IMG/VR virus record: IMGVR_UViG_3300021507_000036
Location: 1-43,645 of that record
DNA: 43,645 nt
Origin: a virus
Reading direction: 5' to 3' (one strand)
Shown: in pieces, positions 1 to 43,645 of the stretch
Numbering within the stretch: position 1 is the stretch's first letter
Layout of the letters: every line of letters starts with the position of its first letter
The notes under the pieces: model-generated
Told to the model about the DNA's origin: nothing
Databases searched by the model: none
Seen by the model: the letters and a program-made list of their open reading frames with translations, nothing else
Translations under genes and position numbers: made by a program

Positions 1-134
1 AGTGTTTTTAAAGTTTTTCTGTTTTCGGGAGAAATTGCTACTAAAAATCCTCTGGTTTTTCTTGACAAGTTCTCTGTGATGTGTTACATTATATATATGA
101 ACGAAACAAAGAAGGAGAACATTATGAACGAAAA
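1..134. repeat. terminal direct repeat, left copy
   Basis: Positions 9-134 are identical to 43520-43645 (126 bases). The first 8 bases also match 43511-43518, but the right copy has one extra C at 43519. This is what a circular assembly, or a circularly permuted or terminally redundant phage genome, looks like. The repeat carries the promoter, ribosome binding site and first codons of the gene starting at 124, so the right copy is the same locus and not a second gene. The single-base difference could be an assembly error in a T-rich run or true variation. Confidence 0.9.
62..90 (+). promoter_or_regulatory. early rightward promoter
   Basis: TTGACA at 62-67, a 17-base spacer and TACATT at 85-90, followed by ATATATATGAACG. 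The gene at 124 follows with a good ribosome binding site. The leftward promoter at 40066-40038 has the same -35, spacer length, -10 and flanking TTTTTC and ATAT(A/G)TATGAA sequence, so the two are probably read by the same polymerase and controlled together. Confidence 0.75.
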
Positions 135-375
135 CAAAAAAACAAACTTACAGATCGTTGCTGAAAAAATGGCAAAAGTTGAAAGAAGAATGAGAAGGAA
201 CGCAACAACTAAACAGGAAAGGATTGAACGTGTTATTGAAAAACACGGTAACAAGGGATTGACTGTAAAACAACTTGCTAACTATGCGAACGTCTCACCG
301 AAAACTTTCAGGACCAGGTGTTCAAAGATGAAAGCAAAAGGCATGATTGACTACAGAATAAGGAAGACTGCATAA
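124..375 (+). CDS. small winged-helix DNA-binding protein
   Basis: Predicted 83-residue basic protein. Residues 1-35 are Lys/Arg-rich. About 36-80 read as a winged helix-turn-helix: a helix (RIERVIEKHG), then LTVKQLANYANVSPKTFRTR as helix-turn-recognition helix, then KAKGMIDYRI as the wing. ATG 124 is chosen over upstream ATGs because it follows AAGGAGA by 5 bases; an in-frame ATG at 76 would lie in the promoter. It is the first gene behind the early promoter and is separated from the rest of the operon by a hairpin and a self-cleaving ribozyme. That suggests a transcription regulator with its own mRNA fate. The fold is inferred from pattern; the target is unknown. Confidence 0.75.
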   Translation: MNENKKTNLQIVAEKMAKVERRMRRNATTKQERIERVIEKHGNKGLTVKQLANYANVSPKTFRTRCSKMKAKGMIDYRIRKTA

Positions 376-389
376 TGAGAACAAAAAGA

Positions 390-415
390 AAGGCTGTCTT
401 GAAAAAGACAGCCTT
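390..415 (+). other. GAAA-tetraloop hairpin between gene and ribozyme
   Basis: AAGGCTGTCTT (390-400), loop GAAA (401-404) and AAGACAGCCTT (405-415) form an 11-bp perfect stem with a GNRA tetraloop. It starts 14 bases after the stop of the winged-helix gene. The downstream sequence is CTACCTGAATG, without a U-tract, so it is a poor intrinsic terminator. It could protect the 3' end of the upstream mRNA after ribozyme cleavage, or attenuate transcription. Confidence 0.75.
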
Positions 416-432
416 CTACCTGAATGATCAAT

Positions 433-481
433 TCCACTCTGATGAGTCCTGAAGGACGAAACGCCGTAAGGCGTCAGTGGA
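433..481 (+). ncRNA. hammerhead ribozyme (type I)
   Basis: All conserved core elements are present in order. Stem I 5' strand TCCACT is at 433-438 and the core CTGATGA at 439-445. Stem II is GTCC (446-449), TGAA loop, GGAC (454-457). Core GAA is at 458-460. Stem III is ACGCC (461-465), GTAA tetraloop, GGCGT (470-474). The cleavage-site C is 475, and stem I 3' strand AGTGGA is at 476-481. Every stem is fully paired. The open helix is stem I, so it is type I. Predicted cleavage is between 475 and 476, which would leave a 22-base 5' extension before the AAGGAGA of the next gene at 504. It lies in the early operon between a regulator and the replication genes, so it should split the polycistronic RNA there. 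Confidence 0.95.
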
Positions 482-503
482 TAAAACACTTAAGGAGAAA
501 TAA

Positions 504-695
504 ATGAGGATAATGATTAAAGGTAGGATGTATCCTTCAAGTAAAGTGTGGATTGATGGGGTGTACATGGGAAGAATAATAAGTAAAGGGAATGGGATGT
601 GGCAAATGAACTCCGACGGCCCACTTTGTTCTTCTCGCATGGGGGCTATTAAACAATATGCAAAAAAGTTGGGAGAATGTTCGTATGAGAAATAA
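504..695 (+). CDS. small hypothetical protein, 63 aa
   Basis: Reads MRIMIKGRMYPSSKVWIDGV and ends KKLGECSYEK. The start follows AAGGAGAAATAA, the first ribosome binding site downstream of the hammerhead cleavage site. The sequence looks like a small beta-rich domain (VWIDGVYMGRI, then GMWQMNSDG) followed by a helix. The end overlaps the next start by 11 bases, indicating translational coupling. No family recognised. Confidence 0.7.
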   Translation: MRIMIKGRMYPSSKVWIDGVYMGRIISKGNGMWQMNSDGPLCSSRMGAIKQYAKKLGECSYEK

Positions 696-831
696 AGGAG
701 ATATTGAAAAACAGATAAGAAGATTAGAACGATCCATAAGAAAGTTCGGGGATCGACCTGAACCTGGACAGGACAAAGGGCCCAAGGCAATGGCGATAGA
801 AGAATTAAAGAAAGGAGTAAAACATGCCTAG
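685..831 (+). CDS. small basic protein, 48 aa
   Basis: ATG 685 overlaps the end of the previous gene and follows GGGAG at about 9 bases. The product begins MRNKGDIEKQIRRLERSIRK and ends ELKKGVKHA; it is a highly charged helix then a Gly/Pro-rich turn and a second helix. Its last codons contain the ribosome binding site of the next gene. The coupled overlaps on both sides support it as a real gene. Function unknown. Confidence 0.6.
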   Translation: MRNKGDIEKQIRRLERSIRKFGDRPEPGQDKGPKAMAIEELKKGVKHA

Positions 832-1096
832 TTATGGTAAAGACAGTAACGAACCTATTTACTCACGTGTTAAACATACTAAAGAGAAATACACAGACGC
901 TGTAGTATTCAAGAAGAATAAGCTTAACGTGTATTACCAGATAAGTAATAAAAATACATGTGTTCATATTGTAACTGAAAAACACTTTGATCTTTATCTG
1001 AAATTAAGAACTGTCGTTCCGTCATTAGTAATATTGACAGATACTGAAACAATGATACAAGAGAAATTATTGGAAGAAGGTTTCTTCCTTAATTAA
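824..1096 (+). CDS. hypothetical protein, 90 aa
   Basis: Begins MPSYGKDSNEPIYSRVKHTK. ATG 824 follows AAAGGAG by 6 bases and overlaps the preceding small gene by 8 bases. The sequence alternates predicted strands (AVVFKKNKLNVYYQI, THIV-like) and an acidic C-terminal helix (MIQEKLLEEGFFLN). There is no signal peptide, membrane segment or recognisable catalytic motif. Its place in the early operon suggests a host-interaction or replication accessory role, but nothing in the sequence shows it. Confidence 0.7.
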   Translation: MPSYGKDSNEPIYSRVKHTKEKYTDAVVFKKNKLNVYYQISNKNTCVHIVTEKHFDLYLKLRTVVPSLVILTDTETMIQEKLLEEGFFLN

Positions 1097-1119
1097 AATA
1101 CTTTCATAAGGAGAAGACT

Positions 1120-1689
1120 ATGGAGAATGGTCAAATGCCTGACTTTTTGACAGGCAAGAAAGAAGAAGATCTTTCTGTGAACGACAGTGTTCTGCAGGAA
1201 CTACAAGACAAGGTGGATCACTTACAACACCTGAACGATCTTGTAAAAAAGGCAGAAGAAGATCTTAAGGAATTGAAGAAAGCCCAGACACAGTATTCTG
1301 GAACAGAGATTCCTGAGCTGCTCGCCCGGTATGGTTTATCTGAAATTAAACTATCGTCAGGCGATAAGATAATAATAAAGGAGGACATATCTGTAACGAT
1401 CAAAGACAAGTTCCAGTATTTCAAATACCTGAGAAATGCTGGAGACGACGACATTATTAAAACTGCTTTTGAGTTCGGTCGACTGTCAACAGAAGACTAC
1501 AATAAAGTTGTTGACGCTTTGGATACAACGGGTCTTGACTATATTGGTGAAGATAAAGTACATGGCCAGACTACAAAGAAGTATTTCAAAGAACTTCTTG
1601 GTTTTGGACTGTCGTCTCCCAAGATGAGTTTTGCGGAACTACCTGACTGGGTTAGTATATACCAGTTAAAGAAAACACTGATTAAGTAA
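1120..1689 (+). CDS. early protein with N-terminal coiled coil
   Basis: A 189-residue protein with start ATG 1120 behind AAGGAGA. Residues about 20-58 form an uninterrupted charged coiled coil (LQELQDKVDHLQHLNDLVKK). A globular part of about 130 residues follows, with LLARYGLSEIKLSSGDKI and a beta-rich IIIKEDISVTIKDKF section. It sits 14 bases ahead of the SSB-like gene, a place where many phages keep a small coiled-coil protein of unknown role. From its position it probably acts with the ssDNA-binding protein in replication or recombination. No enzyme motif is seen. Confidence 0.65.
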   Translation: MENGQMPDFLTGKKEEDLSVNDSVLQELQDKVDHLQHLNDLVKKAEEDLKELKKAQTQYSGTEIPELLARYGLSEIKLSSGDKIIIKEDISVTIKDKFQYFKYLRNAGDDDIIKTAFEFGRLSTEDYNKVVDALDTTGLDYIGEDKVHGQTTKKYFKELLGFGLSSPKMSFAELPDWVSIYQLKKTLIK

Positions 1690-1703
1690 AGGAGAAAATA
1701 AAC

Positions 1704-2450
1704 ATGGATAAAATTGATAAAAAAGAAGCAATGAAAAGTTTTTTTAGTGCAGAAGACACAGCAAAAGGTTTTGAGGATATTGACCAGAGTACAATGGCCA
1801 TTCCCTTCCTGAAGATTGCTCAGGCACTATCCCCGGAAATGAAAGAAAACAAACCTGAGTATATCCCTGGTTTAAAGCTGGGTGATATGTTTAACAATGT
1901 CACTCAGGAAATATACGGGAAAGAAATAAACATCATCATTGGGAAGTTTGAACATGGTTATACTGAATGGCTCCCCATGAGAAAAGGCTTTGTCGGTAAC
2001 CATACAGTAGAGGAAGCAATATCCCTTGCGGAAGATAAAACCTTTGGTAAGTGGAAAACAGCTGAAGGAAATATCCTGCAGGAAAACTATGTTTACTACG
2101 TCATTGTAGAAGGCAGAGAGGAACAGGGAGTTCTTATCATGTTGTTGTCTTCCTCCCAGATAAAGAAGGCTAAAAAGCTAAATAAGATATTAACCTCGTA
2201 TGTTATGCCTAACGGTGAAAAAGCTATGCCGTACTATCTCCGCTGGAATGTCAAAACAGTAGAGGAACACAAAGACGAGAATGATTGGTATGGATATTCC
2301 TTTACTTGTCTTGGGTTGATCCAGAATGAAAAACAGTACCTGGCTGTCAAAGAAGAAAGAAAACTGATTGACACTAGGGTCGTTGATTATTCCAACATGA
2401 TTGAAGACCATACATCGGAAGACAGTGATGAGGGAGACACGGGATTCTAA
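1704..2450 (+). CDS. putative ssDNA-binding protein
   Basis: A 248-residue protein with start behind AAAGGAGAAAATAA. The middle (residues 40-215) is beta-rich with aromatic residues (EYIPGLKLGDMFNNVTQEIY; YVYYVIVEG; WYGYSFTCLGL), consistent with an OB-like or SSB-like fold. The last 20 residues are strongly acidic and end DEGDTGF. An acidic tail ending in a bulky aromatic is typical of phage T7 gp2.5-like and bacterial SSB proteins, where it recruits replisome partners. It is followed by a hairpin terminator and then by nuclease, primase and helicase genes. The call rests on tail and context, not a sequence match. Confidence 0.6.
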   Translation: MDKIDKKEAMKSFFSAEDTAKGFEDIDQSTMAIPFLKIAQALSPEMKENKPEYIPGLKLGDMFNNVTQEIYGKEINIIIGKFEHGYTEWLPMRKGFVGNHTVEEAISLAEDKTFGKWKTAEGNILQENYVYYVIVEGREEQGVLIMLLSSSQIKKAKKLNKILTSYVMPNGEKAMPYYLRWNVKTVEEHKDENDWYGYSFTCLGLIQNEKQYLAVKEERKLIDTRVVDYSNMIEDHTSEDSDEGDTGF

Positions 2451-2469
2451 AAAGTAAGTAACGGTTTAT

Positions 2470-2500
2470 AAGACAGGGTTCAACTCCCTGTCTTACTTTT
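2470..2500 (+). terminator. intrinsic terminator or attenuator after SSB-like gene
   Basis: AAGACAGGG (2470-2478), loop TTCAACT and CCCTGTCTT (2486-2494), followed by ACTTTTAT. Upstream, AAAAGTAAG (2450-2458) is complementary to CTTACTTTT (2492-2500), so a longer outer pairing competes for the T-rich part. The T tract is short and interrupted, so termination is probably partial. This would lower expression of the nuclease and primase relative to the SSB-like protein. Confidence 0.65.
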
Positions 2501-2528
2501 ATCACATAAATAAAACAAGGAGAAAGAT

Positions 2529-3176
2529 ATGTCTTATTTAATTACACCTACTTTGTTAGACGCCTATGACTGGTTTAATAAAGCACCACAAAGTTGGAAG
2601 AAAAAAGCATGGGAAGACCTGGTAAGAAAATTGAACAGAACAAGTTGGACACCTACCGCAGCAATTAAAAGAGGAATGGCGTTTGAGAAAAAGGTGTATG
2701 AAAACTGTAACCGGGACCTGGATTCTTTTTCAAGTACGGAGATCTTTAAAGATGTGTGTCGAGAAATAAAAGGGGGAGACTTCCAAAAGAAACTAAAGAA
2801 GATTATTGTTGTAAACGACAAGGAGTATTTACTTTACGGTAAAACAGACGCATGGTTTCCCAATGTGATAAAGGATATAAAAACCACAAAGGAATACAAA
2901 GGAAAATCCAAGTATCTTTCTGGGTGGCAACACATTCTTTATTCTTACATGTCAGGAATAAAAGACTTTAAGTACATCGTTGTAGAATGGGACGACTTAG
3001 AAAAAGACGACACTAAGTTACTTCCAGGAGAACTGTATATCATTGAATATAAAATGTCGTCAAGAGAGGAGAACAAAAAACTTATAGAAGATAAAATTAA
3101 AGACTTTATGGGGTTTATTAACGGGGATACCGAGCTGAGTGAAGCATACTATAATAAGTTTAACTTGTACGGTTAG
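2529..3176 (+). CDS. PD-(D/E)XK nuclease, RecB/Cas4-type exonuclease
   Basis: A 215-residue protein with start behind AAGGAGAAAGAT. Visible motifs of the RecB-like PD-(D/E)XK fold: an N-terminal S/T-P-T-x-L start typical of the family; RGMAFEKKVYE (helix with catalytic Glu); YGKTDAWFPNVIKDIKTTK (motif II Asp and motif III D-x-K) and GWQHILYSYMSG (Q-x3-Y motif). The family removes or trims DNA ends, commonly as the exonuclease partner of phage recombinases. No Cas4-type cysteine cluster is seen. It lies 3 bases ahead of the primase gene, in a replication operon. Confidence 0.85.
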   Translation: MSYLITPTLLDAYDWFNKAPQSWKKKAWEDLVRKLNRTSWTPTAAIKRGMAFEKKVYENCNRDLDSFSSTEIFKDVCREIKGGDFQKKLKKIIVVNDKEYLLYGKTDAWFPNVIKDIKTTKEYKGKSKYLSGWQHILYSYMSGIKDFKYIVVEWDDLEKDDTKLLPGELYIIEYKMSSREENKKLIEDKIKDFMGFINGDTELSEAYYNKFNLYG

Positions 3177-3179
3177 CCT

Positions 3180-4748
3180 ATGCTAGGTAAAATTGATATA
3201 CTAGAGTTTACTAGATTCTTTAAAGGAAATACTAGTGGATACGGTGTTCACATATACGATAAGCCCAACGACAAGGGAGAAAAAAGAAGTGGAAAGAGTT
3301 TAACAAAACTAGAACCACTTACTGAAAGACAGTATATAGAACACTTATCCGGGAACGTTGGTTTAGGAATTAGTCCAATCAATGAAAGAAACAAATGTAT
3401 CTTCTCAGTAATTGACGTAGACGAGTATAAAATAGATTTTAAAAAATACTTTAAGATCAATGAAGATTATAACCTCCCTCTTTGTTTCTTTAGATCAAAG
3501 AGTGGAGGACTTCATATCTATGTTTTCTTTGATCAAGAATACCCAGCAAAAACTGTTACCGAGACCATGAAAAAACTTTTGATTGTACTAGGGTTGAAAA
3601 GTGACACAGAGATATTTCCTAAGCAAACTAAAGTACAAAGAAACAAGATTGGTAACTGGATCAACCTTCCTTACTTTAATGAAAAGAACCCCACCCAGTA
3701 TTTGTATGGTAAGAACGGTGAAAAACTATCACTAACACACGCCCTACAGTATATAAAGAATCAGGTAGTAAGCATTGAAGAACTAAAAGACATTATTACT
3801 TCTGTGCCTTTTGCTGACGCTCCACCATGTTTACAAACACTTTACATTCTGAATGATTTTACTAAAGACTCACATAACAGAAACGACTTCTTGTTTAACG
3901 TGGCTTCATATCTAAAGAATAAATATGAAGATGATTTTCCTGATAAAATAAGAAGTATAAATCAACAATTTCCCGATCCTATAAACGAGAAAGAACTCGA
4001 GTCTACTATAATAAACTCACACCAAAGAAAAACGTATAGTTATAATTGTAAACACCCCGTCTTAGCAAGTGTATGTAATAAAGAAGTATGTAAGAAAAGA
4101 GAGTATGGCATTGCAAGTTTAGAATCACCCAATATTGATTATGGAAAACTAGTTCAATACAAAGGACTATCCACAAGGTATGAATGGGAGATAAACGGTA
4201 AGATACTTAAGTTCGATTCAGAAGATGATATTATTAGTCAGTCTACTTTTCTTAAGTTGTGTATACGAGAATTAAGAGAATATCCTTTTAGACTATCACA
4301 GAAAAGATGGGACAGAGTAATACGGGAAGCCGTTGATGAAATGGAAGTGGCTGTAGATAAGGATGAGTTCTCCAATGAAATACTTTTCAAAGACTACTTA
4401 ATTAAGTTTTTGACAGAAGGAGCAATGGCAAAATCCAAAGAACAGATTGGACTACACAGAGTATATGAAGACCAAAAGGTTGGTTGCTATGTTTTTAAAA
4501 GAGTTGATCTAATGGAGTTTTTGGATTCTAAACACTTCTTTAAATTAAGGCCTAAGGAAATAAAAGAAATAATTTTAAAGATGGAAGGGAGGGAAAAAAG
4601 ATATCACATAAAAGGGAATGTTTCTCTTAAGGTATGGATGATACCATTTAAGTCAGTAGACTTAAGGTATCAGATTATGAACCAATCTGATGAGGAACTA
4701 AAAGAAGATTTTAGTGAGTTTCAAGACGAAGGAGAAAAGGAGTATTAA
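3180..4748 (+). CDS. archaeo-eukaryotic-type (AEP) primase
   Basis: A 522-residue protein. Visible AEP motifs: IDVD (Asp79/Asp81, metal ligands), FRSKSGGLHIYVFF (Ser108-Gly-Gly-Leu-His112), EIFPKQ (Lys148, nucleotide contact) and GNWINLPYF (159-166). This combination matches the AEP branch that includes TOTE-system and phage PrimPol-like enzymes. Cysteines 217, 290, 299 and 304 follow (PPCL; NCKHPVLASVCNKEVCKKRE), a conserved PriCT-like arrangement that may bind zinc or an Fe-S cluster. The last 200 residues are a helical region of unknown role. No helicase domain is fused; the SF1 helicase is encoded 276 bases downstream. It should make primers for the family A polymerase. Confidence 0.8.
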   Translation: MLGKIDILEFTRFFKGNTSGYGVHIYDKPNDKGEKRSGKSLTKLEPLTERQYIEHLSGNVGLGISPINERNKCIFSVIDVDEYKIDFKKYFKINEDYNLPLCFFRSKSGGLHIYVFFDQEYPAKTVTETMKKLLIVLGLKSDTEIFPKQTKVQRNKIGNWINLPYFNEKNPTQYLYGKNGEKLSLTHALQYIKNQVVSIEELKDIITSVPFADAPPCLQTLYILNDFTKDSHNRNDFLFNVASYLKNKYEDDFPDKIRSINQQFPDPINEKELESTIINSHQRKTYSYNCKHPVLASVCNKEVCKKREYGIASLESPNIDYGKLVQYKGLSTRYEWEINGKILKFDSEDDIISQSTFLKLCIRELREYPFRLSQKRWDRVIREAVDEMEVAVDKDEFSNEILFKDYLIKFLTEGAMAKSKEQIGLHRVYEDQKVGCYVFKRVDLMEFLDSKHFFKLRPKEIKEIILKMEGREKRYHIKGNVSLKVWMIPFKSVDLRYQIMNQSDEELKEDFSEFQDEGEKEY

Positions 4749-4749
4749 A

Positions 4750-5034
4750 ATGGAACAAAAAGAACTACAAGATTTATTAAAAGAAATTGAAACAATGGCA
4801 AAAGAACAAAAAGAATTACTCGACACTCTAATTCTAAATAAAGTAATACCTATGATAGAAGAACAAAGAAAATTACTGGATACCATAAACGAGATTTCAC
4901 TTATCCTTGAAGATACAGAAGAACTAACTGTTGATCATACTATAGACGAAGCATTAAAACAGAATGAGTCTATGAATGAAATAGCACTACTTGTCTTTAA
5001 CTACCTGAACGAGAAATACAAAGATGAAAATTGA
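4750..5034 (+). CDS. acidic coiled-coil protein
   Basis: 94 residues, start ATG 4750 behind AAAGGAGTATTAAA. An in-frame extension to 4714 would overlap the primase end without a ribosome binding site. Residues 1-65 form a long acidic coiled coil (MEQKELQDLLKEIETMAKEQ, with further KELLDTL and RKLLDTI heptads). Its end overlaps the helicase start by 11 bases. Between primase and helicase genes it may be a small adaptor that joins them; that is inference from position. Confidence 0.7.
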   Translation: MEQKELQDLLKEIETMAKEQKELLDTLILNKVIPMIEEQRKLLDTINEISLILEDTEELTVDHTIDEALKQNESMNEIALLVFNYLNEKYKDEN

Positions 5035-6415
5035 TATTATCTTTGGACCTCCTGGGACAGGGAAAACAACGAAGCTATTAAACATACTCGAGGATGAACT
5101 AAAAAGACATTCTCCTAAAGAAATAGCCTATGTTAGTTTTTCAAGAAAGGGAGCCTACGAAGGAAAGGACAGAGCACTTATTAAGTTTCCTAAATACTCA
5201 GAATCAGACTTCGAGTATTTCAGAACACTACACTCAATAGCTTTTAGAACACTGGGAATTGGTAAGGGAATGATGATAACCAAGAATCACTATAAGATGT
5301 TCGGGGAGAAACTGGGTTTTAAGTTCTCAGGATATTTCACAGAAGACATGCAGAACACTAAAGATGACGCTTATCTTAATTATGATATTCTCATGAGAAA
5401 CAACAAAGACGCAGCTAAGAAATTACTTGGTACACTCGAAGCTCAACAGTTAAGATATATTCAGTTAAACTATAAACACTTCAGGGAGACGTTAGGTATA
5501 TTAGATTTTACAGACCTGATAGAAATGTTTATCCGTAAAAATAAATCTGTTCCCGTTAAGGTAGCTATAATAGACGAGGCTCAGGACCTGACAAGTTTAC
5601 AATGGCAAATGGTATTAGTAGCTTTCCGTGACTGCGAGAATATTTATATAGCGGGAGACGATGATCAAGCATTATACCAATGGTCTGGTGCAGATGTTAA
5701 GTTCTTTCTGAATATAAAAGGTAACCAACATGTATTGAATAAATCATATAGACTTCCAAGAAACATATTGGAATACAGTAAACTAATTACTAACCTTATA
5801 TCGTTTAGGGCGGATAAAGAATATACACATAACGGAGAAGAAGGAGATATAATTGTAGTAAAACATATTTCAGAGATTGATATGTCGAAGGGTGAGTGGA
5901 TGATAATAAGTAGAAACGTTCAGTACCTATTGGAAGTACAGGACTACTTAAGATCTCAGGCCTTAATGTTTACATACAAAGGGAAGATATCTGTTCCCCC
6001 CTCCCATATTAAAGCTATCAATCAATATGAGAAAAATAGAAAAACAAAAAAAGATGAAAGAATGTATTTACTAGGTGACTTGGTGGATACAACTGTCAAA
6101 CAGAATTATGATAAACCTTGGTACGAGGTTTTTAACTTACATGAAAACATAGCTACTTACTATAGAGATATATTAAGAAGTAAAGTTAACACTAAAGAAT
6201 CCCATATTGAAGTAAATACAATACATGGAGTAAAAGGAGGTGAAAAAGAAAACGTTGTAATACTGTTAGACTACAGTAGAAATGTAAACAAGAATTGGAA
6301 CGAGGACCCAGACTCTGAACTGAGGTGTTACTATGTAGGTGTTACAAGGGCGAAGAAGAACTTGTATATAATACCTTCAAGTAGTAGGTATGGTTTTCCA
6401 TTATTGGAATTATAA
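5024..6415 (+). CDS. UvrD/Rep-like SF1 helicase
   Basis: A 463-residue protein. Walker A GPPGTGKT is at 8-15; FSRKGAYEGKDR and FRTLHSIAFR correspond to motif Ia regions; IIDEAQDLTSLQW is motif II; IAGDDDQALYQWSGAD is motif III; LNKSYRLP is motif IV; VNTIHGVKGGEKENVVIL is motif V and YYVGVTRAKKNLYII is motif VI. This is a compact SF1A 3'-5' DNA helicase, shorter than UvrD (about 720 aa) because the 1B and 2B insertions are small. It probably unwinds the fork for the phage polymerase. ATG 5024 overlaps the coiled-coil gene and has only a weak GAG upstream, so translation is probably coupled. Confidence 0.92.
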   Translation: MKIDIIFGPPGTGKTTKLLNILEDELKRHSPKEIAYVSFSRKGAYEGKDRALIKFPKYSESDFEYFRTLHSIAFRTLGIGKGMMITKNHYKMFGEKLGFKFSGYFTEDMQNTKDDAYLNYDILMRNNKDAAKKLLGTLEAQQLRYIQLNYKHFRETLGILDFTDLIEMFIRKNKSVPVKVAIIDEAQDLTSLQWQMVLVAFRDCENIYIAGDDDQALYQWSGADVKFFLNIKGNQHVLNKSYRLPRNILEYSKLITNLISFRADKEYTHNGEEGDIIVVKHISEIDMSKGEWMIISRNVQYLLEVQDYLRSQALMFTYKGKISVPPSHIKAINQYEKNRKTKKDERMYLLGDLVDTTVKQNYDKPWYEVFNLHENIATYYRDILRSKVNTKESHIEVNTIHGVKGGEKENVVILLDYSRNVNKNWNEDPDSELRCYYVGVTRAKKNLYIIPSSSRYGFPLLEL

Positions 6416-6439
6416 AGAAAGAACAAAAAGAGGTGTGTT

Positions 6440-6976
6440 ATGATTATTATTGAAGGGGCGGACGGATCGGGAAAAACAACGTTAAGTAATATGTTACTTG
6501 CAGCGTTCCCGAAGTTCAGGAGTATACATTCTCCTGGGCCACTGAGTAAAGAAACATTAAAAGAAAGAATGTTCTGGGTTCACGAGATAACTAAATTGGA
6601 CTATGTTATTACTGACAGGTTAACAGTGTTCTCAGAATATGTGTATGGGAATGTTTTAAGGAATAAGTCATTGATTGACCATAAAGATATCAGTCTTTTT
6701 ATTACGAACCTTAAACAGAACCCTACGAACATGGTTGTTTTTTGTGATAGAGATTTCACACCTATCCAAAAAGACCACGGTTCTATTCACTTGAGTTTAC
6801 TACAGAAACGTCAATTAGAAAAGTCTGTGGATAAGAACCTGGAAAAGATAAAAGAAAAATACAGAGAACTGTTTAAGTGGCTATTCAGTACATACCAAAA
6901 AACGCCACATGTAACAATTAAAAAAGAAGAAGATATTATCACGCTATTTAATTTTATAAGGGAGAGATACAGATGA
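6440..6976 (+). CDS. thymidylate-kinase-like deoxynucleotide kinase
   Basis: A 178-residue P-loop kinase: GADGSGKT at 6-13 (Walker A), ITDRLTVFSEYVYG (58-71, the DR-x motif of dTMP kinases) and a helical C-terminus. Length and motifs fit the dTMP/dNMP kinase family, which phosphorylates a deoxynucleoside monophosphate with ATP. The gene overlaps the all-alpha NTP pyrophosphatase by 4 bases and lies 1.8 kb before a dCMP-hydroxymethylase-like gene. Its substrate could therefore be a modified dNMP, as for T4 gp1, and not dTMP. That substrate is inference. Start follows an AGAGGTGTGTT ribosome binding site. Confidence 0.85.
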   Translation: MIIIEGADGSGKTTLSNMLLAAFPKFRSIHSPGPLSKETLKERMFWVHEITKLDYVITDRLTVFSEYVYGNVLRNKSLIDHKDISLFITNLKQNPTNMVVFCDRDFTPIQKDHGSIHLSLLQKRQLEKSVDKNLEKIKEKYRELFKWLFSTYQKTPHVTIKKEEDIITLFNFIRERYR

Positions 6977-7590
6977 ACATTAACGACGTAGAAAGAACAG
7001 ACAAAGAAGAAGTTAAAGACTACCTTCAGGCTATCTTTGAGAAACAACATGCTTTGGCTATAAAGTACCAGCCTATCGAAGCAAGAAGCGGTTTATTACA
7101 GACTACAGATTTCCCTGTTGACATCAACAGTCCTGCGGGACAAGCGAGATTAAAAGATCTTGCATGGAGAACAGTAGAAGAACTGGGAGAAGCAACGGAA
7201 TGTATGGAAGAAAACGAAGAACACTTCAGGGAAGAACTGATAGACGCCCTTCATTTTGCAACGGAACTGGTTCTGTCAACAGGACTGACATATGGAAACT
7301 TTATCTCTCTTGAAGAAATGATGGAAAGAGAAAAAGTATCAGAAGATCTTATTGGTCACCTGTGGAGATTTACAGAAAATCTTGGAATAGCTATGAACTG
7401 CTTAAAGAATAAGCCGTGGAAACAAACACACATGGAAACAGATATTCCTTATTTCACGTCAAGAATTATGAAGATGTATGTATCTTTAATTGATGTTCTG
7501 CATGTAGCGGGAATGAGTGCTGAAGACGTGTATACATATTACTTCAAAAAGAATCAGGTGAACCAGTTCAGACAAAGGAGCATGTACTAA
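6973..7590 (+). CDS. all-alpha dimeric dUTPase/dCTPase-like pyrophosphatase
   Basis: A 205-residue protein. Metal-binding motifs of the all-alpha NTP pyrophosphatase fold are visible: EELGE (69-73) and EELIDALHF (87-95), i.e. E-x2-E ... E-x2-D. The C-terminus FKKNQVNQFRQRSMY matches the K-N-x2-N-x2-RQ signature of dimeric dUTPases. The same family includes T4 gp56, which hydrolyses both dCTP and dUTP so that normal cytosine is kept out of phage DNA. Overlap with the kinase gene and adjacency to base-modification genes make a dCTPase activity plausible; dUTPase alone is the conservative reading. Confidence 0.85.
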   Translation: MNINDVERTDKEEVKDYLQAIFEKQHALAIKYQPIEARSGLLQTTDFPVDINSPAGQARLKDLAWRTVEELGEATECMEENEEHFREELIDALHFATELVLSTGLTYGNFISLEEMMEREKVSEDLIGHLWRFTENLGIAMNCLKNKPWKQTHMETDIPYFTSRIMKMYVSLIDVLHVAGMSAEDVYTYYFKKNQVNQFRQRSMY

Positions 7591-8751
7591 ATGAATGTAC
7601 TAGGTGTATACGGAGGGATCGGTTCTATGTTAGTTGCAGCGAGAAATGCAGGACTGACAGTAGTAGGTAACATAGAACCAAGGTCCTTTGAAGATGGAGA
7701 AACGTTTCTTCATAATTTCCCTGGGACAAAGTTTTCTAAGGGAGAACTAATTAATTGTAAACCTGACTTAATTCTTGGACACCCATCTTGTGGAAGTTAC
7801 TCAGGAATTAACTGGAGACAGGAAAAAGTAGAAAGAGATGAGGTAGAAAACTTTGTCAAAGCAATACAGCATTACGAACCAAGTTTCTTTATTATGGATA
7901 ATCTTCCCAAGATGTTCATAGACTACCCCGCTTCCTTTTGGTATAATGAGTTGTCGGATAAGTATGATATCTCACCTGTCTTTGTAAACAATCGGTTCTA
8001 TGGAAATGCACAAGTAAGAAAAAGGGTGTATGTTATTGGATCATTAAAAGAACTTAAATATGTTCCTGTTCCAGGAGAAGATAATACTTTGTCAACTACC
8101 ACAGAAGATGTGATTAGTTACTTACTTGGAAAAGAAAATACAATCGAGAATCATCATGATGTAAACCCTGACGACTATTGGTCTTCAATGACGAACGTTC
8201 TTAAACCGAACACTAAATCTACTTACCGAGAAATGTATGAACATGTGAAGAACTACCCTGAAGGAAAGTCCTTTAAGTACTTTAAGTCTGACGGGGAAGT
8301 AGGAACTAGGATTGGTCTAACGAAGGTTAAGTGGAAAGATAACTGCGGTACATTGTCAAGTACAGCTCGTCAAATACACCCAATAAGATGTACTCCACTA
8401 ACTATTAAAGAACAACTAATCTTAATGGGTTACCCTGATGATTTTACCATAAAAGGAATGAAGGTTGGTAAAGATGGAACATGGAGAATACGGGGGAAAG
8501 AATATCATCAGGTAAACAAGGGAGTGTGTGTTCAATCAATACAGTACTTTATTGAACAGATAAAACTGTACTATGAAACATCGGGAAGTTATGATCCCAA
8601 GGTTACGACAGGATTAGAAACCTTTTCCCATGACGAGGTAAACAAGTTTAAATATCAGTATTGCCAAAAACCTGGCGTTACTATTGACAGTAAAAAATGT
8701 TCTTTATGTAAATTGAGAAAAATATGTAGTAAGAAAAAGGAGAAAAACTAA
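7591..8751 (+). CDS. C5-cytosine methyltransferase-like protein with variant motifs
   Basis: A 386-residue protein that starts directly after the previous stop. SAM motif I is VYGGIGSM (6-13). Motif IV is GHPSCGSYS (63-71), aligned with the usual GGPPCQGFS: the nucleophile Cys67 is kept but the adjacent Pro is Ser. Motif VI is MDNLPKM (102-108), with Asp103-Asn-Leu in place of Glu-Asn-Val. Motif VIII is QVRKRVYVIG (141-150). TPLTIKEQLILMGYPDDF fits motif IX and VNKGVCVQSI fits motif X. The C-terminus has a four-Cys cluster (CQKPG, CSLCKLRKICSKK). It should flip and attack C5 of a pyrimidine in DNA. Whether it adds methyl, and to which base, is open. A phage Dcm-like orphan methylase is the plain reading. 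Confidence 0.8.
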   Translation: MNVLGVYGGIGSMLVAARNAGLTVVGNIEPRSFEDGETFLHNFPGTKFSKGELINCKPDLILGHPSCGSYSGINWRQEKVERDEVENFVKAIQHYEPSFFIMDNLPKMFIDYPASFWYNELSDKYDISPVFVNNRFYGNAQVRKRVYVIGSLKELKYVPVPGEDNTLSTTTEDVISYLLGKENTIENHHDVNPDDYWSSMTNVLKPNTKSTYREMYEHVKNYPEGKSFKYFKSDGEVGTRIGLTKVKWKDNCGTLSSTARQIHPIRCTPLTIKEQLILMGYPDDFTIKGMKVGKDGTWRIRGKEYHQVNKGVCVQSIQYFIEQIKLYYETSGSYDPKVTTGLETFSHDEVNKFKYQYCQKPGVTIDSKKCSLCKLRKICSKKKEKN

Positions 8752-9452
8752 TGAGGATTTATAAAAATAGTTACGAAGCGATAAGGGAAGTGGAAAGAGA
8801 CCTAATGGAAATGGGAATAACTTACCAGTCTGCTACTTGTCAGGACCAGGATGTACGGGATAATCCGGACTTTGAAACAAAGGAACTATCCCCGTATGCT
8901 TATTCTGTTACTAATCCTGCAATGGACCTAACAGAAATGGTGTTGTATAAGAAAGACCATAACTATCTTTCATGGGTAGAGAATGAAGCCATGGAAAGAT
9001 ACTTTGGTTGTGAAGTAAAAAACCCGGGTTCAGCATGGAAGATCAACAGAGAAATGTGGGAACCCTTTTTACACGAAGGTCTTTTCTCTTATACGTATGT
9101 TGAAAGGTTACAGGAACAGTTACTGTATGCTAAACGTGAACTTAAAAGAAACCCTGCCTCGAGACAGGTTATGCTTACAATGTATGACAGACACCAGGAC
9201 ATGATGAACTGGGGAGGAAAATCCCGTGTTCCCTGTTCACTCAGTTACAACTTCCTGATAAGGAACGGTAAATTAACACTCACCTACACAGAACGCAGTT
9301 GTGACTTTTACAATTTCTTTCAGGCCGATGTTTATTGTGCTATCTTTATGCAGAGAGAAATGGCAAAAGAATTGAACATTCCAGTGGGGAAGTTTACACA
9401 CTTCATTGTATCACTTCATGCTTTCAAAAAAGATATGAAGGATGTATTCTGA
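8751..9452 (+). CDS. thymidylate synthase superfamily, dCMP hydroxymethylase-like
   Basis: A 233-residue protein. SRQVMLTMYDR (137-147), GGKSRVPCSLSYNFLIRNGK with nucleophile Cys162, ERSCDFYNFFQADVYC (181-196) and GKFTHFIVSLHAF (213-225) match the thymidylate synthase core. In ungapped alignment with the usual RSxDxxxGxPxN motif, Asp193 replaces the Asn that selects uracil. Asp there is the mark of dCMP/CMP hydroxymethylases such as T4 gp42. His after the catalytic Cys is Ser163 and the GDxHxY motif is VSLHAF. The tail after the last motif is short (8 residues, versus about 55 in classical enzymes), so the usual C-terminal folate lid is absent. Likely product: 5-hydroxymethyl-dCMP, using methylene-tetrahydrofolate. 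dTMP synthesis is the alternative. Confidence 0.75.
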   Translation: MRIYKNSYEAIREVERDLMEMGITYQSATCQDQDVRDNPDFETKELSPYAYSVTNPAMDLTEMVLYKKDHNYLSWVENEAMERYFGCEVKNPGSAWKINREMWEPFLHEGLFSYTYVERLQEQLLYAKRELKRNPASRQVMLTMYDRHQDMMNWGGKSRVPCSLSYNFLIRNGKLTLTYTERSCDFYNFFQADVYCAIFMQREMAKELNIPVGKFTHFIVSLHAFKKDMKDVF

Positions 9453-9877
9453 TGGATACGGATAAACCAAAATCAGCATGCAGGCACTACGACTATTGTG
9501 GTGCTCCATTCTGTCCGCTTGAAGAAATACCTGCAGACAGGACGTGGTTTATAGACGAAGAGATATGTAGGGTGAATGAACCACCCTACTGGGTTTTAAG
9601 ACAAAAAAAATTAAAGCTTAGAACAAAAGACAATACGACCTGTTACACCTTTAATATGGTTAAGTGGAAGTGCATGATAAAAAAGAACATAGAAGGAATT
9701 AAACCAAGCAACACTTTATCTCAGCAAAAGAAACGTGAGAAAGCATGGATGAAAAACCATAAATTAAAGAAACCTTTATCAGTAAAGGAAAGGGAGGAAA
9801 GAAGAAGAAGGTTAGAGAAAGCACGTCTAGTCAAGAAAAATATGTATGATTCACGCATTGAAAACATACCTTTATGA
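9452..9877 (+). CDS. Cys-rich metal-binding protein with basic tail
   Basis: 141 residues. ATG 9452 overlaps the preceding TGA. Cysteines 10, 16, 21 and 39 (ACRHYDYCGAPFCPLEE; DEEICR), with 64 and 74, suggest a zinc or Fe-S site. Residues 75-135 are very basic (KKREKAWMKNHKLKK; REERRRRLEKARLVKK), consistent with nucleic-acid binding. It is the last gene of the nucleotide/modification block and is separated from the polymerase by 162 bases of structured intergenic DNA. No family named; a role with the modification enzymes is inference from coupling. Confidence 0.7.
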   Translation: MDTDKPKSACRHYDYCGAPFCPLEEIPADRTWFIDEEICRVNEPPYWVLRQKKLKLRTKDNTTCYTFNMVKWKCMIKKNIEGIKPSNTLSQQKKREKAWMKNHKLKKPLSVKEREERRRRLEKARLVKKNMYDSRIENIPL

Positions 9878-10001
9878 GCCTGTGTGTTTCATGTATATAA
9901 ATCATGTATTCAATGCGTTTGATACATAAGTGGTGTAATTATATCAATGTATATGTTTTAATTAAAAATGTATTGACGCTGTATGTTTCATGATATGAAC
10001 A
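9854..10001 (+). promoter_or_regulatory. structured region before DNA polymerase, weak promoter candidates
   Basis: CGCATTGAA (9854-9862) and TTCAATGCG (9909-9917) are a perfect 9-bp inverted repeat, extended by 4 bp past one mismatch, and enclose the stop codon at 9875-9877. The element TGTTTCATG appears at 9885 and 9984. TTGATA (9919-9924) with TATCAA (9942-9947) at 17 bases, and TTGACG (9973-9978) with a poor -10, are the only promoter-like pairs. Separate control of the polymerase gene is plausible but not proven. Confidence 0.4.
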
Positions 10002-10039
10002 TAGCTGACGCTGTGTAAACTGACAATATGGAGGAAAAT

Positions 10040-11917
10040 ATGGACATAAAATATCCTGAATTGAAGGACGCTAAGATCGTTTCTTTAGACATAGAAACGT
10101 TTGATCCGTTCCTAAAAGAAAAAGGCTCGGGTGTATATCGAGATGACGGGTATATACTTGGTGTGTCGTTATTCACTGACACAGGGTTCTCAGAGTATTA
10201 CAACCTTGGTCATTACTACAGAAAAGATACCCGCAGTAGGGAAGAAGAAATTGTATCAAAGTTTAAAGGTAAAAAGAAAACTCATCGATACAGTCATTAT
10301 GACATTGATGTTCAGGAAAGAAGAAAGAACATTAAGTATTTGAAAGATATACTTGGACGAGACACAAGTAAACCCGGTGCTAATTTAAAGTACGATCTTG
10401 ATTGGTTGGAAAACTGGCTGGGTATACGGGTAGGGGGAGATTACTTAGACGTACAAATAGCAGAACCCCTTATCGATGAAAATAAAAGGTATTATAATCT
10501 TGACTCCCTTGGTAAACAATATCTTAGAAGGGGTAAGATGAAAACCGAGATTGACGCTTTCTGTGAAAGGAACCATTTAAGGGGAGACCCACGTCAATGG
10601 TTGTACTTAATGCCTTATGAGATTGTACGTCAATATGCCTTGGAAGATGTTCATATTCCCATGGAAGTGTTTGAAAAACAAAAAATAATCTTAGAAGAAC
10701 AAGGACTTACTGATTTATTTAAAATGGAGATGAAGTTATACCCCCTGTTACTCGAGATGAGAAAAGTGGGTGTTCGTATTGACACAGACGGTCTTGCTAA
10801 AGTGAAAAAGAAAACACTGATAAAGATTGAAGAAAGTAAGAAAAAACTGTTTAACATTACGGGGAGGTACATAAAAATAAATCCTAACTCGGGAGAAGAA
10901 ATAGGTTTTATTCTTGATAAACTGGGGTTAGATTATGAGTTAACTGAGAAAACAAGAAAACCTTCAATCACTAAACCTTGGTTGAAAAATCAATTAGACG
11001 TCCATCCTGTTTTTGGTATTATAAACGACGTTAGGAAATACGAAAAACTAAACAGTACATTCCTTGACTCACAACTCGCAGGTACATTGGTTGATGGAAG
11101 AATACATGGATCTTTCAATCAATTAAAAAGTGACGAGTACGGAACAGTAAGTGGAAGATTTTCTGGGTCCCATCCCAATCTTCAGTTCATGCCTGCTAAT
11201 GACGCAGATATTGGAAAAAGTATAAGAAGATTGTTTATTCCTGAAGAAGACCACGATTGGATCAAGGCAGACTATTCCCAAATAGAAGTGAGAATTATAT
11301 CACACTATGCTATGGGGAACGGTGCAGACGATATAAGAAACTCCTTCATTACTGATAGCTCAACAGACTTTCATCAGTGGTGTGCAGACATGACGGGAGT
11401 TACAAGAAAGTTTGCTAAGCGTATTAACTTTGGTATCTTCTATGGGATGGGCGTAGAAAAACTATGTGTTCAGTTAGGAATGAACAAAGAAGAAGGTTCT
11501 GCTTTCTTAAAAATGTATCATAATAAACTACCGTTCATCAAGAATACAATAAGGAAGGTATCCAATAAAGCTTTAGCTCGAGGTTATGTAATGACAATTC
11601 TTAAAAGACGTAGAAGGTTTCCTGATGGACAACTAACCTACAAAGCTTTTAATTCTATTGTACAGGGAACAGCTGCGGACATAATGAAGAAGGCTATGGT
11701 TGACGCCTACGAAGCTGGAATATTTGATGTTCTTGTTCCACACATTACGGTACATGATGAAATGGATCAATCTAAACCGCGAACCAAAGAAGGAACAGAA
11801 GCAACCATTGAACTAAAAAGAATAATGGAAAACTGTGTTCCTTTAAAAGTACCTATTATTGCAGACTTTGAAATTGGTCCTAACTGGGGAGACTTAAAAG
11901 ATTATACAGGAGAATGA
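10040..11917 (+). CDS. family A DNA polymerase with 3'-5' exonuclease domain
   Basis: A 625-residue replicative polymerase. Exonuclease motifs: LDIETFDP near the N-terminus, NLKYDLDWL, and YALEDVHI (Tyr-x3-Asp), so proofreading looks intact. Polymerase motifs: SGRFSGSHPNLQFMP, motif A KADYSQIEVR, motif B KRINFGIFYGMG and motif C VPHITVHDEMDQ. Phe in NFGIFYG corresponds to E. coli Phe762, the dideoxy-discriminating form. No 5' nuclease domain. ATG 10040 is preferred because GGAGG (10030-10034) lies 5 bases before it; the in-frame ATG at 10028 overlaps that site. It should copy the genome with the AEP primase and the helicases of this operon. Confidence 0.95.
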   Translation: MDIKYPELKDAKIVSLDIETFDPFLKEKGSGVYRDDGYILGVSLFTDTGFSEYYNLGHYYRKDTRSREEEIVSKFKGKKKTHRYSHYDIDVQERRKNIKYLKDILGRDTSKPGANLKYDLDWLENWLGIRVGGDYLDVQIAEPLIDENKRYYNLDSLGKQYLRRGKMKTEIDAFCERNHLRGDPRQWLYLMPYEIVRQYALEDVHIPMEVFEKQKIILEEQGLTDLFKMEMKLYPLLLEMRKVGVRIDTDGLAKVKKKTLIKIEESKKKLFNITGRYIKINPNSGEEIGFILDKLGLDYELTEKTRKPSITKPWLKNQLDVHPVFGIINDVRKYEKLNSTFLDSQLAGTLVDGRIHGSFNQLKSDEYGTVSGRFSGSHPNLQFMPANDADIGKSIRRLFIPEEDHDWIKADYSQIEVRIISHYAMGNGADDIRNSFITDSSTDFHQWCADMTGVTRKFAKRINFGIFYGMGVEKLCVQLGMNKEEGSAFLKMYHNKLPFIKNTIRKVSNKALARGYVMTILKRRRRFPDGQLTYKAFNSIVQGTAADIMKKAMVDAYEAGIFDVLVPHITVHDEMDQSKPRTKEGTEATIELKRIMENCVPLKVPIIADFEIGPNWGDLKDYTGE

Positions 11918-11921
11918 AACA

Positions 11922-12218
11922 ATGAAGACAAATAAAATTGTAGTAACAAGACATAAAGGTCTTGTTCAGTACTTGATAAACAAAGGACTAATCACCAAAG
12001 ATGTTCCTGTAATTTCTCATGCTACTGTAGACGATGTTAGGGGAAAACATGTAATAGGGGTTCTGCCTTTATGGTTAGCAGTGTATACAGATAAAATGAC
12101 GATTGTAAAATTAAGAATACCTACTAACATGAGAGGAAAGGAATTAACGGAAGAAGAGGTAGCAACACTTGCTCCCCAACCCAGGACCTATAAAATACAT
12201 AAAACTAGTTTTAATTAA
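11922..12218 (+). CDS. Csx16-like protein, candidate cyclic-oligoadenylate ring nuclease
   Basis: 98 residues, 4 bases after the polymerase. The pattern IVVTRHKGLVQYLINKGL, then VISHATVDDVRGKHVIGVLP, then LAVYTD, then RIPTNMRGKELTEEE matches, from memory, the CRISPR-associated family Csx16 (Cas_VVA1548): TRH at the start, a conserved SH, G-x-x-VIG-x-LP-x-x-LA and RG-x-EL(T/S). Csx16 proteins accompany type III CRISPR loci and have recently been reported to degrade cyclic tetra-adenylate. In a phage this would switch off second-messenger defence, like the unrelated AcrIII-1 (DUF1874). No cas gene is nearby. A housekeeping phage role for the fold is the alternative. Confidence 0.7.
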   Translation: MKTNKIVVTRHKGLVQYLINKGLITKDVPVISHATVDDVRGKHVIGVLPLWLAVYTDKMTIVKLRIPTNMRGKELTEEEVATLAPQPRTYKIHKTSFN

Positions 12219-12229
12219 GGAAATAAGGA

Positions 12230-12697
12230 ATGCTTTTAGAGAAAGACCTAAAACGAAAAATCAGTAACTGCCTGTGTTCTCCAAAGTACTCAGGAAGAGT
12301 TAAAGTACAGAACATAGAATCAGGTATGACGGGACTAGGTATTCCTGATATTTTCTTTAGAACTAACATAGATACTTGGATGGAAACAAAAAGAATTATA
12401 ATAAAAAGTAATAACATAAGTAAGGTTACTATTCCGTTTCAACCGGGACAGTATAAGTGGATTGACAGTTACAGAAAGCTAGGAGGACACATTCTCCTAG
12501 CCTGTTTAATTATCGATAAACTTAGTACTTACAATAATCATGTATATTTCTTTAGAGGAAGTAATATAAAAAGGACTTACTTATACGATGAGTTCTTTAT
12601 GAACTATGATTCTCTTATGGATTATGATCATTTTAATTGTAAGACTATTTTTAACATTGTAAGTAATATAAAAGATAATGGAGGAGTAAACACATGA
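12230..12697 (+). CDS. small PD-(D/E)XK nuclease (VRR-NUC or resolvase-like)
   Basis: 155 residues. GLGIPDIFF (catalytic Asp) followed by WMETKRI (E-x-K) and PFQPGQYKWIDSYRKLGGH give the PD-(D/E)XK order, with the Gln typical of VRR-NUC and phage resolvase-like nucleases. Start is behind AAGGAAATAAGG. It probably cuts branched or joint DNA made during replication or packaging; the exact substrate cannot be told. Overlaps the zinc-ribbon gene by 4 bases (ATGA). Confidence 0.75.
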   Translation: MLLEKDLKRKISNCLCSPKYSGRVKVQNIESGMTGLGIPDIFFRTNIDTWMETKRIIIKSNNISKVTIPFQPGQYKWIDSYRKLGGHILLACLIIDKLSTYNNHVYFFRGSNIKRTYLYDEFFMNYDSLMDYDHFNCKTIFNIVSNIKDNGGVNT

Positions 12698-12975
12698 AAG
12701 AAGAAATAGTTAAATTAAAGGAGTACAATGAATTATTCTGTTCCCGTCCAAGTTGTCATGCGCTGATGAACATTGAACAGACGCTAACTATGATAGATGG
12801 GTACAGGGGATATTGTACTTGCCCCGTTTGTGGACACCGAACCAAGGTTCATAAAGTAAGACCCAATGACAAAGACTACAATGTAGATAAAAATGGAACA
12901 CGTACAAGGAAAGAACCAAAACTAAAGCTGAGTAAAAAAGAAAGAAGAAAAATAAATAAGGAGATGAGAAAATGA
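12694..12975 (+). CDS. zinc-ribbon protein
   Basis: 93 residues. Cys16 and Cys21 (FCSRPSCHA) pair with Cys41, Cys43 and Cys46 (YCTCPVCGHRTKVHK), so a four-ligand zinc ribbon is likely. The C-terminal 35 residues are basic (KLSKKERRKINKEMRK). It may bind nucleic acid; no enzyme motif. Its final codons NKEMRK and the following start lie in a 24-base repeat shared with the next gene. Confidence 0.75.
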   Translation: MKEEIVKLKEYNELFCSRPSCHALMNIEQTLTMIDGYRGYCTCPVCGHRTKVHKVRPNDKDYNVDKNGTRTRKEPKLKLSKKERRKINKEMRK

Positions 12976-12978
12976 AAA
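12955..12978 (+). repeat. 24-base direct repeat, copy 1 (copy 2 at 13161-13184)
   Basis: The same 24 bases occur at 12955-12978 and 13161-13184. Each copy holds AATAAGGAGATGAGAAAATG: the last codons (NKEMRK), stop, ribosome binding site and start of the following gene. The repeats exactly bracket the lipoprotein gene, so that gene could have been added or could be lost by recombination between them. Confidence 0.9.
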
Positions 12979-13181
12979 GGATTATTTTAACTATAATTAT
13001 TATCTTAACTCTAGTAGGGTGTACTTCTTATACCCCCTATAGAAATGAAGATAATTCTATAAATATCGCAAAAGAAGTTTTATTTATAACTGCTTTTGGG
13101 ATTGTATCTGCATGTACAGTAAATACTACAATAAACAATAAAATAATAAAACAGATTTTTAATAAGGAGATGAGAAAATGA
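12972..13181 (+). CDS. small lipoprotein
   Basis: 69 residues. Signal peptide MKRIILTIIIILTLVGC with lipobox LVGC, so Cys17 should be lipid-modified after cleavage. A second hydrophobic stretch (VLFITAFGIVSACTV) follows at 36-50. ATG 12972 overlaps the previous TGA. Small phage lipoproteins serve as superinfection-exclusion factors or as outer-membrane spanins; the M23 peptidase gene two positions downstream makes a lysis role possible, but the second hydrophobic segment is unusual for a spanin. Confidence 0.75.
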   Translation: MKRIILTIIIILTLVGCTSYTPYRNEDNSINIAKEVLFITAFGIVSACTVNTTINNKIIKQIFNKEMRK

Positions 13182-13525
13182 AAACAGGAAGTGAAGAGAT
13201 AAGAAAAATTGGAGAAGGACTTTACACAGTAAACAATGAACAAAAAGAAATACAGGTCATTGCTCCCAATTTATATTCTGTTGAAAGTGAACCGGGAGAC
13301 ATGACTCATTATTCATTTTTCGTGTATCGTGATGGTCCTGACGAGTTTTGTTTCATGCCTAAAAGAAGTACTTTCAGGTTTCCCCAACGACTAAATTACT
13401 TTGACTGTAAAGATCTTAGTAACGTAGAGTTGTATGAGAAAGCAGGAACACTTTCTTGTAATGTTCACACACTTAAAGAGTGTATAAGGGTAATGGAAAA
13501 ACTAAAGGGAGAAACATCACTATGA
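13178..13525 (+). CDS. hypothetical protein, 115 aa
   Basis: Begins MKTGSEEIRKIGEGLYTVNN. The N-terminal half is a beta-rich repeat-like stretch (GLYTVNNEQKEIQVIAPNLY SVES pattern); the rest contains DEFCFMPKRSTFRFPQ and a C-terminal helix. Start is behind AAGGAGATGAGAAA within the 24-base repeat, overlapping the lipoprotein stop. No signal peptide or known motif. Function unknown. Confidence 0.7.
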   Translation: MKTGSEEIRKIGEGLYTVNNEQKEIQVIAPNLYSVESEPGDMTHYSFFVYRDGPDEFCFMPKRSTFRFPQRLNYFDCKDLSNVELYEKAGTLSCNVHTLKECIRVMEKLKGETSL

Positions 13526-14157
13526 AAACAGTTGCAGGTATCACTCTTGGTATAGTGATGTTATCTTATGCTCAGTTTTATCACACTAAATACAACGAAG
13601 CAACGAGGGAACTAAACATAGCTAAGGATACTATCAACTTAATTCAAAGTGGAACACACGTAGAAGAAAGAATGGTAAAGTATAAATACACTTCCCCGAT
13701 CGACAAAGAACATTTTAAAAAACTAACAAGTCCTTTTGGTTATAGACTATTACTAAACCCCTTCACGGGAGGAACAAAAACAAGTTACCACAAAGGGGTA
13801 GACATTGTGGGTACTTTTCATTGTGGTATAACTCCAGTAACAAAGAACGGAAAAGTTATTGATAAGTGGTATGTACCTGGTAGTTATACAGAAGGACATA
13901 AGGTCTTTGGCGGATACGTTCGTATTCTTCATAGTGACGGGTGGATAAGTGGCTACGGTCATTTATCTAGTATATACGTCAAAGAAGGAGATGTTCTTGT
14001 TGACGGGATTTTTTACAGGAATGGGAAAGTTCTTCCTTCAAAGGGGTTGATCGGAAGACAAGGGAACACAGGAATAAGTACGGGTGAACATCTGCACTTA
14101 TCCCTTCAAAACAAAGAAGGTGTGTTTGTTGACCCGTTATTGTACCTTGACCTGTAA
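13522..14157 (+). CDS. M23 metallopeptidase with N-terminal membrane anchor (lysin)
   Basis: 211 residues, start ATG 13522 behind AAGGGAGAAACATC. Residues 4-18 (VAGITLGIVMLSYAQ) form a single hydrophobic segment with Gly/Ala/Ser content, like a signal-anchor-release sequence. The catalytic domain shows LTSPFGYR, HKGVDI (His90, Asp94), GYGHLS (His147) and STGEHLHLSL (His190, His192): the LytM/M23 zinc site. It should cleave peptidoglycan cross-bridges in the periplasm or envelope. It ends the rightward operon, far from the holin-like gene at 20580, so lysis functions are split between two transcripts. Confidence 0.9.
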   Translation: MKTVAGITLGIVMLSYAQFYHTKYNEATRELNIAKDTINLIQSGTHVEERMVKYKYTSPIDKEHFKKLTSPFGYRLLLNPFTGGTKTSYHKGVDIVGTFHCGITPVTKNGKVIDKWYVPGSYTEGHKVFGGYVRILHSDGWISGYGHLSSIYVKEGDVLVDGIFYRNGKVLPSKGLIGRQGNTGISTGEHLHLSLQNKEGVFVDPLLYLDL

Positions 14158-14183
14158 GAATGATACTAATACTGTCCTCATAC

Positions 14184-14243
14184 GTACAATAAACGACGTT
14201 TCAGACGTCCTTATTGTACAATGATACATAAACATCATTGTAC
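14184..14243. terminator. overlapping hairpins at convergent gene junction
   Basis: GTACAATAA (14184-14192) pairs with TTATTGTAC (14211-14219), with an inner GACGT/ACGTC stem. GTACAATGAT (14216-14225) pairs perfectly with ATCATTGTAC (14234-14243). The two hairpins share GTAC at 14216-14219, so only one can form fully at a time. Rightward and leftward operons converge here (stops at 14157 and 14289). No T tract follows, so a Rho-independent mechanism is uncertain; blocking of opposing RNAs or a protein site is possible. 14244-14288 shows nothing else. Confidence 0.55.
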
Positions 14244-14288
14244 ATATAACGACCCGTTGTAGGGAACATATTACATATCATATAATGA

Positions 14289-14624
14289 TCAAGGGTTCTG
14301 TGTTACTCCTGGTGTTACTTCAAGTTCCTGGTTTCTTACAACGGTGTATCTTTTTCCGCCCCCGTCAATTTGAACATCATATTTATAAATACCTTCCAAT
14401 ATGTCCGTGTCGTCTGTAGTTAACTCGAAGTCTCCCCTGCCAGACGAAGGAGAACTTATAGTTGCAGTAGCAGTTATTGCTATTTCATCTGAACTGTAAG
14501 AGGACCTAGCAGTAAACGTCATGGTATACCCGTTTAAGTCAAAGATATTTCCATCTTGATCTTTAACTACCACGTAAAAGTTTTTAGTGTCTCCCCTAAC
14601 TAATTCCATTTTATTGTCAGTCAT
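14289..14624 (-). CDS. BppU-like baseplate/tail structural domain protein
   Basis: 111 residues: KMELVRGDTKNFYVVVKDQD, GNIFDLNGYTMTFTAR, then LEGIYKYDVQID and QELEVTPG. This is the immunoglobulin-like fold of the N-terminal domain of lactococcal phage BppU and of many small tail proteins (RGD-T-x-x-hydrophobic start, DL-G-Y-x-hydrophobic). It is the last gene of the late operon. Probably a virion accessory that joins tail fibres or spikes to the baseplate. Confidence 0.65.
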   Translation of the reverse strand: MTDNKMELVRGDTKNFYVVVKDQDGNIFDLNGYTMTFTARSSYSSDEIAITATATISSPSSGRGDFELTTDDTDILEGIYKYDVQIDGGGKRYTVVRNQELEVTPGVTQNP

Positions 14625-14887
14625 TATATCTCCCCTTCTAATTCTGTGTCTACTACACTTCCTTCAAGTACTGTGTCGTATGTATTTCCAGACAACATAT
14701 TATCTGATAAACTACCTTTTAACAATAACTCTGTGTTTATAATCCCTTCCAGTTTTGTTACTGTTATTAAACCAGCTATGCTTTCAACAACCTGTCCTAT
14801 TCCACCACCCCCTAAGTTATTAAGCATCGTCCATGTATCACCTGTTACTGTTGAACCAGCTTTAAGAAGTTCATAAGTATCACTCAT
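14624..14887 (-). CDS. small virion-associated protein, 87 aa
   Basis: Begins MSDTYELLKAGSTVTGDTWT. Short degenerate repeats of the type T-x-L-x-G-x-(V/I) (TELLLKGSLSD, TVLEGSVVDTELEGEI) suggest a small beta structure. Start and stop overlap neighbours by 1 and 4 bases, so it is translated with them. Function not recognised; position suggests a tail or spike accessory. Confidence 0.6.
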   Translation of the reverse strand: MSDTYELLKAGSTVTGDTWTMLNNLGGGGIGQVVESIAGLITVTKLEGIINTELLLKGSLSDNMLSGNTYDTVLEGSVVDTELEGEI

Positions 14888-15348
14888 CGTTCATAGCCCC
14901 ATACACCATTTACTATATCTATTTTATCCTGTTCGGTAACTGCAGATCCTGTTGAAACTCTTGCAATAGTACCAGATTCTGAGAAAAATCCAATATAAGT
15001 TACAAGAGAGTTCTCAGCAAATACCGATCCTGGAGGATCGGCAACAAGATTTCCGTTTTTTATAGCAAAAGTTCCGGAAGTTTTTGAGGATAATACTAAC
15101 CATCCATGAAACAAAGTAACCGTCAAGGCTGTTTGGATTGTATCGGAACCATCGGAATCAAGTACAGCCAGTCCCTCCCCTTTTGCTATTGCTTTATGTC
15201 CTATCCCAGTATCAGTTTCCTCTGCTAATCGTAGGGCTTTGTATAGATCCGGAACCAGTAGTTTATCCATTCCAACAGTAACTATATAAGTGGAAAAATC
15301 AAATGAGTATGTATTGCTATTGTAAACTATATCTACAACGCTTCCCAT
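14884..15348 (-). CDS. virion structural protein, 154 aa
   Basis: Begins MGSVVDIVYNSNTYSFDFST. No cysteines or catalytic motifs; rich in Thr/Ser/Gly strands (LTVTLFHGWLVLSSKTSGTF AIKNG pattern). The same construction, an N-terminal module then Gly/Ser-rich strands, occurs in the upstream 470-residue protein (for example ALSDVYQALMYA there and DLYKALRLAEE here). It is probably a paralogous or matching tail accessory. Overlaps its neighbours by 4 bases and 1 base. Confidence 0.65.
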   Translation of the reverse strand: MGSVVDIVYNSNTYSFDFSTYIVTVGMDKLLVPDLYKALRLAEETDTGIGHKAIAKGEGLAVLDSDGSDTIQTALTVTLFHGWLVLSSKTSGTFAIKNGNLVADPPGSVFAENSLVTYIGFFSESGTIARVSTGSAVTEQDKIDIVNGVWGYER

Positions 15349-16760
15349 TAAACATCCGCCTGTCTTACCGTATTGATTGTTGTTGCACTCGACGACATTG
15401 TACCAGTTGTTGAGAACGGTACAATAGCCTCAGAACCAGATCCATGTCTTACATGAATTACAAGATCCCTGTTTGAAACATAGGTTACAGTTACAGTTTC
15501 GGAAGATGAAGTTGCTTCCACATCTATTAACGGTACATAACAATCTGTACCAGAAGAATAAGATTGTGACAACGTCCCAGAAAGAGTAAATGTTGATCCA
15601 CTCCATGAAGTATATTCATACCTATCATCACCTATCCGTACAAATCCAGTATTTGGAGTATCTGCTGGGATAGTTTCGTTTATTACAATTGTTCCATCAC
15701 CGCTATCATTTCCAGAGGCAAGCGTATACTGTGTTTTATCTATAACCCCTCCTGAACCTATTGCAACAAGAACTCTGTCTCCGGATATGAGATTTCCTAT
15801 TGTTACACCAGTTGATACTGGAGGTGCTTGTGTATCACCATTATCGTCAATTAACTCAAAAGCCTGTGCATCACCAGCGCCATATCCTTCTATCCACCAA
15901 CCCTGAGCAACAAACCACTTACCACCAGCAAAACTACCAAATGGATAAGCAGCGTTTTCAGTGTAAGCCGCATCAAGTTTTCTATACCTCCATCCGGGAA
16001 CACCATTGATAGTTTCTGTAGAGGTTTCATTAGTTGCATACATCAATGCTTGATAAACATCTGATAATGCTTCTCCATTTACATTTATTACACCTTTATA
16101 GGGTTTTGCACCATTGCCATTTCCGAGATCTTTTGAAACAGCACCCGGGGTAATTGTAATATTTCCAAAAACTGTTTGTGCTGCTGCAAGACTTAGTGTT
16201 ATTGCAGAATCTATGGAAGTCGCAATAGCCGCCGCTGTTTCAGATCCTGCAGCAAGGTTTACGTCAAAAGTTGAATAAGTCTGTCCATATTTCCTTGAGT
16301 AAGCAGTCACATCGCCATTGTCAATTAAGGATCCTCCAGTTTTTGCTTTAATCAATATTTGAATATGCCCATCACTCCAAAACTTCGAGAGCTTAGAATT
16401 ATTCTGAACCACATAAATCGGTGAAGCTGAAACAATACCACCAATCGTTTTGAATCCAGAATAAAGCTCATCACCCCCTTTCTGTTCTACAGAACCAAAG
16501 TTGATATATTGAGACGCATCATCATCTATATTGAACTCAGTTGCTAAGGGACCATCGTTTGGTAAAGTTAATACTGTCGGTTTTGTAGCATCTCTTTTAC
16601 CAGCAAGAACAGATGGGTTATCGTTATCTATCCCTGTGGCATCATCAGCCAGGTCCTGTAAATACAAGTGTAAATCCAAGACATTATAAACAGTTGTTCC
16701 TGAAACGTGTCTTATATCACCACTATCTAAATCTACACTAAAATCTGTCTCTATCCCCAT
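15348..16760 (-). CDS. large virion structural protein, 470 aa
   Basis: Begins MGIETDFSVDLDSGDIRHVS. Modules: an N-terminal region with VLDLHLYLQDLADD, a central beta-rich region (YINFGSVEQKGGDELYSGFK), a Gly/Ala-rich helix (AAAIATSIDSAITLSLAAAQ) and C-terminal beta repeats (GDDRYEYTSWSGSTFTLSG). This looks like an appendage protein of the tail, similar in style to phage proteins placed after fibre genes. No enzyme motif found. Ribosome binding site AGGAATATT precedes the start. Confidence 0.65.
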   Translation of the reverse strand: MGIETDFSVDLDSGDIRHVSGTTVYNVLDLHLYLQDLADDATGIDNDNPSVLAGKRDATKPTVLTLPNDGPLATEFNIDDDASQYINFGSVEQKGGDELYSGFKTIGGIVSASPIYVVQNNSKLSKFWSDGHIQILIKAKTGGSLIDNGDVTAYSRKYGQTYSTFDVNLAAGSETAAAIATSIDSAITLSLAAAQTVFGNITITPGAVSKDLGNGNGAKPYKGVINVNGEALSDVYQALMYATNETSTETINGVPGWRYRKLDAAYTENAAYPFGSFAGGKWFVAQGWWIEGYGAGDAQAFELIDDNGDTQAPPVSTGVTIGNLISGDRVLVAIGSGGVIDKTQYTLASGNDSGDGTIVINETIPADTPNTGFVRIGDDRYEYTSWSGSTFTLSGTLSQSYSSGTDCYVPLIDVEATSSSETVTVTYVSNRDLVIHVRHGSGSEAIVPFSTTGTMSSSATTINTVRQADV

Positions 16761-16776
16761 AATATTCCTCCATTAT

Positions 16777-17169
16777 TTATTGAATCTTTTGCCGACAATA
16801 AAAATCTACTCCTGTTTTACTATGCGGTGATATTGCTTCATACTGTAAATATTTAGGTTCACTTGAAGCATTTCGCAATCTCAAATACAATATCATCGGT
16901 GATTTATATGACGGTACATTCGTAATTGTTTCAAGATCTGATGAAATTAAACCACTTGCAAGAACTACAGAATAATCATCATTATCTACCAACCAATATC
17001 TTGATCCTATCACTGCGTCATGTATAACAACATTCGCATAAAAATATGCGTCACCCGCTTGTCTCAATATACTTATTCCACTCCATCCACTATTGATACT
17101 TTTTGATGTGTCTATTTCGGAAACAACAGAGGGAATGTACAACGAGCTATTCGGTATCATGACTCCCAT
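16777..17169 (-). CDS. small beta-rich virion protein, 130 aa
   Basis: Begins MGVMIPNSSLYIPSVVSEID. It is beta-rich, with repeated hydrophobic strands (AYFYANVVIHDAVIGSRYWL; SPMILYLRLRN) and a C-terminal YCRQKIQ. It starts 1 base from the end of the spike-like gene. The sequence resembles the small Ig-like or jelly-roll modules that cap tail appendages. Function is inferred from place only. Confidence 0.6.
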   Translation of the reverse strand: MGVMIPNSSLYIPSVVSEIDTSKSINSGWSGISILRQAGDAYFYANVVIHDAVIGSRYWLVDNDDYSVVLASGLISSDLETITNVPSYKSPMILYLRLRNASSEPKYLQYEAISPHSKTGVDFYCRQKIQ

Positions 17170-18636
17170 TTATATTACCTCCATTGTAAAGTCTGGATCG
17201 ATAAAATTATAATCTTCAATAGAAATTCTTCCCCTTGTTGTAAATACTACCATATTCACAATAGTGTTTTCTTTAATATTATTAGAAGTAGACAAAGATA
17301 CTTTGTAACGAGCGTAAGTATTCGGTCCATATACAACATCTCCACTAATCATCGGGACCCAAGATGTATTGGACACTTCTAAATCAGTATCATCTATATC
17401 GCTAATTTCAGTAATTATATCCCCAGTTGTATTGTCAACATAACTAACAACAATAAACCAATCTTGCTTTTTTGGATTGTCAAAACAATGATCTGTGTTA
17501 GACGTATCCTTAATTACCAATTCAAGAGTTATTTTATTTTTAGCCGCTGTTTTATTATAAAGTTTATTCATTTTATAAACAAGCATCGGGTTAGATCTAC
17601 TTATATCTATTCCGGGAATTACTTTTATACTCCACGATATATTGCCAGGGAGTACAGCGTTAAGAGTTGGTACATTTAATCCACGTTGCCATGATCGACT
17701 CCCAGCACCATCTTCTTTTATAAAATCAAATGGTACGCCATTCATATCTTCTATTGAATAAGTTGTGTGAGTAAGTCCTTCATGATCTATAATATACCTG
17801 TCTTTTACAGAAACTCCATAATCCAATCCACGGCAAGCTCTATTATGAACATAACCATTGTTATAAATAGCAGTCCTTGGAGTAAAAAACTTTTTCTCAA
17901 CACCTCCATTTACTTCTTTACTCCCAAATACAACACTAAAATCACCATATGAACCCCTATTCGCTAATTGATAATTGTCTACATTTTCAGGATATGTTGA
18001 ACAATCGAAAACACAATTTGTAACATATAAAGGAGCTCCTTGAATACCAGTATTCAATGTTGCATAAGTATTTCCGGGGGATGTATAGCCTCTTTTTACA
18101 TCAAAATAGCAATCTAAAAATCTTGAATTGTTCCCAATTACCTGACCTATATTTGTACTTTGTGTTTGATAAGTAAATTTTATGTTTATAACAAAAGAAA
18201 ATCTAAACTGTAACCAATCTATTTGATGTCCAGTACCACCGGTATTTTCAAAAACCCAGTTTAAATTTACCCCTTTATAGATAGCATAATAACCCATTTT
18301 CAAATCTGCACTATTCCCATTGAATTGGATTGTCAGTGTTCCATTATCACCAGACCATTTTGTCCCGTCGTCAGCTATCCATGTAACCGGATCGGTAACT
18401 GTTCCCACATTATAACAAGTGAGATTACTTGACCCAAAATCTACTGTTATATCCGAACCATTTTTTGTGCGGATATAAACCACATCCCCAGCATTTAATG
18501 AGCCATAAGTCGGAGCTGCAGACATTATTGCTTTCAAATCATTCCACGCACCTACACCGCCGTTACTCGTTGCAGGGTTAGGAGAAGTCCCGTCACCGTC
18601 GTAAGTGTTACCGTGTGAAATATATTTATCACTCAT
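17170..18636 (-). CDS. tailspike-like beta-helix protein, paralog B
   Basis: 488 residues. The N-terminal 60 residues (MSDKYISHGNTYDGDG, GGVGAWNDLKAIMSAAP) are nearly the same as in the adjacent 476-residue protein, and the central part has spaced Asn/Asp and aromatic residues like a right-handed parallel beta helix (FRFSFVINIKF; YVTNCVFDCS; FLDCYFD). The C-terminal section (RSWQRGLNVPTLNAVLPGNI) is also shared. Probably a receptor-binding or glycan-cleaving spike; no active site could be assigned. ATG start behind GGAGCAGTTTAAA. Confidence 0.75.
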   Translation of the reverse strand: MSDKYISHGNTYDGDGTSPNPATSNGGVGAWNDLKAIMSAAPTYGSLNAGDVVYIRTKNGSDITVDFGSSNLTCYNVGTVTDPVTWIADDGTKWSGDNGTLTIQFNGNSADLKMGYYAIYKGVNLNWVFENTGGTGHQIDWLQFRFSFVINIKFTYQTQSTNIGQVIGNNSRFLDCYFDVKRGYTSPGNTYATLNTGIQGAPLYVTNCVFDCSTYPENVDNYQLANRGSYGDFSVVFGSKEVNGGVEKKFFTPRTAIYNNGYVHNRACRGLDYGVSVKDRYIIDHEGLTHTTYSIEDMNGVPFDFIKEDGAGSRSWQRGLNVPTLNAVLPGNISWSIKVIPGIDISRSNPMLVYKMNKLYNKTAAKNKITLELVIKDTSNTDHCFDNPKKQDWFIVVSYVDNTTGDIITEISDIDDTDLEVSNTSWVPMISGDVVYGPNTYARYKVSLSTSNNIKENTIVNMVVFTTRGRISIEDYNFIDPDFTMEVI

Positions 18637-18637
18637 T

Positions 18638-20068
18638 TTAAACTGCTCCTATAGTAATATCAGGATCAACAAAAATATAGTCATGATCATTTACTTTTGC
18701 TCTCCCAACAAATAACCTTACAGCTATCATGGAGTATTGTCGTATATTTTCACTTGTATCAAGTTCTATCTTATATTTATCATATGTGTACCCACCATAT
18801 GAAACTGTATCCCAACTTGCAGATGAAGTTTCAAGAACAGAAGTAAAATCAATTTCAGAAACATCAACTTGATATCCTCCTCCGTCTTTACTGTACCCAA
18901 CTTCAATAAAATATTCAGCTTTCTTTGGGTTAGAAATTGACTGGTTGATAAGTAATTCCACTGTAATTTTCTTTGTGTCTGGACTATCAGCATAGAGTTT
19001 TAATAATTCAACGGCAGAGTAAGGGGCAGTTACATATGTCACAGAATCGTCTTGTGTAATAATTCTATAACTCCAAGATGTCCCATCTGGAAGCTCTGCA
19101 TTTAGAACCGGATAACTATTTCCACGCTCCCATTCTGTAAACCCACGTTGAGAACCATAAAAAGAGTTATAAGGATTTCTAAGATTTACTCCGTAAATAT
19201 CAGTTGTATAATCAGTAGTCTTTCCAAAACTATTTATTACTTTACCTTCCAGGTCAAAATTGATAAAGCGCACTCTTGATAAAGACCCCCAAGTTGTATT
19301 TGTATCACGTACAAAAGGTCTGTTTGAGTTCATGCCAGTAGTTTTACCACCAATTATATAAATTATTCCACCAAGATTATTTGGATCTATTAATCCGGGT
19401 GTATCGATAGATGAAAAGTCTGTTTTAAACTCACAGTTTATAAAGTAAACTGTTGATCCATAACTTCCCAAATCAATGAATGGATAGCTACCACTTGAAT
19501 AGAATCTTCGTTCATAAAGCAAACAATTAATAAATACAGTGTGTGAGTTTTGATCTATCAATAATAATTTAGTAACATATTCGGAAGTATTCGATTCTGT
19601 TTCTAAAGCAATTTCTCTAAAAACGGTATGATCTTTTGTTATCAAATAATCGTAATGATGTGCATTTGTTAAATTACCAAGTATCTTTAAATTTTTATTT
19701 TTCCCGGTAAAAATATTATACTCATCCACGATAAAACTACAGTCTGAATCTTCCCGTATTGTTAATATTCCAGAGTCTCCAGACCATACAGTCCCATCAT
19801 CAAAAACCCATTCTATAGGACCATCATCTTTACTCCCTCTTTTCAGGACTGTTTTATCTGCAGTAATAGAAATAGTTATATCTGTTCCACTTATTTGTGT
19901 TCTTACATGTACAGTATCTCCACCAGTCAATGTTCCATAAATAGGCGCCGCGGTCATTATGGCTAATATATCATTCCATGCACCTACACCACCGTCAGAT
20001 GTTGCTGGATCTGGTGACGATCCATCTCCATTGTAAGTGTTGCCGTGTGAAACGTATTTATCACTCAA
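18638..20068 (-). CDS. tailspike-like beta-helix protein, paralog A
   Basis: 476 residues, beginning with TTG (TTGAGTGATAAATAC) where its paralog has ATG; the TTG overlaps the TGA of the upstream gene. Shared N-terminus (SDKYVSHGNTYNGDG; GGVGAWNDILAIMTAAP) and shared C-terminal block (TEWERGNSYPVLNAELPDGT). The middle is diverged (VFINCLLYERRF; VYFINCEFKTDF), which fits two spikes sharing an attachment end and differing in ligand. Beta-helix fold is inferred from repeated strand/turn pattern. Confidence 0.75.
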   Translation of the reverse strand: MSDKYVSHGNTYNGDGSSPDPATSDGGVGAWNDILAIMTAAPIYGTLTGGDTVHVRTQISGTDITISITADKTVLKRGSKDDGPIEWVFDDGTVWSGDSGILTIREDSDCSFIVDEYNIFTGKNKNLKILGNLTNAHHYDYLITKDHTVFREIALETESNTSEYVTKLLLIDQNSHTVFINCLLYERRFYSSGSYPFIDLGSYGSTVYFINCEFKTDFSSIDTPGLIDPNNLGGIIYIIGGKTTGMNSNRPFVRDTNTTWGSLSRVRFINFDLEGKVINSFGKTTDYTTDIYGVNLRNPYNSFYGSQRGFTEWERGNSYPVLNAELPDGTSWSYRIITQDDSVTYVTAPYSAVELLKLYADSPDTKKITVELLINQSISNPKKAEYFIEVGYSKDGGGYQVDVSEIDFTSVLETSSASWDTVSYGGYTYDKYKIELDTSENIRQYSMIAVRLFVGRAKVNDHDYIFVDPDITIGAV

Positions 20069-20583
20069 TTTTTTACCCTCTGTTTGTCAACAAACATATA
20101 AATAATTATGCCAATAGCAACTGCCACCGATACAATACTACTCCCAAAAGCTATATCATTCTTTAACTTCATCTCTTTTATTTGCTTGTCTAAAAGCTTC
20201 ATTGATTTTTCCGAGTTCTCCAACGACACTAATAATTTCTCGGTTTCTAATTTCAATTCTGTTAATTCCTGCAGCAGTTTCCCCGATTCCTGAGTTAATG
20301 ACTGAGCCTTGAGCATTAAGTTCTTTAGATCGCTGTTCAATTTCTCTGCCTGTCTCATCAATTCGGGAAGCCGCTCTTGTAATTGCATCAAGTCGCTCTG
20401 AGATAGAATCACCAGTCTGTTGAGCCTGATATATGCTTCCTCGTAACTCTTCTGTAGTTCCAAGTATGGATTCGTAATCTCCTCTGCCGAAAGTGAACCA
20501 GAAAACGTTAGCAGCAACAACACCAACCAGAAAAGCAATAAACAACGATCTAAACATTTTGGATAACCTCCCCAATCTTTCAT
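20065..20583 (-). CDS. spanin-like protein A: signal peptide, coiled coil, C-terminal TM
   Basis: 172 residues. Basic start then LLLFWLVLLLLTFSGSLSA, a signal peptide with predicted cut after Ala33. Residues about 40-140 are a coiled coil (EKLNSDLKNLMLKAQ; LQELTELKLETEKLLVSLEN). Residues about 147-165 (SSIVSVAVAIGIIIYMFV) are a transmembrane segment. ATG 20583 overlaps the holin-like stop (ATGA) and follows GGTGGC. A second frame is read inside it (20156-20557). The topology, periplasmic coiled coil with C-terminal anchor, is close to but not identical with known spanins because no lipobox is present. Confidence 0.7.
   Translation of the reverse strand: MKDWGGYPKCLDRCLLLFWLVLLLLTFSGSLSAEEITNPYLELQKSYEEAYIRLNRLVILSQSDLMQLQERLPELMRQAEKLNSDLKNLMLKAQSLTQESGKLLQELTELKLETEKLLVSLENSEKSMKLLDKQIKEMKLKNDIAFGSSIVSVAVAIGIIIYMFVDKQRVKN
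20156..20557 (-). CDS. spanin-like protein B, wholly nested out of frame in A
   Basis: 133 residues, start ATG 20557 behind a very strong GGGGAGG (20573-20567) at 9 bases. N-terminal transmembrane segment FRSLFIAFLVGVVAANVFWF, then a long helical periplasmic region (STEELRG-like start, EIEQRSKELNAQG, NREIISVVGELGK) ending DEVKE. This is the layout of an inner-membrane spanin (Rz-like) and lies entirely inside gene A in another frame. The strong ribosome binding site and coherent protein support both frames being used. Confidence 0.7.
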   Translation of the reverse strand: MFRSLFIAFLVGVVAANVFWFTFGRGDYESILGTTEELRGSIYQAQQTGDSISERLDAITRAASRIDETGREIEQRSKELNAQGSVINSGIGETAAGINRIEIRNREIISVVGELGKINEAFRQANKRDEVKE

Positions 20584-20756
20584 TTCTTGCCACCGGGAAG
20601 TACAGCTTTAAGCACATTCCCACCAATGTATATTCCGGCAATTATAGTCCAACCTTGACCGTCAAGTAGCTTCATAAACAATGCAATGGTGGCAATAGTG
20701 AACACAATAAACTTCTTCGGTAATAATTTATTAAAGAAAAAATCTAACTTATTCAT
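20580..20756 (-). CDS. small holin-like protein, 58 aa
   Basis: Reads MNKLDFFFNKLLPKKFIVFT and ends LKAVLPGGKK. Two hydrophobic segments (KFIVFTIATIALFMKLL and WTIIAGIYIGGNVLKAVL) separated by DGQG, with a basic C-terminus, fit a two-TM holin. ATG 20756 overlaps the TGA of the peptidase gene, and its TGA overlaps the start of spanin-like A. It should release or trigger the lysis enzymes from this same block. Confidence 0.75.
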   Translation of the reverse strand: MNKLDFFFNKLLPKKFIVFTIATIALFMKLLDGQGWTIIAGIYIGGNVLKAVLPGGKK

Positions 20757-21214
20757 CCCAACCTCCAGGCTAAAATATATCTCTTACTTTTCAATATGCC
20801 TTCTTTTGCGGTTTTACTTCCCCCTTCCCATGGATCTCTCTTTACAATATCTTTATCAGGAAATAACTCAGCAAAATGACCAACAATAATTCCGCCGTTA
20901 GTAACACGCTTAAAATAACCAATAATATGAGTAAACTCTTCATATTCTTTTACCTGAAACAATTCAACCGGAATACCCACTATACCAGATAAGATTTGAC
21001 CAATACCATGAACATCATTGACATAACAATCTTTCCTTAAATACGGTACTCCTGCATAATTCTTCACTCTTGTACACATAACATAAGCAGCGTTCACAGT
21101 CTCATATTGTATCTTATGTTCTGCCACTTCTGCATAGATATTTACCAAATCAACATAGTAACACCCGAACTTCTGGATATTTTTATTTAATATTGACCTA
21201 TTCTGATAAATCAT
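20753..21214 (-). CDS. DUF261-like putative cysteine peptidase (lysis or tail)
   Basis: 153 residues, start ATG 21214 behind GGAGTAATAAA; a longer frame to 21286 would run deep into the upstream gene. Cys18 (IQKFGCYYVDL), His113 (GGIIVGHFAEL) and Asp127 (KRDPWEGGSKTAKEG) have the order and setting of a papain/C39-like triad, with the D-P-W/x-GGS(K/R)T signature I associate with DUF261 and phage peptidoglycan peptidases. Located between an XhlA-like and a holin-like gene, so a lysin that cuts cross-links is the best guess. The family name is from memory. Confidence 0.6.
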   Translation of the reverse strand: MIYQNRSILNKNIQKFGCYYVDLVNIYAEVAEHKIQYETVNAAYVMCTRVKNYAGVPYLRKDCYVNDVHGIGQILSGIVGIPVELFQVKEYEEFTHIIGYFKRVTNGGIIVGHFAELFPDKDIVKRDPWEGGSKTAKEGILKSKRYILAWRLG

Positions 21215-21540
21215 TTTATTACTCCAAACATCTTCAAAGCAATATATGATAGAAACATGAAAAATGTTGTTGATACTAATTTCCAAAGAAGTTTGTTTAT
21301 CGCATGCTCTACAAGAACAACTTTATTCGACAAATCTTTTATATCGTTTTTCAATTCCCCATGTTGTCTTGTGTTCTGTTCATCAATATAATTAACCTTA
21401 TTCTCAGTTGATCGGATAGAATGATCATAACCGTTGAAAATTTTCTGCTTGATTGTACTCATTTCCTCCGTGAGTTTTTTAATTGACTCGTCAATTTTAT
21501 CAAGTCTTTTATCATGCTGTTGTACTGTATTTTCTATCAT
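21211..21540 (-). CDS. XhlA-like membrane protein with coiled coil
   Basis: 109 residues. Residues 1-85 are a heptad-rich coiled coil (RLDKIDESIKKLTEEMSTIK; DIKDLSNKVVLVEHAINK) and residues 86-106 (LVSTTFFMFLSYIALKMFGV) a C-terminal transmembrane segment. This matches the layout of the hemolysin XhlA family, which works with holin and endolysin in Bacillus PBSX-like phages. It directly precedes the peptidase and holin-like genes in one transcript, overlapping by 4 bases. Confidence 0.75.
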   Translation of the reverse strand: MIENTVQQHDKRLDKIDESIKKLTEEMSTIKQKIFNGYDHSIRSTENKVNYIDEQNTRQHGELKNDIKDLSNKVVLVEHAINKLLWKLVSTTFFMFLSYIALKMFGVIK

Positions 21541-21554
21541 CGTTATTGCTCCTC

Positions 21555-23285
21555 CTATAGTCCATCAATGTTTAAAAATATTTCTGAGTCGGATATAGCT
21601 TTTCCCAGTCGTTTACCTGAAACTACTGTAGTCACGATGTTTCCAGAACTATTCCAGTAATAATTTGTTCCAGCCGATAATCCACTAAGACCAGAAAGTA
21701 TTCCTGTCATTTGTACAGCAACCTGTTCGCCTTTAACTGCTGAGGATTTTGCTACTCCATAAATATTTGAATCATCAGTAGCTACTATTACTTCTCTAAT
21801 ATCATGATCTGTACCGTTTTTAAAGGCAGAAATAACCACTCCCGTTGTTGCAGATTCAAAACTAAGTACACCATAAGTGTTAACACTCGTAAGAGTATAC
21901 TCTGCTGAATTAACTGTAGCTCCTGTAGTTTTATTTACATAAACAACTACCATTCTTGTAAGACTTGTAGATTCTCTATACCCAACGATAAGTTTATTAG
22001 ACGTAAGAAGTGCTCCCATTAGATACTGATACCCTACACTTATAGAAAGAGTATTCTTTCTAACTAAGGAGAGAGTCACCCCAGAAAGATTATAAACATC
22101 CACAGACTTAGAACCATAAGAAAAAGCTATCTTATCTGTATCTATGTACATAGGATTTCCTCTGTTGATTACTCCAGAAGATGATTCTAATTGAACGACA
22201 TTACCATGGGTAATAGTACTTCCAGAAACAGACACAGCCACAGCTTTTAAGTCATCTTGTGCGCTATCTCCCCCTATGTTACTGTCTATAAACATACATA
22301 CAATTCTTCCGTCTCCTGCATTAGTAGACATAGAATAAACGGGATCAACCCCTGAAGCTATAACTACTTCTGAGCCTATACTTACAATGGTTGAACCAGA
22401 AATAGTCACAAGTCTAGCTTTCATAGCAGCATCATCCTGTCTAATTGTTAAAATAGCAGTAGTGTCCGTAACTCTGACTACCTGTTCTAAATATGTAGCG
22501 GTCCCTTCGTTTACATGGTCTAATTCAGTTATAGTTAAAGTCGACGGATTGACTTCTAATAAGTACAACCCTAAATATAACGAGGACGTAACATCTGCAA
22601 CAAGAAACACATTGTCTCTCATACGACACGACCCCTTAGCATACATGTCTGTTCCATCCCCTCTGTAGTTATAAATTGCTCCCTTTGTCAATGTTCCTGA
22701 ACCTGTTGATCTATAAGCGACTACTGCGGCATCTCCATTTCCATCTCTATAGGAAGAAATTACTATTGAATCACTCACCCGAGTAAGTTGCATGCCTATA
22801 ACAGCCCCCCCTACTGGAGAAGTATCTATAGAACCCAAGCCACTAATAGAAGGACTTGTTGCATACAAAGGACTTCCTGAAACATTTTCTCCGTCTGCAA
22901 AACCTACTTTTCCCGCTGTAATATCATTAGATACCCCAAAACTTTTTATAAACTCTGAAGAAAAATTATTAACTAACCAACTTGTGCCATTCCATATAAA
23001 CTCAGCATACTCTCCTGATACAAGAATAATCTTATCCCCTCCAGCTCCAAGTTCTACTTCTACAGATGTTGCACTACTGTTCTTAATGCCTTGCACCTTA
23101 TCAACAGTATCATCATCCCCTGTTAAAGTTGTATTAGATCCAACTTCTTCAAAAGAAATTATTCCTTGTCTTAAATTAGGAAGAGTTATTTTCTTGTCCA
23201 ATCCTGAAGATGTACGTAAGTGAAATAAGTCGTCATGTACTGTGGAAGAAGCTTCCTGTAGTTCATTTAATTTATAATTTGCCAT
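21555..23285 (-). CDS. tail fibre/receptor-binding protein, beta-propeller-like
   Basis: 576 residues. N-terminus MANYKLNELQEASSTVHDDL suits attachment to the tail tip. Residues 160-500 hold repeats of about 50 residues (VSDSIVISSYRDGNGDAAVV; TDTTAILTIRQDDAAMKARL; GDGRIVCMFIDSN; LTSNKLIVGYRES; TTGVVISAFKNGTD), each with an Asp/Asn-Gly turn, as in beta-propeller blades. The C-terminus (LSAGTNYYWNSSGNIVTT; GKRLGKAISDSEIFLNI) is the common fibre end domain. It probably binds the host surface. Confidence 0.7.
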   Translation of the reverse strand: MANYKLNELQEASSTVHDDLFHLRTSSGLDKKITLPNLRQGIISFEEVGSNTTLTGDDDTVDKVQGIKNSSATSVEVELGAGGDKIILVSGEYAEFIWNGTSWLVNNFSSEFIKSFGVSNDITAGKVGFADGENVSGSPLYATSPSISGLGSIDTSPVGGAVIGMQLTRVSDSIVISSYRDGNGDAAVVAYRSTGSGTLTKGAIYNYRGDGTDMYAKGSCRMRDNVFLVADVTSSLYLGLYLLEVNPSTLTITELDHVNEGTATYLEQVVRVTDTTAILTIRQDDAAMKARLVTISGSTIVSIGSEVVIASGVDPVYSMSTNAGDGRIVCMFIDSNIGGDSAQDDLKAVAVSVSGSTITHGNVVQLESSSGVINRGNPMYIDTDKIAFSYGSKSVDVYNLSGVTLSLVRKNTLSISVGYQYLMGALLTSNKLIVGYRESTSLTRMVVVYVNKTTGATVNSAEYTLTSVNTYGVLSFESATTGVVISAFKNGTDHDIREVIVATDDSNIYGVAKSSAVKGEQVAVQMTGILSGLSGLSAGTNYYWNSSGNIVTTVVSGKRLGKAISDSEIFLNIDGL

Positions 23286-23298
23286 TTATATTTTCCTC

Positions 23299-25374
23299 CT
23301 ATCCTATTCTGATAATAGATAAAGTACCTGCATAGCCTGAAGAAGCATAATACAAGCCATCCCCTGAAGATGAAGGACCACACGTTATTTTATCTCCCTT
23401 AGATAAAGGTCCTATGTAGTTGCTCTGTGTGTATGTATTTGCAGAATCTGCATGATCGTGATTCCACATCCCATCTGTTTTATTTTCTAATCCTGAACGA
23501 GACCCATCCAATGCCACGCCCACATACACACTTGTTGTCGAAGAGGCTCGTTGAACACCTTTAACCCAGTACACCCCGTCTTCTAATATTTCTATACTAT
23601 CCGCATGCGTGCTCCAGTCTAAACTATTCCCTTTACCCATCCCTACGTGATATATATTTCTATACGTAGAAGAATAAGAAGAAGGTCCTTCTTTTGCTCC
23701 CCAGTCCCCTACTCTTCCTGTACCTTGTTTACTTACTATGTCTAAAGAATCTTTTCCGTCTTTACTACTTTCTTTTATTTCTGCGATTAAATTGTCTTCA
23801 TTCATGCCCAAAGTCAATTCAGCAAGATATGAAGAACTTAAAGTATATTTAACTTTATACAATAACAGATCATGTACTCTCCAACTATTAGATTTTGCGT
23901 GCATCGTATCTAAATAAATAGTGGAAGCGTTATCATTATTGATTATAACTTGTACTTTATAGATATCCAATACACCTTCCCTAACCAGTGTATCTACTTC
24001 TAATTCACCTTCATTACTTCCAGATTCTGTTACTAACAGTTTATCAGAAGTATTTATGTTCATTGTACCTGAATCTAAAAACAAATCTATGAATGCAGAA
24101 ATGTTTATCCATTCTCCTTGTATATCAGAACCTTTAAAATCTAAATCTTTAGAATTATTATGTGTATCTATTATTCTTACAGATATATCTCCATTTATGT
24201 CCGTAAAATAAATATACATAGAGAACAAAGAGGGAAACCTTATAATTGGATCAACTTCTAATTCCATATACTCATCTTTACTTCCTGCAGACGTGACTAT
24301 TTTTATAGAACTTTTAGAAGTCATAACAATAGTATGATCAATGCTTGCAACTGTATCCACAAAGTGAGAAGTATCCCAATCATCTAAAGACTCCATTTCA
24401 CTTACAATAGTTTCATATTCTTTACGTCTATTAGACAACCTATACATTTTAAAAGGTACTCTAAAATTATCAAAAGACTTTACAATATCCACATTAGAAA
24501 TAGTAAGCCTTGTACGGGTCTTACTGAGTAATTGAAGTTCTCCTTGTATTATTTTATCCACAGTTCCTTCGTCTATATAATCAGGAAACGTAACTTTCTT
24601 TTCAAATAACCCATACATGCTCTGACTGGTAGTATCTTCATAAGTATCAATATATTCAGTTTCCTTAGGCAATCCTTTTATTGTTCTATATACTAAAAAC
24701 TTATTTACAATTCCATCAGAAACAGTTTCTACTTTAGGATTTAGATATTGATACCCCTCAAACAAGTGTGCATAAATATCATTACTTGTTTGTCCATAAA
24801 ATAAATATTGATCATCTCCCACTCCCCATCTATACTTATCACTATCATAGTTATTGTTCGCTATTTTATTGAGTAAGGTAAAAGCATAGTGCAATGACTT
24901 GTCTTTGAACTCTACAGATACACCTGTAATATTAGGAACTATTATCTTACTGGAAGTGTACTTGACATCTATGTCAGGTCCTAAGTAGTTAGTTCCCAAG
25001 TCATCTATTATATTATATAATGTTTCATCAATATATGAGACATTTATTTTCTTTTCTTTAAGTCTGTGGTAAAACCCTTTTCCTATTATTTTAAGTAATT
25101 CTTTATCGTTATCAGGAGTGGGTATGAAGTACGCATACCCTCCAAACCATACCTGTCCGTCTACCTCAATTTTACAAATCATATTATTGTACAATAAAGA
25201 AGTATCTTTTGCAGATACAGTAAACGAGAACGTATCTAACCCTCCATTGCGTAACATTGTAGCTTCTACAAATAACCCTGCTCCTTTCTCTGTATTACTG
25301 TAAAATGTTTCTATTAAGTTTCCTGAGATAGAGTATATTTTAACAGCTATGTTTTTAGGAGAAACTATTGCCAT
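23299..25374 (-). CDS. tail hub / Tal-like protein with C1q-like C-terminus
   Basis: 691 residues. The N-terminal about 380 residues (LDTFSFTVSAKDTSLLYNNM; QVWFGGYAYFIPTP; IIGKGFYHRLKEKK) look like the gp27-type hub of siphovirus tail-associated proteins. The C-terminal about 140 residues (GVYWVKGVQRASSTTSVYVG; HADSANTYTQSNYIGPLSKG; YAGTLSIIRIG) resemble a C1q/TNF jelly roll, which often trimerises and binds receptors. Located right after the distal tail gene, as expected for Tal. No lytic domain seen. Confidence 0.75.
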   Translation of the reverse strand: MAIVSPKNIAVKIYSISGNLIETFYSNTEKGAGLFVEATMLRNGGLDTFSFTVSAKDTSLLYNNMICKIEVDGQVWFGGYAYFIPTPDNDKELLKIIGKGFYHRLKEKKINVSYIDETLYNIIDDLGTNYLGPDIDVKYTSSKIIVPNITGVSVEFKDKSLHYAFTLLNKIANNNYDSDKYRWGVGDDQYLFYGQTSNDIYAHLFEGYQYLNPKVETVSDGIVNKFLVYRTIKGLPKETEYIDTYEDTTSQSMYGLFEKKVTFPDYIDEGTVDKIIQGELQLLSKTRTRLTISNVDIVKSFDNFRVPFKMYRLSNRRKEYETIVSEMESLDDWDTSHFVDTVASIDHTIVMTSKSSIKIVTSAGSKDEYMELEVDPIIRFPSLFSMYIYFTDINGDISVRIIDTHNNSKDLDFKGSDIQGEWINISAFIDLFLDSGTMNINTSDKLLVTESGSNEGELEVDTLVREGVLDIYKVQVIINNDNASTIYLDTMHAKSNSWRVHDLLLYKVKYTLSSSYLAELTLGMNEDNLIAEIKESSKDGKDSLDIVSKQGTGRVGDWGAKEGPSSYSSTYRNIYHVGMGKGNSLDWSTHADSIEILEDGVYWVKGVQRASSTTSVYVGVALDGSRSGLENKTDGMWNHDHADSANTYTQSNYIGPLSKGDKITCGPSSSGDGLYYASSGYAGTLSIIRIG

Positions 25375-26168
25375 TATATAAACATCCTTTTATAAAAATC
25401 AATAGTGTACTCTACATCTTCATCTGTTAAGAAAGTTATTTTATCCGAGCCAGTAGCAATTTCGAAGAACCCTGTACCTTGTACAATATTTGTATTTCTG
25501 TTTAAGTCCCCTATAGAAACAAGTCCTTCCACGCAATCAATCACCATAGTTTCATACCCTGTAGTACCAAATAAACTGTCCTGTATCTGTATTCCTGTTT
25601 TATCAGAATCAATATATATTTGTACGTCAGTAACAGCAGAAAAAGCTACCAAGGTGATTATTGGATGAACTGGTAAATACCCTTCATTATTCACCGATTG
25701 TTCTTTTATTATGCCACTCAATACAGAACCAGTATATTCTGTCTTAATAGTGGATGTCCAAAATGGATCCAACGCCGTAAACATAAAAGAGTTTTTAGAT
25801 AATTTCTTCAAAGAACCTTCCAAGTATTCTATGTTCATGGCATAGGACACAACTTCTATTTCCATGCTATTAGTTTCATCTACTATGTACTTTGTTTTAC
25901 TTATCCATTCTATAAGTTCATTAAGATAATCTCTATATGCTTGCGTATCATTATTAGTACTAGTCACTTCTAAAGTATACGCCCTAGACATAAGACGTTT
26001 ATTTCCAACAACTTCAGCACCAGGAAGAAAAGAGTTTTCAACTACTTTTGTATCATATTTAAAATTATCTTTTCCTTGTGTAAATGATCTTTTCAGCTCT
26101 GCAGTTACTCCGTCACCATTAAGAGAATATGTATTTCCATCTTTATCTTTTAAGCTATATTCTATCAT
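25374..26168 (-). CDS. distal tail protein (Dit-like)
   Basis: 264 residues. Sits between tape measure and hub, the usual Dit position. N-terminal KDGNTYSLNGDGVTAELKRS, RAYTLEVTSTNNDTQAYRDY, ending with VQGTGFFEIATGSDKITF, which fits the Sipho_tail family: an N-terminal ring domain and a galectin-like C-terminal part. It should form the hexameric ring where the tail tube meets the tip. Overlaps tape measure by 4 bases and hub by 1 base. Confidence 0.8.
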   Translation of the reverse strand: MIEYSLKDKDGNTYSLNGDGVTAELKRSFTQGKDNFKYDTKVVENSFLPGAEVVGNKRLMSRAYTLEVTSTNNDTQAYRDYLNELIEWISKTKYIVDETNSMEIEVVSYAMNIEYLEGSLKKLSKNSFMFTALDPFWTSTIKTEYTGSVLSGIIKEQSVNNEGYLPVHPIITLVAFSAVTDVQIYIDSDKTGIQIQDSLFGTTGYETMVIDCVEGLVSIGDLNRNTNIVQGTGFFEIATGSDKITFLTDEDVEYTIDFYKRMFI

Positions 26169-29062
26169 ACGACCGCCCTCAGTTCCATTCCAAGTTTTCT
26201 GCTTACTTCTGATACTACTGTATCCAAATCCATTTCATTATTTATATATGCTCCTTCAAAAGACACATTTATAATATTGTTCATCCCAGAGTCTTGTGCT
26301 ATTTGTCGAGAAATATCATGGGGAATAACAACTGTTCCATCGGGAAGATTAAGTATTTCTCCCCCAGACTCATTAACACGGGTTACTCCTGAAGCTGTTC
26401 CCCCTTTCTCCATCGCAGGAACAAATTGCTGTTCATTGACTAGTTCTGTTTGTTTTACTCCCATAGCTATAGACGCAGCAGACATAGCAGTACCAAAAAT
26501 AGGTCCTGCAATAGGTCCTAGTGAAGTTGCAGCAGACCACCATCCTGCAATGGCATCCGCTACAGACATCCAGATTTTTCCGATCTCAAAAGACTTATTA
26601 GCTTCAAAAGCTTTTTTGTTCAGTTCATTCTCTTTATCTTTTTTATTCTTATTCAGTATTGCTAACTGTTTGTCGTGTTCTTCCTGTGAAATTAACCCGT
26701 CATCTAACTTTTTATTTAAAGCTTCAAGTTCACTTTGATAAGTTAAAGTAATCTGGTCTAGATCATTCTGTAAAGCCATATTCTTTATACCACTAAGTTG
26801 ATCTAGGAAATAAGAAGTAGCATTTATAATAGTCCCATAGTAGTCCCAGAATATTTGTTTTCTTTTTTCTGCTTCTTCTCTCTCTTTCTCAGTTATCTCT
26901 TCACTTGCTTTCTTTTCAGCCTCAGTCGTTATCTGTAGTAGTCTTAATCTTTCATTCTCTCTTTTTTGTAAAAGTTCAGCTATCCTTTCCTCAGTTGCCT
27001 GATATATAATAACCTTATCTGCTGCTTTCTTTCTTTCCTCATCCTGTATTTCTTTAAGTTTTTCTTTTTCTTCTTCCATAATCTTCAGCGCTTTTTCTAA
27101 AACCTTATTGCCGATCTGTCCTGCTGTTGACGTGTCGTAACCAATATCTATCATGGCATTTGCTAAGGTTTCTGCTGAACTTATATTTTCTTTAATCCCC
27201 TCTTCAAGTGTTATCATTCCATAGTCTATTTTAGCCTGTGTTTTTGATAACTCTAATCGGTAATTTTCTTCTGCTTTCAGTCTTGCTTTTTTAACGCCTT
27301 CTACACGTGCTATTTCTGCAAGTTCTCTTTCTTTCCTGTCTGCTTCCCTTTGTTCTTCTAAGTCTATCTGGTCCTGTAAACTTTGATTGTATTCCTCAGT
27401 ACTGTTTTTCCTTTCCTGAGTGTGCATAAGCATCTTTTCTTGTATTATCTCTGTGGTAGAGTTTAGTTCTTTAGCTATCTTAAGTTGCTTATTTAATTTC
27501 TCCTCTTCTGCATATTGTTTCTGTATGTTTCTGATAGTTTCTTTTTTAGTTTCATTAACCTTATCAGAAGTAAGAAGCATCTCTGCTATTTTTTCTTTTG
27601 CTATGCCGTATTTCTCGCTTACATGTTCGATCTGTCTTTTAAGTCCTTCAGCAGATTGTTCTGCAGTAGCAAACTGTTCATACATAGAATTAGTCTGAAG
27701 CATGTCTTCAAGTTCCAACATTGCTTTTCCTAAATCCTTTGTCTTATCAGCAGCAACTCCTATTTCAATAGCTATATCATGGAACCTTTCTTCAGCTTTA
27801 GTTATTCTTTTATCTTCAAGTGTTTTTGCTAAAGTAATTACTCCCGTTGTCAAAAGACCTATTCCCATAATAACAGCAGTTACGGGGTTCGCAGCAAGTG
27901 CTACAAGTGCTGCATTAAGACCGACAACTGCCAATGTAACAGCCCCTACTGCTGCTCCTACAACAATAAAAGTACTAGCAAAATGTTTAGACTCGTCACT
28001 GAGATTTATAAACCATGTTGAAGCTTTAGTAACACCCACAAGTAATTTATCAATAAATTGTTTACTAACTTCCCCCACTGCAATAGAAACTTTATCTAAA
28101 GCGTTCTTCGCAGTTTCCCATGTTTTATCTTGTTTTTCAAAAGCTTCCTGATTAGCTCCTACTACATCACTCATATCTTCGAGAATATTGTTGAACTCTT
28201 CAGCTCCTGTCCCTGTTAAAGCCATTACACCTCTCATAGCTCTAATGTTAGGAATAAGTTCAGCTATTTTTGCACCATCCCCCGCTGTAGATTTTGCAAC
28301 AAGTTCTAGTGCGCCAGACAAACCTTTTGCCTTTAAAAATGCAGACCCGCTTTCATATCCTATAGCATGAAGATTTTCTTTCATCTTTTCAGAAGGTTTT
28401 AAGAACGAGTTTACAATAGCGTTCAACTGAATAGTTGCCTTATTAGCATTTACACCTTGTTTAGTCATTGCTGCCATTCCAGCAGACAGTTCCTCAAGAG
28501 ATATTCCTGCAGAAGAAAACAAAGGGATTGAAGTACCGATTGAACTTGCTAATTCCTCCCCTGTTATTTTACCAAGTTTAATTGTTGTAAAAAATAAATC
28601 TGAAGCATGTTCAGCAGAAACAACTTCTTTTCCATAAGCGTTCATTGCTGTAGATAAAACATCTACAGCAGTAAAAGTATCTGTCAAAGCAGCTTTAGCA
28701 AACTTAGCACCAGTTGTTGTAAGGTCCATTGCTTCTTCTGCTGTCTTAGCTCCTGAAGAAAAAGATTGATAAAGACCCTTTGTTAGTTCAGTTGTGTCTC
28801 CTAGCTCTGGGTTCAGCTTAATTAACTGTTTAGACAGATCGTCCATAGATACAGCATTAGTATCTATTAAAGTTGAAACGTTAGTTAAAGCTTTAGAAAA
28901 CTCATTGTTCGCTTTACCTGTTTTGATCATGGCTGCAGTAAACGCTGAAGTAATAGCTGCCATACCAAGAGCAGTTGACTTCTGCATAGCAGTTAAACCA
29001 GTAGTCCACTTCTTTGTATTGAGTATCGCTTCTCCGTAAATTGCACCAGCTTTAAAAGGCAT
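26165..29062 (-). CDS. tail tape measure protein
   Basis: 965 residues, the longest gene, as expected for a siphovirus tape measure. Residues about 40-340 carry a TP901-type core (SAGISLEELSAGMAAMTKQG; ANKATIQLNAIVNSFLKPSE; LVAKSTAGDGAKIAELIP). About 365-405 are hydrophobic (VVGAAVGAVTLAVVGLNAAL), 430-760 are coiled coil (READRKERELAEIARVEG) and a second hydrophobic part (WWSAATSLGPIAGPIFGTAM) lies near the end. By the rule of about 1.5 Angstrom per residue the tail would be about 145 nm. Start behind AAAGGAAGATAAAG. Confidence 0.93.
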   Translation of the reverse strand: MPFKAGAIYGEAILNTKKWTTGLTAMQKSTALGMAAITSAFTAAMIKTGKANNEFSKALTNVSTLIDTNAVSMDDLSKQLIKLNPELGDTTELTKGLYQSFSSGAKTAEEAMDLTTTGAKFAKAALTDTFTAVDVLSTAMNAYGKEVVSAEHASDLFFTTIKLGKITGEELASSIGTSIPLFSSAGISLEELSAGMAAMTKQGVNANKATIQLNAIVNSFLKPSEKMKENLHAIGYESGSAFLKAKGLSGALELVAKSTAGDGAKIAELIPNIRAMRGVMALTGTGAEEFNNILEDMSDVVGANQEAFEKQDKTWETAKNALDKVSIAVGEVSKQFIDKLLVGVTKASTWFINLSDESKHFASTFIVVGAAVGAVTLAVVGLNAALVALAANPVTAVIMGIGLLTTGVITLAKTLEDKRITKAEERFHDIAIEIGVAADKTKDLGKAMLELEDMLQTNSMYEQFATAEQSAEGLKRQIEHVSEKYGIAKEKIAEMLLTSDKVNETKKETIRNIQKQYAEEEKLNKQLKIAKELNSTTEIIQEKMLMHTQERKNSTEEYNQSLQDQIDLEEQREADRKERELAEIARVEGVKKARLKAEENYRLELSKTQAKIDYGMITLEEGIKENISSAETLANAMIDIGYDTSTAGQIGNKVLEKALKIMEEEKEKLKEIQDEERKKAADKVIIYQATEERIAELLQKRENERLRLLQITTEAEKKASEEITEKEREEAEKRKQIFWDYYGTIINATSYFLDQLSGIKNMALQNDLDQITLTYQSELEALNKKLDDGLISQEEHDKQLAILNKNKKDKENELNKKAFEANKSFEIGKIWMSVADAIAGWWSAATSLGPIAGPIFGTAMSAASIAMGVKQTELVNEQQFVPAMEKGGTASGVTRVNESGGEILNLPDGTVVIPHDISRQIAQDSGMNNIINVSFEGAYINNEMDLDTVVSEVSRKLGMELRAVV

Positions 29063-29066
29063 ATCT

Positions 29067-29734
29067 TTATCTTCCTTTATCCATTGTCTTTAATTTATCA
29101 AACAGTGTATTGCTCTTCTTTTCATTTCTTTTAATTCTTTGAAATACTGTTAACTTAGATTCATCTACCCTCAGTTCTTCAATTCTCTCCAGTAACCTTC
29201 TTCTTATTTTCAGGTAAGCGTTCAATCCTTTCTTACCTTTAGAAGCAGATATACTTGCAAGAATTGTATTTGTCAAACTTAGTTCCTCCATGATAGTACT
29301 TATTTCTTTTTCTTTACTGGCCCTTTCAATAAACCATTCAATCTCATGTTCCGAGTACCTATCAATAAGCGTCAGTGATGAGCTCGGGCTAATACCGATC
29401 CTTAAATTAAAAAGTATTAACTCGAGCTCTCTGCGTTTTTTCTTATTCCTCCTATAGAACTAGCCACGAAGTTCAACATATCAGAAAGTGTAGTCATATC
29501 AAAGTTACTTAAGAACCATTCCTTTTCTTTCGGATAAAGAATAGACAGTTCTTTTGCTAGTAATTCTACTCTGTCTACGTTTGTTTTTGCATTTTTTTCT
29601 GCTGCTGTCCAGGACCTAAGAATATTTACAGTTTCCTCAGCAGTAACAAGTTTTCTTGGTGTCAGTGTTATTTCTTCTCCACTGAGTGTTGTTAGTTCCA
29701 ATGTTAAGTCAATTTTCTTTGCTTCAAACTTCAT
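29067..29734 (-). CDS. tail assembly chaperone GT-type fusion by -1 frameshift
   Basis: Predicted 222-residue product: the first 100 codons of the upstream chaperone, then, after slippage at A AAA AAC (29441-29435), a second frame read from 29435 to the stop at 29069-29067. The -1 frame is open all the way: it enters as KKRRELELILFNLRIGISPS, passes EIEWFIERASKEKEISTIME and joins the 74-residue frame that ends FDKLKTMDKGR. This copies lambda G/GT, where a small fraction of ribosomes make the longer form that binds tape measure. No ribosome binding site supports independent translation of the T part. Confidence 0.88.
29380..29441 (-). promoter_or_regulatory. -1 ribosomal frameshift signal
   Basis: Slippery heptamer A AAA AAC at 29441-29435, in frame with the chaperone (codons AGA AAA AAC). 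A 5-base spacer leads into a stem: GAGCTCG (29429-29423) with CGAGCTC (29386-29380), one mismatch, two further pairs and TAATAC (29419-29414) with GTATTA (29395-29390). This gives about 15 pairs around an 18-base loop. The zero-frame stop TAA (29419-29417) lies inside the structure. Confidence 0.9.
29417..29734 (-). CDS. tail assembly chaperone (G-like)
   Basis: 105 residues, zero-frame product. Begins MKFEAKKIDLTLELTTLSGE and ends RKNAESSS. A beta-rich N-terminus with an E-E-T-V-N-I-L-R-S-W helix and a C-terminal helical half match the size and position of phage G-like chaperones between tail tube and tape measure. It should coat and shape the tape measure during tail assembly. Start behind TTGGAGAAAATAA. 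Confidence 0.85.
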   Translation of the reverse strand: MKFEAKKIDLTLELTTLSGEEITLTPRKLVTAEETVNILRSWTAAEKNAKTNVDRVELLAKELSILYPKEKEWFLSNFDMTTLSDMLNFVASSIGGIRKNAESSS

Positions 29735-29760
29735 TTTATTTTCTCCAAATAAGTTAGTAA

Positions 29761-29787
29761 TAAGTGGGGAAGGTCTTTCCCCACTTA
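29761..29787 (-). terminator. hairpin after tail tube gene (attenuator)
   Basis: TAAGTGGGGAA (29761-29771), loop GGTCT and TTCCCCACTTA (29777-29787) form an 11-bp perfect stem between the tail tube stop and the chaperone start. On the minus strand it is followed by TTACTAAC, not a T tract. Partial termination or mRNA 3'-end protection would keep tube protein far above chaperone and tape measure, which the virion stoichiometry needs. Confidence 0.6.
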
Positions 29788-29792
29788 AAGAA

Positions 29793-30713
29793 TTATATAC
29801 TGTCAGTACAGATAAAACCTTCTACACCCGGGTATTTGTTCGGAGTAGACTCAGTGTCCTGTAAGGCAACGTCACTGATACTTATCTTTATCTCATCCCC
29901 GTGAGAAAAAGTTGAAGCAGGAAATGTCAATGATAACTCAGTAGTTGTGATACTTCCCGAAGAAGGTGCCACAAAGGTTCCATTAACACTTGCCATATAA
30001 TGTCCAGTATCAAAGGACGTCTGAAAGGCAATGTTCTCATTGAACGTCAGATCCAATGTAGTATCTGCTGAAGCATCACCTGTTACCAAGTTAGGTGCTT
30101 CTACGTCAGGATATACAGCAACGGGAACATCTTCAATGGTCGGGTCTCCCCAGTAACCAAAGGCTCCTACCTTCGCTGAGGATTCCCCCGTAGCGAACAC
30201 ATGAAACTTTATCCTAAACTGTACAGGTAAGTTTCTCTGGGTGTCTGCTCCCCAGTTCACGAGTTCTCCGTCGATGATAGGAATAGCTTCGTAGAACATA
30301 ATTCTATCTTCTACTTCTTCCGAAGCAACCCCGTTGGCATCAACAGAAACAACTTTAAGCACACCTGCTTCCTGATCCCTCATTGACTGATAGATACTTC
30401 TACCAATAGTTCCTGAGTCCTCCGTTTCAGTGGTGTTCTCAGTTGTCAGACCAGACATTAACAAAATTAAAAGTCCCGTCTTTATTTCTCCAAGGGTACA
30501 GGAAAGAATATATTCTATCCCTGTCCTTACATGGTCAGACGGTTTTGTTCCGTCCTGCTGATAAAGTATGTCCTTAACGTCCTGGTCAGGAGATAAGTTA
30601 CTATCAGCCATTGTCTTTCCCAGATCGTACCCTTTGAACCCAATCTTTACTACACCCAAAGGTCCTTCAAAGAGTTTAGAGTTTCCGGAAAATAATGCTC
30701 CTCCAACACTCAT
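29793..30713 (-). CDS. major tail tube protein with C-terminal Ig-like domain
   Basis: 306 residues. The N-terminal about 195 residues (SVGGALFSGNSKLFEGPLGV; GIEYILSCTLGEIKTGLLIL; VQFRIKFHVFATGES) look like a tube protein of the V/XkdM type. The last 100 (DVEAPNLVTGDASADTTLDL; FNENIAFQ; SFPASTFSHGD-like strands) form a bacterial Ig-like (SwmB/Big) domain, a common surface decoration of tail tubes. Placed between tail terminator and chaperone genes, followed by a strong hairpin, all as expected for the abundant tube subunit. Confidence 0.85.
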   Translation of the reverse strand: MSVGGALFSGNSKLFEGPLGVVKIGFKGYDLGKTMADSNLSPDQDVKDILYQQDGTKPSDHVRTGIEYILSCTLGEIKTGLLILLMSGLTTENTTETEDSGTIGRSIYQSMRDQEAGVLKVVSVDANGVASEEVEDRIMFYEAIPIIDGELVNWGADTQRNLPVQFRIKFHVFATGESSAKVGAFGYWGDPTIEDVPVAVYPDVEAPNLVTGDASADTTLDLTFNENIAFQTSFDTGHYMASVNGTFVAPSSGSITTTELSLTFPASTFSHGDEIKISISDVALQDTESTPNKYPGVEGFICTDSI

Positions 30714-30732
30714 ATCGTATTCCTCCTATGAA

Positions 30733-31122
30733 TTATACTGTGGTCACTATTAAATTAAATGACCACATCTCTAAATTACTCCTGTCAGACCCCAGGTAAC
30801 CGGGATTCTGCACGGGAGATATTTGATAGGTTTTTACTTCTGGAAATACTGTATCTCCCACAGTGACTTCTGGTAACACCAAGCCGAACCTATTTTTTAA
30901 CAAATTATAAACACTTTCTATATTCTTTAACGCTGTATTTACATCTACAGACCGAGATAAAACCTGAACAGCTATTTCTTGTTTCAAGTTATCATGGTCA
31001 GGGGAACCACCTCTCTGCATAATAGTAATACTTTCTTCAGGGGAAGTTTTATCCCATCCATTAAGAACAACACTTAACTCGGGAAGATTTATTTTTATGT
31101 ATTCTCTTAGGTTATATATCAC
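30733..31122 (-). CDS. tail terminator-like protein
   Basis: 129 residues starting with GTG (31122), which overlaps the previous TGA. Begins (M)IYNLREYIKINLPELSVVLN and ends EMWSFNLIVTTV. The arrangement, N-terminal helix, then QEIAVQVLSRSVDVNTALKN, then a strand-rich end, is that of the tail terminator/minor capsid (PF12691-like) group placed before the tail tube. It should cap the tail at the head-proximal end. Confidence 0.7.
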   Translation of the reverse strand: MIYNLREYIKINLPELSVVLNGWDKTSPEESITIMQRGGSPDHDNLKQEIAVQVLSRSVDVNTALKNIESVYNLLKNRFGLVLPEVTVGDTVFPEVKTYQISPVQNPGYLGSDRSNLEMWSFNLIVTTV

Positions 31123-31595
31123 GTACCCATCTCCATCTTAAACTCTATAGCAACCATTTTCATTAAAGCATCTTTGTCTGCCCTTAGATGATCTTCTAAC
31201 CATTTATTCCCTGCATCTCCATCCTGCATTGTAAAAGGTCCCCATCCTCCTTTCCACTCGTGCATTCTGTGAGCGTAGTCTGTATTCCAGACAAAGGTTG
31301 CAACAGTAGGTTTTCCCTTATATTGTTTTAAAGGCGAAGGTTCCTCCCCTGAACCTGGAGTAATGTCCTGGGGGTATATTAAAACTAATTTACTACCTAC
31401 AAATGCAGAAGACGATCCTCTTAAAACACCCCATCTTATAGGTGGTTTTTTAGACGCATTAGCACTACCTGTATTACACCATGTTAAGAACTGAATTGCT
31501 CCTTTCTCCATAGCAGAATTAAAATGTTCCTCACTAATTTTAACTAATTTATTCAGAGCTTTAAGATTAGTTGAAATAAGTAGTTTACCATCCAC
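31119..31595 (-). CDS. tail completion protein, HK97 gp10-like
   Basis: 158 residues starting with GTG (31595). N-terminal helix (LKALNKLVKISEEHFNSAME), an RWGVLRGSSSAFVG loop and YAHRMHEWKGGWGPFTMQDG; the R-x-G-x-L-R-x-S and Y-A-x-x-x-H pattern is usual in HK97 gp10-like neck proteins. Overlaps its neighbours by 1 and 4 bases. Likely joins tail to connector. Confidence 0.7.
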   Translation of the reverse strand: MDGKLLISTNLKALNKLVKISEEHFNSAMEKGAIQFLTWCNTGSANASKKPPIRWGVLRGSSSAFVGSKLVLIYPQDITPGSGEEPSPLKQYKGKPTVATFVWNTDYAHRMHEWKGGWGPFTMQDGDAGNKWLEDHLRADKDALMKMVAIEFKMEMGT

Positions 31596-31951
31596 TATAC
31601 TATCACCTCAATATGTGTGTTTCTCTGACTACCAATCCTTTGTACTGAAAGAATAGTTCTTCTTATTTGTTCCTGTTCAATAACTTCCTGTCCATGTAGT
31701 CTTTTAACAATCAACATATCTCCTTTCTTTAATGAAAGAGTTTTTAATATCCCTTTCTGTATTACTTTTTTAGCGGGAATAAAAACCTTGATGTGTGGTA
31801 CAATTACTGTCCCGTCTTTAGTAAAACCTATCTGACTTTCTTCTTCAACATAAGCAGAAACATCAATGGGAGTTTCTTCAACAGTAGTTTTAAGTTCATT
31901 ATCGGTTGTTACAGGAACAATTCTTATTCTATCAGGATACAATAAACTCAT
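31595..31951 (-). CDS. head-tail joining protein, 118 aa
   Basis: Begins MSLLYPDRIRIVPVTTDNEL. Contains an OB/beta-barrel-like run (VIVPHIKVFIPAKKVIQKGI; KKGDMLIVKRLHGQEV) ending HIEVIV. Size, position and the opening L-Y-P-D-R-I fit phage head-closure or stopper proteins. Assignment is from context and fold impression, without a firm family. Confidence 0.6.
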   Translation of the reverse strand: MSLLYPDRIRIVPVTTDNELKTTVEETPIDVSAYVEEESQIGFTKDGTVIVPHIKVFIPAKKVIQKGILKTLSLKKGDMLIVKRLHGQEVIEQEQIRRTILSVQRIGSQRNTHIEVIV

Positions 31952-32934
31952 ACTGCCTCCCTTTTAGAAAGCGGGATAAAACTAGACGGTACAGGTGGTC
32001 TATCAATCTTGTTTTTACTAAAATCTGAGAATGCTTCTAATGTTCCTTGTGCTTCCATCCCGCTTTCAAATGTAGGGTACAGTAAGTGAAGACAATTAGG
32101 ATGATAAGGAGGAGTGTCAAATAACGGAGGAAACATCTTACTATTTCCACTGATAGAATATACCTTCCCTTCATAGGGCATACAGATAGGGGTTCTTGTA
32201 TTATGTGATGATACCTGTACTAAATCAGTACGGTAATTCTTAGCCTGATTTAGGCTAGCATAGGAATGAGCTTCATGGAACTTTACTCTTCCAACCATTT
32301 CTGCATAATAACTAGGTTTATATTTATATCTACCTGCTTGGATAAACTTATTCCCTTCTATGTCTTCGTACATCTTAGCCCAGAACTTACCACTTAATGC
32401 TCTTGCTGAAGCCCTTAAGTTTCCCACTTCAATATATGTATCTGCTATTGTCTGATTTACAATATTCTCACTTAACAAAGATTGCTGAGTAAGTCGTGTA
32501 AACCTTACAACATTTCCTTTCCCTGCAAGTAAAGCAGTATCAAAAGAAGACACAGCATCAGTATACAGTAACTTCATAGTCTGAGCAGAAGCATTAGAGT
32601 TCAACATTTTATAGATGTCTTTCATTGGTTTATTTACAATAACTGCTGATTTATTTATAGCATGTTGTATCTGTCTAAGACTGATTCTATACCGTGAAGG
32701 TATTTCTTCTTTTGCCCACGAAGAAAATATACTAGATAACTCTGCATATATCTTGTCAATTTCTTTTCTTAGTTTATTCCAATATACTGGACTAGCGTCT
32801 CCTTTGTTGACAGCCTGAACAAGAAGATCTCTTAACTGCTTTTCTTTTTTATTAAGCTTAATGAGTAATGGTTTAACTTTACTAGCATAGTCCTTTTCAA
32901 AAGAACTATATTTACCGCCGTTGTTAAATATCAT
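31948..32934 (-). CDS. minor head protein (phage minor capsid protein 2-like)
   Basis: 328 residues. Helical N-terminal about 200 residues. The C-terminal part KFHEAHSYASLNQAKNYRTD, SSHNTRTPICMPYEGKVYSI, PPYHPNCLHLLYPTFESG matches the minor capsid 2 / Mu F-like head morphogenesis domain, with the invariant C-x-x-Y-x-GK-V-Y and P-Y-H-P-N-C-x-H motifs. The clustered His/Cys suggest metal or disulfide stabilisation. It is normally present in few copies near the portal and may be ejected with DNA. Here it lies after the capsid gene. Confidence 0.8.
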   Translation of the reverse strand: MIFNNGGKYSSFEKDYASKVKPLLIKLNKKEKQLRDLLVQAVNKGDASPVYWNKLRKEIDKIYAELSSIFSSWAKEEIPSRYRISLRQIQHAINKSAVIVNKPMKDIYKMLNSNASAQTMKLLYTDAVSSFDTALLAGKGNVVRFTRLTQQSLLSENIVNQTIADTYIEVGNLRASARALSGKFWAKMYEDIEGNKFIQAGRYKYKPSYYAEMVGRVKFHEAHSYASLNQAKNYRTDLVQVSSHNTRTPICMPYEGKVYSISGNSKMFPPLFDTPPYHPNCLHLLYPTFESGMEAQGTLEAFSDFSKNKIDRPPVPSSFIPLSKREAV

Positions 32935-33361
32935 ACTGTCCTTTTAACTCCACAGTAGTATTTATACTTGCATACTCCCCAAGCATAGTGATAATGTATT
33001 CAGGTACCCCTATAAAAAACGTCCTTAAGTCCTCTCTTCTTTTTCCTAACTGAAAGGAATTAAGGCCGGTTGCTATACCAGCCCTTCTGTCGTCTAACTC
33101 GTTAAAGTGATTTACAAGAAATAACGCCATCTCTACCTGAGCATTTTTAACATTGTCGCCGGAAGCAGATACAGGTAAATCCAAAGAAGGACAGTTAACT
33201 AATTCACGGAAAGCAGTTCCTAACACAGTTTCTTTAGAAAGAGTTCCTGGCTGACCTTTTTCTTGTAAGTCAAACCACTCATCTGTTCCCATTCTGTATG
33301 TCAGATACTCATCCGCTTCTGTTACTGTTACCCATGTATTGCTTCCCACGACTAATGCCAT
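32924..33361 (-). CDS. head-tail connector, DnaT-like annotated family
   Basis: 145 residues. N-terminus VVGSNTWVTVTEADEYLTYR is the V-G-x-N-(S/T)-x-V-T-x-x-E-A-D-x-Y-L motif of a phage family often labelled putative DnaT-like ssDNA-binding protein, in fact a head completion/connector protein (gp6-like helical bundle). Middle helices (AQVEMALFLVNHFNELDDRR) fit that fold. It starts 22 bases after the capsid gene stop and overlaps the minor head gene by 11 bases. Confidence 0.75.
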   Translation of the reverse strand: MALVVGSNTWVTVTEADEYLTYRMGTDEWFDLQEKGQPGTLSKETVLGTAFRELVNCPSLDLPVSASGDNVKNAQVEMALFLVNHFNELDDRRAGIATGLNSFQLGKRREDLRTFFIGVPEYIITMLGEYASINTTVELKGQYDI

Positions 33362-33382
33362 TACGTTACTCCTTATTAACCT

Positions 33383-34417
33383 TTAGGACAGAGCCAATTC
33401 TGCTGTCTGGTCAGTGTCTGCAATAACAGCACCAAAGGCAGACCAATAAGTCCTGAGGTCACTGAGAGTTTCAATGTCTCTTTCAGTAAGACCCAGTTCC
33501 TGTAGATAAGCAGCGTTCTGTACCTTGTTACCAGGAAGAACCATGATTGCTTTGTTCGCAGGAATTGCAGAGTTCCACGAGAAGTAAGGCTGAATGTTGT
33601 AATTAACAGCAGTAGAATACTTTTTACCAGACTGAACCATGTTCGGGAAGGATGTTTTAAGAGCGTTGGTAATTCTGCCCTTCAAACTCGGAGAAGCGTA
33701 AACAACCATAGGTGAGTTCGCTGTGTCTCCGTATCCCTTATCCTTACAAGCTTCCCCGATTGTTTCATACCCCTTATTTAAGGTAGCAATGTCCCTTTCA
33801 AGGATCGTCTCAGAAGAGGTAAGCTGATAAGACACCTGATTATTTGCTGCAGCCGTTGCCAAAAGACCATAGTGAATATCTGCCCAAAGCTCATTCAGTT
33901 TTGCCCGAGTTGTTTCCATCAGGTCAACAAACTGATACAGTTTTCTTCCTTCGATCATCTCCCAAGTAACACCAATTCCCGCTCCGTATTTTTCAATCTT
34001 CGCGGTAACGGTATTTCCAGTAACACCGTAGAACTTAGCTTTTCCACCCTCAGGAATGAGAGAGAAAATAAGTCCACTTGCAACGTCAGCAATTTCCCAG
34101 GACAGCTGTCCTTTCCGAAGCTTTATCCCTTTGTATGCCGACTGCCAGTATGTGTCAAAAACAGGAAGGTTACCAGAAACAGTAAACACATCCTTAGTCA
34201 ACTGAGGAAGATCAGACGACCCAGAGAAAGCCTGTATAATTTTACTTCCTTCTTTTACTCCGACTCCCTGCATAAAAGCCTGAATAGACTTTTTAAGAAC
34301 GATCCCCTGCTGGTGATAATTCAGCTTAACGTTTTTGTCAAACTGATAGTCCTCTTTATCATGCTCCCGCATGTGAGTGACAAGATCAAATACTCTTTCC
34401 AGATTTATCTCTTTCAT
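33383..34417 (-). CDS. major capsid protein
   Basis: 344 residues, ATG 34417; an in-frame TTG one codon earlier is possible. HK97-fold indicators: an N-terminal helix, VFTVSGNLPVFDTYWQSAYK, IEKYGAGIGVTWEMIEGRKL, RAKLNELWADIHYGLLATAA (spine helix), VVYASPSLKGRITNALKTSF (P-domain) and ending with TYWSAFGAVIADTDQTAELA. The group is like Mu gpT or family 'major capsid E' in outline. Follows the decoration protein by 12 bases and GGGGG is the ribosome site. It forms the shell processed by the upstream protease and scaffold. Confidence 0.88.
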   Translation of the reverse strand: MKEINLERVFDLVTHMREHDKEDYQFDKNVKLNYHQQGIVLKKSIQAFMQGVGVKEGSKIIQAFSGSSDLPQLTKDVFTVSGNLPVFDTYWQSAYKGIKLRKGQLSWEIADVASGLIFSLIPEGGKAKFYGVTGNTVTAKIEKYGAGIGVTWEMIEGRKLYQFVDLMETTRAKLNELWADIHYGLLATAAANNQVSYQLTSSETILERDIATLNKGYETIGEACKDKGYGDTANSPMVVYASPSLKGRITNALKTSFPNMVQSGKKYSTAVNYNIQPYFSWNSAIPANKAIMVLPGNKVQNAAYLQELGLTERDIETLSDLRTYWSAFGAVIADTDQTAELALS

Positions 34418-34429
34418 CAAGAAACCCCC

Positions 34430-34807
34430 TTACGCTTTCAGCTGAGAAGCAAAACCGTCAAACGATATTACCCCTTCAGTATCCGCACTTGCTGCGGCTT
34501 CTTTGACATACCCAATAAGGATATCTGAACCAACTACATTGGAAGCGTAACTTGACGCATCCACCCACGCTACTGCTTCACCCGGTGCCCAGGTTTCTCC
34601 TGTATGTTTAACAACACGGACAGTTTCTGCCTTTGTTATTAAAGTTGTTTCCTCCCCAGCCGACACCTGGTCTGAAGAGAAGTCCACGAGGTGGAAGCCG
34701 TTAACTTCGTTGTAGGTTTCAAACTCTCCAGCAGATTTTGCTGCTGCAGGTGCTACCTGAATTGCCTCGTAGTTCTTGGAAAAAAGTTCAAACTCTTTTG
34801 CCATCAT
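34430..34807 (-). CDS. head decoration/stabilising protein (DUF2190-like)
   Basis: 125 residues, two adjacent ATGs (34807 and 34804), the first overlapping the protease TGA. KSAGEFETYNEVNGFHLVDF, VVKHTGETWAPGEAVAWVDA, GYVKEAAASADTEGVISFDG fit a small beta-barrel: the W/G/T-rich pattern of DUF2190 or lambda gpD-like caps found just before the major capsid gene. It should sit on the capsid threefold sites. Confidence 0.7.
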   Translation of the reverse strand: MMAKEFELFSKNYEAIQVAPAAAKSAGEFETYNEVNGFHLVDFSSDQVSAGEETTLITKAETVRVVKHTGETWAPGEAVAWVDASSYASNVVGSDILIGYVKEAAASADTEGVISFDGFASQLKA

Positions 34808-35310
34808 TCTACTCCTATTAGTTTCAACGCATCATTTTCTGGGGAAGACTCTCCGGCTCCTAAATCATCAGAAGTACTTTCTTCTGTCGTTTTAGTCCCA
34901 GACTGCGAACCATCGGCAACGCCAAACAGTTTAGCAGTTTCTGCGAAGTCTTTTCTACCATCTTCAATATACTTTTTAATTGTTTCATCCGATATCTCTT
35001 CAAAAGAAGACGGATCAAACTTATTTGAGATAAAGGTCTTCTGTTTGTCTGTAAGATCTTTCGGCATCAGTTCCTTTAACTTTTCTTTTGCCAACGCTAC
35101 ACTTGTTTCTTTCTGCAGGGTTGACACCTTCTCCTTTGTTTCATCCAGTTCTTTCTTGAGTTTTTCATTCTCAAGTTTCATAGCTGTATTAGAGTCAAAC
35201 AGCTTACTGAACACTCTGTCGTTCTTCAAGTTATCTTCGTCAAATAACTGATGAGGCCAGACATTATGTTCCTTTACAAACGTCATTACATCTTGAAATG
35301 TTACTTCCAT
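34804..35310 (-). CDS. scaffold protein from internal start within protease gene
   Basis: 168 residues, same frame as the protease gene. ATG 35310 is preceded by GGAGAAGGAG with AAGGAG 9 bases away, one of the best ribosome binding sites in the window and with no reason to be there otherwise. The product starts exactly at the scaffold boundary (MEVTFQDVMTFVKEHNVWP). This mirrors lambda C/Nu3, in which free scaffold is made in excess from an internal start. Confidence 0.75.
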   Translation of the reverse strand: MEVTFQDVMTFVKEHNVWPHQLFDEDNLKNDRVFSKLFDSNTAMKLENEKLKKELDETKEKVSTLQKETSVALAKEKLKELMPKDLTDKQKTFISNKFDPSSFEEISDETIKKYIEDGRKDFAETAKLFGVADGSQSGTKTTEESTSDDLGAGESSPENDALKLIGVE

Positions 35311-35880
35311 TTTCTTTTTCTCCTTCTCCAGGGTTTTATTTTCGTCAGTGTCAAAGCACTGTACTGAACTAAGTCTTAATGCACCAGGAAAAGCTGGATT
35401 GTCTCTTTCACTGTTTCCCAAAGCAATTCCAGTTACATCGTCTACATCTCCTACCACGTTGTCATCATCAACGTTTATTTCTGCTTCCATTGACACTGCA
35501 TCCATCTCTTTTACAGCATCAGCGTTAGGGAAGTATCCAATAATTACATTAGATAGTTTTCCCCCAATCTCTTTCAGAAAAGAAGTAAGTACGGTTCCCA
35601 CTTCCCTTCTTCCATCATGGTCGTTAGTGGTCCCGTGTCCTACAAAGAACTTAGTTCCTTTCTTTATCTTTTCCGTCAGTCTCCGGATTACTGCCTTTGT
35701 CCAATGTAGTGTCTGTGTTCCTTCTCCTATCACCCTTGGTCTGCTTTTTCCTTCGTGGGCTACTGTGTAGGCTTGAAGAACTCCCTTCCCTTTCATCGAC
35801 TCCAACTGTTCCTTTGTAAGTTTGCTCTTTATTTCTTCTGGAGTCATTGTCAATTCCAGTGCTTGAATTAGAACTTCCAT
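34804..35880 (-). CDS. prohead maturation protease fused to scaffold
   Basis: 358 residues, ATG 35880 behind AAAGGATTG. Residues 1-185: LQAYTVAHEGKSRPRVIGEG, TKFFVGHGTTNDHDGRREVG (catalytic His region), AVSMEAEIN (nucleophile Ser region) and ALGNSERDNPAFPGALRL, the herpesvirus-type serine protease seen in phage prohead proteases. Residues 191-358 form a long scaffold (MEVTFQDVMTFVKEHN; NTAMKLENEKLKKELDETKE) with a charged coiled coil and acidic tail. An internal start (35310) would give scaffold alone. The first 230 bases overlap another frame (gene 35651-36127). Confidence 0.85.
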   Translation of the reverse strand: MEVLIQALELTMTPEEIKSKLTKEQLESMKGKGVLQAYTVAHEGKSRPRVIGEGTQTLHWTKAVIRRLTEKIKKGTKFFVGHGTTNDHDGRREVGTVLTSFLKEIGGKLSNVIIGYFPNADAVKEMDAVSMEAEINVDDDNVVGDVDDVTGIALGNSERDNPAFPGALRLSSVQCFDTDENKTLEKEKKKMEVTFQDVMTFVKEHNVWPHQLFDEDNLKNDRVFSKLFDSNTAMKLENEKLKKELDETKEKVSTLQKETSVALAKEKLKELMPKDLTDKQKTFISNKFDPSSFEEISDETIKKYIEDGRKDFAETAKLFGVADGSQSGTKTTEESTSDDLGAGESSPENDALKLIGVE

Positions 35881-36127
35881 TATTCAATCCTTTTAAAAAT
35901 AAATCTTCCAGGTACTTAGTAATTCTTCTTACTGTTTCCTGGTAGTCTTCCCGTTTACACATAATAGAAATAACCCCATCTTTAGCAAAGGGAGGACTAT
36001 CCTGTTTTACAAGATCCAGTTTAAGTACGCGGATAAGAACCCTGTCGTTAGGATACTTAATAGATGACATGGGTATTCTTTTCCCATCAGGAGTACTAAC
36101 TTTCAAAAGCCTTGTGTTTACTGACAT
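35651..36127 (-). CDS. hypothetical head-operon protein with overprinted tail
   Basis: 158 residues, ATG 36127 behind AAGGAGGACTATGAT. Residues 1-83 look like a normal small domain (RLLKVSTPDGKRIPMSSIKY; FAKDGVISIMCKREDYQETV; RITKYLEDLFLKGLNN). From residue 84 the reading frame lies inside the protease gene and becomes Ser/Arg/Lys/Asp-rich and structureless (SSNSSTGIDND; SSSSLHSSPRRKKQTKGDRR), typical of a read-through of another gene's alternative frame. Either a true overlap or a lost stop. Function unknown. Confidence 0.6.
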   Translation of the reverse strand: MSVNTRLLKVSTPDGKRIPMSSIKYPNDRVLIRVLKLDLVKQDSPPFAKDGVISIMCKREDYQETVRRITKYLEDLFLKGLNNGSSNSSTGIDNDSRRNKEQTYKGTVGVDEREGSSSSLHSSPRRKKQTKGDRRRNTDTTLDKGSNPETDGKDKERN

Positions 36128-36147
36128 ATCATAGTCCTCCTTTTTAA

Positions 36148-36309
36148 CTACTCAGGTTTCTTTTCTTTTGCGGTTTTCTCGGGCTGTTTCTTTTTCATGG
36201 ACTTCCGGACCTCATCATGTAAAGAACCATTTTTTGTTCTGAGAACATCCATAACAGTTACAACCTTCTTTTTTTCAACGAGTTTTATGGGTTTTCTTTC
36301 ATCTGCCAT
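36148..36309 (-). CDS. small basic head-operon protein, 53 aa
   Basis: Reads MADERKPIKLVEKKKVVTVM, then DVLRTKNGSLHDEVRKS and a Lys-rich end (KKKQPEKTAKEKKPE). ATG 36309 overlaps the portal TAA (TAATG) and follows AAGGAGAAGAG. No family recognised. It could be a capsid-lumen or portal-associated peptide, judged by place only. Confidence 0.65.
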   Translation of the reverse strand: MADERKPIKLVEKKKVVTVMDVLRTKNGSLHDEVRKSMKKKQPEKTAKEKKPE

Positions 36310-37625
36310 TACTCTTCTCCTTGCTTTTTATTTTCAGATGGAACACCAAACTTTATCAACTGTTTAAGTGATTCCTCCTGTTCTATTTTTACTGTTCTTT
36401 CAGTGTCCAATGGATTTATCCCAGGAAGTGCATTTCTATAATCATCCATTGAAATAGCCCCATCCCCATGAGCTAAGCTTAACGCCTGAACACGTGTATA
36501 GAAATTAGAAAAGTCTATCAGAGGAAGCTTTACTTCAAAATCCCTATTTAAAGTAATTTCTGTTCCACCTTCGTTTATATAAACTTCCTGTGCCTTAAGA
36601 ATTATATCGTATAAAGCCTCTTCCCAGATTGTTCTTTCATTCAGGGTAGCGTTCTTAATTACTTCATAAAGAGATTCTGCAGTCGACCTGTTACTCATAA
36701 GATCAACATAACCCATCCAATGTACAGGAACACCTGTTACAGAAGAAATAGTTTTAACTACAGAAGTAAGTTCACTTTCAATGTTCTTATAAACAGTTGT
36801 TGTCGGTGACTCATAACGGAACTTAGCTTTTCCAATAAAAGTAGTCCCTATTTTCCACTTCACATTAGACAACCAGGTTTTAAGGTTCTTTGCTTCACTT
36901 GCTGTATCTGTTTCAAACACGGGAGTTACTCGGGCGAAGATATGATTATTTCTTCTTATGTCTTTTATTGCTCTGTCGTAATTGTCTATGTCTGTAAGAA
37001 CAACGCCTGTCTTAGTTGACGGTTTACTTTTAGAACGATCATCACCACCTGTTCTTATATACACGTAGTTCTTTAAGTTTAATGACACCCACCCAACAGA
37101 ACCTGTTTTCTTTACCTGAACATCTACTAGTTTATTTGTTTCCTTATCGTAAACTGCCCTGTACGGTTCTACATAGTCATAAGGCTTCCGGTATATGTTT
37201 ACAGTATCTTCTTCTGGTTCAAGTAATGCAATTCCCTGACCAGACATCTCTGCACCTTTTACAAACTTAATAAGTGATGAACCGTTAAGTTTATTATGTT
37301 TAATTAAGTTGTTTATCCACTTAGCTGTTCTTTCATCTTTACAACTAACTGATATTCCTTCTCCTGCAATAAACGCTGTTCTAAAGTCAATGATAGTTCT
37401 GACCATAGAATTACCGAAGGATTCTTCTCCATTGTATTTTTTATATGTATTCTCTACCTGTGACTCATATACAGTATAAGAATTAACTATACCGGGAACA
37501 GATGTAGACGCATTACTTGAATAGAATAAAGACTCTATGTCATGTCTTGTTGTAGAACCTTCAGTCGATCCCTGAATAGAGATTTTTCTAATAGCTTTTT
37601 CAATGCTCTTGTCAAATATTCCCAT
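36309..37625 (-). CDS. portal protein
   Basis: 438 residues. Begins MGIFDKSIEKAIRKISIQGS. Portal-type features: NSMVRTIIDFRTAFIAGEGI (helix before the clip), a beta-rich middle (TVNIYRKPYDYVEPYRAVYD), VKTISSVTGVPVHWMGYVDL MSNRST-type loop, and a C-terminal SMDDYRNALPGINPLDTERT, common in SPP1/HK97-type portals. Sits right after the large terminase and before protease genes. It makes the dodecameric DNA channel. Confidence 0.85.
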   Translation of the reverse strand: MGIFDKSIEKAIRKISIQGSTEGSTTRHDIESLFYSSNASTSVPGIVNSYTVYESQVENTYKKYNGEESFGNSMVRTIIDFRTAFIAGEGISVSCKDERTAKWINNLIKHNKLNGSSLIKFVKGAEMSGQGIALLEPEEDTVNIYRKPYDYVEPYRAVYDKETNKLVDVQVKKTGSVGWVSLNLKNYVYIRTGGDDRSKSKPSTKTGVVLTDIDNYDRAIKDIRRNNHIFARVTPVFETDTASEAKNLKTWLSNVKWKIGTTFIGKAKFRYESPTTTVYKNIESELTSVVKTISSVTGVPVHWMGYVDLMSNRSTAESLYEVIKNATLNERTIWEEALYDIILKAQEVYINEGGTEITLNRDFEVKLPLIDFSNFYTRVQALSLAHGDGAISMDDYRNALPGINPLDTERTVKIEQEESLKQLIKFGVPSENKKQGEE

Positions 37626-37633
37626 GACATCCT

Positions 37634-38935
37634 CTAAAATATATTATATTCAACAGTCTCTCCCGTTCCACCTGCTTCTTCAATATCGTAATAACAAAGA
37701 ACAAAGGCGTCTGCTCTGTCAGGTGATTTATGGATACCGTGATTATGTTCTGAAAACTCATCTTTAGATTCTATCTTCATAACCTCATAACCACGTCTTC
37801 CTCTTATGTATTTATATTTTCTCTGGATTAGTTGTCCTCTGAGTTCATCGTCTTTAGGCATATCAATATACTGAAGGTTGTCTCTTAACTGAAAATACAT
37901 TTCTGTAACAGTATCTTCGTAGTGTTCTCTGTCAGTCGGTGTTCCACCAAAGTTTATTCTGTTTACTATATAACCATCGTCTTCCATTAAGTCAGCTATT
38001 GCAGCACCAATGTATCCGTTATCTATATTAAGTATTACAGAACGATCCTGCATAAATCCTTTAAGTGCATACAGGATTCCTTTAGTATCCATTTTATTAT
38101 TGATATACTTATCAACAGTTTTCATTCCGATTCTTTTATAGAAAACAATTTCATCTCCGCCCTGATGAGCTATATCCGCACCAACAACAATGGTTCCTTC
38201 CAGTTTATCAATGTGATTATCAATAGCCACGTCTACAAGTGAAGAAGGACACACAAACATATCTCCTGCATTTCTTAACTCACCTTCCCAGATATGTCTT
38301 GCTTCTTCTTCATTCCTTGCATAGTCTGCATTTTTCTCGTCCATCAGTGTTTGATTGAAGAACGGGTTATCTTTCCACGACAACCACAATACTTCAGCGT
38401 TCGGATCGTCGTATAAAACATAGTCTACATAGATCGGATCTGTATCGTATCTAGGATTGAAGTCCCACCATATTTGAGAACCTTCTTTCCTGATTGTAGG
38501 ACGTAGAACATTTATCGTCTTTCTTGATATACTCTGGGCTTCAGCAACCCAGCATCTGTCTGCACCTTCAAGTGACTTAACGTTGTCAGCATTATATTCC
38601 TGCATACCAAAGAAAACAAACTTAGTTCCGTTTATACCAATTATCTCTGTGTCAGTTGATCGGTAAAACCACTGCCAGTTATACATTTTAATAGTGTCAT
38701 CTAACAGTTTTTTAACGGAGTACTTTATTGTTTTCTGTACCTCCCTTATACAAGGAATAAATAATTCTTCATTCATTCCTTCAAGTAACAACACTCTTAC
38801 AATAGACCAAGAAGCCCCTTTTGCTCTTCCACCTGCAATGATCTTGTGTCTTTTCTTTGACGGAACCAGGACATCTTTTACCTTTTGAATGATAACAACA
38901 TCTTGTTCTGCTTTCCTGGTCAAAGTGTTGGTCAA
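37634..38935 (-). CDS. terL: terminase large subunit
   Basis: 433 residues, start TTG 38935 overlapping the small-subunit stop (no ATG upstream of the Walker motif). ATPase: IIAGGRAKGASWS (32-44), a variant Walker A lacking the usual GK(S/T) Lys and keeping Lys39; DRCWVAEAQSIS (Walker B with Glu132); WWDFNPRYDTDP coupling motif. Nuclease: VVGADIAHQGGDEIVFYKR (first Asp), LNIDNGYIGAAIADLM and HKSPDRADAFVLCYYD (final Asp). It packages DNA into proheads and cuts concatemers. The family looks like the PBSX/Terminase_6 type. Confidence 0.93.
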   Translation of the reverse strand: MTNTLTRKAEQDVVIIQKVKDVLVPSKKRHKIIAGGRAKGASWSIVRVLLLEGMNEELFIPCIREVQKTIKYSVKKLLDDTIKMYNWQWFYRSTDTEIIGINGTKFVFFGMQEYNADNVKSLEGADRCWVAEAQSISRKTINVLRPTIRKEGSQIWWDFNPRYDTDPIYVDYVLYDDPNAEVLWLSWKDNPFFNQTLMDEKNADYARNEEEARHIWEGELRNAGDMFVCPSSLVDVAIDNHIDKLEGTIVVGADIAHQGGDEIVFYKRIGMKTVDKYINNKMDTKGILYALKGFMQDRSVILNIDNGYIGAAIADLMEDDGYIVNRINFGGTPTDREHYEDTVTEMYFQLRDNLQYIDMPKDDELRGQLIQRKYKYIRGRRGYEVMKIESKDEFSEHNHGIHKSPDRADAFVLCYYDIEEAGGTGETVEYNIF

Positions 38936-39291
38936 TCCTTATCCCCTTTCACTTCATCTGAACCCACCAGATTTATTTTAACAGGTCTGTTCCCTGACTG
39001 TAAATCCAGAACAGACGACGGTCTCCATCGACTATTTATTCTTTCCAGTTTCCACTGAATAGCTGAAGCGTTTCCTTTTGAAGCCGCTATCTCCATTGCG
39101 TCATTCAGTTTCTGAAGAAGTTCAATTTCTTCCATTCTTTGATTGAACCTTATATCTGCCTGAAACTCAGGGTCTTCCTCTGCTTTAGCTATTTCGTCTT
39201 CGGTAAAATCTGTATGAAGCATTGCTTCATAAGGACTAATACCTAATCTGATAAACTGCATTGCGTAGTCTTTTTTATCCTGAAAGTTCAT
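38932..39291 (-). CDS. terminase small subunit-like protein
   Basis: 119 residues. N-terminal YAMQFIRLGISPYEAMLHTD, FTEDEIAKAEEDPEFQADIR is a helix-turn-helix with a following helix, and AMEIAASKGNASAIQWKLER is the conserved SKGN-x-x-A-x-x-W-x-L-(E/K)-(R/K) motif typical of small terminases and their relatives. First gene behind the late promoter and overlaps the large subunit by 4 bases. It should recognise the packaging site. Confidence 0.8.
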   Translation of the reverse strand: MNFQDKKDYAMQFIRLGISPYEAMLHTDFTEDEIAKAEEDPEFQADIRFNQRMEEIELLQKLNDAMEIAASKGNASAIQWKLERINSRWRPSSVLDLQSGNRPVKINLVGSDEVKGDKD

Positions 39292-39327
39292 TTCGGTATC
39301 ATCCTTTTCTTACTATTCATTACATAT

Positions 39328-39355
39328 ATTATATCACGTTAAAATATATTGTCAA
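39328..39355 (-). promoter_or_regulatory. late leftward promoter, near consensus
   Basis: On the minus strand TTGACA (39355-39350), 16 bases, TATAAT (39333-39328), i.e. both hexamers are perfect. It lies 37 bases before the start of the small terminase gene and is the only strong promoter ahead of the 25-kb late operon. A perfect promoter on late genes suggests that timing depends on a repressor or other factor, or that expression starts early. Confidence 0.85.
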
Positions 39356-39415
39356 TCAATCTAAAAAAGGTATCGAAAAATCTTTTTAGCACATGTTGTC
39401 TTTTTCATGCACCTA

Positions 39416-39442
39416 CTAAAAAGCCCCTGTAAATACAGGGGC
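39416..39442 (-). terminator. intrinsic terminator of the leftward small transcript
   Basis: GCCCCTGT (39423-39430), loop of 4 and ACAGGGGC (39435-39442). On the minus strand the stem is followed by TTTTTAG (39422-39416). It lies just past the stop of the 153-residue gene at 39449, so it ends that single-gene transcript and isolates it from the late operon. Confidence 0.9.
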
Positions 39443-39448
39443 CTGAAA

Positions 39449-39910
39449 TTAAAGTTCGTCGGTTGTAGGAACATATCCTTCCCAATTCTCGGGCGGGTTT
39501 TCCCCGTCACCAACATGCACATATTCCTCAGCTTCTTTGTCGAACATGATCCATACACGATCCTCGGGTTCAGCCTTTTTGATCCAGTTACGGATATGTC
39601 CAGCCATTTCTCGCTGGGCAACTTTAAACCTCATGAAAAGATCAACGTCAGAAACATGTCCTTCCTTGATGATCAATTCTTTGATCAAAGCTGCATTTGA
39701 AGGTTTCTTTTCCCCACGAGAAGAACCAGCCTTGGTAATTAAAGTTACAGCTTCAAGAACATCTTCGGGAACATCCATCTGTTCCTTCAGTTCAACAAAA
39801 AACTCTTTTACAAGTTTCTTCGCTGCGTTTCTTTTTTCTTTTGCTTCTTTTCTTGCAGCCTTTTTTTCTTCTTCGATTGTGATTGTTCTTTCTGTTTCTG
39901 CTTTAGCCAT
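39449..39910 (-). CDS. basic coiled-coil/winged-helix-like protein, leftward monocistronic
   Basis: 153 residues, ATG 39910 behind AAGGAGTCATACA. Residues 1-50 are a charged helix (EEEKKAARKEAKEKRNAAKK); residues 68-130 (NAALIKELIIKEGHVSDVDL; FMRFKVAQREMAGHIRNWIK; DRVWIMFDKEAEEYVHVG) look like a winged helix with a wing; the last 20 are acidic. It has its own promoter, nearly identical to that of the winged-helix gene at 124, and its own terminator. A regulator or DNA-associated protein made early is the best guess. Confidence 0.75.
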   Translation of the reverse strand: MAKAETERTITIEEEKKAARKEAKEKRNAAKKLVKEFFVELKEQMDVPEDVLEAVTLITKAGSSRGEKKPSNAALIKELIIKEGHVSDVDLFMRFKVAQREMAGHIRNWIKKAEPEDRVWIMFDKEAEEYVHVGDGENPPENWEGYVPTTDEL

Positions 39911-40037
39911 TGTATGACTCCTTGAAATAATTTTTAACAACGTCATACGACATTGTTTTGATGAACCCCTTCTCTAATTTGTCAAAGAACATAATTCAAA
40001 GGTTGATAAAAAATGTTTATCAACGTTTCATACATAT

Positions 40038-40066
40038 AATGTATCAGATAACAATAGTTTTGTCAA
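40038..40066 (-). promoter_or_regulatory. leftward early promoter, twin of the promoter at 62
   Basis: On the minus strand TTGACA (40066-40061), 17 bases, TACATT (40043-40038), then ATATGTATGAAACG. Upstream is GGATTTTTC against GGTTTTTC in the promoter at 62-90. It drives the gene at 39910. Just upstream, CCTC/GAGG arms (40071-40074 and 40088-40091) with T tracts on both sides may form a weak bidirectional terminator that isolates the promoter. Confidence 0.75.
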
Positions 40067-40169
40067 GAAAAATCCTCAGAAAAACAAGAGGTTTTTTAAA
40101 GATTATTTTTAAATGAGTTGGCATGGTTATTGCTTACAAGAGAGACTGACTCATAATGAACAAAAAACC

Positions 40170-40600
40170 GAGACATGTAGTGCCAAAAACTGCTTTCTAC
40201 ATTTCCTACATGTGAAAAAGGCCAGGTTTCACTTGGACAGGGGCATTATGACACAATATATGATTTTTCATATATTGTATATAGGATTGAAAAACAAGCA
40301 TTTCCTGCATGTTACCTACATGTTTTATATTGACGTAAATTGTTATAATACAACGATTTACGATTCGATCAATCAAAAACATGTAGGAAATGTCAATTTT
40401 CTCATTGTCAAAAACGCAAAAAAGGCCTTTTTTTTCTCCCATGCACTTTTCAAAAAGTCTACATTTCCTACATTTCCTACATGGTATGAAAAATCATATA
40501 TATTAAAAATCATATATACGACACGTAACTTGTTGTATTACAATGATTTACAACATATGAAAAGTGATATATATAAAAAAACATACCTTGCAGGAACCAT
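40170..40600. other. candidate replication origin: iterons and palindromes, non-coding
   Basis: The core TTTCCTACA or its complement appears repeatedly: 40197-40213 (CTACATTTCCTACATGT), 40299-40323 (TTTCCTGCATGTTACCTACA), inverted at 40379-40393 (ACATGTAGGAAATGT) and twice in tandem at 40459-40483. ACAATATATGA (40253-40263) and TCATATATTGT (40268-40278) make an 11-bp perfect palindrome with a TTTT loop. CGTAAAT...ATTTACG (40334-40362) is a second stem, partly repeated near 40533-40553. AT-rich tandem AAAATCATATATA lies at 40491-40518. Iterons plus AT-rich DNA in the divergent gap are what a phage origin looks like; a regulatory region is the alternative. A 189-residue open frame through it looks spurious. 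Confidence 0.6.
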
Positions 40601-40691
40601 GCAGAAAATGCTTGTTTTCCGTTATATAAAGGAAATGGAAAACGATTATTATATTGATAAAGAGAGAAAAGTGTCAAAGTAATAATCGAAA

Positions 40692-40749
40692 AATCTTATA
40701 CAAATGTATAAGATTGTAAAAACTGCCCCTCATTTTCTTCCAGTTTTTA
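40692..40749 (+). terminator. two hairpins upstream of the 40793 promoter
   Basis: AATCTTATAC (40692-40701), loop AAAT and GTATAAGATT (40706-40715): a 10-bp perfect stem. Then TAAAAACTG (40717-40725) with CAGTTTTTA (40741-40749), 9 bp. Both lie between the iteron region and the rightward promoter. They may stop transcription or replication forks from entering the origin region. Confidence 0.5.
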
Positions 40750-40792
40750 TGTAAAAACTCTTCTTTTTTCTGTCTAATTCCTCTTTTTACCA

Positions 40793-40821
40793 TTGACAGA
40801 TAAAGCAGAATATATTATATT
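40793..40821 (+). promoter_or_regulatory. rightward promoter of gene 40852
   Basis: TTGACA (40793-40798), 17 bases, TATATT (40816-40821). The gene at 40852 starts 31 bases later behind AAAAGGAGTTCATT. Together with the leftward promoter at 40066 it makes the region between a divergent control region. Confidence 0.8.
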
Positions 40822-40851
40822 CTAATTATCAAAAACGAAAAGGAGTTCATT

Positions 40852-41112
40852 ATGAACAAAAAACAAACTGAGGTTTTCATTGTAAACGACGCAACAAGTG
40901 GTCAAACACTGGGTGTTATGTCTTCTCTTAACAAAGCTTATTCCCGAGTTGTATTCTACGTTACACCGAACCTGTCAGCTGCTTTGATCAACGGAAAACT
41001 TCCCTTAACCATGGACAATTTTATATCGACATGGAATGCTTGGAAGTCGATATTTATTGAACTTAATGGAACAATAATCTTAGAAATATCGTCGTATAAA
41101 ATAGATGAGTAA
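40852..41112 (+). CDS. hypothetical small protein, 86 aa
   Basis: Begins MNKKQTEVFIVNDATSGQTL. Mixed alpha/beta sequence (SRVVFYVTPNLSAALINGKL; WKSIFIELNGTIILEISSYK). It is the only gene between its own strong promoter and a strong terminator, so it forms a monocistronic early transcript. Such isolated early genes next to an origin often encode host-takeover proteins; that is inference. No motif recognised. Confidence 0.75.
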   Translation: MNKKQTEVFIVNDATSGQTLGVMSSLNKAYSRVVFYVTPNLSAALINGKLPLTMDNFISTWNAWKSIFIELNGTIILEISSYKIDE

Positions 41113-41128
41113 AAACACTGGTTCATTT

Positions 41129-41161
41129 TACCTCACGTCATAATAACGTGAGGTATTTTTT
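41129..41161 (+). terminator. intrinsic terminator after gene 40852
   Basis: TACCTCACGT (41129-41138), loop CATAATA and ACGTGAGGTA (41146-41155), followed by TTTTTT (41156-41161). A textbook Rho-independent terminator, 17 bases after the stop of the 86-residue gene. Confidence 0.93.
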
Positions 41162-41163
41162 AG

Positions 41164-41185
41164 TGGACAAACGACACTTTGTCCA
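41164..41185. repeat. inverted repeat in leader of next transcript
   Basis: TGGACAAA (41164-41171), CGACAC and TTTGTCCA (41178-41185). It lies between the terminator and the promoter at 41300. It could be an operator. A near-palindrome GTCATAATGAC is at 41224-41234. The rest of 41186-41299 holds nothing else I can identify. Confidence 0.6.
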
Positions 41186-41299
41186 GTGTTCCCTCAGGTT
41201 ATACCGTTAGTAAATAAAGTAGGGTCATAATGACACACCCCTTGGAGAAAATACCCACACATTTCGAGTAATTACTACATCAAAAATCATATAATGTTA

Positions 41300-41328
41300 T
41301 TGACATAACAATAATAATATGTTAGTAT
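41300..41328 (+). promoter_or_regulatory. rightward promoter of the helicase operon
   Basis: TTGACA (41300-41305), 17 bases, TAGTAT (41323-41328). The first start codon, 41369, is 41 bases downstream behind AAAGGAGATTAAG. It drives three coupled genes ending with the SNF2 helicase. Confidence 0.8.
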
Positions 41329-41368
41329 AGATTATAAGGTACTAATCCACTTGGAAAGGAGATTAAGA

Positions 41369-41596
41369 ATGGAGATAAAACCTACAAACATTGAAGGAGA
41401 AGAATATTACACCGTTCAGCAATTTGCTGTGTTATGTGGAAAGGGACTGAGTCAGATATACGGTCTTATCCACAAAGGTATCATTAAAAACGAAAAGTTC
41501 TTCAATAAAACTTTCATTCCTGTAAGTCAGGAAAAGAAAATAGATAAACTGTTCCCCACAAAAGACTACAAGTACACAGGTTCACATTATGTCTAA
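41369..41596 (+). CDS. excisionase/MerR-type helix-turn-helix protein
   Basis: 75 residues, ATG 41369 behind AAAGGAG; an in-frame TTG at 41351 overlaps that site. YYTVQQFAVLCGKGLSQIYG, then LIHKGIIKNEKFFNKTFIPV: a helix-turn-helix with a wing, as in phage excisionase and MerR-like DNA-binding domains (V-x-x-x-A-x-x-x-G-x-S-x-x-x-I-Y-x-L-I). No integrase is present, so a transcription or origin-binding role is more likely than excision. Confidence 0.75.
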   Translation: MEIKPTNIEGEEYYTVQQFAVLCGKGLSQIYGLIHKGIIKNEKFFNKTFIPVSQEKKIDKLFPTKDYKYTGSHYV

Positions 41597-41870
41597 GAAA
41601 TACGTTGATACAAGGGTAATAGCTCAGTTGTCAGGTAAACAACACGCACATATTTGTAGAGACGTCAGACGATTCTTTGATAGCAACGAGAATACTGTCT
41701 GTATTAGTACTTATGATGACATAACAGACTGCAGAACAAAGATACTTTATTTTCTGACAGAAGAACAATCCATTGAACTAATGGGTAAGTATTCAATTTA
41801 CCTGAGGATCAAAATGGAAAAATGGTGGAAGGGAGAAATTGAAGATGACTTTCAAAACAACGCCTTATGA
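41589..41870 (+). CDS. Rha-like phage regulatory protein
   Basis: 93 residues. VDTRVIAQLSGKQHAHICRD VRRFF follows the (S)R-x-x-A-x-x-x-GK-x-H-x-x-(V/I)-x-R-D-I motif of the Rha/antirepressor N-terminal domain; YFLTEEQSIELMGKYSIYLR resembles the (L)T-(K/E)-(D/E)-G-F-x-x-L-x-M motif. The C-terminal Trp-rich KMEKWWKGEIEDD is short. It overlaps both neighbours. Rha proteins act as phage regulators that interfere with host control; the exact role here is unknown. Confidence 0.7.
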   Translation: MSKKYVDTRVIAQLSGKQHAHICRDVRRFFDSNENTVCISTYDDITDCRTKILYFLTEEQSIELMGKYSIYLRIKMEKWWKGEIEDDFQNNAL

Positions 41871-43506
41871 TCATCAGCTAAGGGCGTACGAGAAATTAAA
41901 GAATGAAAAGTACTTTGCTTTGTTTATGGAAATGGGGTTAGGAAAATCCAAAGTAGCTATAGACATTGCTGTTCATAAATACGAGAAAGGACAGATAGAA
42001 ACTGTTCTTGTTATCGCTCCCAATAACGTACATCAACAGTGGGCAGATGAACAGATACCTTTACATTGTTCTATTCCCTATCGAGTATTTGTCTGGCACG
42101 CTTCTAAAATGAAGAGAAGAAATTATCAGGCGAAGTTTGAAGAGTTTATGTTAGACGACAGGAAGCTAAGATTCTTTATGATCAACGTTGAAACATTCCA
42201 ATCTAACTCTGTAGTAAAATACGTGGCAGAATATGTAAAGAACTTTGAGACGTTCATAATTGTTGATGAGTCAACCAGAATTAAAACACCAAAAGCTAAA
42301 AGAACAAAGACAATTACCAAGTTAAATAAATATGGACAGAGATGTATTCTGTCTGGAACACCTGTCACTAAATCCCCGTTTGATTTATACGCACCGTTTA
42401 ATTTTCTTAAAGATGATTTCTTTGGTGTGAACTTCTTTATTTTCAAACACCGTTATGGAGTTATGATGAGGGGAGTCAATCCCCATACAGGCGGAAGGTT
42501 TCATAAACTGATTGATGAAAAAACATTCTCAATTGTTAAGTCCAGAATAGCTAAATTATTGGATGAAAGAAAATTGTCTACAATGAACATGGACTATAAA
42601 TTAACTCCAGACGATTATGAAATGCTGGCCGCTGTTACAAGTGTCTCAGAAAAGAATATTAAGTTCATTGAAAAAAGAGATTCTTATACACGTTATAAAA
42701 GGCTTGATGAACTTAAAGCCGCAATAGAACCTTTTACTTTTGCAGCTAAAAAGAAGGATTGCTTGGACCTACCCGAGAAGATATACACTGTGGAATATGT
42801 CCAGATGAGTGACGAGCAAAAGAAAGTATATAACGAACTTAAGAAACACCTTCTGGCTGAATATGATAATAAAGAACTATCTGTTATGAACAAGGTTTCA
42901 TTAACAATGAGACTACGACAAATAACAGGTGGATACTTTCCATATAAAACTGAAGCATTTATTATTGACGGGTCAGAAAGAATCCCGTACATGAAAAATG
43001 TATCTACCCAGATTGGAAAAAGTAATGTGAAGATTGAAAGGTTACGGGAGATAATTGAAGAAACAGCAGGGGAGTCGATTATAATCTGGGCTTCGTTTGT
43101 TGCTGAACTTGAAGCGATATATTCTGAATTGAAAAAAGACTATCACTGTGAATTGTACTATGGTCGAACCCCTAAACAAAAACGACAGGAAATAAAAGAA
43201 GACTTTATGAAAGGTAAAGTTCAGATACTTATTGCGAACCCGTCGACTGCAGGGTATGGATTGAACCTTCAAATAAGCACGTTGCAACTTTGGTTCTCTA
43301 ATTCATATCGAACGGAAGACAGGTTGCAAGCGGAGGATCGTTCACATAGAATTGGAACGAAAACTAACGTTATATATAAGGACATTATTTGTAAAGGAAC
43401 AATCGACGAAAAGGTATATAAGGCGATAAAAGAAGGAAGAGATTTGAATGATTATTTCTCCCAGACATCACTGAGAGAAATACTCCAGGATGATGAGGAG
43501 GAATAA
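41845..43506 (+). CDS. SNF2-family DNA helicase/translocase
   Basis: 553 residues from ATG 41845; ribosome site GGGAG at 41831-41835, overlapping the previous gene by 26 bases. HQLRAYEKLKN (Q-like), FMEMGLGKSKVAIDIA (motif I), VLVIAPNNVHQQW (Ia), IIVDESTRIKTPKAKRTKTI (motif II as DEST), CILSGTPVTKSPFDLYAPFN (motif III) and, in the second RecA domain, YYGRTPKQKRQEIKEDFMKG, ILIANPSTAGYGLNLQIS and RLQAEDRSHRIGTKTNV (motifs V and VI). ATP-driven DNA translocation; phages carry such enzymes near the origin for replication or to displace host proteins. Confidence 0.92.
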   Translation: MTFKTTPYDHQLRAYEKLKNEKYFALFMEMGLGKSKVAIDIAVHKYEKGQIETVLVIAPNNVHQQWADEQIPLHCSIPYRVFVWHASKMKRRNYQAKFEEFMLDDRKLRFFMINVETFQSNSVVKYVAEYVKNFETFIIVDESTRIKTPKAKRTKTITKLNKYGQRCILSGTPVTKSPFDLYAPFNFLKDDFFGVNFFIFKHRYGVMMRGVNPHTGGRFHKLIDEKTFSIVKSRIAKLLDERKLSTMNMDYKLTPDDYEMLAAVTSVSEKNIKFIEKRDSYTRYKRLDELKAAIEPFTFAAKKKDCLDLPEKIYTVEYVQMSDEQKKVYNELKKHLLAEYDNKELSVMNKVSLTMRLRQITGGYFPYKTEAFIIDGSERIPYMKNVSTQIGKSNVKIERLREIIEETAGESIIIWASFVAELEAIYSELKKDYHCELYYGRTPKQKRQEIKEDFMKGKVQILIANPSTAGYGLNLQISTLQLWFSNSYRTEDRLQAEDRSHRIGTKTNVIYKDIICKGTIDEKVYKAIKEGRDLNDYFSQTSLREILQDDEEE

Positions 43507-43519
43507 AGACAGTGTTTTC

Positions 43520-43645
43520 TAAAGTTTTTCTGTTTTCGGGAGAAATTGCTACTAAAAATCCTCTGGTTTTTCTTGACAAGTTCTCTGTGATGTGTTACAT
43601 TATATATATGAACGAAACAAAGAAGGAGAACATTATGAACGAAAA
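43520..43645. repeat. terminal direct repeat, right copy
   Basis: Identical to positions 9-134: promoter, ribosome binding site and first codons of the winged-helix gene. In the closed molecule the SNF2 gene stop (43506) is followed by a 60-base gap and then this promoter. The gap holds AAAAATCC and GGTTTTT arms that could be a weak terminator. Confidence 0.9.

Follow-up and report, generated by a model that had tools for sequence, protein, structure and literature searches.

Does the genome of this uncultured phage carry a self-cleaving RNA in front of its replication genes, and if so, what would the RNA do there? The window, by which we mean the whole 43,645-nt stretch analysed (IMG/VR record IMGVR_UViG_3300021507_000036), carries terminal direct repeats of 130 nt (5-134 and 43516-43645, 99% identity), so the record is probably a complete genome, terminally redundant or circular, whose unit measures 43,511 bp. 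Its minus strand codes for a tape-measure protein, a minor head protein and the large terminase, and a megablast search with the first 20 kb against 50,697 phage records returned no match. At positions 433-481 of the plus strand the initial annotation had recognised a complete hammerhead ribozyme, with the core and the cleavage-site nucleotide C475 correctly placed, and all of these coordinates were borne out by our analysis.

All hammerhead consensus positions are filled at 433-481, where the plus strand reads as the unbroken succession of elements listed in Table 1. The topology is type I, with three paired helices, stem I being open and the other two capped by loops. Specifically, the core CUGANGA...GAA is found at 439-445 and 458-460, A15.1-U16.1 corresponds to A461-U474, and the NUH cleavage triplet on the 3' side is GUC (G473, U474, C475). 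The three stems and the GTAA and TGAA loops, already described from the letters, were recovered when the RNA was folded, the hammerhead being both the minimum free energy (MFE) and the centroid structure that RNAfold gives for 425-490 (-18.8 kcal/mol, z -2.6). Judged by its sequence, 433-481 is a genuine, natural and complete type I hammerhead ribozyme.

Table 1. Features of the ribozyme and of the genes around it (positions in the window).
Feature	Position	Strand	Basis or remark
Sigma-70-like promoter TTGACA-17-TACATT	62-90	+	10/12 matches; upstream of HTH gene
Gene for small HTH-type DNA-binding protein, 83 aa, upstream cistron	124-375	+	phrog_3855, E 1.4e-4
11-bp hairpin between HTH stop codon and ribozyme	390-415	+	RNAfold
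Stem I, 5' strand UCCACU	433-438	+	Sequence, RNAfold; 6 bp with 476-481
Catalytic core CUGAUGA (C3-A9)	439-445	+	Sequence, CM R1
Stem II GUCC/GGAC	446-449/454-457	+	Sequence, RNAfold
Loop II UGAA	450-453	+	A453 is the last loop II nucleotide (L2.4)
Catalytic core GAA (G12, A13, A14)	458-460	+	Sequence
Stem III ACGCC/GGCGU	461-465/470-474	+	Sequence, RNAfold
Stem III loop GUAA	466-469	+	Sequence, RNAfold
Cleavage-site nucleotide C17; predicted cut 475/476	475	+	Hammerhead consensus position
Stem I, 3' strand AGUGGA; predicted 5'-OH end of downstream message	476-481	+	Sequence, RNAfold
U1.7 (+7 from cut), predicted tertiary partner of A453	482	+	Phage hammerhead covariation
Shine-Dalgarno AAGGAG of downstream cistron	492-497	+	Sequence inspection
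First ORF of downstream message, 63 aa, no family match	504-695	+	Family searches
Replication operon	1120-11917	+	DUF7307/Pam3 gp33-like, Pam3 gp34-like, AEP primase, UvrD-like helicase, DNA polymerase A

A type I descriptor finds this single match in the window. Among 300 dinucleotide shuffles of the 43.6-kb sequence none (0/300) had a match when stems of 5/4/5 bp or more were required, and relaxing this to 3 bp or more gave just 5 matches across the 300. We also trained a covariance model (CM R1) on 17 phage hammerheads, leaving the window out; it scores the window hammerhead at 68.1 bits (E ~1e-21, E-values being rough owing to a shortened calibration); the second-best match in the window reaches 11.9 bits (E 0.19, filters off). 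The hammerhead is single-copy in the genome and has no flanking repeat, and a search of IMG/VR for the exact 37-nt motif found no further copy. A scan with the Rfam type I model had been proposed as a check, and its result is divided: RF00163 aligns over its full length and scores 24.3 bits (E 5.7e-4 in 211 nt, 2.8e-5 in a genome search), but this lies under the gathering cut-off of 34, which is a curated threshold and not a biological feature of the family. Consequently the Rfam scan of the window at gathering cut-offs gave no match, and a default scan misses this ribozyme.

Stem I and its surroundings follow a simple rule in phage hammerheads. In 83 loci selected on the core and stems II and III only, stem I is paired at positions 1-6 in 79-81, two of the failures being mis-assigned stems III, and position 7 is paired in only 9. 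By this count the length of stem I is kept at 6 bp, and the position beyond it is unpaired in more loci than chance would predict. The final nucleotide of loop II is Watson-Crick complementary to the one immediately 3' of stem I (position 1.7) in 72 of 79 unique ribozymes, window and relative (L121, see below) excluded, with U-A in 35, A-U in 24 and G-C in 13; the permutation expectation is 36% (relatedness ignored). This was the strongest of 112 position pairs tested, and complementarity persists in 52/59 after collapsing by stem I and loop II. A gapless alignment of 23 sequences including the window (A4) has the pair as A-U (9), G-C (9) and U-A (3). In 99.2% of its cells the structure pairs, a share that falls to about 31-41% when slid, and there are 94 double changes; only stem I and the tertiary pair are independent tests here, since rows had been selected by pairing in stems II and III. 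A search for a more extended loop II pseudoknot gave support to the one pair only. The window obeys the rule with A453-U482, as does L121, likewise with A-U, and the U482-A453 pair fits a predicted loop II-stem I contact as expected of a fast ribozyme.

A contact of this kind, U at +7 with an A of the stem II tetraloop in trans-Hoogsteen geometry, is known to accelerate cleavage (O'Rourke, Estell and Scott 2015, as described in PMC9217987), and the window's ribozyme resembles the minimal hammerheads of that description in having U482 at +7 and A453 as the last tetraloop base. Whereas the contact is described there as an A-U trans-Hoogsteen pair (PMC9217987), A-U, U-A and G-C covary in phages, a pattern which suggests Watson-Crick-like pairing. 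In the open-access literature we found no description of the exchange of this contact for U-A and G-C in phages.

The ribozyme occupies a sense-strand intercistronic position, between the HTH ORF, whose stop codon (375) is 57 nt 5' of it, and the ORF that starts at 504, likewise on the plus strand. The HTH gene product has weak winged-HTH Pfam matches, below cut-off. The hairpin in the upstream spacer was considered as a plus-strand terminator and ruled out, as it has no U-tract on that strand and is terminator-like on the minus strand only. On the other side, the 28 bases that had been counted between the cut site and the next start codon are confirmed as the leader 476-503, ahead of ATG 504. 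Two short ORFs with no assigned function follow directly, then a third (824-1096) common to the relative, and then the replication genes. The HTH gene is the first after the sigma-70-like promoter, yet the plus-strand gene run extends from 43506 across the terminal junction to it, so that, given the terminal repeats and the SNF2-like helicase found upstream in the relative, it is not the first gene of that run. The proposal that the ribozyme separates the first regulator gene from the replication genes therefore stands as regards an HTH-type regulator on one side and the replication operon on the other, and has to be amended in that the regulator is not first of the run and small ORFs intervene before the replication genes.

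One relative, IMGVR_UViG_3300027828_000051 (42,104 bp; L121/L122/L221, hereafter L121), carries a hammerhead at the same site. The replication block is common to both genomes, with 53-76% protein identity for the larger genes and mostly 56-76% for the replication proteins, and the HTH homologue (70% identity over 47 aa) is preceded by the TTGACA-17-TACATT promoter as in the window. In L121 an SNF2-like helicase, which the window has at its far end, lies upstream of the HTH gene; the order is then promoter, HTH gene, hammerhead directly after it, a differing downstream gene and the same replication genes, and the HTH stop codon is the UGA of the hammerhead core itself. The two cores are identical. 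Stems I and III, in contrast, are wholly different, stem I being AUGUGU/ACACAU in L121 versus UCCACU/AGUGGA in the window and stem III measuring 14 bp versus 5 bp, with pairing kept in both through compensatory change. The same core at the same site, with stems I and III rewritten in matched pairs, indicates that the ribozyme is kept there by selection, a conclusion about site conservation that draws on one pair of genomes.

Searches for further copies of this arrangement gave none: no hammerhead was found in 69 more distant gp34 relatives or in 29 further DNA-polymerase relatives (some of these loci stop short of the equivalent region), the HTH protein as a query of viral and genome contigs retrieved no further relatives, and the gp34 alignment found none in genome contigs. 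A stem I extension (CCU/AGG) that would sequester the Shine-Dalgarno sequence was dropped, being absent from L121.

What would such a ribozyme be kept for? In our reading, which we hold to be highly probable, the window contains a natural type I hammerhead, kept by selection, that cuts the early transcript at 475/476 during synthesis. Co-transcriptional cleavage between these two nucleotides would separate the HTH-regulator message from the replication-operon message, leaving the former with a new 3' end, at which the stem III hairpin carries a 2',3'-cyclic phosphate, and the latter with a 5'-OH start and the short leader to ATG 504. Ends with a 5'-OH or a cyclic phosphate are poor entry points for RNases that depend on a 5'-monophosphate or a 3'-OH. 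The benefit would be separate stability and expression for the two messages. That the window hammerhead cleaves is a prediction supported by homology, and we infer the common transcript, cleavage in the cell and the gain in message stability.

Folding of the growing transcript bears on how fast the cut would have to be. In a nearest-neighbour model, transcripts that begin at nt 376 form stem I with a mean probability of ~0.9 at every 3' end up to 506. In RNA reaching ~522-530, an alternative fold in which stem I is open gains an advantage of ~1.9 kcal/mol, and the full leader from nt 98 has a mean stem I probability of 0.16 even at nt 490. Slow cleavage could thus lose the race against the later fold, and the model suggests that cleavage must be quick. 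Since the same model also gives the stem I of L121 little weight, and counts neither the core nor the tertiary contact, these values are weak evidence either way.

To place the locus among phage hammerheads at large, a restrictive pattern with stem II fixed, CTGATGAGTCCNNNNGGACGAAAC, was run on IMG/VR, where at least 119 stretches match. Among the matches listed there are 105 unique sites, 60 of which have type I stems; in 46 of the 60, stem I measures exactly 6 bp. With shuffled flanks, type I stems appear in 7%. Isolated phages carry them too, in apparently unannotated form (Agrobacterium phage OLIVR1, Xanthomonas phage RiverRider and Cellulophaga phage phi19:3). Phage hammerheads of this kind are therefore already known and commoner than the initial annotation held, its description of them as rare being wrong.

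The ~45 pattern matches without type I stems lie in AT-rich phages (for example at L042:379, L094:895 and L110:1893) and have a recurrent element of the TGAGTG/TGTGTG type upstream and an ATG ~30 nt downstream. The idea that they are failures of the pattern was set aside, as their shape suggests type III hammerheads; by inspection, most of them are probably type III hammerheads in 5' leaders before start codons.

The surroundings of 91 type I hammerheads (L002-L121) are those of intercistronic elements. In 50/91 (3.1% at random positions) an ORF of at least 60 aa has its stop codon at or within the 5' part of the ribozyme or immediately ahead of it, and a downstream ORF begins 15-60 nt past the cut in 40/91 (8.5% at random positions), the exact enrichment being soft, as ORFs were called by length alone and the motif contains stop codons itself. 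Overlapping upstream stops are often a UAA at the end of stem I or a UGA in the core. None of ~90 lies wholly within a sense ORF of at least 90 aa, and the hammerhead strand is the local coding strand in 79/89. Upstream ORFs include thymidylate synthase and DNA ligase, downstream ones N4-like RNA polymerases, and the identities of the neighbouring genes differ widely.

Two loci found along the way have arrangements of their own. In L041, five hammerheads sharing one stem I (GTTCAA/TTGRAC) alternate with small genes at 6752-8980, and a sixth lies at 12016. The apparently unannotated hammerhead of phage RiverRider (L193, 2496-2545) precedes a cluster of seven tRNAs by ~350 nt.

The stop codons found at the 5' part of so many of the ribozymes raise an alternative in which the hammerhead is a switch coupled to translation, with ribosomes on the upstream cistron, or a competing long-range fold, controlling the cut, so that cleavage reports translation or timing. 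The frequent stops in or just before the ribozyme, L121 included, speak for it, as does, in the window, the fold that opens stem I after nt 522-530 are made. Against this, a ribosome terminating at the HTH stop of the window would, at that distance upstream, not cover the ribozyme, and the overlap elsewhere may merely reflect compact genomes and the stops that the motif itself contributes (UAA from stem I, UGAUGA from the core); for the window we think such a switch unlikely. A more general form of the idea is that phage type I hammerheads, the window's among them, are intercistronic punctuation tied to translation, the terminating ribosome blocking folding and its departure permitting the cut, with the single loop II/1.7 pair as a minimal tertiary lock. 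We offer this as a speculation that is unlikely, though worth entertaining.

A relic or selfish passenger, left by a mobile element or RNA replicon and of no present function to the phage, might also be found beside widely varying neighbour genes, and eukaryotic hammerheads are indeed often parts of retroelements (PMC6155905). A passenger would hardly be expected to show the perfect core and stems and the compensatory change at the same site in two phages, nor to be single-copy without a flanking repeat, and we consider this very improbable. Even less probable is that what matters is not the splitting of the operon but one of the RNAs so made, the 5'-OH leader or another cleaved piece, acting for instance as a regulator or mimic: the strong 11-bp hairpin adjoining the ribozyme on the upstream fragment would suit such a product, but in L121 no such hairpin is seen between gene and ribozyme, the gene there running into the ribozyme, and the downstream part has an ordinary Shine-Dalgarno sequence and ORF. 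Chance resemblance, for which the RF00163 score below threshold might be cited, can practically be dismissed in view of the shuffles, the 68 bits with an independent model and the syntenic conserved copy.

With the type I family (RF00163) the window's ribozyme has in common the core, the open stem I, A15.1-U16.1, the GUC triplet and the loop II-stem I contact. It differs in its score below cut-off and its short, tetraloop-capped stem III, and, together with the other phage copies, in that the contact seen by covariation is just one base pair, joining loop II to the unpaired nucleotide that directly follows a 6-bp stem I on its 3' side. The RAGATH-1 hammerhead (RF03152) likewise combines a hammerhead core with an upstream hairpin, but the window reaches 26.8 bits against a cut-off of 56.3 and the RAGATH-1 upstream element is unmatched. 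Closest in context are the phage and prophage hammerheads of Perreault et al. 2011 (PMC3088659), which are also intergenic in phage operons; by comparison, the window represents a new phage lineage, with a single copy rather than a cluster and a site, preceded by an HTH gene and followed by replication genes, that is conserved in two genomes. Prophage hammerheads flanking single genes were active in cleavage in vitro, one of them in E. coli as well, and a part in phage transcript processing was proposed in 2011 (PMC3088659), the role of phage hammerheads still being called open by a 2017 review (PMC6155905).

Finally, the simple rule that emerged from the phage ribozymes, a 6-bp stem I, a mismatch at position 7 and a covarying pair between loop II and +7, would help to find many that a default Rfam scan misses. 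In this phage, a single-copy ribozyme at a fixed site with stems I and III rewritten makes one clear function testable, the splitting of the early message.
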